From NCBI RefSeq assembly GCF_030264275.1, contig NZ_CP127165.1:186001-250000 (forward strand): a stretch of 64,000 nt of DNA, given 5' to 3'. Source of the stretch: Marivivens sp. LCG002 (GTDB taxonomy: Bacteria; Pseudomonadota; Alphaproteobacteria; Rhodobacterales; Rhodobacteraceae). This document shows, piece by piece, positions 1 through 64,000 of this stretch; the stretch's first letter is position 1; every line of letters begins with the position of its first letter. Position numbers and translations under genes: made by a program. The notes below the pieces were generated by a model that was given only the letters and a program-made list of their open reading frames with translations, made no database searches and was not told the origin of the DNA.

Positions 1-561
1 GCCCGATTGGGCAGCGCAGAGCTCACCGCACGCGAAGTGGTGCGGGCGATTTATCCCGAGCTTGCCGAAAAAGGCGGCGAGGAAATCGAGACCAACCGTG
101 CTGTTGTCGGGCTCGGGCCTGACCAGTCGTTCCGCCGCGCCTCGTGCTGCCAACCTGTTCCGGGTGAACGGATCATCGGGATCACCTATCGCGGCCAAGG
201 CGTTGTGGTGCACGCGATTGATTGCGAAGCTTTGGCCGATTTCGAGGAACAACCCGAGCGTTGGGTCGATCTGACATGGCAAGACGGCAAGCACTCGGCC
301 AAGAACACGGTTACCTTTGACCTCACGATCAGCAATGACGCGGGCGTCCTGGGGAGAATATGCACCTTGATCGGCGAGCAGAACGCCAATATCTCGGACT
401 TGAACTTCTTGGATCGGAAACCTGATTTTTACCGTTTGATGGTTGATGTCGACCTGAGGGATGTCGAACATCTCCATCGCGTCCAAACCGCACTCGAAGC
501 TGAAAACAATGTTTCCTCCATTTCGCGCCGTAGGGACCCTTCTCTGGCCACTACGAATTAG
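1..561 (+). CDS. rsh: RelA/SpoT-type bifunctional (p)ppGpp synthetase/hydrolase, C-terminal part
   Basis: Only the last ~186 residues lie in the window; the reading frame is open from base 1. The visible part holds the zinc-finger/RIS segment (CCQPVPGERIIG, then a region with HAIDC) followed by a C-terminal ACT domain (TFDLTISNDAGVLGRI ... ANISDLNF). These are the regulatory domains of long Rel/Spo homologues, which sense starvation and set the balance of (p)ppGpp synthesis and hydrolysis. The catalytic domains lie upstream of the window. The downstream order pdxJ-acpS-lepB-rnc-era-recO is the usual alphaproteobacterial context for rsh. Confidence 0.9.
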   Translation, partial: ARLGSAELTAREVVRAIYPELAEKGGEEIETNRAVVGLGPDQSFRRASCCQPVPGERIIGITYRGQGVVVHAIDCEALADFEEQPERWVDLTWQDGKHSAKNTVTFDLTISNDAGVLGRICTLIGEQNANISDLNFLDRKPDFYRLMVDVDLRDVEHLHRVQTALEAENNVSSISRRRDPSLATTN

Positions 562-576
562 AACAAGGACAAGGGC

Positions 577-1233
577 TTGATATTCAAACGGCGAGATCGG
601 CGACCAATTGCACGCGCTCTGGCCGAGTTCTTTTATCCGCGTGGTGGATGGCTGCGGGCCTTTGGCTATGTAAAGCACCGCGTTCGTAGATTGCCCGATA
701 CACCCGAGAAAATCGCCCGCGGCGTTTGGGCGGGGGTCTTTACGACCTTTACGCCGTTCTTCGGGTTCCACTTCATAACCGCCTATCTGATCGCGCGGGT
801 CGTGCGCGGAAACATTCTCGCGGCATTGCTGGGCACATTCTTCGGAAATCCGCTGACTTATGTTCCGATTGCGGTCACGTCCTTGACGACGGGTCACTTT
901 CTTTTGGGCACACGTCCACAACACGGTTTCGAAAAGTCATTGTCCCAGAAATTCGATGGCGCCGCGCGGGATCTCCTTCATAACTTCAAGGCGATCTTTA
1001 CGCCTGAGGCAATGGAATGGTCGCGCTTGCAACTTTTTTACGATGATGTGTTCCTGCCCTTTATGGTCGGCGGGATCATTCCTGGAGTGATCGTTGCCAC
1101 TTTTGTTTATTATCTCTCGGTTCCCGTCATTCGGGCCTATCAGAACAGCAGAACGCGCAAGCTTCGCGCCAAGCTTGAACAGCTTTCCAAAACCGCGCGC
1201 AAAACACCTGACGATCAATCGCTAAGCGGGTAG
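577..1233 (+). CDS. DUF2062 domain-containing membrane protein
   Basis: 218 residues. The central part (GVFTTFTPFFGFHF, then FFGNPLTYVPI) matches the DUF2062 family, small inner-membrane proteins of unknown function. I see two to three hydrophobic segments, around residues 50-80, 85-115 and 165-190, with a basic N terminus and a basic C-terminal tail. The likely start is the TTG at 577, preceded by AAGGACAAGGG. No ATG further in gives a plausible N terminus. It lies 15 bases after the rsh stop, so it is probably co-transcribed with rsh. The function is not known. Confidence 0.8.
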   Translation: MIFKRRDRRPIARALAEFFYPRGGWLRAFGYVKHRVRRLPDTPEKIARGVWAGVFTTFTPFFGFHFITAYLIARVVRGNILAALLGTFFGNPLTYVPIAVTSLTTGHFLLGTRPQHGFEKSLSQKFDGAARDLLHNFKAIFTPEAMEWSRLQLFYDDVFLPFMVGGIIPGVIVATFVYYLSVPVIRAYQNSRTRKLRAKLEQLSKTARKTPDDQSLSG

Positions 1234-1260
1234 GATCGACACGACGAGGAGGCAATTGCC

Positions 1261-2007
1261 ATGACGAACGGAAAACTGCGTTTGGGGGTCAACATCGACC
1301 ATGTCGCAACCGTGCGAAATGCCCGAGGGAGCGCCTATCCCGATCCGGTCCGCGCTGCGAAACTTGCCGAAGAGGCAGGGGCCGACGGCATTACCGCGCA
1401 CCTTCGCGAAGATCGTCGTCATATTTCGGATGCCGATATCGATGGCTTGATGGCGGCTTTGACCACGCCTCTCAATTTCGAAATGGCTGCGACATCGGAA
1501 ATGCAGGCGATTGCTCTTCGTCACAAACCCCATGCCGTGTGCATCGTCCCCGAAAAGCGCGAAGAACGCACGACCGAAGGCGGGCTCGAAGTTGTGCGCG
1601 AGGAAAGTCGTCTTGCCGATTTCATTGCCCCGCTGCGCGAAGCAGGATGCCGCGTTTCGATCTTTATTGGTGCCGATCAAGACCAGATCGAGGCGGCACA
1701 TCGTATCGGTGCACAGGTGATCGAACTTCATACCGGTGCCTATTGCGATTTCCACGCCGAAGGTCGTTTTGACGCGCGCGATGCAGAACTTGCGCGGCTT
1801 CGTGAGATGGCGCGTTTTGCCCATGGTCTCGGGCTCGAGGTGCACGCGGGTCATGGGCTCACCTTCGAGACGGTGCAGCCGATCGCGGCTCTGCCCGAAG
1901 TGATGGAACTCAACATCGGCCATTTCATCATCGGAGAGTCGATTTTTAGTGGGCTCGGACCGACGATCAAGGAAATGCGCCGGTTGATGGACGAAGCACG
2001 GGCCTGA
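1261..2007 (+). CDS. pdxJ: Pyridoxine 5'-phosphate synthase
   Basis: 248 residues, the normal length. PdxJ condenses 1-deoxy-D-xylulose 5-phosphate with 3-amino-2-oxopropyl phosphate in the last step of de novo vitamin B6 synthesis (DXP-dependent route). The N-terminal [16 protein letters not shown], the [12 protein letters not shown] motif and the C-terminal [12 protein letters not shown] segment are all characteristic. The ATG at 1261 follows an AGGAGG Shine-Dalgarno about 6 bases upstream. Cytoplasmic TIM-barrel enzyme. The acpS start follows 2 bases after the stop, indicating one operon. Confidence 0.97.
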
Positions 2008-2009
2008 AC

Positions 2010-2417
2010 GTGATACTCGGAATAGGCAGCGATCTTGCGAATATCGAGCGTATCCAGGGCACTCTGGATCGCTTTGGCGATCGTTTTCGCAATCGCGTTT
2101 TCACCGAAATCGAACAGGCCAAAGCAGAACGTCGCAAGGACGTGGCCGGAACCTATGCCAAAAGGTGGGCCGCTAAAGAGGCCTGTTCCAAAGCGCTGGG
2201 CACGGGTCTAGCGATGGGGATTTCATGGAAAGATATGGCGGTGTCCAATCTTCCTTCGGGTCAACCCGTCATGAAGGTGACTGGCTGGGCCAAAGACAGG
2301 CTCGACGCGATGACCCCCGAAGGGCATGAAGCAATCATTCACGTCACGCTTACCGATGACCACCCTTGGGCTCAGGCCTTTGTCGTCATCGAAGCAAGGC
2401 CGATCCCCGAGCAATAG
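2010..2417 (+). CDS. acpS: Holo-[acyl-carrier-protein] synthase
   Basis: 135 residues. AcpS transfers 4'-phosphopantetheine from CoA to the serine of apo-ACP, activating fatty acid synthesis. The N-terminal [12 protein letters not shown] motif (Mg2+-binding Asp) and the central [14 protein letters not shown] motif identify it. It starts at a GTG (2010) only two bases after the pdxJ stop, a coupling kept in many proteobacteria. The next gene, lepB, follows after a 65-base gap with its own ribosome binding site. Confidence 0.96.
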
Positions 2418-2482
2418 GGGACCGACTTGACACCTAGCAGGGCGCCACGCATGAAGCGCAGGATATTTTAGAGGACCAGAGT

Positions 2483-3325
2483 ATGAGCGAAGAACTTGAA
2501 TCAGGCGTTTGGGCGAGTGTTAAAGAAACCGTCAAGACGATCGTCTATGCTCTGCTGATTGCGGGCACGTTCCGCACGCTGTTCTTTCAGCCGTTTTGGA
2601 TCCCGTCCGGTTCTATGAAGGACACCCTTCTGATCGGTGACTTCCTCTTTGTGAACAAGATGGCCTATGGTTACTCCTATGCCTCTTGCCCGTCGATCAA
2701 GATCCCCTCGCTCGGTGTCGACATTGATGCAGAAGATTTCTGCGGTGTCTTCAAAGGAGCGGAAAAGCGTTTCCTCGGGTCCGAGCCTGAGGTTGGGGAT
2801 GTGATCGTCTTTCGCCATCCGGTCACGGGTGTTGATTTCGTAAAGCGTCTTATCGGCAAGCCCGGTGATCGTATCCAGATGATCGACAGCGTTCTTCACA
2901 TCAATGGTTCGCCCGTCGAGCTGGAACGCGTTGCCGACTTTGAAGAACCCTATGCACCGCAGGGTGCACAAAACAGTATCCCGCGTTGTGCAAACACCGT
3001 CACGAGCCAAGGCGATACCTGTATCAAAGAACGCTATATCGAGACCTTGCCGAACGGTGCAAAGCACTCGATCCTCAATATTGCGGTGCAGCGTGCCGAT
3101 GATACGGGTGTCTATACGGTTCCCGAGGGTCATTATTTCTTTATGGGTGACAACCGTGATAACTCGGTCGACAGCCGCTTCCCGCAGAGCGAAGGTGGCG
3201 TAGAATTCGTGCCCGCAGAGAATTTGGTCGGGCGCGCGGATCGCATCATCTTTAGTTCTGCAGGCCGTTCCATGCTTGCGTTCTGGACGTGGCGCATGGA
3301 TCGCTTTTTCGAGGTTGTCGAGTAA
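2483..3325 (+). CDS. lepB: Signal peptidase I
   Basis: 280 residues. This enzyme removes signal peptides from secreted proteins at the periplasmic face of the inner membrane. One N-terminal membrane segment (about residues 16-36) is followed by PSGSM with nucleophile Ser44, the general base Lys121 in DFVKRLIG, and the GDNRDNSVDSR box. A Cys pair in the region after residue 160 (IPRCAN ... DTCIKE) resembles the disulfide region of E. coli LepB. AGAGGACC lies upstream of the ATG. This copy has a complete Ser/Lys dyad and should be the working enzyme, unlike the paralogue that follows. Confidence 0.97.
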   Translation: MSEELESGVWASVKETVKTIVYALLIAGTFRTLFFQPFWIPSGSMKDTLLIGDFLFVNKMAYGYSYASCPSIKIPSLGVDIDAEDFCGVFKGAEKRFLGSEPEVGDVIVFRHPVTGVDFVKRLIGKPGDRIQMIDSVLHINGSPVELERVADFEEPYAPQGAQNSIPRCANTVTSQGDTCIKERYIETLPNGAKHSILNIAVQRADDTGVYTVPEGHYFFMGDNRDNSVDSRFPQSEGGVEFVPAENLVGRADRIIFSSAGRSMLAFWTWRMDRFFEVVE

Positions 3326-3337
3326 ACCAGAGCAGCA

Positions 3338-4378
3338 ATGTATTTTTCCCTCAACCCGATCAAACTGTTCCTCGACGGGTTCGACTGGAATGGTCGAACC
3401 TCTCGGCGGCAACTCGGGATTGTTCTGTTCTCGGGAATTTTGCCTTCTTCGATCTCGGCTCTGCTCGGATACATAGGCTATGACGCGCTCTGGGCGCGCA
3501 GCCTTCTTATCTTGTTCGCTGCGCTTTTTTTCATTCCGCTGGTGGGGCACCTTGTGCGCCGCATCAATGATCTTGGTTGGAATGGCTGGCTGGTCTGGCT
3601 TGTCGTCGTGCCCTATGTGGCCTTTGTCTTTCTTCTTGTGCTTTTGTTCAAGTCGAGGGGCTACAAGCGTCCCATCTATTCCACGCTTTGGCGTCTTGTG
3701 GGACAGGTGGCTACGGCGGTCGTTGCGCTTGTGATGTTGACGGGTGTGTTCTGGCGCCCCTATTTCGTCATTTCGGGTGCGATGAAGCCCAACCTGCTCG
3801 TCGGGGACTATGTGATCACGACCGTGTTCACGACCGACCCCGAAGTTGGTGAGATGACCGTCTTTCGGCATCCTGTTTCCGGTATCCCGACGGTGAGCCG
3901 TGTGATCGGGATCGAGGGTGACAGCGTCCAGATGCGAGGCGGCACTCTCTGGATCAACGGGGTCGAGGCAGAAACGGCTTCGGATGGCTTTTTTGACGAG
4001 GTGATGGAACCACAGGGACCTCTTGGACTACTTCCCAGATGCACCAACGGAGCCGTGGGGCAGTTCGCGAATTGCAGGAAGACCCAAGAGAGAGAAACTC
4101 TGTCGAACGGGGTTGGCTATCCGATCCTGAACATCGGAAAGACCGCGCTCGATCAAACGGGCGAGTTCACGGTTCCCGAAGGCCATGTCTTTGTGCTTGG
4201 CGATAATCGTGATAACGCAGCAGACAGCAGGATCGCCGTTGGTGCAGGCGGAACGGGATTTGTTCCGGTCGAAAATCTGATTGGCCATCCGTTGTTTGTG
4301 CTCTATTCGGTGTCGTCCGCTTGGCCTTGGGCGATCTGGACGATGCGCGTGAATAGAATTTTCGTAGGAATCGAATGA
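3338..4378 (+). CDS. DUF805-signal peptidase I fusion lacking the catalytic dyad
   Basis: 346 residues in two parts. Residues 1-110 resemble DUF805 ([10 protein letters not shown] near the start, then [14 protein letters not shown] at 71-84, with hydrophobic segments around). Residues ~120-346 align with the preceding LepB: membrane segment, [31 protein letters not shown]. The nucleophile position is Ala148 (SGAM, not SGSM) and the general-base Lys is Ser187 (TVSRVIG against FVKRLIG). Both changes read clearly in the DNA. The paired cysteines of the LepB insert are kept. It starts 12 bases after lepB and overlaps rnc by 4. I infer a membrane pseudoenzyme arising from tandem duplication; its role is unknown. 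Confidence 0.85.
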
Positions 4379-5055
4379 AACTGTCGGTCGAACTCACAGC
4401 ATTCTGCGAACGGATTGGATATCAGTTCAACAAGCCGGAATTGCTTGTGCGTGCCATGACGCATCCCTCGATGTCCTCGCCGCATCGTGACAACAACCAG
4501 CGTCTCGAGTTTTTGGGCGACCGCGTGCTCGGCCTTGTGATGGCAGAGGCTCTTTTTCGCGCGGACATGGGGGCGAGCGAGGGTGTGCTTGCGCCGCGTT
4601 TCAACGCGCTCGTCCGCAAGGAAACCTGCGCAGATGTCGCCCGTCAGGTGGAGCTTGGCTCGGTGCTCCGTCTGGGGCGGTCCGAAATGAAATCAGGTGG
4701 CCGCCGCAAACAAGCGCTTTTGGGCGATGCCATGGAAGCTTTGATCGCGGCGGTTTATCTTGACGGCGGCTTCAAGGCGGCAAGCGACGTGGTGCTGCGA
4801 CTTTGGGGCGATCGGATCGACCAGGTCGAAGAGGACGCGCGCGACCCCAAGACCTCGCTTCAAGAGTGGGCGCAGGCCCGCGGAGAAACGCCACCCGTCT
4901 ATACCGAGATCGGGCGCTCTGGCCCTGATCATCAGCCAATCTTTACCATCGAGGTCCAACTGGCCTCGGGTGCTTCCGAAAGGGCAAGCGCCGGTTCCAA
5001 ACGCCAAGCTGAACAAGCTGCGGCCAAGGCTCTTTTGAGCAAGGTAACATCATGA
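4375..5055 (+). CDS. rnc: Ribonuclease III
   Basis: 226 residues, normal length. RNase III cleaves double-stranded RNA, including rRNA precursors and structured mRNA leaders. The catalytic domain signature [19 protein letters not shown] is at about residues 40-60 and a second acidic cluster, [16 protein letters not shown], near 120. The C-terminal third ([11 protein letters not shown] ... [13 protein letters not shown]) is the dsRNA-binding domain. The ATG overlaps the stop of the pseudo-peptidase gene (ATGA) and the 3' end overlaps era by 4 bases, so translation is coupled. Confidence 0.97.
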
Positions 5056-5966
5056 CCGAAGAGAATACCCGCGCGGGCTTTGTGGCCCTTATTGGCGAGC
5101 CGAATGCAGGCAAGTCGACTTTGCTCAATCGTATGGTCGGAGCCAAGGTTTCGATTGTGACCCACAAGGTCCAGACCACACGGGCCCGTATTCGCGGGGT
5201 CGCTCTGGATGGCGACAGCCAGATCGTTTTTGTGGACACACCGGGTCTGTTCCGCCCCCGTCGTCGTCTTGACCGCGCAATGGTCGCAGCCGCTTGGGGT
5301 GGTGCCGCTGATGCCGATGTCGTTGTTCTTTTGATCGAGGCGCATCGCGGTCAGACCGATGGTGTCAAAGCCATTCTGGAGGCCTTGAGCGAGCGTGTCG
5401 GGCAAGTTCCAGTCGCCCTTGCCATCAACAAGATCGATCGGGTGAAGGCCGAAGAGCTTCTGGCGCTCACCAAGGCGATGAACGAGGCTTATCCCTTTGT
5501 CGAAACCTTCCTCATTTCGGCCGAGCGCGGGCACGGGTGCGATGCACTCAAGCACTGGTTGGCCAAGGAGGTTCCTGCCGGTCCGTGGCTCTATCCCGAA
5601 GACCAGATTGCCGACCTGCCGATGCGTATGATTGCCGCCGAGATGACCCGTGAAAAGCTCACGTTGCGGCTTCATCAGGAGCTTCCTTATCAGCTCACCG
5701 TCGAAACCGAGAGCTGGCAAGAACGCCCCGACGGGTCTGCGCGGATCGATCAGATGATTTATGTGTCGCGTGATGGTCACAAGGGGATCTTGCTCGGCCA
5801 CAAAGGCGAGACCATCAAGTCTGTCGGCCGCGCCGCGCGCGAAGAAATCGAAGAGTTCCTCGGCCGCAAGGTGCACTTGTTCCTTCAGGTGAAAGTCCGA
5901 GAAAACTGGCTCGAAGAATCCGAGCGTTATTCCGAAATGGGCCTTGATTTCAAAGACGGTAACTGA
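5052..5966 (+). CDS. era: GTPase Era
   Basis: 304 residues. Era is an essential GTPase that binds 16S rRNA and assists 30S assembly at the membrane. The G1 motif GEPNAGKST is at residues 15-23, followed by a DTPGLF switch II motif and NKID (G4). The C-terminal KH domain contains [19 protein letters not shown]. The start overlaps rnc by 4 bases; rnc-era coupling is widely conserved and joins two ribosome-maturation functions. The ORF is complete with no anomalies. Confidence 0.97.
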
Positions 5967-6027
5967 CGCCAGACTTGATTTGAGTCCCGTCTCTTGCTTC
6001 TTTGTCGTGGGGCGAGTTGGAGAAGAC

Positions 6028-6354
6028 ATGCGGCTTACGTCGGAAATCTGGGTTTCGGCCTATCTCATGCGTTTGCGCACCGAGGACATACCTGCGTTCG
6101 TCGTCAAAAAGGGCGATGTGACTGCGGGTGCAGTGCTTATCAAGCTCAACACACTCGACGGGCGCGCGACCTGTTACCAGCGAAGCTTTGATCTGATGTC
6201 GGGAGAGCGCGCTTGGGTTGCCCTGAGTTCGGGCCCCGAGACCGAGGTCGATGCCTCGATCAACAAGCAGCGCAACTTCGATCCCGATCTTTGGGTCATC
6301 GAAGTCGAGAGCAGGCAGGGCCGCCATATGCTTGACGAGCCCGGTCTCGAATGA
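6028..6354 (+). CDS. DUF1491 family protein
   Basis: 108 residues from the ATG at 6028, which has GGAGAAG just upstream; the longer open frame back to 5944 overlaps era and is not needed. The sequence ([15 protein letters not shown] ... GAVLIKLN ... [11 protein letters not shown]) matches the small alphaproteobacterial family DUF1491. It is soluble, with no signal or membrane segment. It lies between era and recO and overlaps recO by 4 bases, so it is part of the same operon. The function is unknown; the location suggests at most a housekeeping role. Confidence 0.82.
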
Positions 6355-7079
6355 TCGAGTGGCGGGATCAGGGCGCTTTGATCGCGGCGCGTCCGCACGG
6401 AGAAACATCCGTCATCGTCGAGGTCTTTACCGAGACACATGGTCGTCACGCAGGTGTTGTTCGTGGTGGCGCCAGTCGCAAGCAGGTTGCAAACCTTCAG
6501 CCCGGAACACAGCTTGATGTGACCTGGAAGGCGCGTCTCGATGATCACCTTGGAAGCTTCAGCGTCGAGCCGTTGCGGTCTCGTGCCGCGCAGGTCATGA
6601 ATGACCGTCTTGCGCTTGGGGGGCTTAATGCGGTTTGCGCGCTGCTTTCGGCGACTTTGCCGGAACGCGAGCCGCACCCGATCCTCTATGCAAAAAGCAT
6701 CGCGCTTCTCGATCTTCTGGGGCAAAGCGATGTCTGGCCATTGGCCTATCTTCAATGGGAAATGGCGCTTCTGGAAGAATTGGGATTTGGCCTTGATTTG
6801 TCGGCTTGTGCCGCAACGGGTGTGAATGAAGAGCTTTGCTTCATCTCGCCGAAGTCAGGGCGCGCCGTGAGCCGTCAGGGGGCGGGAGAATGGGCGCACC
6901 GTATGCTTGATTTACCGCCCGTTCTTAAAGGCGAGGGAGATGCCTCGGGACCCGAAATCGCCAAGGCGCTCGCGACGACAGGCTATTTTTTCGAGCATAA
7001 AGTCCTTGCGAATTTGTCGGGACGGCCCATGCCGCCCGCACGTTCGCGGCTTAGGGATCTGATCGCATCCTTGCAATAA
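6351..7079 (+). CDS. recO: DNA repair protein RecO
   Basis: 242 residues. RecO works with RecF and RecR to load RecA on SSB-coated DNA during gap repair. The N-terminal OB-fold start ([25 protein letters not shown]) and GVVRGG segment are typical, as is the C-terminal helical part. The cysteines at a zinc-knuckle position in many RecO proteins are only partly present here (LSACAATG ... EELCFIS). The start overlaps the DUF1491 stop (ATGA). It ends the rightward operon, just before a strong terminator. Confidence 0.92.
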
Positions 7080-7082
7080 AAA

Positions 7083-7108
7083 GGCCGGCGGGGGAGCGCC
7101 GGCCTTTT
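7083..7108. terminator. Bidirectional intrinsic terminator between recO and mcd
   Basis: GGCCGGCG (7083-7090) pairs with CGCCGGCC (7097-7104). It is followed by TTTT on the plus strand and preceded by an A-run that gives a U-tract on the minus strand. It can serve both convergent genes. Confidence 0.85.
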
Positions 7109-7127
7109 ACTTTCCAGACGGTAGGAT

Positions 7128-8813
7128 TTAACCCAGCAAGCGCCGAGCGATGACCTGCGCCTGAATTTCTGCGGCACCCTCGAAAATGTTGAGAATGCGG
7201 GCGTCGCAAAGGATGCGGCTGATTTTGTATTCCAGCGCAAAGCCATTGCCGCCGTGGATCTGAAGACCGTTGTCCGCAGCCGCCCAAGCAACGCGGGCCC
7301 CCAAGAGTTTCGCCATCCCCGCTTCAAGGTCGCAGCGGCGATCGGCATCCTTTTCCCGCGCCGAGAAATAAGTCAGCTGACGCGCAATCATGATCTCGAC
7401 GGCCATCATCGCTAGCTTGCCTGAGACGCGCGGGAAGTTGATCAGCGATTGGCCGAACTGCTTGCGGTCGTTCGCGTATTGCATTGCAACATCGAGAGCC
7501 GATTGTGCAACACCGATGGCGCGGGCGGCGGTCTGGATCCGCGCGCTTTCAAAGGTTTGCATCAGTTGTTTGAAGCCGTTCCCTTCCTCGCCGCCGAGGA
7601 GGTTTTCGCCTTTGACGTGGAAGTTATCAAAGCCGAGTTCGTATTCTTTCATCCCGCGATACCCGAGCACTTCGATCTCGCCACCCGTCATCCCCTCGGT
7701 CGGGAAGGGATGCTCGTCTGTGCCGGGTGTCTTTTCGGCAAGGAACATCGACAGGCCTTTGTAGTCGCTTGTCGCAGGGTCAGTGCGGGCGAGGAGCGTC
7801 ATGACATGGGTGCGGGCCGCATGGGTGATCCACGTTTTGTTGCCCGTTACTTTGTAGTCACCGTTCTCGTCCTTGACAGCGCGGGTGCGCAGAGAGCCGA
7901 GGTCGGAACCCGTATTGGGTTCGGTGAACACGGCAGTCGGGAGCGTTTCACCCGACGAAAGACGGGGAAGCCACTTTTCCTTTTGCTCTTGGGTGCCGCC
8001 ACAAAGGATAAGTTCAGCCGCAATTTCAGAGCGGGTGCCGAGTGAGCCAACGCCGATATACCCGCGCGAAAGCTCTTCCGAGACGACGACCATTGCGGAT
8101 TTGGGGAGGCCGAAGCCGCCGAATTCTTCAGGAATGGTAAGGCCGAAGACGCCCATTTCGGCAAGCTCTTCGATCACGCTCATCGGGATCAGCTCGTCCT
8201 TGAGGTGCCATTCGTGGGCGAAAGGCTCTACCTTCTCCACGGCGTAGCGACGGAATTGCTCGCGGATCATCTCGAGCTCGTCGTCAAGGCCCGTCGCTCC
8301 GACGGTGATGTTTGCAGACTGCTCCTGCATCAGTTCAACAAGGCGAGTCCGGGCGGATTGGGTATTGCCGCGCACCATCAGCGTCGAAACAGCGTCATTG
8401 CGGAAGCCGTTCAGCGCGTCCTCGAGACCAAGCTCGCTCATACGGAACATTTCGCCTTGGGACATCGGGATGCCGCCGGAGATATGGTTCAGGTATTCGC
8501 CGAAAGCGATCTGGAGAAGGAGCTGTTCGATCTCGCCGAATTTCCCCTCGGTTCTCAGCGTGCTTGCCCAGCCGTCCATCTGGCGAAGTGCTTCGACATA
8601 GGTGGCAAGCCACGCAAGACCATGGGCGGCGCTCTGGTTCTCTTCGACAAGTTTGCCTGAAACGCGTCCGTCCTTCGTTACAAGCGACTTGAGCACTTCG
8701 GTAGCGCTGGACAGAACGGCATCGGCTGCAGGAACGGCTGCCGCCGTCAACTCCAGAAGGTTATCGAGAAGCGGGTTGGCTTTCATGAATACGTCCTGTC
8801 CGTCATGGGGCAT
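7128..8813 (-). CDS. mcd: Acyl-CoA dehydrogenase, probable (2S)-methylsuccinyl-CoA dehydrogenase
   Basis: 561 residues, longer than ordinary acyl-CoA dehydrogenases (~380) because of an N-terminal extension of ~170 residues. The C-terminal 380 residues are a typical FAD-dependent dehydrogenase: PTAVFTEPNTGSDLGS, a WITHA flavin-side motif, and FEGAAEIQ at the position of the catalytic Glu. The extended architecture is that of methylsuccinyl-CoA dehydrogenase of the ethylmalonyl-CoA pathway for acetyl-CoA assimilation, known in Rhodobacter. The start at 8813 is supported by AAGGAG eight bases upstream. Electrons would pass to EtfAB, encoded at 18-19.7 kb. Family placement is firm; the exact substrate is inferred. 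Confidence 0.82.
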   Translation of the reverse strand: MPHDGQDVFMKANPLLDNLLELTAAAVPAADAVLSSATEVLKSLVTKDGRVSGKLVEENQSAAHGLAWLATYVEALRQMDGWASTLRTEGKFGEIEQLLLQIAFGEYLNHISGGIPMSQGEMFRMSELGLEDALNGFRNDAVSTLMVRGNTQSARTRLVELMQEQSANITVGATGLDDELEMIREQFRRYAVEKVEPFAHEWHLKDELIPMSVIEELAEMGVFGLTIPEEFGGFGLPKSAMVVVSEELSRGYIGVGSLGTRSEIAAELILCGGTQEQKEKWLPRLSSGETLPTAVFTEPNTGSDLGSLRTRAVKDENGDYKVTGNKTWITHAARTHVMTLLARTDPATSDYKGLSMFLAEKTPGTDEHPFPTEGMTGGEIEVLGYRGMKEYELGFDNFHVKGENLLGGEEGNGFKQLMQTFESARIQTAARAIGVAQSALDVAMQYANDRKQFGQSLINFPRVSGKLAMMAVEIMIARQLTYFSAREKDADRRCDLEAGMAKLLGARVAWAAADNGLQIHGGNGFALEYKISRILCDARILNIFEGAAEIQAQVIARRLLG

Positions 8814-8958
8814 GTGAAGGGCTCCTTTTTTGCTTGTGCAGAAATAGCCCTTTCGCAGTCGCAGCGCAATATTAGTTCGTAAAATTATTAAAAATCATAC
8901 TAAAGTGTCGCGACCGATTTTGCGTGTAGGTTTGAATGAATACCGCTAAACCATAGGA

Positions 8959-9726
8959 ATGGATACGCTTTTTAGTTCTCTCCCTCTTGAGCTCATCGTT
9001 TTTGCCTTTGGTGTCACTCTCGTTGCGGGTGTTGTCAAAGGTGCCGTAGGGTTTGCGATGCCATTGATCATGATCTCGGGAATGGGAATCGCAATAGACC
9101 CCAAAGTGGTTGTTGCCGCGATCATCTTTCCGATTGTGATGTCGAACTTTCTACAGGTGGCAAAGGCGGGCTTTGGAGAGGCGAGACAAGCGCTCAAGGA
9201 TTACGCTGTTTATGTGTCGATCGTCTGTGTGATGATCCTTGTCTCGGCTCAATTCCTGACGGTTATTCCCACTGAAACGATGTTCCTTGTGCTGGGGATT
9301 CCAGTCACAATCCTCTGTGCGATCCAGATTGCGGGGGTCCGGTTTACCATTCCTGAGAATCGCCGAGGCGTATCCGCGGTGATCGCAGGGTTCCTTTCCG
9401 GGGCGCTCGGCGGTCTTGCGGGGACTTGGGGCCCGACAACCGTGCTTTACCTCGTCGCGGTCGAGACGCCCAAGGCACGACAGATCGTGGTTCAGGGTGT
9501 TGTTTATGGTCTCGGCTCGGTGATGCTCTTGATGGGGCATCTGAAGTCGGGCGTGATGAATGCGGAAACTTGGCCGCTCTCGGCGCTTCTTCTGATCCCC
9601 GCTTTCCTCGGGATGCGGATCGGTTTCCTGATCCAGGATCGCATCGACCAAGACGCATTCCGCAAAGTAACGCTTTGGGTGCTTTTGATTGCGGGACTCA
9701 ACCTTGTGCGTCGCGGTTTGATCTAG
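8959..9726 (+). CDS. TauE/SafE-type sulfite exporter family permease
   Basis: 255 residues, almost entirely hydrophobic with about eight membrane segments. The start LELIVFAFGVTLVAGVVKGAVGFAMP and the middle LGGLAGTWGPTTVLYL are the two repeated signatures of TauE/SafE/DUF81 permeases, which are linked to export or import of sulfonates, sulfite or other organic anions. The substrate cannot be read from sequence. An in-frame stop lies upstream of the ATG at 8959 and AGGA is directly adjacent to it, so the Shine-Dalgarno is poor and initiation may be leaderless. It is divergent from mcd. Confidence 0.82.
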   Translation: MDTLFSSLPLELIVFAFGVTLVAGVVKGAVGFAMPLIMISGMGIAIDPKVVVAAIIFPIVMSNFLQVAKAGFGEARQALKDYAVYVSIVCVMILVSAQFLTVIPTETMFLVLGIPVTILCAIQIAGVRFTIPENRRGVSAVIAGFLSGALGGLAGTWGPTTVLYLVAVETPKARQIVVQGVVYGLGSVMLLMGHLKSGVMNAETWPLSALLLIPAFLGMRIGFLIQDRIDQDAFRKVTLWVLLIAGLNLVRRGLI

Positions 9727-9736
9727 AAACGAAAAA

Positions 9737-9758
9737 GGGCAGAACCGAAGTTCTGCCC
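9737..9758 (-). terminator. Intrinsic terminator of pckA
   Basis: GGGCAGAA pairs with TTCTGCCC around a 6-base loop. On the minus strand the hairpin is followed by TTTTTCG, so it fits pckA best. The plus-strand side has no good U-tract. Confidence 0.75.
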
Positions 9759-9782
9759 CCATCTCTTTGTTTGGCAAGAGCC

Positions 9783-11381
9783 TTAGCCGATTGCGGCGGC
9801 TTTCACGTCCTCGTCGATGAAGGGGACGTATTTTTCAAAGTTGGCCGAGAACATTTCAACCAGCTTGTTGGCCTGTGCGTCATAGGCGGCCTTGTCGGCC
9901 CAAGTGCTGCGCGGATCGAGAAGACCGGCATCAACGCCTTCAACAGCTGTCGGAACTTCGAAGCCGAAGTTCGGGTCCTTACGGAAGGTGGACTCGATCA
10001 GCGTGCCGTCGAGCGCAGCGGTCAGCAGCGCACGGGTCGCTTTGATCGGCATACGCGAGCCTGTGCCGTAGGCCCCGCCGGTCCAGCCAGTGTTCACCAG
10101 CCAGCAGGTTGCGCCGTGCGATGCGATCTTTTCCTGAAGCAGCTTGCCATAAACCTCGGGGCGGCGCGGCATGAAGGGTGCGCCAAAGCAGGTCGAGAAG
10201 GTCGGTTCGGGTTCGGTCACGCCACGCTCGGTGCCGGCCACCTTGGAGGTGAAGCCCGAAAGGAAGTGATACATCGCCTGAGCGGGTGTCAGACGTGCAA
10301 TCGGAGGAAGAACGCCGAAAGCGTCACAGGTGAGCATGATGATGTTCTTGGGGTGACCGCCAAGTGCGGTGTCCGACGCGTTCGAGATATAGTCGAGCGG
10401 GTAGGCGCAACGCATGTTTGCGGTCAGGCTGTCGTCGTTGAAGTCGAGCTCTTTGGTCTCTTCGTCGAACACCATGTTCTCGATCACGGTCGCGAACTTC
10501 TTGGTGGTGGCGTAGATTTCAGGCTCGGCTTCGGCCGAGAGGTTGATGGTCTTGGCGTAGCAGCCGCCTTCGAAGTTGAAGGTGCCGCGATCCGACCAGC
10601 CATGCTCGTCATCGCCGATAAGAACACGCGACGGGTCAGCCGAAAGCGTGGTCTTGCCCGTCCCCGAAAGGCCGAAGAACACCGCCGTATCGACGGGGTT
10701 GCCCGGCGCATGGTTGGCCGAGCAGTGCATCGGCATGATGCCCTCTTCGGGGAGCAGGTAGTTGAGGAGGGTAAAGACCGACTTCTTGTTCTCGCCTGCG
10801 TATTCTGTGCCACCGATCAGGATGATCTTTTTGGCAAAGTTCAGGGTGATGACGGTTTCGGTGCGGCAGCCGTGCTTTTCAGGATCGGCCTTGAAGGTCG
10901 GGCAGTTGATGATAGTCCATTCCGGCGTGAAGGTGTCCAGCTCGGCGCGCTCGGGGCGGCGAAGCAAGTGGCGGATGAACAGACCGTGCCACGCAAGCTC
11001 GGTTACCACGCGCACGTCCAGACGGTGTGCCGGATCGGCGCCCCCGAAAAGATCCTGAACGTGGTAGGTTTTGCCCTTCATGTGCTCGAGCATGTCGGCG
11101 TAAAGAACATCGAACTTGCCCGCATCCATCGGCGGGTTGTTTTCCCACCAGATGGTGTTTTCGACTTCGGGTGTTTTGACGACGAATTTGTCTTTGGGCG
11201 AACGGCCGGTGTGCTTGCCCGTGGTCACCAAAAGCGATCCGCCTTGGCCCAGCGTGCCTTCTTCGGCTTTGATCGCGGCCTGCACAAGATCCGGTTCGAT
11301 CAGGTTGTAATAGACATAACCCAGTCCATGGATGCCCTGATCTTCAAGCTTCATGGTTGGGTTGACCCGTCCGTGGTCCAT
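9783..11381 (-). CDS. pckA: Phosphoenolpyruvate carboxykinase (ATP)
   Basis: 532 residues from the ATG at 11381, which follows AGGAGAG; a longer frame up to 11429 lacks such a site. The enzyme converts oxaloacetate and ATP to PEP and CO2, the first step of gluconeogenesis. The P-loop GLSGTGKT lies at residues 237-244 with Lys243. Nearby are LIGDDEHGW, carrying the metal-binding Asp, and [10 protein letters not shown]. It is transcribed away from chvI-chvG. The upstream region holds three copies of a TTAGCGC element, suggesting specific regulation of gluconeogenesis. Confidence 0.97.
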
Positions 11382-11471
11382 TGTCTCTCTCCTAATGTGA
11401 CCGGCCTTGAGTGGCCTGTAGACCTTCACATAGCAGCAAGATTTTTCTCAAGAAAAGGACACATTTACACA

Positions 11472-11516
11472 GTTAGCGCGAACATTTTCGTGTTAGCGCA
11501 ACCATTTAGCGCGACC
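11472..11516. promoter_or_regulatory. Three TTAGCGC repeats upstream of pckA, candidate operators
   Basis: The elements are GTTAGCGCGAAC (11472-11483), GTTAGCGCAACC (11492-11503) and TTTAGCGCGACC (11505-11516). The first is one mismatch from the palindrome GTTAGCGCTAAC. The first two start 20 bases apart, close to two helical turns. LacI-family regulators commonly bind palindromes with a central GC step of this kind, and a LacI-family regulator (PckR) controls pckA in Sinorhizobium. Assigning that regulator here is inference. They lie ~90-135 bases upstream of the pckA start, in the spacer shared with chvI. Confidence 0.55.
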
Positions 11517-11679
11517 ATAGTCGGGTATGGCAAATTAGTCATCCTTTGAGGATTCATGTTCCAAAATGTTGCCGCAAACAGTCGGAGTGACACTTTAGGA
11601 TTGATTCGTTTTCTCAAAAGGAGGAAAAACACTATTAAAATGGGCAATAACAAGAGCAGTCACAAAAGGGGTTAACCCG

Positions 11680-12381
11680 ATGCAAAAAATCGCGTTGGTA
11701 GACGACGATCGGAATATTCTTACTTCGGTCGCCATGACACTCGAGGCCGAAGGTTTCGAGGTCGAGACATATAACGACGGACAGGCGGCGCTTGACGCCT
11801 TCAACAAGAAGCTTCCCGACATGGCGGTGCTGGATATCAAAATGCCACGCATGGACGGCATGGATCTTCTGCAACGGCTTCGTCAAAAAACCACGATGCC
11901 GGTCATTTTCCTCACGTCCAAAGATGACGAGATCGACGAAGTGCTCGGTCTTCGCATGGGGGCCGACGATTATGTGAAAAAGCCGTTTTCCCAGCGTCTT
12001 CTGGTCGAGCGTATCCGCGCACTTCTCCGCCGTCAGGATGCGATCAACGGTGCTCCTGTCGAAGAGACTGAAGAAAACAAAGTGATCGAGCGCGGCAATC
12101 TCAAGATGGATCCGCTTCGTCATGCCGTGACGTGGAAGGGTAAGGACGTATCTCTTACGGTAACCGAATTCCTCCTTCTGCAAGCCCTCGCGCAGCGCCC
12201 CGGTTTTGTCAAAAGCCGTGACCAGCTGATGGATGTGGCCTATGATGATCAGGTCTATGTGGATGACCGCACGATCGACAGCCACATCAAACGTCTGCGC
12301 AAGAAAATGCGCCAAGCGGATGATGAGTTTACGGCAATCGAGACGCTGTATGGCATCGGCTATCGCTATAACGAAGAATAA
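11680..12381 (+). CDS. chvI: Response regulator ChvI (OmpR/PhoB family)
   Basis: 233 residues. The receiver domain has the acidic triad DDD at 8-10, phosphoacceptor Asp52 ([13 protein letters not shown]) and Lys in the VKKPF motif near 102. The C-terminal winged-helix DNA-binding domain ends in [13 protein letters not shown] ... [10 protein letters not shown]. With ChvG it forms the envelope/acid-stress two-component system conserved in alphaproteobacteria. AAGGGG lies about 8 bases upstream of the ATG. chvG follows after 3 bases. The assignment rests on the domain types plus the chvG-hprK-PTS neighbourhood. Confidence 0.92.
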
Positions 12382-12384
12382 AGA

Positions 12385-14103
12385 ATGACCGCATCGCCCA
12401 ATATCGACGTTCGTGATCTCCGTTCGGTGCGAAAGGCCGCTCGGGAATCCGATGTGGTTTTGGGCGACGACTACCTCACGCCAGATTCCGTGATGGATCG
12501 CGAATATCGTGAACAGCACGGGAAAAAGCGGCTTTTTACGGTCAAAAGCTCGCCTCTTGCTCGCAAGATCATCACCTTTAACCTCTTGTCGATCATCATT
12601 CTTGTGGCAGGCGTTCTTTTTCTGAACCCCTCGCGCGAGAATTTGGCCTTTCAGCGGACCCAAGGGCTTGTTCGTGAAGCAGAGCTCATCGCTGATGTGT
12701 TCGAGGCGACCTTGCCCGCAGGGGCTCCGGTGAACCTTGCGACAAGCGACGGGATCGAGGCGGATCTCGTGCTCGGTGGTCTTGATATTCGGGGCGGGGT
12801 CAAGGTTTTTATCTTTGATCCCACAGGCGTACTCATCGCCGAGCGCGAAGCCGAGGCGAATACCACTTTCACGAACGGGAGCACGGTTCTGACCGATCTG
12901 TTGTATCGGGGGTGGAACGCGCTTTCGCAGATTTTTGGCCCCTCGACGTCGAAACGCGTCATCCTTTCCGACATTGATCGTGCCCGCACCACCGCAGTCG
13001 AGGCCGTGGGGTCGGGGAACGAAGCCCAGATCAGTCTGGGCGCTGATGGTGGAACAGTCTTTTCCGTGGCGACGCCGATCCTTCAGAATAATGCGGCCAT
13101 CGGCGCGGTTGCCGTGCTGAGTGCGGATGGCGAGCTTGATCAGCTTGTCCGTCAGGAACGCGAGCAGGTGCTCCAGATGTTGATTATCGGGGTCGTCGTG
13201 TCGATTGCGATGTCACTTGTGCTTGCTTCGACGATCGCAAATCCGCTTGCCGATCTTGCCGCTGCGGCCGAGTTGGGGCGTGATCGCAACGCGCGCAAGA
13301 TGAACCCCGGTCGCATTCGCATTCCCGATCTGACAGCACGTCCCGATGAGATCGGCCGTCTTTCGGCGGCGCTCCGCGGTATGGTCGCAGCGCTCTATGA
13401 GCGGATCGAGAACAACGAGCAATTCGCGGCCGACGTCGCGCACGAGATCAAGAATCCGCTTGCGTCTCTCCGCTCCGCGGTCGGCACACTCCGCGTTGCA
13501 AAACGGGACGATCAGCGCGAGCGTCTTCTCGAGGTGATCGAACATGACGTCGTGCGACTCGATCGTCTTGTGAGCGATATTTCCAATGCCTCCCGTCTCG
13601 ACAGCGAATTGGTGAAGGAAGAAGAGGAAGAGTTCGACCTTATCAAAATGGTCGGCAACCTGAATGAATTCTTGGGTGGCCAAGCCCGCGAAAAGGGTAT
13701 CGATTACCTGACCGACATGCCGAACGTTCCGATCAGGATTTCGGGTCTAGAGGGGCGTTTGGCCCAAGTTTTCGTCAACCTGATCACCAATGCGATCTCC
13801 TTTTGTGAAGAGGGTGATGCCATACGGGTATGGGTTCGTCGCCGTGACAACCGTGTCCTTGTCGTGGTCGAGGACACAGGTCCGGGCATTCCCGACACAG
13901 CCCTGACCAAAATCTTCAAACGGTTTTACTCCGAGCGTCCCGCAGGCCAGTTCGGCAATAACTCGGGCCTTGGGCTCGCGATTTCCAAGCAAATTGTGGA
14001 AGCGCATGGCGGCGTTATCTGGGCCGAGAACATTCGCCCGACCGAGGCTGATATTTCCTCGGAGCCACTTGGTGCGCGGTTTGTTGTCGGGCTTCCCGTC
14101 TAA
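12385..14103 (+). CDS. chvG: Sensor histidine kinase ChvG
   Basis: 572 residues. A first membrane segment at about 54-75 and a second at about 265-290 flank a periplasmic sensor domain. A HAMP linker, the H-box FAADVAHEIKNPLASLRSA (phospho-His353) and an ATPase domain (NLITNAISFCEEGD, DTGPGIP, GLGLAISKQIVEAHGG) follow. ChvG phosphorylates ChvI; in rhizobia the periplasmic ExoR protein controls it, but no exoR gene is seen here. The hprK start is 2 bases after the stop. In this order, sensing of envelope state and PTS-based nutrient control are encoded together. Confidence 0.93.
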   Translation: MTASPNIDVRDLRSVRKAARESDVVLGDDYLTPDSVMDREYREQHGKKRLFTVKSSPLARKIITFNLLSIIILVAGVLFLNPSRENLAFQRTQGLVREAELIADVFEATLPAGAPVNLATSDGIEADLVLGGLDIRGGVKVFIFDPTGVLIAEREAEANTTFTNGSTVLTDLLYRGWNALSQIFGPSTSKRVILSDIDRARTTAVEAVGSGNEAQISLGADGGTVFSVATPILQNNAAIGAVAVLSADGELDQLVRQEREQVLQMLIIGVVVSIAMSLVLASTIANPLADLAAAAELGRDRNARKMNPGRIRIPDLTARPDEIGRLSAALRGMVAALYERIENNEQFAADVAHEIKNPLASLRSAVGTLRVAKRDDQRERLLEVIEHDVVRLDRLVSDISNASRLDSELVKEEEEEFDLIKMVGNLNEFLGGQAREKGIDYLTDMPNVPIRISGLEGRLAQVFVNLITNAISFCEEGDAIRVWVRRRDNRVLVVVEDTGPGIPDTALTKIFKRFYSERPAGQFGNNSGLGLAISKQIVEAHGGVIWAENIRPTEADISSEPLGARFVVGLPV

Positions 14104-14105
14104 AC

Positions 14106-14537
14106 ATGTCGGGGCCGGATGTGGGTGACACAATTCACGCCTCGGCTATCGTTCTGGACGGCAAAGGACTTCTTATTCTCGGCCCCTCGGGAAGCGGCAA
14201 ATCTTCCTTGGCGCTTGAAATGATGGCGCGCGGAGCAACGCTTGTGGCCGATGACCGCTGTTTGATTCAGGTGCAGGACGACAAGCTCTTTGTCTCTCCC
14301 CCTGCTACGATTGCCGGCCAGATCGAGGCGCGCGGGATCGGCATTCTGAATGCCGACTTTGCGCCTTTTGCTTCGATCGACGTGATTGTGGATCTTGGTC
14401 GGAAATCACCGAAACGTTTGCCTGAGCAATTGACGATGACACTTGCGGGCGTCACACTCCCATTAGTTCACAAGGTCGATAATCCAAGTTTTCCGGCACT
14501 GCTTTTGCAGGTTCTGCGAGGCGGTCGGAGAGATTGA
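14106..14537 (+). CDS. hprK: HPr kinase/phosphorylase, short alphaproteobacterial form
   Basis: 143 residues, less than half of Gram-positive HprK (~310), because only the C-terminal kinase domain is present, as is usual in alphaproteobacteria. Walker A is GPSGSGKS at residues 26-33. It is followed by VADDRCLIQ, ARGIGILN and DLGRKSPKRLPE, the conserved kinase core. It should phosphorylate HPr on Ser46, a residue found in the ptsH product 1.3 kb downstream. The gene starts 2 bases after chvG, linking kinase expression to the ChvGI operon. Confidence 0.92.
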   Translation: MSGPDVGDTIHASAIVLDGKGLLILGPSGSGKSSLALEMMARGATLVADDRCLIQVQDDKLFVSPPATIAGQIEARGIGILNADFAPFASIDVIVDLGRKSPKRLPEQLTMTLAGVTLPLVHKVDNPSFPALLLQVLRGGRRD

Positions 14538-14539
14538 GC

Positions 14540-15484
14540 ATGGTTCAGAGCGAAGAGGGCCCGCCCCCACAGGCGGGGAGAGATATCGATAGTCAGATTG
14601 TGCGCGTCATCTTGGTGACGGGCCCTTCAGGTGCGGGCCGCACCACCACTGTTCGCGCGCTCGAGGACTTTGGCTACGAGGTGATAGACAACCTACCTTT
14701 GTCCCTCTTGGATCGCTTGCTTACCGGACCCAAGCTTGATCGTCCGATCGTTCTGGGGATCGATGTCCGTAACCGCGATTTTTCTGTGGATGCGTTCTTG
14801 CGGGTGATCGACACACTTACGCGCGATCCGAGTATTGAGGTTCAGTTGCTCTATCTCGATTGTGCCGAAGACGAGCTTATCCGTCGCTATTCGGAAACCC
14901 GCCGCAAGCACCCGCTTCTGCCGGATCAAGCGCCGATCATCGGGATCAGCCAAGAGCGCGCCTTGCTTGTGCCGATCCGCAACAAAGCCGACATTTTGAT
15001 CGACACGACAGGTCTTTCGCCCCACGATCTTCGTGTCGAAATCGAAGCGGCGTTCGGTATTGATAGCCGCAAGAACATGTTGTTGTCGGTGCAGTCTTTC
15101 TCCTATCGCAGGGGCATCCCGCGCGGTGTGGATTTTGTGTTCGACTGCCGCTTTCTCCGCAATCCTCACTGGGAGCCGAGCTTGAGGGCGAATGACGGAC
15201 GCGAAAAAGGGGTCGCAGACTATGTGAAGGCTGATCCCGACTTTGAACAATTCTTGCAAAATGTGCTCTCCTTGATGGAATTGACGGTGCCTTTGTTCAA
15301 GAATAGCGGGAAGTCCCATCTCTCGATCGCATTTGGATGCACGGGCGGGCAACATAGATCGGTTGCGATGACCGAAATCGTAACGGATGCACTTGCAGAA
15401 AAAGGATTGCAGGTATCTAAACGTCACCGAGAATTGGAACGGCGCGAAGGTGACTCTGCGCCAAGCAAGGGAACTGCGCATTGA
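14540..15484 (+). CDS. rapZ: RapZ/YvcJ family nucleotide-binding protein
   Basis: 314 residues from the ATG at 14540, with GGAG 9 bases upstream; a TTG at 14534 in the same frame is too close to that site. RapZ of E. coli is an RNase E adapter controlling GlmZ sRNA; the Gram-positive homologue YvcJ binds nucleotides. The N-terminal P-loop reads GPSGAGRTT at 28-36, with Arg34 where most homologues have Lys. The C-terminal FGCTGGQHRSV motif is intact. It overlaps the EIIA gene by 4 bases. Confidence 0.93.
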   Translation: MVQSEEGPPPQAGRDIDSQIVRVILVTGPSGAGRTTTVRALEDFGYEVIDNLPLSLLDRLLTGPKLDRPIVLGIDVRNRDFSVDAFLRVIDTLTRDPSIEVQLLYLDCAEDELIRRYSETRRKHPLLPDQAPIIGISQERALLVPIRNKADILIDTTGLSPHDLRVEIEAAFGIDSRKNMLLSVQSFSYRRGIPRGVDFVFDCRFLRNPHWEPSLRANDGREKGVADYVKADPDFEQFLQNVLSLMELTVPLFKNSGKSHLSIAFGCTGGQHRSVAMTEIVTDALAEKGLQVSKRHRELERREGDSAPSKGTAH

Positions 15485-15885
15485 TCGGGATTGTGATTGT
15501 CGCACATGGGGGGCTGGCGCAGGAATACCTTGCCGCAGTTGAACATGTCGTCGGCAAACAAGAGGGCATGCGCGCCATCGCCATCGGTCCCGAAGATGAT
15601 CGAGAAGCCAAGCAAGACGAAATCTGTCGCGCTGCGAACGAAGTCGATACGGGCAACGGCGTTGTGCTCTGCACCGATCTGTTCGGGGGCTCTCCTTCAA
15701 ATCTTTCACTGCGGGCCTGTAGTCTCACGGACCGACGCATCCTCTATGGGACCAATTTGCCCATGTTGATCAAGTTGGCGAAATGTCGGGGCCGTACAGT
15801 GCCGGACGCCGTCAATGCCGCCTTGACTGCGGGACGAAAGTATATCGACAGCCACGCTGTCACCTCGGACATGGACTTTGATTGA
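15481..15885 (+). CDS. PTS EIIA component, mannose family
   Basis: 134 residues. A single EIIA domain of the mannose type, beginning IGIVIVAHGGLAQEYL, with phospho-His9. It continues with a VVLCTDLFGGSPSN segment typical of the fold. In alphaproteobacteria such stand-alone EIIA proteins accept phosphate from HPr and act in regulation, not sugar uptake; no EIIB/EIIC is present here. It starts at a TTG overlapping the rapZ stop. Symbols ptsM and manX are both in use, so none is given. Confidence 0.92.
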   Translation: MIGIVIVAHGGLAQEYLAAVEHVVGKQEGMRAIAIGPEDDREAKQDEICRAANEVDTGNGVVLCTDLFGGSPSNLSLRACSLTDRRILYGTNLPMLIKLAKCRGRTVPDAVNAALTAGRKYIDSHAVTSDMDFD

Positions 15886-16154
15886 TGGCCTATCGCAAAC
15901 TCAAGATTGTAAACGTGAAGGGGCTGCACGCACGGGCCTCGGCAAAATTGTCCGAGCTTTGCGAAAGGTTCGATGCGACCGCCACTGTGTCCAAGGACGG
16001 TGAATCCGCGGGAGGAGACAGCATCATGGGGCTCCTGATGCTCGCAGCATCGATTGGCACCTATATCGAAGTCGAAACGAACGGTGCTCAGGCCGAGGAA
16101 CTTGCCGCCGCAATCGAGGCTCTCGTTGCCGACAAATTCGGCGAAGGCAACTGA
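15885..16154 (+). CDS. ptsH: Phosphocarrier protein HPr
   Basis: 89 residues from the ATG at 15885, which overlaps the EIIA stop by one base. HPr carries phosphate from enzyme I to EIIA on His15 (VKGLHARASAKL), and is the target of HprK at Ser46 (AGGDSIMGLLML); both positions match the classical numbering exactly. Together with hprK, rapZ and EIIA it makes a regulatory PTS branch. Enzyme I is not in this window. It is the last gene of the chvI operon and converges on hbd. Confidence 0.95.
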   Translation: MAYRKLKIVNVKGLHARASAKLSELCERFDATATVSKDGESAGGDSIMGLLMLAASIGTYIEVETNGAQAEELAAAIEALVADKFGEGN

Positions 16155-16155
16155 T

Positions 16156-16175
16156 CCGACCCTTTAGCGGGTCGG
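16156..16175. terminator. Hairpin between ptsH and hbd
   Basis: CCGACCC (16156-16162) pairs with GGGTCGG (16169-16175). It overlaps the end of hbd. There is no clear U-tract on either strand, so terminator function is only possible. Confidence 0.35.
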
Positions 16176-17039
16176 AACAGGCTTTTCTCCACGATAATCA
16201 TAGAAACCGCGCTGGGTTTTGCGCCCGAGCCAACCCGCTTCGACATATTTGGTCAAGAGCGGGCAGGGGCGGTATTTCGTGTCGGCAAGACCGTCATGGA
16301 GCACGTTCATAATCGCCAGACAGGTATCGAGCCCGATAAAGTCGGCAAGCTCGAGCGGGCCCATTGGATGGTTCGCACCGAGTTTCATCGATGTGTCGAT
16401 AGATTCGACCGAGCCGACACCTTCGTAGAGCGTATAAATCGCCTCGTTGATCATCGGCATAAGGATGCGGTTCACGATGAATGCGGGGAAATCCTCGGCC
16501 GCAGCGGATGTTTTTCCAAGTTTTTCGACAACTGCGTGACAGGCTTGGAATGTCTCTTCATCGGTGGCAATGCCGCGGATCAGCTCGACCAGCTGCATCA
16601 CCGGCACGGGGTTCATAAAGTGGAACCCGATGAACTTCTCGGGGCGATCCGTTCGGCTTCCCAATCGGGTAATCGAGATCGAAGAGGTGTTCGAAGCCAG
16701 AATGGTGGTCGGCTTGAGGTGCGGGAGCAAATCCTCGAAGATGGCTTGCTTGATCGTCTCTCGCTCGGTTGCCGCCTCGATGACAAGATCGGTCTGCCCA
16801 AGATCGGCCAATGTGGTGGTCGTCTTGATGCGCGCCATGGCTTCGGCTTTTTGCTCGGCGGAAATCACGCCTTTTCCGACCTGACGCTCAAGATTTTTAT
16901 CGATCAAGCCAAGCGCCTTGCTCATGGCCTCGGCGCTGACGTCGGTGAGCAGGACATCAAATCCGGCAAGAGCAAATACATGGGCGATACCGTTCCCCAT
17001 CTGACCTGCGCCAACGATTCCAACATGCTGGATATCCAT
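16164..17039 (-). CDS. 3-hydroxybutyryl-CoA dehydrogenase
   Basis: 291 residues, the standard length. It oxidises (S)-3-hydroxybutyryl-CoA to acetoacetyl-CoA with NAD(P), or the reverse. The N-terminal Rossmann motif VGIVGAGQMGNGIAHVFALAG, the ILASNTSSISITRL segment and GFHFMNPVPVMQLVEL around the catalytic His are all present. GAGAGG lies 7 bases before the ATG. It reads leftward after etfBA but is separated from it by the DUF6473 gene on the other strand. It probably serves C4 acyl-CoA metabolism (PHB, ethylmalonyl-CoA pathway). It has been called hbd, hbdA or paaH. Confidence 0.93.
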   Translation of the reverse strand: MDIQHVGIVGAGQMGNGIAHVFALAGFDVLLTDVSAEAMSKALGLIDKNLERQVGKGVISAEQKAEAMARIKTTTTLADLGQTDLVIEAATERETIKQAIFEDLLPHLKPTTILASNTSSISITRLGSRTDRPEKFIGFHFMNPVPVMQLVELIRGIATDEETFQACHAVVEKLGKTSAAAEDFPAFIVNRILMPMINEAIYTLYEGVGSVESIDTSMKLGANHPMGPLELADFIGLDTCLAIMNVLHDGLADTKYRPCPLLTKYVEAGWLGRKTQRGFYDYRGEKPVPTR

Positions 17040-17199
17040 AATCTTGCCTCTCGCTATTCTAGGGCACCTTAGTCCTGAAGATTTGGCTTCATCAAGACAC
17101 GCCGCTTATCAGAGTTGGTTCAAATTCGAAATTTAGCAACTTGGCAAGGAATTTGGGCGAATCTTCTTTCAGGTGAGTGAAAATACGAGTGGTGGAAAA

Positions 17200-18039
17200 A
17201 TGAAGCACGAGTCCTTCGGCGCTTTGGGCGTGAACTATGCTCCTTGTCGATATGCACATTCCAAACTGAACTTTCGGGGGCCAAAGCGGTCGCTGGATCA
17301 GGGTTATATCGCCTGCATTGGTGATGGGGCGACTTATGGAAAGTTTGTTCGCACGCCTTTTCCTGCGATGCTGGAACAAGAGCTTGGTAGAAAATGCGTC
17401 AATCTCGGCATCCCACATGCGGGCATCGACGCTTTTGTCAAAGATGCCTCCGTCATGTCGATCTGTGAGGGCGCGGATGCCGTGGTTCTACAGGTGTCGG
17501 AAGTCCAGAACATGTCGAACCGTTTTTATCGTGTCCACCCGCGACGCAACGACCGCTTTCTCGCGGCCTCCTCTGTTCTCAAGGTGCTCTTTCCGAACAT
17601 AGATTTCACCGAGTTCGACTTTACCCGTCATTTGCTTGCGCGTTTGCGGAGCGCGGCACCCGAAAAATTCGGCATCGTCGAGGCGGAGCTGTCGCAAGCA
17701 TGGACCGCGCGCATGCGCACTCTCTTGTCCCATTTCGGGGATCGGGCCGTCATCGTGTCCGTCCCGCCGATGCAGCGCACGTCGGGCAGCATCGAGGTGA
17801 CTTCCACGCTTTTGTCAGGATTCAAAGACATCGCTCGCGACATTGTCGAGGTTACGCCTGTAACCGCGAATACCACCGAAGGGATGGAATGCTCTGCGGT
17901 GGAGCGGGACCAAGCGCTCTGCTTTCCCAACCCGCGTATCCATGCCGAAATTTGCGAGGCTGTCGCGTCGAAGCTTTTGCCGAGGCTTCAAATAAAAAAG
18001 GCCCGCACAGTTTTTGCGCGGGCCTCTGGAGGGGTGTGA
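17200..18039 (+). CDS. DUF6473 family protein
   Basis: 279 residues from the ATG at 17200, which has GGTGG five bases upstream; a GTG at 17173 is an alternative with a weaker site. The sequence [28 protein letters not shown] followed by a [13 protein letters not shown] segment resembles a Rhodobacteraceae family I know as DUF6473. No signal peptide or membrane segment is seen. The function is unknown. It sits alone on the plus strand between two leftward genes, and its last codons double as the etfBA terminator. Confidence 0.7.
18000..18024 (-). terminator. Intrinsic terminator of etfBA inside the 3' end of the DUF6473 gene
   Basis: GGCCCGC (18000-18006) pairs with GCGGGCC (18018-18024). On the minus strand it is followed by TTTTTT, a good U-tract. 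It lies 20 bases past the etfA stop and is translated on the plus strand as part of the DUF6473 C terminus. Confidence 0.8.
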
Positions 18040-18044
18040 AAGGA

Positions 18045-18971
18045 TCAGAGCTTGCTTGTGAGCTCGGGCACAGCGTCGAAGAGGTCGGCGACGAGGCCGA
18101 AGTCGGCGACCTGGAAGATCGGGGCTTCTTCGTCCTTGTTGATGGCGACGATGATCTTCGAATCCTTCATGCCGGCAAGGTGCTGGATCGCGCCCGAGAT
18201 ACCGACAGCCACATAAAGCTGCGGGGCTACGACTTTGCCGGTTTGACCGACCTGCCAGTCGTTCGGGGCATAGCCCGAGTCGACCGCCGCACGGGACGCA
18301 CCGACCGCCGCGCCGAGCTTGTCGGCAAGACCTTCGATGAGCGCAAAGCTCTCTTCCGAACCGACGCCGCGGCCGCCCGAGACGACGATCCCCGCAGAGG
18401 TGAGTTCAGGACGATCGCTGGCTGCGACCTTGTCCTCGATCCATTCGGATTTGCCCGTTTCAGCAGCAGTGCCGAGTGCCTCGACCGGCGCCGAGTTACC
18501 GCCAGCCGCCGCCTCGAACGAGGTGGTGCGGATGGTGAAGACCTTGATGCCGTCCGACGATTTGACGGTCTGGATCGCGTTGCCCGCATAGATCGGACGC
18601 TCGAAGGTGTCGGCGTCGATCACGGCGGTCACATCCGAGAGGATCATCACGTCAAGGAGGGCCGCAACGCGCGGCAGCACGTTTTTGGCATCCGAGGTGG
18701 CGGCCGCAGCGATATGCGAATAGCCGCCCGAAAGCGAAACGATCAGAGCGGCGACAGGCTCGGCCAGAGTGTGGCAAAAACCGTGGTCGCCCGCAAAGAG
18801 CACCTTGGATACGCCTGCGAGGGTCGCGGCTTCTGCGGCGGCGGCATCACCGCCCTGACCTGCAACAAGCACATGCACGTCGCCAAGCGCGGCGACTGCG
18901 CTGACCGACTTGGACACGGCGTCAAGGGCCAGCTGGCCGTTCACGACTTCGGCAAGGAGAAGAACAGCCAT
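18045..18971 (-). CDS. etfA: Electron transfer flavoprotein alpha subunit
   Basis: 308 residues. EtfA carries the FAD that takes electrons from acyl-CoA dehydrogenases and passes them to ETF-ubiquinone oxidoreductase. The C-terminal FAD-binding region reads [14 protein letters not shown] ... [30 protein letters not shown] ... [15 protein letters not shown] ... [13 protein letters not shown], all typical. The start overlaps the etfB stop by one base (TGATG). It likely serves the mcd product among other dehydrogenases. Confidence 0.97.
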
Positions 18972-19729
18972 CAGATCGCTCCTACTTCTTTGAGTTTCGA
19001 AACAAGCTCGTCCACCGAACCGACTTTGATGCCGGCCTGACGCACGGCGGGTTCAGAGGTTTTGACGATCGCAAGGCGCGGGCTCACGTCGACGCCGTAA
19101 TCTGCTGCGGTCTTTTCATCGAGCGGCTTTTTCTTGGCCTTCATGATGTTCGGCAGCGACGCATAGCGGGGCTCGTTGAGGCGCAGGTCCACCGAGATAA
19201 CGGCGGGAAGCGCGCTCTTGATGGTCTGAAGGCCGCCGTCGACCTCGCGGGTGACGACCGCTGCACCGCCGTCGATCTCGACCTTGGAGGCGAAGGTTGC
19301 CTGGCTCCAGCCGAGGAGCGCGGCGAGCATCTGGCCCGTCGCATTCATGTCGTTGTCGATGGCCTGCTTGCCGCAGAGCACGAGGCCGGGCTGCTCTTCC
19401 TCGACCACTTTGGCAAGGATTTTCGCCACGGCGAGAGGCTCGATATCGGTGTGCACGTCGTCGGCAGCGGTCACTAGGATCGCACGGTCAGCCCCCATCG
19501 CAAGCGCGGTGCGCAGCGTTTCCTGGGCTTGTTTGACGCCGATCGAAACAACGACGATCTCTTCGGCCTTGCCTGCTTCCTTGAGGCGGATGGCTTCTTC
19601 GACCGCGATCTCGTCAAAGGGGTTCATCGACATTTTAACGTTCGCAAGATCAACACCCGTTCCGTCCGCTTTCACACGAACCTTTACGTTGTAGTCAATC
19701 ACGCGCTTGACCGGCACCAAGACCTTCAT
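18971..19729 (-). CDS. etfB: Electron transfer flavoprotein beta subunit
   Basis: 252 residues. EtfB pairs with EtfA, holds AMP and contacts the dehydrogenase partners. The N terminus [20 protein letters not shown], the [16 protein letters not shown] motif and [23 protein letters not shown] are diagnostic. GAGGGAGAA precedes the ATG by 8 bases. First gene of the leftward etfBA pair; the ~200 bases upstream should hold its promoter, though I could not pick one out with confidence. Confidence 0.97.
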
Positions 19730-19890
19730 TGGCGTAGTTCTCCCTCATAAGTGGCGCAGACGCACCCGTTCGCGAGGTTGTTAGCAAGCGCAGCAATAGG
19801 AAAACAGTGTAAAATCGACGCGGTTTGCACCGGAGACGCCACGTTTGCCTAAGACTTTCGGGTCATCTCGGGCGCGCAACCCATAAAATA

Positions 19891-19918
19891 AGGGCCGCAG
19901 CGGTGCGGCTGCGGCCCT
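19891..19918 (-). terminator. Intrinsic terminator after the cobalamin adenosyltransferase gene
   Basis: AGGGCCGCAG (19891-19900) pairs with CTGCGGCCCT (19909-19918), a perfect 10-bp stem. On the minus strand it continues TATTTTAT, a usable U-rich tail. Confidence 0.75.
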
Positions 19919-19940
19919 TGGGCATGGCGTAGGGTTAACG

Positions 19941-20513
19941 TTATCGGTTTGCGCCGGGAACCCAGAGAATATCGGCTTTACCGCTATCATTCGCGACTCG
20001 GGACGCGACAAAGAACCAGTCGGAAAGACGGTTGAGATACTTCACCGCGGCAGGATTGACTGATTCCATGGAGGCAAGTTCGACGCAAAGACGTTCGGCG
20101 CGCCGAGAAACGGTTCGGCAGAGGTGGAGTTGCGCCGCGAGAGCCGATCCCCCAGGCAAGATGAAGCTGCGAAGTGGTTCGAGGTCTGCGTTCATCTCGT
20201 CGATTTCGGTTTCAAGACGTGTGACCTGAGTGTCGAGCATGCGCAAAACGGGGTAGGGGGCCTCGTTGTCCTTTTCCATGTCGGGGCGACATAGATCAGC
20301 GCCGAGATCGAAAAGGTCGTTCTGGATTGCAGCAAGCCTGTCTGCCATCACGCCGCTCGCATGCAAGCGGGCCAATCCGACCGTGGCATTGGTTTCATCA
20401 ACCGTGCCATAGGCGTCAACGCGCGCCGAATATTTTGCAACGCGATCCCCGTTTCCGAGCGCGGTTTCACCTTTGTCACCGGTGCGGGTGTAGATTTTAT
20501 TCAAGACGACCAT
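19941..20513 (-). CDS. ATP:cob(I)alamin adenosyltransferase, PduO type
   Basis: 190 residues from the ATG at 20513 (MVVLNKIYTRTGDKGETALGNG). The enzyme makes adenosylcobalamin, the cofactor of methylmalonyl-CoA and ethylmalonyl-CoA mutases. The N-terminal ATP-binding YTRTGDKGETAL motif and the C-terminal RRAERLCVEL and LNRLSDWFFVASR motifs identify the PduO/CobO-like trimeric family. It starts one base after the stop of the HIG1-like gene. B12 cofactor supply fits the ethylmalonyl-CoA pathway suggested by mcd. Confidence 0.93.
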   Translation of the reverse strand: MVVLNKIYTRTGDKGETALGNGDRVAKYSARVDAYGTVDETNATVGLARLHASGVMADRLAAIQNDLFDLGADLCRPDMEKDNEAPYPVLRMLDTQVTRLETEIDEMNADLEPLRSFILPGGSALAAQLHLCRTVSRRAERLCVELASMESVNPAAVKYLNRLSDWFFVASRVANDSGKADILWVPGANR

Positions 20514-20514
20514 A

Positions 20515-20715
20515 TCAGCGACGAACCCATACAAAGAGGAGGATCAGAGCAACTGCAATTGCCTGTGCGATGATCCGATAACGCATGATCTTGTTGGCGT
20601 TGCGTGCATTGTATTCGCCGCCACGACCAAAAGACCCGACCCCCCATAACAGGATTCCGGCCACGGCCAGACATGCAAATGCGACAACATAGAATAGGGG
20701 ATCGTCTCTCATCAC
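20515..20715 (-). CDS. Small HIG1-like twin transmembrane protein
   Basis: 66 residues with two hydrophobic segments (about 8-26 and 46-63) around a polar loop, GRGGEYNARNANKIMRYR. The loop and layout resemble the HIG1/twin-transmembrane family found in Rhodobacterales; mitochondrial HIG1 proteins associate with respiratory complexes. The role here is not known. It is directly upstream of, and probably co-transcribed with, the cobalamin adenosyltransferase gene. Confidence 0.75.
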   Translation of the reverse strand: MMRDDPLFYVVAFACLAVAGILLWGVGSFGRGGEYNARNANKIMRYRIIAQAIAVALILLFVWVRR

Positions 20716-20773
20716 GGACCTCGTGGTTTGCGGTTATCCCCGATGTAGCAGCCCTGACCCGAAAAGAAAGGGC

Positions 20774-21601
20774 CTAGCCCTTGGCAATGAGCCAATCGAG
20801 GGCGCGAGTTGGGAGTAAACGCTTGAGGTTACCCATCAGATAGGTCGCGGTTGTGACATAGTAGCGCGGCTTTGGATTCGCAGCCTCCAAAGCATGGATA
20901 AGCTTGGCGGAAACTGCGCTGGCGGGGAGTTCGAAACGGTCTTTGCCGCGGTCGAGGTAGAGCCGATCCATAAGCCGTTCATAATCCGATCTACGCACCG
21001 AATTTTTCCAGTCGATCCATTTTTCGAAATGCGGGATCGCATTTTCGCGGATTTTCGATGTGATCGGTCCGGGTTCGATCAGACAGACTTTGATACCCGA
21101 GCCGCGCAGTTCGAGGCGAAGGACATCGGAGAGACCTTCAATTGCGAATTTTGTCGAAACATATGCACCGCGCCACCCGAAAGGCACGAGCCCCAAGACC
21201 GAAGAGCAATTCACGATGCGCCCGTGTCCTTGGCTGCGCATAACGGGGATGACCCGACGCGTGAGTTCGTGCCAGCCGAAGACATTCGTCTCGAAGATCG
21301 CGCGCAGGGCATCGGTGGGTAAATCTTCGACGGCACCGGGACAGGCAAAGGCCCCGTTGTTGTAAAGCGCATCAAGCCGACCGTTCGTCAGTGCAAGGAT
21401 GTCGTCCAGTGCTTTGGAGATCGACCCCGTATCGGTGAGGTCGAGAACAAAGCTTTCGAGCCCTTCGGCCCTCAGCCTATCCACGTCCTCTTGTTTGCGG
21501 CAAGTGGCAAAGACCCGCCAGCCTCGATTGCGGAGGGCGTGAGCGGCATCATAGCCGATCCCGCTTGAAGACCCTGTGATCAGAACGCTGCGCTGTGTCA
21601 T
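20774..21601 (-). CDS. Short-chain dehydrogenase/reductase (SDR)
   Basis: 275 residues, classical SDR. The cofactor motif TGSSSGIGYDAA is at residues 8-19, NNGAFACPG stands at the NAG position, the catalytic Ser is in NCSSVLG, and the YVSTK motif supplies Tyr and Lys. Nothing in the sequence fixes the substrate. It lies 36 bases from the next leftward gene upstream and 58 bases before the HIG1-like gene, so loose co-transcription is possible. Confidence 0.88.
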   Translation of the reverse strand: MTQRSVLITGSSSGIGYDAAHALRNRGWRVFATCRKQEDVDRLRAEGLESFVLDLTDTGSISKALDDILALTNGRLDALYNNGAFACPGAVEDLPTDALRAIFETNVFGWHELTRRVIPVMRSQGHGRIVNCSSVLGLVPFGWRGAYVSTKFAIEGLSDVLRLELRGSGIKVCLIEPGPITSKIRENAIPHFEKWIDWKNSVRRSDYERLMDRLYLDRGKDRFELPASAVSAKLIHALEAANPKPRYYVTTATYLMGNLKRLLPTRALDWLIAKG

Positions 21602-21637
21602 GCCGCGATGTTGCTCAGCATGCGCCGAGTTGCAAGC

Positions 21638-22195
21638 TCAACCATTTGCCTCGCGAAGCAAACTTTCCGCCATCCAGCCCATCTTGCCTGTTTCCACCAC
21701 GCGGATGCGCGCCCAACCGTTTGTCGTTTCCAGCACTTCTGCCTCTGTGCCTTGGGTCAAGGTCGTGACGACACCGTATCGCGTGCTCGGACCCTGACGC
21801 ATATTGACCCGAGAGCCGGCGACGGTACGAATATCTGCGCTCGGCGAAACGAGGCTCCCGTCAAGCTTGCTCGTGCTGTCTTGGGATGCGAGGAGCGCGA
21901 GAGCCTCGGCCGCACTCTTCGGTGCAGCGGCGGGCGCATCGGTCAACGAGGCCGCGATCACACTGGCTTGGATCGAGTCGGTTGCAGTGACGATGACGGG
22001 AGCGACCGTCAGGGTGTCTGTAACCGTGCGGGTCGCAACAGGCGCAACATCGGACGAACGTTTCGCGACGCTCGGCCCGAAGGCGACCCTTGTCGGGTTG
22101 GTTACACGCGTCTCGGGTTCGAACGCCGCGCCGCCCGAAAGTTGGTAAAACGCCAAAGCGAGGAAACCAAATGTGACCCAAATATACGACTTCAT
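21638..22195 (-). CDS. SH3 domain-containing protein, exported or membrane-anchored
   Basis: 185 residues. An N-terminal hydrophobic segment (residues 5-22) suggests a signal peptide or anchor. A low-complexity Ala/Thr/Val-rich middle (about 45-125) follows, then a bacterial SH3b domain at ~126-182 (SRVNMRQGPSTRYGVVTTL ... GWARIRV ... GKMGWMAESLL). SH3b domains usually bind peptidoglycan or peptides in the periplasm. The partner is unknown. The stretch to parC (22196-22393) holds an AT-rich promoter-like segment but no gene. Confidence 0.85.
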   Translation of the reverse strand: MKSYIWVTFGFLALAFYQLSGGAAFEPETRVTNPTRVAFGPSVAKRSSDVAPVATRTVTDTLTVAPVIVTATDSIQASVIAASLTDAPAAAPKSAAEALALLASQDSTSKLDGSLVSPSADIRTVAGSRVNMRQGPSTRYGVVTTLTQGTEAEVLETTNGWARIRVVETGKMGWMAESLLREANG

Positions 22196-22393
22196 GACAC
22201 ACCCCCATGTGCATTCAATCCAAGGTTAATACGATTCGCTTATAAATTGCATTCGAATTTGGGCTCCATGGACCTTTGGGCTCGCGATGTCATGTGCTTT
22301 TTGTTTTGGGGCGATCCGCGAACAGACCGTGTTGAAAACGGTTCTCCTCAAATCCCACTGGATCGTCGGGCAGGTTGTCGCTAAACCCGAAAT

Positions 22394-24718
22394 ATGAGTG
22401 ATATTTCCGATACTGAATCCGGCGAGAGCAGCCAAAATCTGACCGAAACGCTTCGGCGTGCGATTGGCGAGCGCTATCTGACCTATGCGCTTTCGACGAT
22501 CATGCACCGTGCGCTTCCCGACGCCCGCGATGGGCTCAAGCCCGTGCATCGCCGCATTCTTTATGCGATGCGCGAACTGCGTCTTGCCTCGACGGGGGGC
22601 TTTCGCAAGTCCGCCAAGATCAGCGGCGACGTCATGGGCAACTATCACCCGCATGGTGATGCCGCGATTTATGATGCGATGGCCCGCCTCGCGCAGGACT
22701 TCAACGTGCGTTACCCTCTCGTCGATGGCCAAGGAAACTTTGGCAATATCGACGGAGACAACCCCGCAGCGAGCCGCTACACCGAAGCGCGCATGACCGC
22801 CGCGGCCGAGGCCTTGCTCGAAGGTCTCAACGAGAACGCAGTCGATTTTCGTCCGAACTATGACGGCACGCTTGAAGAGCCTGTTGTTCTTCCTGCCGCT
22901 TTTCCGAACCTCTTGGCGAACGGCGCAAGCGGGATCGCGGTCGGGATGGCGACCAATATTCCGCCGCACAACATCCACGAGTTGATCGACGCCTGTCTGC
23001 ATCTGATCAAAGCGCCCGATGCGCGGGACGAGACGCTTTTGCAATATGTCCCCGGTCCCGACTTTCCGACGGGCGGCGTGATCGTCGAACCCAAGGAAAA
23101 CATTGCCGAAGCCTATCGCACAGGACGTGGCTCGTTCCGTCTTCGTGCCAAATGGGAGGTCGAGGATCTCGGTCGCGGGCAGTGGCAGGTCGTGGTCACC
23201 GAAATTCCCTATCAGGTGCAAAAATCCAAGCTGATCGAAAAGCTGGCCGAGGTCATCCAGACCAAAAAGGTCCCGCTTCTTGCCGACGTGCGTGACGAAA
23301 GCGCCGAGGATGTTCGTATCATCCTCGAGCCTCGCGCACGCACGGTCGAACCCGATATGCTCATGGGGATGCTGTTCCGAAACTCCGATCTCGAAGTGCG
23401 GTTCAGCCTCAACATGAACGTGCTGATCGACGGCGTGACGCCCAAGGTCTGCTCGATGAAAGAGGTTTTGCGAGCCTTTCTCGACCATCGCCGTGATGTT
23501 CTTATCCGTCGGTCCGAGCACCGCATGGAAAAGATCGATCATCGTCTCGAGGTTCTCGAAGGTCTTATCATCGCCTTCCTCAATCTGGACCGCGTGATTG
23601 ATATCATCCGCTATGACGACGATCCCAAGCGCGCCTTGATGATCGAGAATTGGGGTAAAGACCACGCCCGCGCCACATCGGAAAAGGATTATGTTTCTCC
23701 GCTTATCGGCGCTGCCGAAGACGCGGAACTCACCCTGTCCGAAGTTCAGGCCGAAGCCATCCTCAACATGCGCCTGCGATCTTTGCGGCGTCTCGAAGAG
23801 ATGGAGCTTGTCCGCGAGCGCGATGCCCTCATGGAGGAACGCGCCGGTCTTCAGGATCTCTTGACCGACGAAGGTCTCCAGTGGGCGCGTATTTCCGAAC
23901 AACTCCGCGAAACACGCAAACAGTTCGGCCGCGATTCTGTGGGCGGTGCGCGTCGCAGTGCTTTTGCCGACGCAGCCGAGGTTGAAGAGGTTCCGCTTGA
24001 AGCGATGATCGAGCGCGAACCCATCACCGTGATCTGTTCGACCATGGGCTGGATTCGCGCGATGAAGGGTCATCAGGCGCTTGATGCCGATGTCAAATTC
24101 AAGGATGGCGACGGCCCGCGCTTTATGTTCCATGCCGAAACCACCGATCGCCTTATTGTGGTCGGGGCAAACGGGCGTTTCTACACGCTTAGCGCAGCGA
24201 GCCTTCCGGGTGGGCGCGGTATGGGCGAACCTCTCCGCCTTATGATCGACCTGCCGAACGAGGCCGAGATCGTCGACATCTTTGCCCATCGGGCAGGACG
24301 CAAGCTGCTTGTCGCCTCTTCTGCGGGGGATGGTTTCCTTGTTGCCGAAGAAGAAGTCCTTGCCCAGACACGGACCGGTAAACAGGTCCTGAATGTCAAA
24401 GACGGCGTTGTGACACAGGTCGTAAAACCCGTCGTGGGTGATCATGTCGCTGTCGTCGGCGAGAACCGCAAAGTGCTCGTTTTCGATATCGCTGAGCTTC
24501 CTGAAATGAACAGGGGCAAGGGCGTCCGTCTCCAGAAATACAAGGACGGCGGTCTTTCCGACGCCACGACGTTCAACTTGGCCGATGGCTTGAGCTGGCT
24601 CGATCCGGCGGGGCGCACCCGAACCGAAACCCAGCTTGAAGAGTGGTTGGGCAAACGGGCGGGGACCGGACGAATGGCCCCACGCGGATTTCCGCGCGAC
24701 AACAAGTTCACATCCTGA
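22394..24718 (+). CDS. parC: DNA topoisomerase IV subunit A
   Basis: 774 residues. ParC with ParE decatenates daughter chromosomes. The breakage-reunion domain has [35 protein letters not shown] and catalytic Tyr129 ([10 protein letters not shown]). The C-terminal beta-propeller repeats ([43 protein letters not shown]) favour ParC over GyrA. The residue matching E. coli ParC Ser80 is Ala, and that matching Glu84 is Asp. The Shine-Dalgarno before 22394 is weak. A terminator follows at 24724. Confidence 0.95.
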
Positions 24719-24723
24719 TTCAA

Positions 24724-24760
24724 GGGCGGCAGCGGTTGCGTGCCGCCCTTCGGTCTTTTA
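24724..24760 (+). terminator. Intrinsic terminator of parC
   Basis: GGGCGGCA (24724-24731) pairs with TGCCGCCC (24741-24748), followed by TTCGGTCTTTT. Confidence 0.75.
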
Positions 24761-24792
24761 ACGATGGTATTCATCTTATTTGAGGACGTTTC

Positions 24793-25422
24793 ATGTTCAA
24801 GACAGCTGTTGCCATCCTTTCCCTTGCTGCGCTGACGGCCTGCGGCGGGTTCCGGGACGACCTCGCCAAGGCCCCCAAGCCGCTTGGAAACTTTCTTTTG
24901 GGTCACAACATTGTTGTCTCGAAAGAACCCCAAAAAGGTCCTTTCTCGCGAGAAGCGTCCAACGAGGAATGGAAAGAGGCGATCAAGCAGGCGGTGGATG
25001 ACCGTCTGGGCAGCCAGCGGTTCGATGGAAACGCCTATTTCCACATCGGCACAACGGTTCAGGCCTATGTTCTGGCGCAGCCCGGCATTCCCGTCGTGTA
25101 TGCGCCCCAGTCCGTTTTGATGTTCACAGTCGTTTTCTTTGAAGACGCCACCCAGAAACAACTCAATCCCGAGCCGATCCAGCTTACCGTTTTCGAGCCC
25201 TGCTGTTCGATCCCCTTGGTCGGATCGGGCCTGACCAAGAGCCGAGAGCAGCAGCTTGAAGGTCTTGCTTTCAACGCGGCCAAGGCGATCGAGCGGGTGA
25301 TGCGCGAAAACGCCGAGTGGTTCGGCGGTGAAAATGAAGTGCTCCCCGAAGACGATACGATCATCGTCGGCAACCCGCTGGATCGACAGGCAACAGCAAA
25401 TACCGAAGAAACAGCCAACTGA
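24793..25422 (+). CDS. Uncharacterised lipoprotein
   Basis: 209 residues. A signal peptide ends in a lipobox (LTAC, Cys17), so the mature protein should be lipid-anchored in the periplasm. No family recognised. The body is soluble, with a mixed central region (FHIGTTVQAYVLAQPG ... VLMFTVVFFED) and two adjacent Cys (EPCCSIPL). The C-terminal tail is acidic. AGGAC lies before the ATG. It is between parC and tuf, with a terminator upstream, and appears to be its own transcription unit or to run into the tuf promoter region. Confidence 0.75.
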   Translation: MFKTAVAILSLAALTACGGFRDDLAKAPKPLGNFLLGHNIVVSKEPQKGPFSREASNEEWKEAIKQAVDDRLGSQRFDGNAYFHIGTTVQAYVLAQPGIPVVYAPQSVLMFTVVFFEDATQKQLNPEPIQLTVFEPCCSIPLVGSGLTKSREQQLEGLAFNAAKAIERVMRENAEWFGGENEVLPEDDTIIVGNPLDRQATANTEETAN

Positions 25423-25425
25423 CGC

Positions 25426-25454
25426 TTGATTTCCGAGGGAAATGCCAATACATC
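25426..25454 (+). promoter_or_regulatory. Candidate promoter of the first tuf
   Basis: TTGATT (25426-25431), a 17-base spacer, then TACATC (25449-25454), followed by a GC-rich GCCCGCG segment. The -10 is a poor match, so this is tentative; its layout agrees with the ribosomal promoters further right. Confidence 0.35.
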
Positions 25455-25513
25455 GCCCGCGATGTTTTGAAACGGGCCAAAAGTGGCCCCCGAATGCATG
25501 AGGCGCCTGCGAA

Positions 25514-26689
25514 ATGGCTAAGGAAAAGTTTGAACGTTCCAAACCGCACGTCAACATCGGCACGATTGGCCACGTTGACCACGGCAAGACCACTCTGACC
25601 GCTGCAATCACCAAGTACTTTGGTGACTTCCGCGCATACGACCAGATCGACGGCGCACCGGAAGAGAAAGCTCGCGGCATCACGATTTCGACCGCACACG
25701 TCGAGTACGAGACCGAAGGCCGTCACTACGCCCACGTCGACTGCCCCGGCCACGCTGACTATGTTAAGAACATGATCACGGGTGCTGCGCAGATGGACGG
25801 CGCGATCCTCGTTGTGAACGCAGCTGACGGCCCGATGCCGCAGACCCGCGAGCACATCCTTCTCGGCCGTCAGGTAGGCATCCCCTACATGGTCGTTTAC
25901 ATGAACAAGGTTGACCAGGTTGACGACGAGGAACTCCTCGAGCTCGTCGAAATGGAAATCCGTGAACTTCTGTCGTCCTACGACTACCCCGGTGACGATA
26001 TTCCGATCGTCAAGGGTTCGGCACTTGCCGCTATGGAAGGCCGTGATCCCGAGATCGGCGAGAGCTCGATCCGCGCTCTGATGGAAGCTGTCGACAGCTA
26101 CATCCCGACCCCGGCACGTGCAGTTGACCTGCCGTTCCTGATGCCGATCGAAGACGTGTTCTCGATCTCGGGCCGTGGTACTGTTGTGACCGGTCGTGTT
26201 GAGCGCGGCGTGATCAACGTTGGCGACTCGATCGAAATCGTTGGTATCCGCGACACCAAGACCACGACCTGTACCGGCGTTGAAATGTTCCGCAAGCTGC
26301 TTGACCGCGGTGAAGCCGGCGACAACATCGGCGCGCTGCTTCGCGGTGTTGACCGTGACGGCGTTGAGCGTGGCCAGGTTCTCTGCAAGCCCGGTTCGGT
26401 CAAGCCGCACACCAAGTTCGAAGCTGAGGCCTACATCCTCACCAAGGAAGAAGGCGGTCGTCACACCCCGTTCTTCGCGAACTACCGTCCGCAGTTCTAC
26501 TTCCGCACCACCGACGTCACCGGCACGGTAATCCTGCCGGAAGGCACCGAGATGGTGATGCCGGGCGACAACCTCAAGTTCAACGTTGAGCTGATCGCAC
26601 CGATCGCTATGGAAGACGGTCTTCGCTTCGCTATCCGCGAAGGCGGCCGCACCGTAGGCGCAGGCGTTGTATCGAAGATCGTCGAGTAA
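25514..26689 (+). CDS. tuf: Elongation factor Tu, copy 1
   Basis: 391 residues, typical for Rhodobacteraceae. EF-Tu delivers aminoacyl-tRNA to the ribosome as a GTP complex. G1 GHVDHGKT is at 19-26, switch [22 protein letters not shown] near 80, and NKVD near 135. Its protein sequence is identical to copy 2 at 44.5 kb; in the DNA I find one silent change (GTT against GTC) five codons before the end of the shared GCGTT/GCGTC context. This copy has a weaker Shine-Dalgarno (GAGG, 10 bases off) than copy 2. It precedes trpT and secE. Confidence 0.97.
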
Positions 26690-26714
26690 TCGACACCTTC
26701 ACGCCAAATCGAAA

Positions 26715-26744
26715 GGGTCGCCAAGAGGCGGCCCTTTTGCTTTT
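26715..26744 (+). terminator. Intrinsic terminator of tuf copy 1
   Basis: GGGTCGCC (26715-26722) pairs with GGCGGCCC (26727-26734) around AAGA, followed by TTTTGCTTTT. Confidence 0.85.
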
Positions 26745-26828
26745 TGGAATTTAAAAAGAATTCCGCAGCGAAATGACTTTTCCGTCTTGCAAAGGTTTCG
26801 GCGCTTTTGTAACCCATGGCTCGGCCTT

Positions 26829-26904
26829 AGGGGTATAGCTCAGCTGGTAGAGCGACGGTCTCCAAAACCGTAGGTCGCGGGTTCGAACCCTGCTGCCCCT
26901 GCCA
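26829..26904 (+). tRNA. trpT: tRNA-Trp (anticodon CCA)
   Basis: 76 bases with encoded CCA end (26902-26904). The acceptor arm AGGGGTA pairs with TGCCCCT, with G as discriminator. The anticodon loop CTCCAAA lies between ACGGT and ACCGT, giving anticodon CCA. The T-loop GTTCGAACC is standard. tRNA-Trp upstream of secE-nusG is a common arrangement. It lies just after the tuf terminator, so it is likely to have its own promoter. Confidence 0.95.
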
Positions 26905-26945
26905 TTTCAATATGTGATCCGCAGCCACCGAAGAGGTTGGAATTA

Positions 26946-27860
26946 TTGGCGGAAGATATTAAAATTTCCCTTCATATCGGGCCGCACAAGACGGCCACTA
27001 CGCATTTTCAATCGACAATGCGTCACAATCGGGAAATGTTGATCGCAGGCGGCGTTCGGTTCTACGGTCCCGAATATCTCAGGTTCCGCGAGCGCACTCT
27101 TGAAAAGATGTTCGGCATCCATGAGCGTGCCCGAGAGCTCAACAAACGCACTCCAGAAGAACAGTTGGCCTTTCTCGCCAAAGGCGCTCACCATGTGGTC
27201 TTCTCCGAGGAGAATTTCATCGGCCCGCTGCATGATGGAAAAGGGCATGTCTCTTTGCCGCTCTACGCCGAAGCGGGCCCGCGGCTCTTGGCCTTTCGGG
27301 AACGGCTCCCGAATGTGCCGCTGCGACTTTTCTTTTCGATCCGGCGTCCTGATGCCTTCCTTCAATCCGCCTATAGCCAAGCGCTTCTGGCGGGCACCTT
27401 TCTTTCTCCCGAGAGCTTTCGTCGGCGCAATCCGATCGAAGAGGTCGACTGGGTAGAGCTCTTGGACCGGATCAACGCCACCCCCGATCACGACGGGCTC
27501 TTTGTGTGGCAGTATGAGGCCTATCAACTTTTGTTGCGACCACTGACGCGGCCGATGATGGGGTGGGGATTCGCGCGCAGGCTCGAGGTTAAGACGGATC
27601 GCGTGCATCAGGGGCTCTCGTCGGCTGCGCTCGACCAAATCCTTGAGTGGCACGCCGCAGGACGAAAAGGCGACATCGCTGCGGAGGCCCGCAAGAAATA
27701 CCCTGTTTCGGACGCATACCCCAAATTCCGTCTGTTTTCTAAAGAGGTGTCGGAAGCTGCGGCGGCTTGGTATGGCACCCAAATAGACGAAATCCGCGAG
27801 AAGAACGGGATCCAACTTGTCGAGCTTCCGAACCGCTTGCGCGATCAAGTCACGAGCTAG
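26946..27860 (+). CDS. Sulfotransferase-like protein of unknown substrate
   Basis: 304 residues if started at the TTG at 26946, which has AGAGG 9 bases upstream; a TTG at 26937 in the same frame is directly against that site. The N terminus ISLHIGPHKTATTHFQ matches the 5'-phosphosulfate-binding loop of PAPS-dependent sulfotransferases, and LRLFFSIRRPDAFLQSAYS matches the 3'-phosphate-binding segment. It probably transfers sulfate to a carbohydrate or small molecule, but no partner gene is near. It is inserted between tRNA-Trp and secE. Confidence 0.68.
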   Translation: MAEDIKISLHIGPHKTATTHFQSTMRHNREMLIAGGVRFYGPEYLRFRERTLEKMFGIHERARELNKRTPEEQLAFLAKGAHHVVFSEENFIGPLHDGKGHVSLPLYAEAGPRLLAFRERLPNVPLRLFFSIRRPDAFLQSAYSQALLAGTFLSPESFRRRNPIEEVDWVELLDRINATPDHDGLFVWQYEAYQLLLRPLTRPMMGWGFARRLEVKTDRVHQGLSSAALDQILEWHAAGRKGDIAAEARKKYPVSDAYPKFRLFSKEVSEAAAAWYGTQIDEIREKNGIQLVELPNRLRDQVTS

Positions 27861-27918
27861 GCTTGAAAAGCCCGCATTTGTTTCGTATCTCGCCACGGAT
27901 ACTTGAGAGGTAGCTACT

Positions 27919-28119
27919 ATGGCCCGGACCAACCCAGTCCAATTCTTTCAGCAAGCTCGCGCCGAAATCGGCAAGGTCGTCTGGCCGACCCGTCGCGAAG
28001 TTGTCCTGACGACCGTCATGATTTTCTTCATGACTGTCTTGCTTGCGCTGTTTTTCTCGCTTGTCGACCTGCTCATTCGCGGCGGTCTTCAGGGCGTGCT
28101 GACGTATTTCGGCTCCTAA
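27919..28119 (+). CDS. secE: Preprotein translocase subunit SecE
   Basis: 66 residues with one membrane segment (about 32-58). SecE clamps SecY in the SecYEG channel. The cytoplasmic amphipathic stretch NPVQFFQQARAEIGKVVWPTRREV is the conserved SecE signature. GAGAGGTAGCT lies upstream of the ATG. nusG follows after 212 bases, a longer gap than in most proteobacteria. The partner secY is at 57.2 kb. Confidence 0.95.
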   Translation: MARTNPVQFFQQARAEIGKVVWPTRREVVLTTVMIFFMTVLLALFFSLVDLLIRGGLQGVLTYFGS

Positions 28120-28331
28120 GGTCGAAAGCGCCTCTGCTCAAGGCGGGGGAAAAGTGGCCTAAGACCCTTGAATCCATTGGGATAGAGGGGTATGTGCCAC
28201 CAAATTCCTGAAAAGGCGTGCGGCGAATCGAGTTGCGCGCCGATTTTCTTTTTCAGGACACTGTCGGCTAAGTGCCGATGAAATTGGAATTTTCGGCCCG
28301 TGTGGTCGAGTGCGACGAGGTATCGAAAAAG

Positions 28332-28865
28332 ATGGCCAAGCGTTGGTATTCGGTGAGTGTTCTTTCGAACTTCGAAAAGAAGATCGCGGAACAGATTCGC
28401 ACCAAAGTGGCTGAGCAAGGACTCGAAGAGCAAATCGACGAAGTGCTTGTTCCCACCGAAGAAGTGATCGAAGTCCGTCGCGGCAAGAAAGTTTCGGCCG
28501 AGCGTCGCTTCATGCCGGGCTATGTTCTTGTTCACATGGAAATGTCGGATGAGGGCTATCATCTTGTGAACTCGATCAACCGCGTGACCGGCTTCCTCGG
28601 CCCGCAGGGTCGTCCGATGCCGATGCGCGATGCAGAAGTTCAGGCAATCCTTGGTCGTGTCGAAGAAGGTCAAGAGGCGCCGCGTCAGCTGATTTCGTTC
28701 GAGATCGGCGAAAAGGTCAAAGTCAACGATGGTCCGTTCGAGGGCTTCGATGGCATGGTCGAAGAGGTCGACGAAGACAACCAGCGTCTCAAGGTCACCG
28801 TTTCGATCTTCGGTCGGGCTACCCCGGTCGAACTGGAATACACGCAGGTCACCAAAGGGGCCTGA
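28332..28865 (+). CDS. nusG: Transcription termination/antitermination factor NusG
   Basis: 177 residues from the ATG at 28332 (MAKRWYSVSVLSNFEKK); the frame is open back to 28272 but the shorter start matches family length. NusG binds RNA polymerase and couples it to Rho or the ribosome. The NGN domain covers about 1-115 (FMPGYVLVHMEM). The C-terminal KOW domain reads FEIGEKVKVNDGPFEGFDG. It stands between secE and rplK, as usual. Confidence 0.96.
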   Translation: MAKRWYSVSVLSNFEKKIAEQIRTKVAEQGLEEQIDEVLVPTEEVIEVRRGKKVSAERRFMPGYVLVHMEMSDEGYHLVNSINRVTGFLGPQGRPMPMRDAEVQAILGRVEEGQEAPRQLISFEIGEKVKVNDGPFEGFDGMVEEVDEDNQRLKVTVSIFGRATPVELEYTQVTKGA

Positions 28866-28970
28866 GTGGTGTAAGCGTGGGAGGTTTGTCGGGCGCGCCT
28901 TGCAAATCGGACCACACAACAAAAGTCTCGGCACTCGCGTGTGTCGGGAGTTGGAAAAAGGAGAGGCCCT

Positions 28971-29396
28971 ATGGCCAAGAAAGTAATGGGAACGCTGAAG
29001 CTGCAGGTTCCTGCAGGTAAAGCAAACCCCTCCCCGCCCGTCGGCCCTGCACTCGGTCAGCGCGGCATCAACATCATGGAATTCACCAAGGCTTTCAACG
29101 CGAAGACCGCGGACATGGAAGTCGGGGCTCCTTGCCCGACCGTGATTACCTACTACCAGGACAAGTCGTTCACCTTCGAGATCAAGACGCCGCCGGCTTC
29201 TTACTACTTGAAGAAAGCTGCAAAGCTCCAGTCGGGCGCCAAGAAGCCCGGTAAAGAGACTGCAGGTTCCGTGACCGTTGCTCAGGTTAAGGAAATCGCC
29301 GAGGCCAAGATGAAGGACCTCAACGCCAACTCGATCGAAGCTGCGATGCAAATCATCCTCGGCTCCGCTCGCTCCATGGGCATCGAGGTAAAGTAA
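28971..29396 (+). CDS. rplK: 50S ribosomal protein L11
   Basis: 141 residues from the ATG at 28971, with GGAGAGG upstream. L11 forms the GTPase-associated centre with 23S rRNA, where EF-G, EF-Tu and the stringent factor Rel act. The proline-rich N terminus ([17 protein letters not shown]) and C-terminal rRNA-binding part ([18 protein letters not shown]) are typical. rplA follows after one base. Confidence 0.97.
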
Positions 29397-29397
29397 G

Positions 29398-30096
29398 ATG
29401 GCTAAAGCAGGTAAGCGTATTACCGCAGCTCGCGCTGCATTCGAAGGCAAAGAGAACGTTTCGGTCAACGAAGCAGTCGCTCTTGTCAAAGCCAACGCAT
29501 CCGCCAAATTCGACGAAACCGTCGAAGTTGCGGTTTGCCTCGGTGTTGACCCCCGTCACGCAGACCAGATGGTTCGTGGCACTGTCAACCTGCCGAACGG
29601 CACGGGTAAGACTGTTCGCGTTGCTGTTTTCGCTCGTGGCGACAAGGCCGACGAAGCAAAAGCTGCTGGCGCAGACATCGTTGGTGCAGAAGACCTGATG
29701 GAGACCATCCAGTCGGGCAAGATCGACTTCGATCGTTGCATCGCGACCCCGGACATGATGCCGATCGTCGGCCGTCTGGGTAAGGTTCTCGGCCCCCGTA
29801 ACCTCATGCCGAACCCCAAGATCGGCACTGTGACCGTAGACGTTAAAGAAGCTGTAGAAGCTGCTAAAGGCGGTCAGGTCCAGTTCAAGGTCGAAAAGGC
29901 CGGTGTTGTCCACGCTGGTATCGGCAAGGCTTCTTTCGACGCTGCCAAGCTCGAAGAAAACCTGCTTGCTTTCATCGACGCAGTCCAGAAAGCCAAGCCC
30001 GCCGGTGCAAAGGGCACCTATATGAAAAAAGTAGCGCTCAGCTCCACTATGGGCCCAGGCGTTTCGGTTGACGTTGCTTCCGCAACCGGCAACTAA
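29398..30096 (+). CDS. rplA: 50S ribosomal protein L1
   Basis: 232 residues. L1 forms the mobile stalk at the E site and often represses its own operon by binding its mRNA. The signature region [19 protein letters not shown] and the segment [13 protein letters not shown] are present. The start is one base after the rplK stop, indicating coupling. A strong terminator at 30124 ends the rplK-rplA unit. Confidence 0.97.
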
Positions 30097-30123
30097 GTCT
30101 TAACTCGCAAGGGTGAGAACGAA

Positions 30124-30154
30124 GCGGGCCTCTCGGGGCCCGCTTTTGTTTTTG
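30124..30154 (+). terminator. Intrinsic terminator of rplKA
   Basis: GCGGGCC (30124-30130) pairs with GGCCCGC (30137-30143), followed by TTTTGTTTTT. Confidence 0.85.
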
Positions 30155-30394
30155 GACCTTTCTTGGGTGTCCCGTGTGATTTCGTTGTCAAATGCGCGAC
30201 CTTATGGCATGCTCATTCAAACACATTCACGCGAGCGGACCGTTTTCCGCAATCGGTTCTTGCGTGCTTGTGGCTTCCCAGATAAATGATCCCTTGCAAT
30301 CAGCGTGCGATTCGTCGTGCGCTGCTTTGTGTTTCGTCCAAGATGGCGGGTTGAGTGTCTGGAGCTATCGCGCATGCGATGCAAGAGCCTCAAT

Positions 30395-30544
30395 AATTCC
30401 TGCCTGAGACGGGAAAGAGACAAGTTTCTCCCGGGGTGACCTCGGGTGATTTTGGCGCTACCCCGTAACGGACTTCGTGCTGGCACGTCTGTGCTGGCGG
30501 AAATGAGCCGGAAGGGGAGACCCTTCCAAACTTGGAGTAAAACT
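30395..30544 (+). promoter_or_regulatory. rplJ leader, candidate L10 (L10-L12 complex) autoregulatory RNA
   Basis: The segment starts with ATTCCTGCCTGAGACGGG, resembling the conserved L10-leader sequence where the L10-(L12)4 complex binds to repress translation. Several pairing segments follow. The 448-base gap 30097-30544 has the rplA terminator, an upstream part with no gene I can support, and this leader. A promoter probably lies in 30155-30395, but I could not choose one with confidence. Confidence 0.6.
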
Positions 30545-31057
30545 GTGGATAGAGCACAGAAAGAGAAACTGGTCGAAGAACTCGGCCAAATCTTTGAAAG
30601 CTCTGGCGTCGTAGTGGTTGCCCACTACGAAGGCATGACAGTTGCTGAAATGCAGGACCTTCGCGCACAAATGCGTGATGCGGGTGGTGCTGTACGCGTA
30701 GCCAAGAACAAGCTCGCCAAAATCGCCCTCGAAGGTAAGCCCTGTGCAAGCATCGCTTCCTACCTGACGGGCATGACCGTGCTCTCCTATTCCGAAGACC
30801 CTGTGGCTGCGGCCAAGGTCATGGATAAGTTCGCCAAAGGTAACGACAAGCTCGTTATCCTCGGCGGTGCTATGGGTGACTCGGCTCTGGATCCGGCCGG
30901 TGTCAAAGCCGTCGCACAAATGCCGTCGCGTGAAGAGCTCATCGCTCAGATCGTATCGTGCATCGGTGCGCCTGCCTCGAACATCGCTGGTGCCATTGGC
31001 GCGCCTGCCTCGAACATCGCAAGCATTCTCTCGACCATCGAAGAGAAAGCTGCCTAA
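30545..31057 (+). CDS. rplJ: 50S ribosomal protein L10
   Basis: 170 residues from the GTG at 30545 ([19 protein letters not shown]), with GGAG 7 bases upstream. L10 anchors L7/L12 dimers to the ribosome stalk. [18 protein letters not shown] and [12 protein letters not shown] are conserved. The C-terminal helix carries a small repeat, (I)GAPASNIA, twice (about residues 142-160), within the L12-binding region. The upstream leader resembles the autoregulatory L10 element. rplL follows after 70 bases. Confidence 0.95.
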
Positions 31058-31127
31058 GCAACTCGAATGTCTCATCGGGGCCTAGCCCTGACGTTAGGAC
31101 ACACATCAAACGAACGGAAAGCATAAA

Positions 31128-31502
31128 ATGGCTGATCTGAAGAAACTTGCTGAAGAGATCGTAGGTCTGACCCTTCTCGAAGCACAAGAACTGAAAACCA
31201 TCCTCAAGGACGAGTATGGTATCGAGCCCGCTGCTGGCGGCGCTGTAATGGTTGCTGGCCCGGCTGCTGAAGCTGGTGCTGCTGCAGAAGAGAAGACCGA
31301 ATTCGACGTCGTTCTCAAGGATGCAGGCGCAGGCAAAATCAACGTGATCAAAGAAGTCCGCGCCATCACCGGCCTGGGCCTCAAAGAAGCCAAGGACCTC
31401 GTTGAGGCCGGCGGCAAGATCAAAGAAGGCGTTTCGAAAGCTGAAGCCGACGACATCAAGGCAAAGCTCGAAGCTGCTGGCGCAACGGTCGAACTGGCCT
31501 AA
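31128..31502 (+). CDS. rplL: 50S ribosomal protein L7/L12
   Basis: 124 residues. L7/L12 dimers recruit and activate translation GTPases. The N-terminal dimerisation helices lead to an Ala-rich hinge ([23 protein letters not shown]). The C-terminal domain [35 protein letters not shown] is the factor-binding face. The long structured spacer after it separates it from rpoB. Confidence 0.97.
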
Positions 31503-31512
31503 TTGCGTTGCT

Positions 31513-31568
31513 TGGGGCTCATCGAGCCTCGGGTTTCAAGGCTGGACTCGCGATTTGCGGGTCCAGCC
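31513..31568 (+). other. Two RNA hairpins in the rplL-rpoB spacer
   Basis: GGGGCTC (31514-31520) can pair with GAGCCTC (31524-31530). GGCTGGAC (31540-31547) pairs with GTCCAGCC (31561-31568), with an inner CGC/GCG extension. No U-tract follows, so an RNA processing or attenuation site is more likely than a simple terminator; E. coli has an RNase III site and attenuator in the same spacer. The rest of 31569-31740 holds GGTTCCC/GGGAACC pairing and the rpoB ribosome binding site. Confidence 0.55.
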
Positions 31569-31740
31569 GAACCTGTCTTAGCGGGAAGCATTCATTGCTT
31601 TCTCCTTGGGTAGGTTCCAAAGGTCGGGCGGTTCCCCTTGGGAAGGGAACCAAGAATAGACCGGAACGCCCCTCTCAGAAGGGTTTCATGTCGCGGCCCC
31701 GGCGACTTGGACCTGCAGAGATTGAAAGGTGATGACGCAT

Positions 31741-35880
<4,140 letters not shown>

Positions 35881-35928
35881 GGCGTTCGCGCCTCACCCAA
35901 GTCTCCCTCTGAAATGTAAGGACATCCG

Positions 35929-38900
35929 ATGAACCAGGAACTGACCAACAACCCGTTTAATCCGCTTACGCCGGCAAAAGCTTTTGACGAGATCAAAGTT
36001 TCGCTTGCCTCGCCCGAGCGCATTCTTTCGTGGTCCTACGGCGAAATCAAAAAGCCGGAAACCATCAACTATCGTACGTTCAAGCCCGAGCGTGACGGTC
36101 TCTTCTGTGCGCGTATCTTTGGCCCGATCAAAGACTACGAATGCCTTTGCGGCAAATACAAGCGCATGAAGTACCGCGGCGTCGTCTGTGAAAAGTGCGG
36201 CGTTGAAGTAACTCTCCAGAAAGTGCGCCGCGAGCGCATGGGCCACATCGAGCTTGCTGCTCCTGTCGCTCACATCTGGTTCCTCAAGTCGCTCCCGAGC
36301 CGGATCGGTCTCATGCTCGACATGACCCTCCGTGATCTCGAGCGTATTCTCTACTTCGAAAACTACGTTGTGATCGAGCCGGGTCTCACCGACCTGAGCT
36401 ATGGCCAGCTGATGACCGAAGAGGAATTCCTCGACGCTCAGGACACCTACGGCATGGACGCCTTCACCGCCAACATCGGCGCTGAAGCGATCCGCGAAAT
36501 GCTGTCGATGATCGATCTTGAAGCCACCGCCGAGCAGCTCCGCGAGGAACTCAAGGAAGCAACCGGCGAACTCAAGCCCAAGAAGATCATCAAGCGTCTC
36601 AAGATCGTCGAGAATTTCATTGAATCCGGCAACCGTCCGGAATGGATGATCCTCACCGTGATCCCCGTGATCCCGCCGGAACTGCGTCCGCTCGTTCCGC
36701 TGGACGGCGGCCGTTTTGCGACGTCGGATCTCAACGACCTCTATCGTCGTGTGATCAACCGTAACAACCGTCTCAAGCGTCTGATCGAACTTCGTGCGCC
36801 CGATATCATCGTGCGTAACGAAAAGCGTATGCTTCAGGAATCCGTTGATGCGCTGTTCGACAACGGTCGTCGTGGCCGCGTCATCACCGGCGCGAACAAG
36901 CGTCCGCTCAAGTCGCTCTCTGACATGCTCAAGGGTAAGCAGGGTCGCTTCCGTCAGAACCTTCTGGGTAAGCGCGTCGACTTCTCCGGCCGTTCGGTTA
37001 TCGTAACGGGTCCTGAACTCAAGTTGCACCAGTGCGGTCTTCCCAAGAAGATGGCGCTCGAACTCTTCAAGCCGTTCATCTACTCGCGTCTCGAAGCCAA
37101 AGGTCTTTCGAGCACTGTGAAGCAGGCGAAGAAGCTTGTTGAAAAAGAGCGTCCCGAAGTTTGGGATATCCTCGACGAAGTGATCCGCGAACACCCCGTC
37201 ATGCTGAACCGTGCACCGACGCTGCACCGTCTCGGCATTCAGGCGTTCGAACCCACTCTGATCGAAGGCAAGGCAATCCAGCTTCACCCGCTCGTTTGTT
37301 CGGCATTCAACGCCGACTTCGACGGTGACCAGATGGCTGTGCACGTTCCGCTCTCGCTGGAAGCCCAGCTTGAAGCACGCGTGCTCATGATGTCGACCAA
37401 CAACGTTCTTTCGCCCGCAAACGGCGCGCCGATCATCGTTCCTTCGCAGGATATGATCTTGGGTCTGTACTATACGACCATCCAGCGCGACGGCATGAAA
37501 GGCGAGGGCATGTCCTTCGCGACCCTCGACGAGATCGAGCACGCACTTGCTGCCGGTGAAGTCCACCTGCACGCCAAGATCACTGCGCGCATCAAGCAGA
37601 TCGACGACGAAGGGAACGAGGTTATCAAGCGCGTTGAAACCACGCCGGGCCGTCTGCGTCTCGGGTCGCTTCTTCCGCTCAACGCCAAAGCTCCTTTCGA
37701 GCTCGTCAACCGTCTGCTTCGCAAGAAGGAAGTGCAGCAGGTCATCGACACCGTCTACCGTTATTGCGGTCAGAAAGAGTCGGTCATCTTCTGTGACCAG
37801 ATCATGTCCATGGGCTTCAAAGAAGCCTTCCGCGCCGGTATCTCCTTCGGCAAGGACGACATGGTTGTTCCGGATGCCAAGTGGGAACTCGTTGAAGAGA
37901 CCCGCGAGCAGGTCAAGGACTTTGAACAGCAGTACATGGACGGTCTGATCACTCAGGGCGAAAAGTACAACAAAGTCGTCGACGCCTGGTCGAAGTGTAA
38001 CGACAAAGTCACCGAAGCCATGATGTCCACCATCTCGGCTGAAAAGCGCGACGAGAATGGCGCCGTCAAGGAACCGAACTCGGTTTACATGATGGCTCAC
38101 TCCGGTGCGCGTGGCTCGGTCACCCAGATGAAGCAGCTTGGCGGTATGCGCGGTCTTATGGCCAAGCCGTCGGGCGAGATCATCGAAACACCGATCATCT
38201 CGAACTTTAAAGAAGGTCTGACCGTTCTCGAGTACTTCAACTCGACCCACGGTGCCCGTAAGGGTCTGTCGGATACCGCTCTGAAGACCGCGAACTCGGG
38301 TTACCTGACCCGTCGTCTCGTGGACGTTGCTCAGGACTGCATCGTGCGTTCGCATGATTGTGGAACCGACAAGGCGATTACCGCAGAAGCCGCTGTCAAC
38401 GACGGTGAAGTCATCGTTTCGCTCGCTGAACGCGTTCTGGGCCGTGTTTCGGCTGATGACGTGCTCAAGCCGGGCACCGACGAGGTCATCGTTGCCGCCG
38501 GTGAACTGATCGACGAACGTCGCGCAGATCTCATCGACGCAGCCAACGTTGCCAAGATGCGCATCCGCAGCCCGCTCACCTGTGAGGCTGATGATGGCGT
38601 CTGCGCAATGTGCTATGGTCGTGACCTCGCACGCGGTACGCTTGTAAACCAGGGCGAAGCTGTCGGTATCATCGCCGCCCAGTCGATCGGTGAACCCGGA
38701 ACCCAGCTGACCATGCGTACGTTCCACATCGGCGGCGTTGCACAGGGTGGCCAGCAGTCGTTCCTCGAAGCTTCGGCAGCAGGTACGGTCGAGTTCCGGA
38801 ACGCATCGATCATCTCGAACGCCAACGGCGATCAGATCGTTATGGGCCGTAACATGGTTCTCGCGATCATCGATGAGAACGGTGAAGAGCGCGCTCAGCA

Positions 38901-40155
38901 CAAGGTCGGTTACGGCTCCAAGGTCTTCCTCAAGGATGGCGCTTCGATCAACCGCGGCGACAAGATGTTCGAATGGGACCCCTATACCCTCCCGATCATC
39001 GCCGAAAAGGGCGGTAAGGTTCGCTTTGTCGATCTCGTGAACGGCATCGCCGTTCGTGAAGAGACCGACGATGCAACGGGTATGACCCAGCGTATCGTAT
39101 CCGACTGGCGTTCTGTGCCGCGCGGTAGCGATCTCAAGCCCGAGATCATCGTTGTCGGTGAAGATGGCGAGCCTGTCCGCAAGGATGACGGCAACCCTGT
39201 GACCTATCCGATGTCCGTAGACGCCATTCTCTCGGTTGAGGACGGTCAGGACATTCAGGCCGGTGACGTTGTTGCCCGTATCCCGCGTGAAGGCGCCAAG
39301 ACCAAGGACATCACCGGTGGTTTGCCCCGCGTTGCTGAACTCTTTGAAGCCCGTCGTCCGAAGGACCACGCTATCATCGCAGAGATCGATGGCTATGTCC
39401 GCTTCGGCAAGGACTACAAGAACAAGCGCCGTATCACGATCGAGTCGTCCGAGAATGCGGACATCAAGGTCGAGTACATGGTGCCCAAAGGGAAGCACAT
39501 CCCTGTTCAGGAAGGCGACTTCGTCCAGAAGGGCGATTACATCATGGACGGCAACCCCGCGCCGCATGACATCCTTGCGATCATGGGTGTAGAAGCGCTG
39601 GCTGACTACATGATCAACGAGGTTCAGGACGTTTACCGTCTTCAGGGCGTGAAGATTAACGATAAGCACATCGAAGTTATCGTTCGCCAGATGCTCCAGA
39701 AGTGGGAAATCCAGGACTCGGGCGACACCACGCTGCTCAAGGGCGAAACCGTTGACAAAGTCGAGTTCGACGAAGCCAACGAAAAGGCAATGGCACGCGG
39801 CGGCCGTCCGGCAACGGGCGAACCGATCCTCCTTGGTATCACCAAGGCGTCGCTCCAGACCCGTTCGTTCATCTCGGCTGCGTCGTTCCAGGAAACCACC
39901 CGTGTGCTCACCGAAGCGTCGGTTCAGGGCAAGCGCGACAAACTTGTCGGTCTCAAAGAGAACGTCATCGTGGGTCGTCTTATCCCCGCCGGTACAGGTG
40001 GCGCGACGAGCAAGGTTCGCCGCATCGCCCAAGAGCGCGACAATGTCGTTCTCGAAGCGCGCCGCGAAGAAGCAGAAGCCGCAGTGGCTCTCGCTGCTCC
40101 GTCGGCAAGCCAGGATATGTCTTTCTCGGACATTCCCGAGAGCCGCGACGAGTAA
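35929..40155 (+). CDS. rpoC: DNA-directed RNA polymerase subunit beta'
   Basis: 1,408 residues. The N-terminal zinc site ([13 protein letters not shown] then CEKCG) is near residue 70. The catalytic Mg2+ loop [12 protein letters not shown] is near 460. The bridge-helix region [16 protein letters not shown] and the second zinc site ([15 protein letters not shown]) are also present. ATG with AAGGACATCCG upstream. The 3' end meets a strong terminator at 40181 that closes the rplJL-rpoBC unit. Confidence 0.97.
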
Positions 40156-40180
40156 TCCGAGCGACATACAAATAAAAAGA

Positions 40181-40207
40181 GGCCCCCGATTTCGGGGGCC
40201 TTTTTGT
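40181..40207 (+). terminator. Intrinsic terminator of rpoBC
   Basis: GGCCCCCGA (40181-40189) pairs with TCGGGGGCC (40192-40200), followed by TTTTTGTTT. An A-run precedes it. Confidence 0.9.
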
Positions 40208-40261
40208 TTACTGTGTGGATTTGATCTAGCAAGCGTCAATGCCGCTTGATACCGATGGCTT

Positions 40262-41161
40262 ATGATCAAATTATCCGACAACATGCGTGGCGCTGTCCTG
40301 ATGTCTATCGCAATGGTGGCTTTCACCATCAACGATACATGCATCAAGATACTGGGTGAAAAGCTCGCCCTCTCGCAGATCATCGCCATGCGCGGTGTGG
40401 TTGTGACGATGGCCATGGTGGCGCTGGCCGCGCATCAAGGACACCTGCGGTTCGATCTTCCGCGTCGGGAATGGAAGCTGATTTCTCTCCGCAGTTTTGC
40501 AGAGCTTGCTGCCGCGCTCTTGTTCCTTCCGGCTCTTTTCAAAATGTCGATCGCAAATGCGAGCGCGATCATGCAGTCGCTTCCACTGGCTGTGACACTT
40601 GGAGGAGCGCTTTTCTTCAAAGAAGCAGTAGGATGGAAGCGGATGATCGCAATCGTCATCGGCTTCATCGGGGTCATGATGATCATTCAGCCGGGTGGGG
40701 AAGACTTCAATATCTATTCCCTTTTGGTCGTCGCCACGGTAATCACGGTTGCCGTCCGTGATCTTTGCTCGCGCCAGTTGGATCGCTCGACGCCTTCGCT
40801 TCTTGCGGCGACGGCCGGAGCCGCGGCTGTTGCGGTGTTCGGTCTGATCATGCTCCCGTTCTACGAGATCAAGGCGCTTTCGCTAACAGACGTATTTCTT
40901 CTGGCAACGTCATGCGGATCGGTCATCGTCGGATATGTTCTGGCCGTCAGCGCTATGAGAATGGGTGAAATCGCGATTGTCGCACCCTTCAGATATGTGT
41001 CCTTGATTGCAGCTCTGATCGTCGGGGTTCTGGTCTTTGGACGGATTCCGAACGGGCTTGCTCTATGCGGTGCGGGCGTTGTGGTTGCGACAGGGCTCTT
41101 TACGCTCTATCGCGAACACAAATTGCGCCAGCGTATTGCGGCAAAGACTCTGCCGCATTGA
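40262..41161 (+). CDS. DMT/EamA family transporter
   Basis: 299 residues with about ten membrane segments in two EamA repeats (first ~8-140, second ~150-285). Typical features are MVAFTINDTCIKILGE in helix 1, ANASAIMQSLPLAVTLGGALFFKE at the end of the first repeat, and APFRYVSLIAALIVGVLVFGRIP in the second. Such proteins export amino acids, metabolites or drugs; substrate unknown. No good Shine-Dalgarno is visible before the ATG. It is inserted between the rpoBC terminator and the rpsL promoter. Confidence 0.85.
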   Translation: MIKLSDNMRGAVLMSIAMVAFTINDTCIKILGEKLALSQIIAMRGVVVTMAMVALAAHQGHLRFDLPRREWKLISLRSFAELAAALLFLPALFKMSIANASAIMQSLPLAVTLGGALFFKEAVGWKRMIAIVIGFIGVMMIIQPGGEDFNIYSLLVVATVITVAVRDLCSRQLDRSTPSLLAATAGAAAVAVFGLIMLPFYEIKALSLTDVFLLATSCGSVIVGYVLAVSAMRMGEIAIVAPFRYVSLIAALIVGVLVFGRIPNGLALCGAGVVVATGLFTLYREHKLRQRIAAKTLPH

Positions 41162-41171
41162 CCACTGGCTG

Positions 41172-41200
41172 TTGACAGGCCCTCCGACTCCCCCTATAGG
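41172..41200 (+). promoter_or_regulatory. Promoter of rpsL-rpsG-fusA-tuf
   Basis: TTGACA (41172-41177), 17-base spacer, TATAGG (41195-41200). Start of transcription is expected near 41207, giving a ~220-base leader before rpsL. The -10 is preceded by CCCC, as at the rplB promoter. The leader 41207-41429 shows no gene, only short pairing segments. Confidence 0.7.
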
Positions 41201-41429
41201 CCCACTCATCCGGGTCGGGCGTAGTCCGCCTTTACCCGCATATCAGAGCTGAAGTGGACATGAACCGGGCTACTATTGCCTTGTTCCTCTGGAAACGCAC
41301 CGCACCAAACCTCCGGTAAGGGTTTGACTGCGGAATTTTTGTGCTGTTTGCGGACGCGCTTTCAGCATGTGTCGATAACCGCGGACCTACGGGGCCGCTA
41401 CACTAGTGTAGGATAGGGAACAAAGCCCA

Positions 41430-41801
41430 ATGCCAACGATCCAGCAGCTGATCCGCAAACCGCGGCAGCCCAAAGTCACCAAGTCCAAGTCGCAGCACCT
41501 TGAACAGTGCCCGCAGAAGCGTGGTGTTTGCACCCGCGTATACACCACCACCCCCAAGAAGCCGAACTCCGCTATGCGTAAGGTTGCCAAGGTGCGCCTG
41601 ACCAACGGTTTCGAAGTCATCTCTTACATCCCCGGTGAAAGCCATAACCTTCAGGAACACTCTGTGGTTCTGATCCGTGGCGGCCGTGTAAAAGACCTTC
41701 CGGGCGTTCGCTACCACATCCTGCGTGGTGTGCTCGATACCCAGGGTGTCAAGAACCGTAAGCAGCGTCGTTCGAAGTACGGCGCCAAGCGTCCGAAGTA
41801 A
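41430..41801 (+). CDS. rpsL: 30S ribosomal protein S12
   Basis: 123 residues. S12 sits at the decoding centre and controls accuracy. [12 protein letters not shown] at the start, [22 protein letters not shown] around the streptomycin-region Lys, and [14 protein letters not shown] are all wild-type in pattern. First gene of the str operon with rpsG, fusA and tuf, under the promoter at 41172. Confidence 0.97.
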
Positions 41802-42284
<483 letters not shown>

Positions 42285-42296
42285 GGAGTCTTACAC

Positions 42297-44420
42297 ATGG
42301 CACGCGAATATCCGCTTACGCGATATCGTAACTTCGGCATCATGGCCCACATCGATGCCGGCAAGACCACCACGACCGAGCGTATCCTCTACTACACCGG
42401 CAAGTCCCACAAGATCGGCGAAGTCCACGACGGCGCCGCTACCATGGACTGGATGGAGCAGGAGCAGGAACGCGGTATCACGATCACTTCGGCTGCTACG
42501 ACCACGTTCTGGCAGCGTCAGGAAGATCCGACCGAAGAAGGCACCTCGGACACCAAATACCGTTTCAACATCATCGACACTCCCGGCCACGTTGACTTCA
42601 CCATCGAAGTTGAACGTTCGCTCGCAGTTCTCGACGGTGCTGTCTGTCTTCTCGACGCCAACGCCGGCGTAGAGCCCCAGACCGAAACCGTTTGGCGCCA
42701 GGCCGACCGTTACAAGGTTCCCCGTATCGTGTTCGTCAACAAGATGGACAAGATCGGCGCCGACTACTTCAACTGCGTCAAGATGATCAAAGATCGTACC
42801 GGCGGCCTCCCTTGCCCGATCGCTCTTCCGATCGGCGCAGAAGACAAGCTCGAAGGCATCATCGACCTCATCAAGATGGAAGAGTGGGTTTGGAAGGGTG
42901 AAGACCTCGGCGCAAGCTGGGTTCGTCAACCGATCCGTGCCGATCTCGCCGATCTCGCCGACGAGTGGCGCGCCAACATGATCGAGCTTGCCGTCGAGCA
43001 AGACGATGATGCTATGGAAGCCTACCTCGAAGGCAACGAGCCGGATGAAGCAACGCTTCGCAAGCTGATCCGTAAGGGCACCCTGTCGCTTTCGTTCTTC
43101 CCGGTCCTCGCTGGCTCGGCATTCAAGAACAAAGGCGTTCAGCCGCTACTCAACGCTGTTATCGACTTCCTGCCTGCTCCGATCGACGTTCCGACGTTGA
43201 TGGGCTTCTCGCCGGATGACGAAACCGAAGAGCGTAACCTCCCGCGTAACGCTTCTGACGAAGATCCGTTCTCGTCGCTCGCGTTCAAGATCATGAACGA
43301 CCCCTTCGTCGGTTCGCTCACCTTCACCCGTATCTACTCGGGCGTTCTCAAAAAGGGTGATGCAATCGTCAACTCGACCAAAGGCAAGCGTGAGCGCGTC
43401 GGTCGTATGATGATGATGCATTCGAACAACCGTGAGGAAATCGAAGAAGCATTTGCTGGCGACATCATCGCGCTTGCAGGCCTCAAAGAGACCACCACCG
43501 GTGATACTCTTTGCGATCCGAACAAGCAGGTTGTTCTCGAAACCATGACCTTCCCGGAACCGGTTATCGAAATCGCCGTAGAACCCAAGTCCAAAGCCGA
43601 CCAGGAAAAGATGGGCCTCGCGCTCGCTCGTCTGGCAGCAGAAGACCCGTCGTTCCGCGTCGAAACCAACTTCGAATCCGGCCAGACCATCATGAAGGGC
43701 ATGGGCGAACTTCACCTCGACATTCTCGTTGATCGTATGAAGCGCGAATTCAAGGTTGAAGCGAACATCGGTGCTCCGCAGGTGGCTTACCGTGAAACCA
43801 TCTCGAAGCCGGCAGAAATCGACTATACCCACAAGAAGCAGTCCGGTGGTACCGGACAGTTCGCTCGTGTGAAGCTCGAGATCCAGCCGACCCAACCGGG
43901 CGAAGGTTACTCCTTCGAGAGCCGCATCGTTGGTGGTGCTGTTCCCAAGGAATACGTTCCCGGCGTCGAAAAAGGCATCAAGTCCGTTATGGACTCGGGC
44001 CCGCTCGCTGGCTTCCCGGTTATCGACTTCAAAGTTGCCCTCATTGACGGTGCATTCCACGACGTCGACTCCTCGGTTCTCGCCTTCGAAATCGCGACCC
44101 GTGCTGCAATGCGTGAAGGCCTCAAGAAGGCCGGCGCAAAGCTGCTCGAGCCCGTGATGAAAGTCGAAGTCGTAACGCCGGAAGAGTACACCGGTGGCAT
44201 CATCGGCGACCTTACCTCCCGTCGTGGTATGGTTCAGGGTCAGGACAGCCGTGGTAACGCCAACGTCATCTCGGCAATGGTTCCGCTCGCGAACATGTTC
44301 GGCTACATCAACACTCTTCGTTCGATGTCGTCGGGTCGTGCAGTCTTCTCGATGGTCTTCGACCACTACGATGCTGTGCCGCAGAACCTCTCTGAAGAAA
44401 TTCAGAAGAAATACGCCTAA
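42297..44420 (+). CDS. fusA: Elongation factor G
   Basis: 707 residues. EF-G drives translocation using GTP. G1 AHIDAGKT is at 17-24, the switch [18 protein letters not shown] near 95, and NKMDK near 150. Domains II-V follow, with [13 protein letters not shown] and [13 protein letters not shown] at the C terminus. AAGGAG precedes the ATG. It is a standard translational EF-G, with no sign of the fusidic-resistance or mitochondrial EF-G2 types. Confidence 0.97.
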
Positions 44421-44428
44421 TTCCCAGC

Positions 44429-44450
44429 GGTGCGCGGGTGACCGCGCACC
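44429..44450 (+). other. Strong hairpin between fusA and tuf copy 2
   Basis: GGTGCGCGG (44429-44437) pairs with CCGCGCACC (44442-44450) around GTGA. A second pairing, GGTGTG with CACACC, lies at 44467-44485. No U-tract follows, so mRNA processing or stability is a more likely role than termination. Confidence 0.55.
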
Positions 44451-44512
44451 CTACACACTAACCGTAGGGTGTGTCTCGGGCACACCGTTGAATGAAAGAA
44501 AAGGAGCCTCCA

Positions 44513-45688
44513 ATGGCTAAGGAAAAGTTTGAACGTTCCAAACCGCACGTCAACATCGGCACGATTGGCCACGTTGACCACGGCAAGACCACTCTGACCG
44601 CTGCAATCACCAAGTACTTTGGTGACTTCCGCGCATACGACCAGATCGACGGCGCACCGGAAGAGAAAGCTCGCGGCATCACGATTTCGACCGCACACGT
44701 CGAGTACGAGACCGAAGGCCGTCACTACGCCCACGTCGACTGCCCCGGCCACGCTGACTATGTTAAGAACATGATCACGGGTGCTGCGCAGATGGACGGC
44801 GCGATCCTCGTTGTGAACGCAGCTGACGGCCCGATGCCGCAGACCCGCGAGCACATCCTTCTCGGCCGTCAGGTAGGCATCCCCTACATGGTCGTTTACA
44901 TGAACAAGGTTGACCAGGTTGACGACGAGGAACTCCTCGAGCTCGTCGAAATGGAAATCCGTGAACTTCTGTCGTCCTACGACTACCCCGGTGACGATAT
45001 TCCGATCGTCAAGGGTTCGGCACTTGCCGCTATGGAAGGCCGTGATCCCGAGATCGGCGAGAGCTCGATCCGCGCTCTGATGGAAGCTGTCGACAGCTAC
45101 ATCCCGACCCCGGCACGTGCAGTTGACCTGCCGTTCCTGATGCCGATCGAAGACGTGTTCTCGATCTCGGGCCGTGGTACTGTTGTGACCGGTCGTGTTG
45201 AGCGCGGCGTGATCAACGTTGGCGACTCGATCGAAATCGTTGGTATCCGCGACACCAAGACCACGACCTGTACCGGCGTTGAAATGTTCCGCAAGCTGCT
45301 TGACCGCGGTGAAGCCGGCGACAACATCGGCGCGCTGCTTCGCGGTGTTGACCGTGACGGCGTTGAGCGTGGCCAGGTTCTCTGCAAGCCCGGTTCGGTC
45401 AAGCCGCACACCAAGTTCGAAGCTGAGGCCTACATCCTCACCAAGGAAGAAGGCGGTCGTCACACCCCGTTCTTCGCGAACTACCGTCCGCAGTTCTACT
45501 TCCGCACCACCGACGTCACCGGCACGGTAATCCTGCCGGAAGGCACCGAGATGGTGATGCCGGGCGACAACCTCAAGTTCAACGTTGAGCTGATCGCACC
45601 GATCGCTATGGAAGACGGTCTTCGCTTCGCTATCCGCGAAGGCGGCCGCACCGTAGGCGCAGGCGTCGTATCGAAGATCGTCGAGTAA
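44513..45688 (+). CDS. tuf: Elongation factor Tu, copy 2
   Basis: 391 residues from the ATG at 44513, with AAAGGAG upstream. A frame open to 44492 adds seven residues that are not shared with copy 1 and would remove this Shine-Dalgarno from use. The protein is identical to copy 1 (25514-26689). It closes the str operon after fusA. A duplicate tuf in the str operon and another near secE is the common proteobacterial arrangement, kept identical by gene conversion. Confidence 0.97.
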
Positions 45689-45743
45689 TCGACACCTTCA
45701 CGCCAAATCGAAAGGGTCGCCAATAGGCGGCCCTTTTGCTTTT
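44513..45743 (+). repeat. tuf direct repeat, copy 2
   Basis: 1,231-bp segment nearly identical to 25514-26744, in the same orientation 19 kb away. Identity starts at the ATG, not in the ribosome binding site, and ends just past the shared terminator. Confidence 0.92.
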
Positions 45744-45769
45744 AATAGAAGAGGCTCAAACCTCTCTTT
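45714..45769 (+). terminator. Tandem terminators after tuf copy 2
   Basis: The first hairpin is GGGTCGCC with GGCGGCCC (45714-45733), shared with copy 1 but with loop AATA, then TTTTGCTTT. A second, unique hairpin AGAGG/CCTCT (45750-45765) is followed by CTTTT. Confidence 0.8.
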
Positions 45770-45847
45770 TAGATAGCTTTGGAACAGTTGGAATCATGCA
45801 TGTTTTCAAGGGCCTGGACGGTCGTTGAAAATAGGTGCGATTCACCC

Positions 45848-45876
45848 TTGCCACACAGGGTTTCGGCCTGTATGTC
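45848..45876 (+). promoter_or_regulatory. Candidate promoter of the rpsJ block
   Basis: TTGCCA (45848-45853), 17-base spacer, TATGTC (45871-45876), then GCGCGGG. A leader of ~113 bases to rpsJ includes GTTCG/CGAAC pairing (45883-45900) and a longer GAGGTTCGA/TCGACCTC stem (about 45928-45968) enclosing a GC-rich loop. Confidence 0.55.
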
Positions 45877-45995
45877 GCGCGGGTTCGTTCTATTGCGAAC
45901 ACCTGAGTAGGGATTCGTTCCTGCTCGAGGTTCGATGTGGGGGCGCAATGGTGCTGCCTCGACCTCTCAACCGTAAGCCGCGAAAGGCAATGAAT

Positions 45996-46307
45996 ATGGC
46001 ACAAAGCCAAAACATTCGCATTCGGCTGAAAGCTTTCGATTACCGCGTTCTGGATGCGTCCACCGCTGAGATCGTAAGCACCGCGAAGCGTACCGGCGCC
46101 TCTGTGCGTGGTCCGATTCCGCTGCCGAACAAGATCGAGAAATTCACCGTTCTCCGTGGTCCGCACATCGACAAGAAGTCGCGCGACCAGTTCGAGATCC
46201 GTACGCACAAGCGTCTCCTTGATATCGTTGATCCGACCCCCCAGACCGTTGACGCGCTCATGAAGCTCGACCTCGCCGCTGGTGTGGACGTCGAGATCAA
46301 AGTTTGA
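45996..46307 (+). CDS. rpsJ: 30S ribosomal protein S10
   Basis: 103 residues from the ATG at 45996, with AAGG eight bases upstream; an ATG at 45990 is too close to that site. S10 is a 30S head protein and also NusE in antitermination. [22 protein letters not shown] and the loop [19 protein letters not shown] are standard. It opens the S10 block. A four-gene unit rpsJ-rplC-rplD-rplW follows, ending at a strong terminator. Confidence 0.97.
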
Positions 46308-46318
46308 GGAGGCTTCCT

Positions 46319-47053
46319 ATGCTGCGTTCTGGCGTAATCGCTAAAAAAATCGGCATGACCCGCCTGTTCATGGAAGACGGCAAGCAGGTTCCTGTGACCG
46401 TTCTCCAGCTCGACAACCTTCAGGTTGTTGCTCAGCGCACTGTTGAGAAGGACGGCTACACCGCTGTTCAGCTCGGCGCTGGCACTGCCAAGGCAAAGCG
46501 CACCTCGCAGGCTATGCGTGGTCACTTTGCTGCTGCTAAGGTTGAACCGAAGCGCAAAGTTGCTGAATTCCGCGTGTCCCCCGAGAACCTCATCGCCGTT
46601 GGCGAAGAGATCATCGCTGATCACTACTTCACCGGTCAGTTCGTCGACGTTTCGGGCGTTTCCATCGGTAAAGGTTTTGCCGGTGTTATGAAGCGTCACA
46701 ACTTCGGCGGTCTGCGTGCATCGCACGGTGTGTCCGTATCGCACCGTTCGCACGGTTCGGTCGGTCAGTGTCAGGATCCGGGCCGTATCTTCAAAGGTAA
46801 GAAGATGGCCGGTCACATGGGTGCTGCCCGTGTAACCACCCAAAACCTTCAGGTTGTCAAAACGGACGCCGACCGTGGTCTTATCATGGTCAAGGGCGCT
46901 GTTCCGGGCTCCAAAGGTGGCTGGGTCACGATCAAGGATGCCGTCAAGAAGCCGCTCTCCGAGAACGTTGTGTTCCCGGCTGCGCTCAAGTCGGCTGTGA
47001 AAGAGGCTCCGGCTGTAGAAGCCGCTGAAGGAGGCGAAAACAATGAAGGCTGA
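46319..47053 (+). CDS. rplC: 50S ribosomal protein L3
   Basis: 244 residues from the ATG at 46319, with GAGGAGG upstream. L3 is an early 50S assembly protein that reaches toward the peptidyl transferase centre. The start [15 protein letters not shown] and the central segment [21 protein letters not shown] are characteristic. A C-terminal Ala/Glu-rich tail extends beyond the E. coli length. It overlaps rplD by 11 bases. Confidence 0.96.
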
Positions 47054-47663
47054 TGCGATCAACTTTGATGGCAAAGCTGCAGGTTCCGTCGAACTGAACG
47101 ACGAAATCTTCGGTCTTGAGCCCCGCGCCGACATTCTTCACCGCGTCGTTCGCTGGCAGCGCGCTCGCGCCCAGCAGGGCACCCACTCGACCCTCGGTCG
47201 TTCGGAAGTGTCCTACTCGACCAAGAAGATCTATCGCCAGAAGGGCACCGGTGGCGCACGTCACGGTTCCAAGAAGGCTCCGATCTTCCGTCACGGTGGT
47301 ATCTACAAAGGCCCGACCCCGCGTTCGCACGAGCACGACCTGACCAAGAAGTTCCGTAAGCTTGGCCTCCGCCACGCTCTTTCGGCAAAGGTCAAGGCCG
47401 GTGAACTCGTCGTTATCGACGCAGCCGAGATCAAAGAAGTCAAAACTTCGGTTCTGGCGAAGCAAGTTGCCAACCTCGGTTGGAAGCGCGCTCTGATCAT
47501 CGACGGCGCTTCGGTCAACGAAGATTTCGCACGTGCTGCTCGCAACCTGCAAAACCTGGACGTTCTGCCCTCCGTTGGCGCCAACGTCTATGACATCCTC
47601 CGCAGTGACACTCTCGTGCTCACCAAGGCTGGTGTCGAAGCACTGGAGGCTCGTCTGAAATGA
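47043..47663 (+). CDS. rplD: 50S ribosomal protein L4
   Basis: 206 residues. L4 lines the peptide exit tunnel; in E. coli it also represses the S10 operon and stimulates attenuation. The conserved tunnel loop is [17 protein letters not shown] preceded by [10 protein letters not shown]. The ATG lies inside the 3' end of rplC, with GGAGG in the rplC codons, so the two are coupled. It overlaps rplW by 4 bases. Confidence 0.97.
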
Positions 47664-47956
47664 GCGCTAAAGCAGAACACTACGATGTGATCCGCAAGCC
47701 GATCGTCACCGAGAAGGCAACCATGGCATCCGAGAACGGTGCAGTTGTTTTCGAAGTTGCAATCGATGCGAACAAGCCGCAGATCAAAGAAGCTGTTGAA
47801 GCTCTCTTTGGTGTTAAGGTGAAGGCAGTGAACACTGTTGTCACCAAGGGCAAGGTCAAGCGTTTCCGCGGTACCCTCGGTACCCGCAAGGACGTCAAGA
47901 AGGCCTATGTCACCCTTGCTGAGGGTAACACCATCGACGTGACCACCGGTCTCTAA
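47660..47956 (+). CDS. rplW: 50S ribosomal protein L23
   Basis: 98 residues. L23 sits at the tunnel exit and docks trigger factor and [21 protein letters not shown] at the start and the [30 protein letters not shown] segment are typical. In most bacteria rplB follows directly; here a terminator and a DUF2200 gene intervene. Confidence 0.97.
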
Positions 47957-47977
47957 TCTGTCGATTTCGATCTTGGA

Positions 47978-48010
47978 AACGCCGGCGCAGGAAACTGCGC
48001 CGGCGTTTTC
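47978..48010 (+). terminator. Strong intrinsic terminator after rplW
   Basis: AACGCCGGCGCAG (47978-47990) pairs perfectly with CTGCGCCGGCGTT (47995-48007) around a GAAA tetraloop, followed by TTTTC. It splits the S10 cluster between rplW and rplB. Confidence 0.88.
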
Positions 48011-48060
48011 GTTTGTCGGGCGAAGAACTTTGGGGCAGGGTGGGGTTATAGGAGCCGACT

Positions 48061-48411
48061 ATGACCAGACATCGCGTGTATAGCATGAGCTTTGGCGGGC
48101 TTTATCCCGTCTATGTGACCAAGGTCGAGCGCAAGGGACGCACCGTCCAAGAGCTTGATCAGGTCATAGAGTGGTTGACTGGCTATGATGCATCGGGTCT
48201 TTCGGCTGTCAGAGCCGATGGCACCGACGTCGAGGGGTTCTTCGCAAAAGCGCCCGCCCTCAATCCTGCGCGGCATTTGATCAAAGGCAAGATCTGCGGC
48301 GTGCAAATCGAAGAGATAGAAGAAGAGACGATGCGCGAAATCCGCTATCTCGACAAGCTCGTCGACGAGCTTGCCAAAGGTCGCGCGATGGAGAAAATCC
48401 TGCGCGCATAG
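48061..48411 (+). CDS. DUF2200 domain-containing protein
   Basis: 116 residues. The start [26 protein letters not shown], the middle [21 protein letters not shown] and the end [22 protein letters not shown] match DUF2200, a small soluble family of unknown function. It is between the rplW terminator and the rplB promoter, so it is out of register with the ribosomal transcripts. Upstream GGTTATAGGAG supplies the ribosome binding site and perhaps a -10. Confidence 0.88.
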
Positions 48412-48441
48412 CCTTATTTATCGGGCCAAGGCTTTCCTTGC

Positions 48442-48470
48442 TTGACCTTGGTTGGGCGCTCCCCTATGAG
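48442..48470 (+). promoter_or_regulatory. Candidate promoter of the rplB block
   Basis: TTGACC (48442-48447), 17-base spacer ending in CCCC, TATGAG (48465-48470), then ACCGCATCC. The layout matches the rpsL and rpsM promoters. A terminator-like hairpin begins ~16 bases downstream of the -10. Confidence 0.6.
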
Positions 48471-48485
48471 ACCGCATCCGCCTCA

Positions 48486-48515
48486 GTCCCGGATTCGTCC
48501 GGGGCTTTGTTTTTG
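48486..48515 (+). terminator. Terminator-like hairpin in the rplB leader (possible attenuator)
   Basis: GTCCCGGA (48486-48493) pairs with TCCGGGGC (48498-48505) around a TTCG tetraloop, followed by TTTGTTTTTG. It could end the DUF2200 transcript, or attenuate transcripts from the promoter at 48442. It lies 110 bases before rplB. Confidence 0.65.
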
Positions 48516-48624
48516 TTGTGCATGCAAATGTCATCAGGATCTGCGGGAACGTATCAAGTCGGGGACCTTCGGGGCCCTTTAACAGCCGGGACTCACCTCC
48601 CGCAAAGCAACGGAAGACATCAAC

Positions 48625-49464
48625 ATGGCACTTAAGTCGTATAAACCGACTACGCCGGGCCAGCGTGGGCTGGTACTGATCGACCGTTCGGAGCTTTGGA
48701 AAGGTCGCCCGGTCAAGGCCCTCACCGAGGGTTTGACCAAGAACGGCGGCCGGAACAACACCGGACGGATCACCATGCGTCGTCGTGGTGGTGGTGCAAA
48801 GCGCCTCTACCGCATCGTGGACTTCAAGCGTAACAAATTTGACGTTAGCGCAACTGTCGTTCGCATCGAATATGACCCGAACCGGACCGCATTCATCGCT
48901 CTGATCCAGTACGATGACGGTGAGCAGGCCTATATCCTCGCTCCCCAGCGTCTGGCAATCGGCGACAAAGTCATCGCTTCGGCGAAGGCTGACATCAAGC
49001 CGGGTAACGCAATGCCTTTCTCGGGCATGCCGATCGGTACCATCGTTCACAACATCGAAATGAAGCCCGGTAAGGGCGGTCAGATCGCTCGTGCTGCAGG
49101 CACCTACGCTCAGTTCGTAGGTCGTGATGGCGGCTACGCTCAGATCCGTCTGTCGTCCGGTGAACTTCGTCTTGTTCGTCAGGAATGCATCGCCACCGTT
49201 GGCGCTGTTTCCAACCCGGACAACTCGAACCAGAACATGGGTAAAGCTGGTCGTAACCGTCACTACGGCATCCGTCCGTCTGTGCGCGGTGTGGCTATGA
49301 ACCCGATCGACCACCCGCACGGTGGTGGTGAAGGTCGTACTTCTGGTGGCCGTCACCCGGTTACTCCGTGGGGCAAGCCGACCAAAGGTGCTCGTACCCG
49401 TAACAAGAAAAAAGCGTCCAGCAAGCTCATCCTGCGCTCGCGTCACGCTAAGAAAGGGCGCTAA
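48625..49464 (+). CDS. rplB: 50S ribosomal protein L2
   Basis: 279 residues. L2 is essential for subunit joining and sits beside the peptidyl transferase centre. The functional C-terminal region [34 protein letters not shown] includes the conserved His. The N terminus [22 protein letters not shown] is typical. It heads the block rplB-rpsS-rplV-rpsC-rplP, with its own promoter candidate. Confidence 0.97.
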
Positions 49465-49467
49465 AAC

Positions 49468-49746
49468 ATGTCTCGCTCTGTTTGGAAAGGTCCGTTCGTC
49501 GACGCTTACGTGCTTAAAAAAGCTGAAGCTGCTCGCGAATCCGGCCGTAGTGAAGTTATCAAAATCTGGTCGCGCCGCTCGACGATCCTCCCGCAGTTTG
49601 TGGGTCTGACGTTTGGCGTCTACAACGGCCAGAAGCACATCCCTGTGCTCGTTACCGAAGATATGATCGGTCAGAAATTCGGTGAATATTCGCCGACCCG
49701 TACCTACTACGGGCATGCTGCCGACAAAAAAGCGAAGCGGAAGTAA
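49468..49746 (+). CDS. rpsS: 30S ribosomal protein S19
   Basis: 92 residues. S19 binds the 16S 3' domain in the 30S head. [19 protein letters not shown] at the start, then [27 protein letters not shown] and [23 protein letters not shown], are standard. It starts 3 bases after rplB and is followed 3 bases later by rplV. Confidence 0.97.
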
Positions 49747-49749
49747 GTC

Positions 49750-50130
49750 ATGGGCAAGGCATCTAATCCCCGCCGCGTGGCCGACAACGAAGCAATGGCT
49801 AAGACCCGTATGCTTCGCACCAGCCCGCAGAAACTGAACCTCGTCGCAGCGATGATCCGCGGCAAGAAGGTCGACAAGGCTCTGGCCGACCTCACCTTCT
49901 CGAAAAAGCGTATCGCAGCAGATGTGAAGAAATGTCTTCAGTCCGCTATCGCCAATGCCGAGAACAACCACAATCTCGACGTCGACGAGCTGATCGTTGC
50001 CGAAGCTTTCGTTGGCAAGAACCTTGTCATGAAGCGTGGCCGTCCGCGTGCTCGTGGCCGTTTTGGCAAAATCATGAAGCCGTTTTCGGAACTCACCATC
50101 AAGGTGCGTCAGATTGAGGAGCAAGCCTAA
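49750..50130 (+). CDS. rplV: 50S ribosomal protein L22
   Basis: 126 residues. L22 lines the exit tunnel with L4 and forms part of the macrolide pocket rim. [31 protein letters not shown] and the C-terminal hairpin end [27 protein letters not shown] are typical, with no tunnel-loop deletion. It overlaps the rpsC start by one base. Confidence 0.97.
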
Positions 50131-50831
50131 TGGGTAACAAAGTAAATCCCGTCGGTATGCGTCTTCAGGTCAACCGCACCTGGGACAGCCGTTGGTACGC
50201 CGACACCAAAGACTTTGGTGACCTTCTTCTTGAAGACCTCAAGATCAAGGACTTCATCAAGAAAGAAGCTAAGCAGGCCGGTATCAGCCGCGTGATCATC
50301 GAGCGTCCGCACAAGAAGTGCCGCGTTACGATCCACGCTGCCCGTCCCGGTGTGATCATCGGCAAGAAAGGCGCAGACATCGAGACCCTTCGCAAGAAGC
50401 TCGCTGCTCTGACCTCGAGCGAACTGCACCTCAACATCGTTGAAGTGCGCAAGCCCGAGCTCGACGCCGCTCTTGTTGGCGAGTCCATCGCTCAGCAGCT
50501 CGAGCGCCGTGTTTCGTTCCGTCGCGCTATGAAGCGCTCGGTTCAGAACGCAATGCGCATGGGTGCTCTTGGCATCCGCGTCAACCTCGCTGGCCGTCTT
50601 GGCGGCGCTGAAATCGCTCGTACCGAATGGTACCGCGAAGGCCGCGTTCCGCTTCACACGCTCCGCGCTGACATCGACTATGCTCTCTCCGAAGCAATGA
50701 CCCCCTATGGTATCATCGGGATCAAGGTCTGGATCTTCAAAGGCGAGATCATGGAGCACGATCCGTCGGCTCGCGACCGTAAGGCAGCCGAGATGCAGGA
50801 TGGTCCCGCACCCCGCGGCGGCCGTCGCTAA
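50130..50831 (+). CDS. rpsC: 30S ribosomal protein S3
   Basis: 233 residues. S3 lines the mRNA entry channel. The KH domain motif [21 protein letters not shown] and the C-terminal [30 protein letters not shown] are diagnostic. ATG overlaps the rplV stop (TAATG). A short C-terminal tail ([17 protein letters not shown]) varies between species. Confidence 0.97.
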
Positions 50832-50842
50832 GGAGAACGTAA

Positions 50843-51256
50843 ATGCTTCAACCTAAGCGCACTAAATTCCGCAAAATGCACAAAGGCCGTATCCACGGCG
50901 AAGCAAAAGGCGGTTCGGACCTGAACTTCGGAACCTATGGCCTCAAGGCTGTAGAGCCCGAGCGTGTAACCGCACGTCAGATCGAAGCTGCACGTCGTGC
51001 CATGACGCGTCACATGAAGCGTCAAGGCCGCGTATGGATCCGTATTTTCCCGGATCTGCCCGTCACCGCAAAGCCCATCGAAGTTCGTATGGGTAAAGGT
51101 AAGGGTTCGGTCGACCGTTGGACCTGTAAAGTAAAGCCGGGTCGTGTGATGTTCGAGATCGACGGCGTCAACGAAGCCACCGCACGCGAAGCGCTGCGTC
51201 TGGCTGCGATGAAGCTCCCGATCAAGACCCGCACCGTGGTTCGCGAAGACTGGTAA
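50843..51256 (+). CDS. rplP: 50S ribosomal protein L16
   Basis: 137 residues. L16 helps set A-site tRNA position and is added late in 50S assembly. [13 protein letters not shown] at the start and the segment [17 protein letters not shown] are typical. The Arg in EVRMGKGKG aligns with E. coli L16 Arg81, which is hydroxylated by the oxygenase YcfD in that species. AAGGAGAACG precedes the ATG. It ends its block at a terminator, next to a convergent oxygenase gene. Confidence 0.97.
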
Positions 51257-51280
51257 TCCGGTCCAAGAGCTAAATAAAAA

Positions 51281-51309
51281 CCCCCGTCGATAAATCGGCG
51301 GGGGTTTTT
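51281..51309. terminator. Intrinsic terminator after rplP
   Basis: CCCCCGTCGA (51281-51290) pairs with TCGGCGGGGG (51295-51304), followed by TTTTT. The preceding A-run gives a minus-strand U-tract, so it may serve the convergent oxygenase gene too. Confidence 0.88.
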
Positions 51310-51353
51310 GCTTTTCCGTCAACCTGATTGCGCCGACGACCATTTTTCGGGGC

Positions 51354-51974
51354 TCACTCCCACTTATAGTTAAAGCTCACGCTGACGCGGTCGAATTCGG
51401 AGGTGTTGGCGGGGACTTCGTGGCGGAGCCAGCTCTCCCAGAGGTAGACGTCCCCGATTTCGGGCTTTTGATAGATAAAGGCCTGTAGCTCGCGACGGGC
51501 GCCTTTGATGCGGGGCGGGGCCGACATCATGAAGGGGTGGCGCGGGTCTTCCAGCTTGAGCGCAGAGGTCCCTTCGGGCATCGACACATAGGTGGTCCCC
51601 GAGATCACCGAATGCGGATGGATGTGAGAGCCGTGGTTGCCGCCCTCGGGGAGAATGTTGATCCAGAGATCCTCAAGCACCAGTTTGCGACCGTCGAGAT
51701 TGAACTCGAGGTCTTTTGCAAATTCCTGAACGTGCTTGTCGAGTGCCTCTTTGATGGCCTGGAAGATGGGAAAGCGCCAAGGAAGGTCGGTCAGCGATGC
51801 ATAGCTCGTATAGCCGGGATACCCGTTTTCCTCGCACCACTGCATGCCTGCATCATCGTCTTCCATGATCGAGTAACAGCTGTCATGCAGCTCTTCTTCG
51901 TCGATGGCATGGCCGAACTCGGTCAGGCGGGCTTTGTAGAAGCGGGTGACGAAAAGGGTCTCGATCTCGGCCAT
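51354..51974 (-). CDS. Putative 2OG-Fe(II) oxygenase (TIGR02466 family)
   Basis: 206 residues. The C-terminal half has a double-stranded beta-helix pattern of the TIGR02466 family: NHGSHIHPHSVISGTTYV (His114-His121) gives the first metal ligands, and WLRHEVPANTSEFDRVSVSFN supplies the distal His185 and the Arg196 that would bind 2-oxoglutarate. The substrate is unknown. AAGGAGAG precedes the ATG. It lies on the minus strand between rplP and rpmC, splitting the S10 and spc blocks. A ribosomal substrate is conceivable from position only. Confidence 0.78.
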   Translation of the reverse strand: MAEIETLFVTRFYKARLTEFGHAIDEEELHDSCYSIMEDDDAGMQWCEENGYPGYTSYASLTDLPWRFPIFQAIKEALDKHVQEFAKDLEFNLDGRKLVLEDLWINILPEGGNHGSHIHPHSVISGTTYVSMPEGTSALKLEDPRHPFMMSAPPRIKGARRELQAFIYQKPEIGDVYLWESWLRHEVPANTSEFDRVSVSFNYKWE

Positions 51975-52086
51975 GGGGCTCTCCTTTGAATAGTGCGCTC
52001 TTCTTATCGTGGAGCCCGTTCAAACGCGAGAGGGAAGGGGTGCATTCGATCCCCAAGAATTATTGGGAAATTGACTCAAGTTTGCC

Positions 52087-52115
52087 TTGCCACGGGGGGC
52101 GCCGTCCCATATACG
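52087..52115 (+). promoter_or_regulatory. Candidate promoter of the rpmC block
   Basis: TTGCCA (52087-52092), 17-base GC-rich spacer, TATACG (52110-52115), then GCGGCATC. Located in the 260-base gap between the oxygenase start and rpmC. The leader that follows contains CCCGATCACGGG pairing (about 52133-52144). Confidence 0.6.
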
Positions 52116-52234
52116 GCGGCATCTCACGATTCCCGATCACGGGATTCGTGTGTTTTGATATTCGCCCACCAGAGAACGGGTGACCTACGGTTAATAGCGT
52201 AGAGCCCGCTGGTGATAGGAAAAAGGACAAGGCT

Positions 52235-52432
52235 ATGAACGCCAAAGAACTTCGCGAGAAGACACCGGAGCAGCTCCGGGAGGACCTCGTCGCACTCAAG
52301 AAAGAGCAGTTCAATCTGCGCTTCCAGCAGGCGACCGGTCAGCTTGAAAACAATGCACGTATGCGCACCGTTCGTCGTGACGCTGCTCGTGTGTTGACTA
52401 TTCTCAACCAAAAAGCTGCTTCGGAGGCCTAA
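52235..52432 (+). CDS. rpmC: 50S ribosomal protein L29
   Basis: 65 residues, a two-helix protein at the exit tunnel. [31 protein letters not shown] followed by [20 protein letters not shown] are conserved. AAAGGACAAGGC precedes the ATG. It opens the spc block here, detached from rplP by the oxygenase gene. rpsQ follows after 3 bases. Confidence 0.96.
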
Positions 52433-52435
52433 GAC

Positions 52436-52666
52436 ATGCCCAAGCGTATTCTTCAGGGTGTTGTCACCTCGAACCAAAACGAACAGACCGTAACCGTTCT
52501 GGTCGAGCGCCGCTTCAAGCACCCGCTCCTTCAGAAGACTGTTCGTAAGTCCAAGAAGTACCGTGCTCATGACGAGCATAACAAATTCAACGTCGGCGAC
52601 ACCGTCCGTATTCAGGAATGTGCACCGAAGTCGAAGACCAAACGTTGGGAAGTCATCGACGCTTAA
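52436..52666 (+). CDS. rpsQ: 30S ribosomal protein S17
   Basis: 76 residues. S17 binds the 5' domain of 16S rRNA early in assembly. [26 protein letters not shown] and [20 protein letters not shown] are the family signatures. It is followed by a 78-base spacer before rplN that holds a Shine-Dalgarno (CGGGAG) and no gene. Confidence 0.96.
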
Positions 52667-52744
52667 TTGCGTCGATCTCAACATAATCGAAACCCTGGGG
52701 ACTAGGGCATACTGCAAGCCCCCCCAAAGGTCGGGAGAAACCAA

Positions 52745-53113
52745 ATGATCCAGATGCAGACCAATCTGGATGTTGCTGATAACTCTGGCGCTCGCCGAGT
52801 TCAGTGCATCAAGGTCCTCGGCGGTTCGCACCGTCGTTATGCGTCGGTTGGTGACATCATCGTAGTTTCGGTGAAAGAAGCCATCCCGCGCGGCCGTGTA
52901 AAGAAGGGTGACGTTCGTAAGGCCGTCGTCGTTCGCACCGCCAAAGAAGTACGTCGTGAAGATGGCACCGCCATCCGTTTCGACCGCAACGCAGCTGTTA
53001 TCCTGAACAACAACGGTGAACCCGTTGGTACCCGTATCTTCGGGCCGGTTGTTCGCGAACTGCGCGCCAAGAACTTCATGAAGATCATCTCGCTTGCTCC
53101 GGAGGTGCTGTAA
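52745..53113 (+). CDS. rplN: 50S ribosomal protein L14
   Basis: 122 residues. L14 forms an intersubunit bridge. The start [27 protein letters not shown] and the [25 protein letters not shown] motif are standard. It overlaps rplX by one base (TAATG). Confidence 0.97.
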
Positions 53114-53418
53114 TGGCTGCTAAGCTCCGCAAAGGCGACAAGGTCGTCGTTCTGACTGGCAAGGACAAAGGCAAGACCGGCGAAATCGCTTCGGTCGACC
53201 CCAAATCCGGCAAGGCTGTTGTTAACGGCGTTAACGTCGCTATCCGCCACGTGAAGCAAAGCCAGACCTCGCAGGGTGGTCGCACGCCGAAGGCGATGCC
53301 GATCCAGCTCTCGAACTTGGCTATTGTCGATGCCAACGGTAAAGCATCCCGCGTCGGCTTCCGCATGGAAGACGGCAAGAAGGTTCGCTTCGCCAAGACC
53401 ACGGGAGACGTGATCTAA
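53113..53418 (+). CDS. rplX: 50S ribosomal protein L24
   Basis: 101 residues. L24 is an assembly initiator that binds near the 5' end of 23S rRNA. The KOW motif [18 protein letters not shown] and [20 protein letters not shown] are typical. It overlaps rplN and rplE by one base each, so three genes are translationally linked. Confidence 0.96.
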
Positions 53419-53981
53419 TGCTCGATACTGCGAACTACACCCCGCGTCTCAAGGTCGACTACAAAGACCGCATCCGTGCCGCTCTCAAGGAAGAGTTCGG
53501 CTACAAGAACGATATGCAGATCCCGCGTCTGGAAAAAATCGTTCTGAACATCGGCTGTGGTGCTGAAGCTGTTCGTGACAGCAAGAAAGCAAAGTCGGCT
53601 GTCGAGGATCTGACTGCAATCGCAGGTCAGAAGGCTGTTACCACCAAGGCCAAGAAGTCGATCGCCGGCTTCCGCGTCCGTGAAGACATGCCGCTCGGCG
53701 CCAAAGTCACTCTCCGCGGTGACCGTATGTACGAATTCCTTGACCGTCTGATCACCGTGGCAATGCCGCGTATCCGCGACTTCCGCGGCGTATCGGGCAA
53801 GTCGTTTGACGGCCGTGGCAACTATGCTACCGGTCTCAAGGAACACATCGTATTCCCGGAAATCAACTTTGATAAAGTTGACGAAGTCTGGGGTATGGAC
53901 ATCGTTATCTGCACCACCGCGAAAACCGACGCGGAAGCTAAGGCGCTGTTGAAGCAATTCAACATGCCCTTCAACAGCTGA
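53418..53981 (+). CDS. rplE: 50S ribosomal protein L5
   Basis: 187 residues. L5 binds 5S rRNA in the central protuberance. The start [25 protein letters not shown] and the motif [28 protein letters not shown] are characteristic. It overlaps the rplX stop by one base. The start of rpsN follows after 19 bases, with a clear Shine-Dalgarno. Confidence 0.97.
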
Positions 53982-54000
53982 TCGCGGAAGGAAGAGAGAT

Positions 54001-54306
54001 ATGGCTAAAAAATCCATGGTCGAACGCGAGAAGAAGCGCCAGCGCCTCGTCGCTCAGTATGCTGAAAAGCGTGCTGCGCTGAAAGAAATCGCGAACGATG
54101 AAACCAAGTCGATGGAAGAGCGCTTCAAGGCCCGCCTGAAGCTCGCGGAACTCCCGCGCAACAGCTCTGCCACCCGTCTTCATAACCGTTGCCAGCTTAC
54201 CGGTCGTCCGCACGCGTACTACCGCAAGCTCAAGATCAGCCGTATTATGCTGCGCGAGCTTGGCTCGAACGGCGAAATTCCCGGCCTGGTCAAGTCCAGC
54301 TGGTAA
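54001..54306 (+). CDS. rpsN: 30S ribosomal protein S14, zinc-independent long form
   Basis: 101 residues, the long form without the CXXC zinc pairs of the short form. S14 binds in the 30S head. The core [32 protein letters not shown] is conserved. GGAAGGAAGAGAG precedes the ATG. Confidence 0.96.
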
Positions 54307-54319
54307 GGAGGGTTAGAGA

Positions 54320-54712
54320 ATGAACGATCCTATCGGTGATATGCTGACCCGCATCCGCAACGCTCAGTTGCGTGGTAAGTCGACCGTGTCGACCCCCGCT
54401 TCCAAGCTGCGCTCCTGGGTTCTCGATGTTCTTGCTGACGAAGGCTACATCCGCGGCTACGAAAAGTCCGTAGACGTAAACGGCCATCCGACGCTTGAAA
54501 TCGCACTCAAGTATTTCGAAGGCACTCCTGTTATTCGCGAAGTCAAGCGGGTCTCCAAGCCCGGTCGTCGCGTTTACATGAGCGTCAAGGACATCCCGTC
54601 GGTCCGTCAGGGCCTTGGTGTGTCGATTGTCTCCACACCCAAGGGTGTGATGTCGGACGCAAACGCACGTGCAGCCAATGTTGGCGGCGAAGTGCTTTGC
54701 ACCGTCTTCTAA
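54320..54712 (+). CDS. rpsH: 30S ribosomal protein S8
   Basis: 130 residues. S8 binds the central domain of 16S rRNA; in E. coli it represses the spc operon. [29 protein letters not shown] at the start, then [29 protein letters not shown], are typical. AAGGAGGG precedes the ATG. rplF follows after 10 bases. Confidence 0.97.
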
Positions 54713-54722
54713 GGAGGGTCTG

Positions 54723-55256
54723 ATGTCTCGTATTGGTAAAAAACCGGTCGGACTTCCCAGCGGCGTTAGCGCCACTGTGTCGGGCCAGTCCATCGAAGTT
54801 AAGGGTCCCAAGGGCACCCGTAGCTTCACCGCGACCGACGACGTGACCATCACTGTTGAAGATAACGCTGTAAAAGTGACCCCCCGTGGTCTCTCCAAGC
54901 GCGCTCGTCAGCAGTGGGGCATGACCCGCTCGATGGTTGAGAACCTTGTAACCGGCGTGACCGAGGGCTTTAAGAAAGAGCTCGAGATCACCGGTGTGGG
55001 TTATCGCGCCAACATGCAGGGTAACACCCTGAAGCTGGCTCTCGGCTATTCGCACGACGTCGACTTCGAAGTCCCCGCAGGCGTGACCGTAACTGCTCCC
55101 AAGCAGACGGAAATCGTCATTGAAGGCATCGACCAACAGCTCGTAGGTCAAGTTGCCGCCAACATCCGTCAGTGGCGTGCGCCCGAGCCCTATAAGGGCA
55201 AAGGTATCCGTTACAAGGGCGAATATATCTTCCGCAAGGAAGGTAAGAAGAAGTAA
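54723..55256 (+). CDS. rplF: 50S ribosomal protein L6
   Basis: 177 residues from the ATG at 54723, preceded by AAGGAGGG; the frame open to 54669 runs back into rpsH. L6 sits near the sarcin-ricin loop and factor-binding site. The start [14 protein letters not shown], the [21 protein letters not shown] segment and [24 protein letters not shown] are standard. Confidence 0.97.
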
Positions 55257-55267
55257 GGATAGCGAAA

Positions 55268-55627
55268 ATGGCAAAAAGCAAACGGGAACTGTTCCTCAAG
55301 CGCCGCCTGCGCGTCCGGAACAAGCTTCGCTCGGTGAACGCAGGACGCGTGCGTCTTTCGGTCCACCGTTCGTCCAAGAACATCAGCGTTCAGCTGATCG
55401 ACGACGTTCAGGGTGTAACCCTGGCCGCAGCCTCGACCCTCGAAAAGGATCTCGGCTTCGTTGGCAAAAACAACCTCGAAGCTGCGGCCAAGGTTGGTGC
55501 GGTTATCGCAGAGCGTGCTAAGGCCGCTGGCGTAACCGAAGCCTACTTTGATCGTGGTGGCTTCCTGTTCCACGGTAAAGTGAAGGCTCTCGCCGACGCC
55601 GCCCGTGAAGCTGGTCTGAAGATCTAA
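55268..55627 (+). CDS. rplR: 50S ribosomal protein L18
   Basis: 119 residues. L18 binds 5S rRNA together with L5. [35 protein letters not shown] and the C-terminal [25 protein letters not shown] are the family marks. It lies 11 bases after rplF and 12 before rpsE. Confidence 0.97.
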
Positions 55628-55639
55628 GGAGACGAGATA

Positions 55640-56203
55640 ATGGCAGAACGTGAGAACCGCCGGGACCGTCGCGAACGCGAAGAAGCCCCGGAATTCGCCG
55701 ATCGTCTCGTGGCGATCAACCGTGTGTCGAAGACCGTCAAGGGTGGTAAGCGCTTTGGCTTCGCTGCTCTGGTAGTCGTCGGCGATCAGAAAGGCCGCGT
55801 CGGCTTTGGTAAGGGTAAAGCCAAGGAGGTCCCCGAGGCCATCCGTAAGGCAACCGAACAGGCCAAGCGCAACATGATCCGTGTTGCTCTTCGCGAAGGC
55901 CGTACGCTGCACCACGATATCGAGGGCCGTCATGGCGCCGGTAAAGTGGTCATGCGTACCGCTCCGGAAGGTACCGGTATCATCGCCGGTGGTCCGATGC
56001 GTGCCGTGTTCGAAATGCTGGGCGTCAAGGACGTTGTGTCCAAGTCGCTCGGTTCGCAGAACCCCTACAACATGATCCGTGCAACCATCGACGGTCTGAA
56101 GCAAGAAGCTTCGCCCCGTTCGGTCGCACAGCGTCGTGGCAAAAAGGTTGCGGACATTCTTCCCAAGCGTGAAGACGCTTCGGCTGAAGCCGCAGACGCG
56201 TAA
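55640..56203 (+). CDS. rpsE: 30S ribosomal protein S5
   Basis: 187 residues. S5 affects decoding accuracy and helicase activity at the mRNA entry site. VVKGGKRF-type motif ([20 protein letters not shown]), [20 protein letters not shown] and the [22 protein letters not shown] segment are conserved. The C-terminal tail is acidic and Ala-rich. AAGGAGACGAG precedes the ATG. Confidence 0.97.
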
Positions 56204-56215
56204 GGAGACTGACAC

Positions 56216-56404
56216 ATGGCAAAAACCATCGTTGTTAAGCAGATCGGCTCGCCGATCCGTCGCCCCGCCGAACAGCGTCGTACGCTGATCGGTCTGGGTC
56301 TGAACAAGATGCACAAGACCCGTGAGCTCGAAGATACCCCTTCGGTCCGTGGTATGGTCAACAGCATCCCGCACCTCGTCGAGATCATCGAAGAGCGCGG
56401 CTAA
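56216..56404 (+). CDS. rpmD: 50S ribosomal protein L30
   Basis: 62 residues. The bacterial short L30: [47 protein letters not shown]. Located at the 50S surface near 5S rRNA. AAGGAGACTG precedes the ATG. It ends the rpmC-rpmD block at a terminator; rplO is on its own promoter candidate. Confidence 0.97.
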
Positions 56405-56424
56405 CCGTTTCGGTTACCAAGACT

Positions 56425-56458
56425 GAAAACGCCTCGGGGGAAACCTCGGGGCGTTTTC
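56425..56458 (+). terminator. Intrinsic terminator after rpmD
   Basis: GAAAACGCC (56425-56433) pairs with GGCGTTTTC (56450-56458), with further inner pairing; the stem end supplies the T-run. Confidence 0.75.
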
Positions 56459-56478
56459 GCTTATTCACGTGTTCACGC

Positions 56479-56507
56479 TTGAAACCCTTGGTTCGAGTGC
56501 GTATACG
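56479..56507 (+). promoter_or_regulatory. Candidate promoter of rplO
   Basis: TTGAAA (56479-56484), 17-base spacer, TATACG (56502-56507), followed by CCCCGAG. Lies 94 bases before rplO and just after the rpmD terminator. Confidence 0.6.
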
Positions 56508-56600
56508 CCCCGAGTGGCTCACTGAGGGCCAAGAATCAAATTCAAACGCCGTGTTTGCCCACTCCGTCGCTGGAGGGCAGTTCCGGCAAGGAGAAGCGAC

Positions 56601-57077
56601 ATGAAACTTCACGAACTTCGCGATAACGAAGGCGCAACGAAATCCCGCAAGCGCGTTGGCCGTGGTCCGGGCTCCGGCAAAGGTAAGACCGGTGGCCGTG
56701 GTATCAAAGGTCAGAAATCCCGTTCGGGTGTAGCTCTGAACGCCTATGAAGGCGGCCAGATGCCCCTCTACCAGCGTCTGCCCAAGCGCGGCTTCAACAA
56801 GCCCAACGCCAAGAAATACGCTGTTATCAACCTCGGCCTCGTCCAGAAGTTCATCGACGCCGGCAAGATCGACATCAAGGCAGAGATCACTGAAGACGCA
56901 CTCGTCGCTTCGGGTCTCGTTCGTCGTAAGCTCGATGGCGTTCGCGTCCTTGCAAAGGGTGAGTTCACCGCAAAGGCCAACCTCTCGGTAACTGGCGCTT
57001 CGAAGGGCGCTGTAGAAGCTGTAGAGAAGGCTGGTGGTAAAGTTACCATCATCGCCCCCGCAGCTGCGGCGGAATAA
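56601..57077 (+). CDS. rplO: 50S ribosomal protein L15
   Basis: 158 residues. L15 is a late 50S assembly protein with a long extension into 23S r[46 protein letters not shown] is the diagnostic Gly/Arg-rich N terminus. GGCAAGGAGAAGCG precedes the ATG. A terminator separates it from secY. Confidence 0.97.
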
Positions 57078-57124
57078 GGGTTGTGAGCGCCTTGACGGGC
57101 GCTTACATCACTGACAGTTTTCCC

Positions 57125-57161
57125 AACGCCGCAGACCGGAAAACCGGCCTGCGGCGTTTTT
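57125..57161 (+). terminator. Intrinsic terminator after rplO
   Basis: AACGCCGCAG (57125-57134) pairs with CTGCGGCGTT; an inner CCGG/CCGG pairing closes an AAAA loop, followed by TTTTT. It lies 19 bases before the secY start, so secY expression probably depends on readthrough or an unseen promoter. Confidence 0.82.
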
Positions 57162-57179
57162 GATGAAAAGAGACGCTTT

Positions 57180-58541
57180 ATGGCTTCAGCAGCAGAACAA
57201 ATGGCAGCGAACCTGAGCTGGTCTTCCTTTGGCAAGGCGACCGAGCTTCGGCAACGTATTCTGTTTACCCTCGGACTTTTGATCGTTTACCGGCTTGGCA
57301 CCTATATTCCTGTTCCGGGGATCGACGGTGCAGCGCTCCGTAACTTTATGGAAGGCGCGGCTTCGGGTATCGGCGGTATCCTATCGATGTTCACGGGCGG
57401 CGCATTGAGCCGTATGGGCATCTTCGCACTCGGGATCATGCCGTATATTTCGGCCTCGATCATCGTTCAGCTTCTCGGTTCGATGTATGAACCTTGGAAG
57501 CAGCTGAAGAAAGAGGGCGAAAACGGTCGTCGCAAGCTGAACCAGTATACGCGTTTCGGCACTGTCGTTCTCGCAACGTTTCAGGCTTACGGCCTCGCGG
57601 TCAGCCTTGAGGCGGGTGATCTTGTCTCTGATCCCGGCCTCTATTTCCGCGCCGCTTGTGTCGTGACGCTTGTCGGTGGAACCATGTTCCTTATGTGGGT
57701 CGGCGAGCAGATCACCGCGCGCGGCATCGGTAACGGCATTTCCCTCATCATCTTCGTCGGTATTGTCGCCGAGCTTCCCGCTGCTGCCGCTCAGTTCCTT
57801 ACGACGGCTCAGGAAACGCGCAATGCCATGCTGGTGATCGGTATCATCGTCATGCTCGCGGCTGTATTGATGTTTGTGGTCTTTATGGAGCGGAGCCTTC
57901 GTAAAGTGCACATTCAATATCCCCGCCAACAGCGTGGTATGAAGACCTATGAGGGCGGCTCGAGCCATCTTCCCATCAAGGTCAACCCCGCCGGTGTTAT
58001 TCCCGCGATTTTCGCTTCGGCACTTTTGCTTTTGCCGACGACGCTCTCGACCTTCTCTGGCGGCTCTTCGGGTCCCGTTATGTCGACGATCCTTGCCTAC
58101 TTCGGTCCTGGTCAGCCGCTTTATCTGATCTTCTTCACGGCGATGATCGTGTTCTTCACCTACTTCTACACCCGTGAAGTTGCCTTCAAGACCGACGAAG
58201 TTGCAGAGAATCTCAAGAACCAGGGTGGCTTTGTTCCCGGTATCCGTCCGGGCAAGAGAACTGCCGAATATCTTGACTATGTGGTCACGCGTGTTCTCGT
58301 TCTGGGTTCGGCTTACCTTGCGCTAGTTTGTCTCATGCCAGAGATTCTGCGTTCACAATTGTCGATTCCCTTTTATTTCGGGGGCACTTCGGTGCTGATC
58401 ATCGTTTCGGTTGGAATGGACACCATCCAGCAGATTCAATCGCACCTGCTCGCCCATCAATACGAAGGGCTAATTGAAAAATCGCAGTTGCGTGGTAAGC
58501 GTGCTGCTAAGAAACGGACCAAGGGACCCTCTCGTCGATGA
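57180..58541 (+). CDS. secY: Preprotein translocase subunit SecY
   Basis: 453 residues with ten membrane segments. SecY forms the protein-conducting channel with SecE and Sec[44 protein letters not shown] and [16 protein letters not shown]-type segment ([19 protein letters not shown]) are typical. The C-terminal tail ends in a basic stretch. The ATG at 57180 follows AAAAGAGACGCTT. It overlaps adk by 4 bases, a common pair. Confidence 0.96.
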
Positions 58542-59113
58542 ATATTATCCTTCTCGGACCGCCCGGAGCGGGCAAAGGCACTCAGGCAGCAAAACTCGTT
58601 GAAGAGCGGGACATGATCCAGCTCTCCACCGGCGATATGCTGCGCGCTGCGAAAACGTCGGGCACCGAGATGGGTAAGAAAGTCGCAGCGATCATGGACG
58701 CGGGCGAGCTCGTCACAGACGAGATCGTGATCGGCCTGATCCGCGAAAAGCTTCAGGGCGAGAAAAAGGGCGGGTTCATTTTCGATGGCTTCCCGCGCAC
58801 GCTCCCGCAGGCGGACGCATTGGGTCAGCTGTTGGCAGAGCAGGGCGAAACCCTCGACGCCGTTATCGAGATGCAGGTCAACGACGAAGTGCTCGTCGGT
58901 CGGATCGTCGGTCGTGCAGAAGAGGCCCGTAAAGCTGGCCAACCTGCCCGTGCGGATGACAACGAGGAAAGCCTCAAGATCCGCTTGATGGAATACTACA
59001 AGAAGACATCGCCCCTGATCGGCTATTACTGGGCCAAGGGCGACCTCAAGACCGTGGACGGCCTTGCTTCGATCGATGAAGTTTCGGAGCAGATCGCCAA
59101 TATCCTCGGCTGA
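58538..59113 (+). CDS. adk: Adenylate kinase, short form
   Basis: 191 residues. It interconverts ATP + AMP and 2 ADP. The P-loop GPPGAGKGT is at residues 7-15, the AMP-site FDGFPRT near 85, and R-rich LID positions follow (VGRIVGR ... [13 protein letters not shown]). The LID is the short type without the zinc insertion, about 23 residues shorter than E. coli Adk. ATG overlaps the secY stop. Confidence 0.96.
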
Positions 59114-59137
59114 AGGCTGTAAATTTGTCATGAAAAT

Positions 59138-59172
59138 GAGCCCCGCGCCGTATCGGCGTCGGGGCTCTTTTT
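59138..59172 (+). terminator. Intrinsic terminator after adk
   Basis: GAGCCCCGCGCCG (59138-59150) pairs with CGGCGTCGGGGCTC (59154-59167, one bulge), followed by TTTTTAT. Confidence 0.85.
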
Positions 59173-59238
59173 ATAACAATACACTTCGCGCCAAGATCGG
59201 CCGAGTGTCGCACCTTGGTGCTTATTGGCAGCAAGCGC

Positions 59239-59267
59239 TTGACGAGGCAGTCAATCCCTTCTAAAGC
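59239..59267 (+). promoter_or_regulatory. Candidate promoter of the rpsM (alpha) block
   Basis: TTGACG (59239-59244), 17-base spacer, TAAAGC (59262-59267), then ACCGCATCC, the same start-region as at rplB. The 306-base gap 59114-59419 holds the adk terminator, this promoter and a ~145-base leader; no gene was seen. Confidence 0.6.
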
Positions 59268-59419
59268 ACCGCATCCCCCAATGGGGAATCATGGCGGCAG
59301 CGGGTCGCTCCCGATCGCCGCGACTATCTCATATGACTGTGGCCCGTTGGTTAACCTTCGGGCTTCCGTTGTGAAAAAAGGTTCCGGAAATACGGAACCG
59401 CAACGAAAGGAAAGCTAAC

Positions 59420-59788
59420 GTGGCACGTATTGCCGGCGTGAACATCCCGACTGGAAAGCGGGTTCCCATCGCCCTCACCTACATCACCGGTATCGGCCCC
59501 GCGATCGCGAAAGAGATCTGCGAAGCTGTTAAGATCGAGTCGAGCCGTCGTGTGAACGACCTCTCGGACGCAGAAGTTCTTGCGATCCGCGAATACATCG
59601 ACGCCAACCTCACTGTCGAAGGTGACCTTCGTCGTGAAGTTACGATGAACATCAAGCGCCTGATGGACCTCGGTTGCTACCGTGGCCTTCGTCACCGTCG
59701 TAACCTCCCGGTTCGCGGTCAGCGTACCCACACCAACGCTCGCACCCGTAAAGGCCCCGCAAAGGCCATCGCTGGTAAGAAGAAGTAA
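59420..59788 (+). CDS. rpsM: 30S ribosomal protein S13
   Basis: 122 residues. S13 forms intersubunit bridges with L5 and contacts P-site t[28 protein letters not shown] at the start and [26 protein letters not shown] at the end are standard. AAAGGAAAGCT precedes the ATG. rpsK follows after 15 bases. Confidence 0.97.
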
Positions 59789-59803
59789 GGGAGGGCATAG
59801 ACA

Positions 59804-60196
59804 ATGGCTCGTGATACCCGTCGTGGTGGCAAGAAAAAGGTTTCCAAGAACATCGCCGCTGGCGTTGCTCATGTGAACTCTTCGTTCAACAACACCAAAA
59901 TCCTGATCTCCGACGTTCAGGGCAATGCTATCTCGTGGTCGTCCGCTGGCACCATGGGCTTCAAGGGCTCGCGTAAGTCGACCCCTTATGCCGCTCAGAT
60001 GGCTGCAGAAGACGCTGGCCGCAAGGCTCAGGAACATGGCGTGAAGACGCTCGAAGTCGAAGTTCAGGGCCCCGGTTCGGGTCGTGAATCGGCTCTGCGC
60101 GCTCTGGCTGCCGTGGGCTTCAACATCACGTCGATCCGTGACGTGACCCCGATCGCTCACAACGGCTGCCGTCCGCCGAAGCGTCGTCGCGTATAA
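59804..60196 (+). CDS. rpsK: 30S ribosomal protein S11
   Basis: 130 residues. S11 shapes the platform and mRNA exit near the E site. [32 protein letters not shown] and the C-terminal [16 protein letters not shown] are diagnostic. GGGAGGGC precedes the ATG. A 12-bp hairpin separates it from rpoA. Confidence 0.97.
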
Positions 60197-60211
60197 TCGC
60201 TGAATATCCAA

Positions 60212-60240
60212 CTGGGGCTGTGGTTTTTCCACGGCCCCAG
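60212..60240 (+). other. Long hairpin between rpsK and rpoA
   Basis: CTGGGGCTGTGG (60212-60223) pairs with CCACGGCCCCAG (60229-60240) with one T-G pair and a T-rich loop. The downstream TCCGTCATTTT is not a proper U-tract. Partial termination or an RNA processing site would explain it. Confidence 0.6.
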
Positions 60241-60308
60241 TCCGTCATTTTGAAACCTCGGGCGTTTGCCTTTTAGGACATGGAAGGCAGACAAGAATGG
60301 AGGGACGC

Positions 60309-61325
60309 ATGATCCACAAGAATTGGGCCGAATTGATCAAGCCGACCCAGCTTGACGTCAAGCCGGGGAATGACCCGCAGCGTCAGGCGACTGTAATTGC
60401 CGAACCGCTTGAGCGTGGCTTTGGTCTTACCCTCGGCAACGCACTGCGCCGCATCCTGATGTCGTCGCTTCAGGGCGCCGCCATCACTGCCGTTCAGATC
60501 GACAACGTTCTGCACGAGTTTTCGTCGGTTGCCGGCGTTCGTGAAGATGTCACCGATATCGTTCTGAACCTCAAAGGCGTCGCGATCCGTATGGAAGTCG
60601 AAGGCCCCAAGCGTCTCACCGTTCAGGCCAAAGGCCCGGGCGCAGTGACCGCTGCCGACATTTCCGAATCGGCCGGCATCGAAGTTCTGAACAAAGACCA
60701 CGTGATCTGTCACCTTGATGATGGCGCTGATCTCTACATGGAGCTCACCGTTAACACCGGTAAGGGTTACGTCGCTGCCGACAAGAACAAGCCTGAAGAT
60801 GCACCGATCGGCATGATTGCCATCGACGCCATCTACTCGCCGGTCAAGAAGGTCTCTTACGATGTTCAGCCGACCCGTGAAGGTCAGGTTCTGGACTATG
60901 ACAAGCTGACCCTCAAAGTCGAAACCGACGGTTCGATCACGCCTGATGACGCAGTTGCTTACGCCGCTCGCATCCTTCAGGATCAGCTTTCGATCTTCGT
61001 GAACTTTGACGAACCCGAGTCGGCTTCGGCTGGTTCGGACGATGACGGTCTCGAGTTCAACCCGCTCCTTCTCAAGAAGGTTGACGAGCTGGAACTCTCC
61101 GTTCGTTCGGCAAACTGCCTCAAGAACGATAACATCGTTTACATCGGCGATCTTATCCAGAAAACCGAAGCCGAGATGCTCCGCACCCCGAACTTTGGCC
61201 GTAAGTCGCTCAACGAGATCAAAGAAGTGCTTTCTGGCATGGGTCTCCACCTCGGCATGGATGTCGAGGACTGGCCGCCGGACAACATCGAAGATCTCGC
61301 CAAGAAATTCGAAGACCAGTTCTAA
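60309..61325 (+). CDS. rpoA: DNA-directed RNA polymerase subunit alpha
   Basis: 338 residues from the ATG at 60309, with GGAGGG five bases upstream; the frame is open from 60297 but that ATG lacks such a site. The N-terminal dimerisation domain ([29 protein letters not shown]) starts assembly of RNA polymerase. The C-terminal domain ([23 protein letters not shown] ... [14 protein letters not shown]) binds UP elements and activators. It is followed by rplQ. Confidence 0.97.
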
Positions 61326-61448
61326 GGTTTTCGTAAGGAATGGCGGGACTTTCCCGCCATTTCCACGACCCGGGCATCCCGCCCCAAGGAGAATGGCTGA
61401 CACGCATCGGCCATCGGACAAAGCAAAACGCTACTTAGGAGTTAGAAA

Positions 61449-61871
61449 ATGCGTCACGCTCGTGGTTACCGCCGCCTGAACCGTACTCATGAACACCGTA
61501 AAGCCCTGTTTGCGAACATGGCTGGTGCCCTCATCGAGCACGAACAAATCAAAACCACCCTTCCCAAGGCCAAAGATCTGCGCCGCGTCGTAGAAAAGCT
61601 CATCACGCTCGGTAAGCGCGGTGATCTTCATGCACGTCGTCAGGCTGCTGCTCGCCTCAAGGAAGACCGTCACGTTGCCAAGCTTTTCGAAGTGCTCGGC
61701 CCGCGTTACCAGGACCGTCAGGGTGGCTACATCCGCATCATGAAAGCCGGTTTCCGTTATGGCGACATGGCTCCGATGGCGATCATCGAATTCGTAGACC
61801 GCGATCCGGCTGCAAAAGGCGCCGCTGACAAAGCCCGCCTCGCAGCACTTGAGGTCGAAGTCGAAGAGTAA
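61449..61871 (+). CDS. rplQ: 50S ribosomal protein L17
   Basis: 140 residues. [45 protein letters not shown] is the diagnostic N terminus; L17 surrounds the tunnel exit. The C-terminal tail beyond residue 120 is acidic and longer than in E. coli. It closes the alpha block at a strong terminator. Confidence 0.97.
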
Positions 61872-61897
61872 GACCCAAAGTCTTAAACTTTCGTTAA

Positions 61898-61930
61898 AGC
61901 CCCGCCCCTTCGGCGGGGCTTTTTCGCTTT
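61898..61930 (+). terminator. Intrinsic terminator of rpoA-rplQ
   Basis: AGCCCCGCC (61898-61906) pairs with GGCGGGGCT (61912-61920), followed by TTTTCGCTTTTT. Confidence 0.9.
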
Positions 61931-61981
61931 TTAGGAAATAAATTTTATCAAATACAATTTAAGGTTGACGAATTATTTACG

Positions 61982-61994
61982 GTCTTGGCAAGAC
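61982..61994. promoter_or_regulatory. Palindrome upstream of the luxI-type gene
   Basis: GTCTTG-G-CAAGAC is a perfect inverted repeat with a one-base centre. It lies 10 bases after a TTGACG hexamer (61966-61971) in an AT-rich stretch. It could be a regulator site for the luxI unit, but it does not match the classical lux box and could be chance. Confidence 0.3.
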
Positions 61995-62425
61995 TTTCGC
62001 CATGACCGCACAAATTACGTTTGAAGCATTGGAAATACGCACGGTGGGCCACGTTGTACTTGCAACGCGGGGTGCGGGAGTGGGGCACCAGTCAGCTCTG
62101 AACGGCGGTCGTCGTTCGCTTACTAACAAGGAGGTTCTTGTGCAGCAGGTGCCGCAGCCCGTTGGGGGACGGATGCGGCAAAACAGGCTCGTTCGCTGCG
62201 CTCAAACAGCCCCCGAAAGGTTCAAACCGGACCTGACAATTTGCGCCCTGTCGAAACGTCAACAAGCGCGGACCACTTTGGCTATGGCCTGTGACCGCGG
62301 TCGTCATCATCGCAGTTCGCCTGGGTCTGCTCCCCATGCGAATTTCCACATGGTTTTCTTCGTCATCTCACCGCGCACCGCGTCTCGGCTGGGTTTTCCA
62401 ACCCATTTTCATGCCGGAGGCATCG
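61995..62425 (+). other. 431-base stretch without a supported gene, before luxI
   Basis: No ORF with convincing composition is present. The frame 62002-62562 is open and contains a GTG at 62140 behind AAGGAGG, but it runs into luxI in another frame and its product is rich in Arg and His with no recognisable fold. The stretch may be a long 5' leader or hold a small RNA. Nothing else is seen. Confidence 0.4.
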
Positions 62426-63016
62426 ATGCAAAGCACCACCCTTTCTTTCGCAAATCTTCATCAACACGGCGAGCTTTTCGCCAATATCCTGCGCGCGCGC
62501 CGCGAAAGCTTTATTGTGCGCAACCGTTGGGAACTCCCCGAGACGATGGGGATGGAATATGACCAGTATGATACGCCCCAATCGCGCTGGGTTGCGGTGC
62601 ACGACCAATCAGGTGCTGTCCTCGCCGGCGTCCGCCTGACTCCCACAACGGCACGGTGCGGCGTTTACAGCTATATGATCCGAGATGCGCAGCGCGGCCT
62701 GCTTGATTCTATTCCGAGCGACCTTTTGTATGATGCCGCTCCGCAAGACGCGGGGACATGGGAGGTGACGCGCGGCTTTGTGGCGCACGACCTTCCTGCG
62801 GGACTTCGGAGCAAGGTGCGTTTGAGGTTGGTAAGTCAAATGCTCCGCGCCAGCCGCGAGGAGGGCATAACGCGCATGATCGCCTTGCTGCCTTCGAATT
62901 GGCACCGATGGGCTGCGCGCTGTCATCTCCAGATGGATGCCGCGGGCCGCAATATGAACATGGGCGGGATCGATTATCAGGCCGTTTGGATCGACTTTTC
63001 CGCACATCTGCACTGA
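62426..63016 (+). CDS. Acyl-homoserine lactone synthase-like protein (LuxI family)
   Basis: 196 residues from the ATG at 62426, with GGAGG five bases upstream; the frame runs back to 62291 without a good site. LuxI enzymes make N-acyl-homoserine lactone signals from SAM and acyl-ACP. The conserved residues are present: Arg25, Phe29, Trp35, Asp46, Asp49, Arg70, Glu113 and Arg116 (RARRESFIVRNRW; EYDQYD; AGVRLTPTT; WEVTRGF). No luxR gene lies on either side, so it is a solo synthase in this window. The acyl chain cannot be predicted. Confidence 0.82.
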   Translation: MQSTTLSFANLHQHGELFANILRARRESFIVRNRWELPETMGMEYDQYDTPQSRWVAVHDQSGAVLAGVRLTPTTARCGVYSYMIRDAQRGLLDSIPSDLLYDAAPQDAGTWEVTRGFVAHDLPAGLRSKVRLRLVSQMLRASREEGITRMIALLPSNWHRWAARCHLQMDAAGRNMNMGGIDYQAVWIDFSAHLH

Positions 63017-63054
63017 GCCTTTTCAAAGCTTCGGGCGCGACATAGGTTGGCCGC

Positions 63055-64000
63055 ATGGCAGACCTGTTCGACACCCCGGAAACCGAAACGCAAGGGAACG
63101 CGCCAAGGCCGCTCGCGGATCGTCTGCGGCCCAAGACGCTTGGCGAAGTCATAGGTCAGGAGCAGGTGCTTGGGCCCGATGCACCCTTGGGGATTATGCT
63201 CGCTTCGGGGTCGTTGTCCTCGCTGATCCTTTGGGGTCCGCCCGGAGTAGGCAAGACCACGATCGCAAGGCTCTTGGCGCGAGAAACCGATCTCCATTTT
63301 GAACAGATCAGCGCGATCTTTACGGGTGTGCCCGAACTTCGAAAGGTCTTTGAAGCGGCGAAACTCAGGCGCAAAACAGGGCGGGGAACGCTTTTGTTTG
63401 TGGACGAGATCCATCGTTTCAACAAAGCGCAGCAGGATGGATTTTTGCCGCATATGGAGGATGGCACGATCCTCTTGGTCGGCGCGACCACAGAGAACCC
63501 TTCGTTCGAACTCAACGCCGCTGTGCTGAGCCGTGCACAGGTGCTGGTGCTGAACCGTCTCTCGCCTGCGGATCTCGAACGCTTGATGCAGCGCGCAGAA
63601 AAAGAGCTGAACCGTATGTTGCCGCTCGACGGGGCGGCGCGCGCAGCCTTGCTCGATATGGCCGATGGAGACGGCCGTGCTTTGCTCAATCTGATCGAGC
63701 AGGTTGCGGCTTGGAAGATCGATGGCAAGCTCGGCACCGATGCGCTCACCACGCGGCTGATGAAGCGGGCGGCCAAATACGACAAAAGCGGCGATGAGCA
63801 TTATAACCTTATCTCGGCTCTCCACAAATCGGTGCGCGGGTCCGATCCCGATGCCGCGCTCTACTGGTTTGCGCGTATGCTCGAAGGGGGCGAAGACCCC
63901 CGCTATCTTGCAAGACGGCTTGTTCGGATGGCGGTCGAAGACATCGCTTTGGCAGACCCTCAGGCCCAGACGATCTGCCTCCATGCATGGGAAACCTATG
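63055..64000 (+). CDS. rarA: Replication-associated recombination protein A (AAA ATPase), 5' part
   Basis: The first 315 codons are present; the gene runs off the window. RarA (MgsA) acts at stalled replication forks with SSB. Walker A GPPGVGKT is at residues 61-68, Walker B LLFVDEIHRF at about 114-122, and the sensor region GATTENPSFELNAAVLSRAQV near 150. C-terminal elements include KYDKSGDEHYNLISALHKSVRGSDPDAALYW, the RarA-specific motif. The ATG at 63055 lies 38 bases after the luxI-type stop. Confidence 0.93.
   Translation, partial: MADLFDTPETETQGNAPRPLADRLRPKTLGEVIGQEQVLGPDAPLGIMLASGSLSSLILWGPPGVGKTTIARLLARETDLHFEQISAIFTGVPELRKVFEAAKLRRKTGRGTLLFVDEIHRFNKAQQDGFLPHMEDGTILLVGATTENPSFELNAAVLSRAQVLVLNRLSPADLERLMQRAEKELNRMLPLDGAARAALLDMADGDGRALLNLIEQVAAWKIDGKLGTDALTTRLMKRAAKYDKSGDEHYNLISALHKSVRGSDPDAALYWFARMLEGGEDPRYLARRLVRMAVEDIALADPQAQTICLHAWETY

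What the first reader, a model, noticed from the sequence alone, without database searches (positions are those of the whole stretch)
3338..4378. Signal peptidase I paralogue with both catalytic residues lost and a DUF805 domain fused in front
The true LepB (2483-3325) has Ser44 and Lys121. In the adjacent paralogue the matching positions are Ala148 (SGAM) and Ser187 (VSRVIG), while the fold-defining boxes and the insert cysteines remain. An N-terminal DUF805-like membrane domain of ~110 residues has been added. The frame is intact over 346 codons, so selection seems to keep a non-proteolytic protein. A role as a regulator or substrate adapter of LepB, or a membrane sensor, is inference. This is the best candidate for an undescribed function in the window.
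Basis: partly seen in the sequence, partly recalled or inferred. Interest (0 to 1): 0.72.

Follow-up and report, generated by a model that had tools for sequence, protein, structure and literature searches.

The report
Dead signal peptidase twin beside lepB
Next to its working signal peptidase, this marine bacterium keeps a second, membrane-fused copy that has lost its cutting residues; relatives have lost them too, again and again, yet the protein is usually still preserved, which suggests a job that needs no cutting.

Summary
ORF 3338-4378 (346 aa) is a DUF805-Peptidase_S26 fusion between lepB and rnc. The catalytic Ser and Lys are Ala148 and Ser187; a third residue, a box-E Ser kept in 50 of 50 lepB rows, is Ala294. 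The substitutions are not conserved. Of 19 fusion-bearing genomes found among 295 of the family, 8 keep Ser+Lys, 6 lost only Lys and 5 lost both; in the window's genus 3 of 7 keep both. A tree of 91 rows separates lepB from all paralogues by one branch (100/94); the best tree needs 10 Lys and 5 Ser changes. Loss looks stepwise: the box-E Ser is kept in 12/12 intact, 5/11 Lys-lost and 0/6 doubly lost copies. After loss, selection is still purifying in three of the four lineages measured (dN/dS 0.11-0.21 in one doubly dead clade, 0.06 in a Lys-dead pair, 0.39 against 0.30 for lepB in genus g291) but weak in the fourth (g66, 0.55 against 0.14). So this is a retained pseudoprotease derived from an old second signal peptidase, comparable to S. 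aureus SpsA and S. pyogenes SipA, and mostly not simple decay. A LepB-partner or scaffold role is my best guess; that mechanism is inferred, not shown.

The parts
2483..3325 (+). lepB, active-type signal peptidase I (Ser44, Lys121, box-E Ser228)
   Evidence: only other S26 gene found in the genome
3338..4378 (+). DUF805-S26 pseudo-signal-peptidase, 346 aa; starts 12 nt after lepB, stop overlaps the next start (ATGA)
3380..3658 (+). DUF805 membrane domain, residues 15-107; model helices 23-45, 51-79, 83-90, 94-104
   Evidence: Pfam above cut-off; AlphaFold mean pLDDT 86.6
3686..3742 (+). helix 117-135, taken as the membrane anchor leading into the S26 domain
   Evidence: model; membrane role inferred
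3689..4303 (+). Peptidase_S26 domain, residues 118-322
   Evidence: Foldseek best match E. coli LepB 1t7d, E 4.7e-15
3779..3781 (+). Ala148 codon, position of the catalytic Ser
3896..3898 (+). Ser187 codon, position of the catalytic Lys
4217..4219 (+). Ala294 codon, position of the box-E Ser (E. coli Ser278, recalled)
4040..4042 (+). Cys235, first insert cysteine
4073..4075 (+). Cys246, second insert cysteine
4375..5055 (+). downstream gene, named rnc (ribonuclease III) from recall
   Evidence: ORF; homologues in the same order in related loci; no family search run on it

Best explanation
An old second signal peptidase, fused to a DUF805 membrane domain and encoded in the lepB operon, has been turned stepwise (Lys, then box-E Ser, then Ser) into a pseudoprotease in many lineages; the window copy is an end stage with all three residues gone. 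What is kept is the membrane domain plus the S26 scaffold, so its retained function does not need cutting. The most likely function is a membrane partner or scaffold of the signal-peptide processing step, touching LepB or the preprotein near it. Shown: fold, position, residue loss, repeated loss, purifying selection after loss in relatives. Inferred: co-transcription, the order of the losses, contact with LepB, and selection on the window copy itself.
For: 18 of 19 fusion-bearing family genomes have lepB next upstream and 17 of 19 have the rnc homologue next downstream (genomes). lepB rows are one side of a branch (100/94) with all paralogues on the other. On the best tree Lys state changes 10 times and Ser 5 times. 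Box-E Ser kept 12/12 intact, 5/11 Lys-lost, 0/6 both lost. dN/dS (NG86) after loss: 0.11-0.21 (both lost, 6 pairs; YN00 0.08-0.16) and 0.06 (Lys lost; YN00 0.07), against 0.10 (YN00 0.15) in an intact pair. In genus g291 the paralogue mean is 0.39 against 0.30 for lepB, with 7 of 7 copies lacking both residues. Scaffold residues (R188, C235, G156-D157, D289, D292, D296) stay while the dyad varies (with gaps set aside). lepB keeps Ser+Lys in 50 of 50 rows.
Against: No interaction evidence exists; adjacency to lepB may only be inherited from a tandem duplication. L018 lies on another contig than its lepB, and L056 and L061 show no lepB in the stretches held. 276 of 295 family genomes showed no fusion, so the role is dispensable in the family. 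The paralogue evolves faster than lepB, and genus g66 erodes (0.55 against 0.14). The tree backbone is weak and long branches meet, so change counts are rough. Only 3 independent pairs on starred branches were usable for the stepwise order, too few for a test, and L056 breaks the order (Ser lost, Lys kept; its frame is interrupted). No relative close enough is held for a dN/dS of the window copy.
Confidence: 0.42

Rival explanations
1. A SipA-like substrate holder: the dead S26 cleft still binds signal peptides or other chains and presents them without cutting.
For: SipA of S. pyogenes lacks Ser and Lys, keeps the peptide cleft and is essential for pilus assembly (PMC4049620; abstract and the first of two parts of the Discussion read). 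The model matches SipA 4n31 (E 2.9e-6 and 5.7e-6, TM by target 0.71 and 0.75).
Against: Positions taken as cleft (recalled from E. coli) drift here: the Pro and Ser before the nucleophile and the residues before Lys vary, and an aromatic (F, Y, W) before Lys is kept in 9/12 intact but 4/17 lost copies (Fisher p 0.01, relatedness not removed). The overall test of cleft against other lepB-invariant positions is only p 0.07.
Confidence: 0.18
2. A surplus second signal peptidase in slow decay; the dead copies have no function.
For: Repeated losses, long branches, patchy presence; one interrupted copy, L056, with Ser to Asn; genus g66 with dN/dS 0.55 and eroded Cys pair and box E.
Against: dN/dS 0.06-0.21 after loss in two lineages; 7 of 7 doubly dead copies in g291 with open frames and dN/dS near that of lepB (these genomes are GC-rich, so open frames weigh less there); gene kept in 7 of 7 genomes of the window's genus; 0 of 400 neutral copies of the window gene stay open from 0.3 substitutions per site on.
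Confidence: 0.2
3. The DUF805 membrane domain is the working part and the S26 domain is a passenger or sensor head.
For: Catalytic loss was seen in 17 of 29 DUF805-bearing copies and in 0 of 5 short copies without it. In g66 DUF805 is better kept than S26 (63% against 51% mean identity).
Against: In g291 and the window's genus S26 is better kept than DUF805 (63 against 57%, 49 against 42%). Only 5 short copies were seen.
Confidence: 0.17
4. Still a protease using another nucleophile or base.
For: Ser146 and Ser187 lie near the old site (sequence).
Against: The replacing residues differ between copies (Lys to A, G, S, Q, M; Ser to A, G, T, H, D), so no new catalytic pair is conserved.
Confidence: 0.03

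Closest known systems
Staphylococcus aureus SpsA (with active SpsB)
   Same: Second type I signal peptidase homologue lacking two conserved catalytic residues, dispensable, alongside an active enzyme (PMC12445088, two passages read).
   Different: No DUF805 domain is mentioned in the passages read; the adjacency of spsA and spsB is recalled; different phylum.
Streptococcus pyogenes SipA
   Same: S26 fold with both Ser and Lys replaced and a non-proteolytic role (PMC4049620).
   Different: Encoded in a pilus cluster and working with a sortase, its cleft reported conserved; here the gene sits in the lepB-rnc order, is fused to DUF805, and the cleft drifts.
Bacterial signal peptidase I (LepB, TIGR02227)
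   Same: Passes the equivalog cut-off (100.2 against 47 bits) and has the fold.
   Different: Ser, Lys and box-E Ser lost; the stretch between the two catalytic boxes is short (9 residues by the count against 47 in the window's lepB; 30-53 in the full lepB rows).
Stand-alone DUF805 membrane proteins
   Same: Same Pfam domain.
   Different: The listed matches end before the S26 part, in many other genomes.

Membership tests
Signal peptidase I (S26) | S26 profile and fold | tested here: met
   PF10502 1.5e-30, Foldseek 1t7d 4.7e-15
Signal peptidase I (S26) | Ser-Lys catalytic dyad | tested here: not met
   Ala148, Ser187
Signal peptidase I (S26) | peptidase activity | not testable with these tools
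   needs an assay
DUF805 (PF05656) | score over the curated cut-off | tested here: met
   29.8 against 25.7 bits; 20 of 20 members of A2 match at E up to 0.01; 9 of 10 further members over the cut-off, L155 below it
SipA-like pseudo-signal-peptidases | S26 fold with both catalytic residues replaced | tested here: met
SipA-like pseudo-signal-peptidases | conserved peptide cleft | tested here: inconclusive
   cleft positions drift but p 0.07
SipA-like pseudo-signal-peptidases | place in a pilus and sortase cluster | tested here: not met
   it lies in the order acpS-lepB-gene-rnc-era (names recalled); no sortase search was run
SpsA-like dead twin of an active signal peptidase | second copy lacking catalytic residues beside an intact one | tested here: met

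The most novel reading that the evidence does not exclude
A family-wide pseudoprotease subunit: in part of the Rhodobacteraceae the signal peptidase works with a DUF805-S26 partner whose own catalysis is optional and has been discarded many times, much as non-catalytic subunits accompany the eukaryotic signal peptidase complex (recalled comparison).
Probability: 0.25. Interest if true: 0.72.

Novelty: new variant of a known kind. Interest (0 to 1): 0.52.

Why it matters
It offers a natural series of intact, Lys-lost and fully dead copies of one protease at one locus, so the change from protease to pseudoprotease can be studied step by step. It also shows that the equivalog model for signal peptidase I accepts a protein lacking its catalytic residues. 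It gives DUF805, a domain of unknown function, a testable context.

Tried and rejected
Rejected: a fixed Ala/Ser pair with new chemistry (the residues vary). Rejected: an alignment slip at the Lys (the neighbouring Arg is invariant in the 29-row set).

Spread of the fusion: among 398 phylum genomes 9 matched at E up to 1e-16 and only G000 runs on into the S26 start. Among 385 class genomes no listed match other than G000 runs from the DUF805 start into the S26 start (the list was cut, and a partial match in G551, positions 65-163 with a stop, was not read). These two samples hold few family genomes, so they say only that the fusion is not widespread. Of five other DUF805 regions fetched, three showed their DUF805 protein, none with an S26 part by eye (L169, L170, L173); for L171 and L172 the ORF listing did not show the DUF805 frame. 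A plasmid search gave 58 records, none covering 80% of the protein.

Neighbours of the displaced copies L018, L061 and L056 gave no functional hint by eye. Phylogenetic pair tests lacked power. A further intact pair, L051/L054, was computed but is saturated (dS 3.0; paralogue 0.09, lepB 0.10). The frames used run from the preceding stop, so some rows hold extra codons ahead of the start.

Papers: DUF805 with signal peptidase gave 1 paper, in whose held main text a term search found neither; DUF805 alone gave 8 listed papers, none with signal peptidase in the title or abstract start; other listings (36 and 72 show only the first 15 and 10) showed no report of this fusion; a listing for Marivivens (10 of 29 shown) was only glanced at. 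One open library was searched, and beyond PMC4049620 and PMC12445088 I saw listings only.

Rows dropped before the n=29 count: L035, L037, L052, L053, L055 (near copies), L054 (65% identical to L051) and the interrupted L056; five short copies without DUF805 were counted apart; the first L058 copy was placed by hand with the DUF805 group and afterwards confirmed by Pfam. L024 (gap of N) was left out of the trees.

Full report
What is there. The frame 3338-4378 (+) is open over 346 codons and lies 12 nt after lepB (2483-3325), with its stop overlapping the start of the next gene, taken as rnc (name recalled). It has a DUF805 domain (residues 15-107) and a Peptidase_S26 domain (118-322), both over Pfam's cut-offs, and is 36% identical to LepB. 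The genome gave only these two S26 genes and one DUF805 match. The catalytic Ser and Lys of LepB (44, 121) align with Ala148 and Ser187, and the insert cysteines remain. A further residue, the Ser of GDNRDNS, is Ala294. AlphaFold gives a confident model (mean pLDDT 86.6) whose best solved matches are E. coli LepB, with SipA also found.

Where it comes from. In the genus (unnamed grouping) 7 of 7 genomes carry it next to lepB. Two of these copies are identical to Marivivens donghaensis and M. niveibacter records over the last 200 residues compared, so the window is probably Marivivens. A profile search of 295 family genomes (294 genera) found 19 with the fusion. In 18 of 19 lepB lies next upstream and in 17 of 19 the rnc homologue next downstream; L019 ends at the contig edge and L018 lies elsewhere. 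The 21 named loci that match in the DUF805 part (L044-L064, of 80 returned) carry titles of Rhodobacterales. Class and phylum samples showed no other fusion in the rows listed.

Loss of catalysis. Of the 19 family genomes 8 keep Ser and Lys, 6 lost only Lys and 5 lost both (counted). In the genus 3 of 7 keep both, 3 lost Lys and the window copy lost both. The 50 lepB rows keep all three residues. In a thinned set of 29 DUF805-bearing copies there are 12 intact, 11 Lys-lost and 6 doubly lost; the box-E Ser is kept in 12/12, 5/11 and 0/6 (Fisher p 0.0001 for intact against lost; relatedness is not removed, and only 3 independent pairs were usable). The tree of 91 rows puts all paralogues on one side of a branch (100/94) and the best tree needs 10 Lys and 5 Ser changes (8 and 4 in an earlier tree of 83 rows); its backbone is weak. 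L056 is an exception to the order: it lost Ser but keeps Lys, and its frame is interrupted.

Selection. dN/dS (Nei-Gojobori) is 0.11-0.21 for six pairs of a clade that lost both residues (L010, L052, L053, L055), 0.06 for a Lys-lost pair (L033/L035) and 0.10 for an intact pair (L008/L037); lepB of the same genomes gives 0.015-0.07. In genus g291 the 7 copies found (8 genomes searched) all lack both residues and the mean is 0.39 against 0.30 for lepB; dS is probably depressed there by codon bias (inference). In genus g66 the 5 copies all lack Lys and 4 of 5 lack Ser, box E and the Cys pair are eroded, and the mean is 0.55 against 0.14 for lepB: here constraint is weak. Stops flagged by the search in L182 and L184 lie ahead of the DUF805 part. 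For the window copy no close relative is held, so selection is inferred from its open frame and its conserved scaffold.

What it does. The scaffold (cysteines, R188, G156-D157, box-E Asp residues) is kept while the dyad and several cleft positions drift; g66 is the exception. This fits a protein kept for its membrane and surface shape and speaks weakly against a peptide holder. Position beside lepB suggests a partner of LepB, but a tandem duplicate would sit there anyway. I therefore hold the non-catalytic, retained reading at about 0.8 and the LepB-partner reading at about 0.4.

Known ground. S. aureus SpsA and S. pyogenes SipA show that dead signal peptidases exist beside live ones and can be essential for something other than cutting. 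New here, as far as I could see, are the DUF805 fusion, the fixed place in the lepB-rnc order and the repeated, graded loss. I found no report of this in the listings, which cover one open library only; Pfam's own list of domain architectures was not available.

Noticed in passing
L058:4171-6766: Maritimibacter record with three S26 genes in a row: lepB, a doubly dead DUF805-S26 copy, and a short intact copy without DUF805.
   Followed up: partly
L156:907-2049 (-): DUF805-S26 copy with a lepB-like insert (26 residues by the count) and intact dyad; possibly a separate fusion or a conversion from lepB, though the tree keeps it with the paralogues.
   Followed up: no
L183-L187: Genus g66: DUF805 half better kept than the S26 half, Lys replaced by Met in all five, Cys pair lost; an eroding end stage.
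   Followed up: partly
L056:4881-6008: Copy with no lepB in the stretch held, an in-frame stop in the DUF805 part and Ser to Asn; the only interrupted copy seen, possibly a MAG error.
   Followed up: partly
L017, L022, L058 (6086-6766), L072, L084: Short second S26 copies without DUF805 that lie between lepB and rnc and keep Ser, Lys and box-E Ser.
   Followed up: partly
window 3338-4378: The NCBIfam equivalog for signal peptidase I (TIGR02227) accepts this protein at 100.2 bits (cut-off 47) although its catalytic residues are gone, so automatic annotation would probably call it a peptidase.
   Followed up: yes
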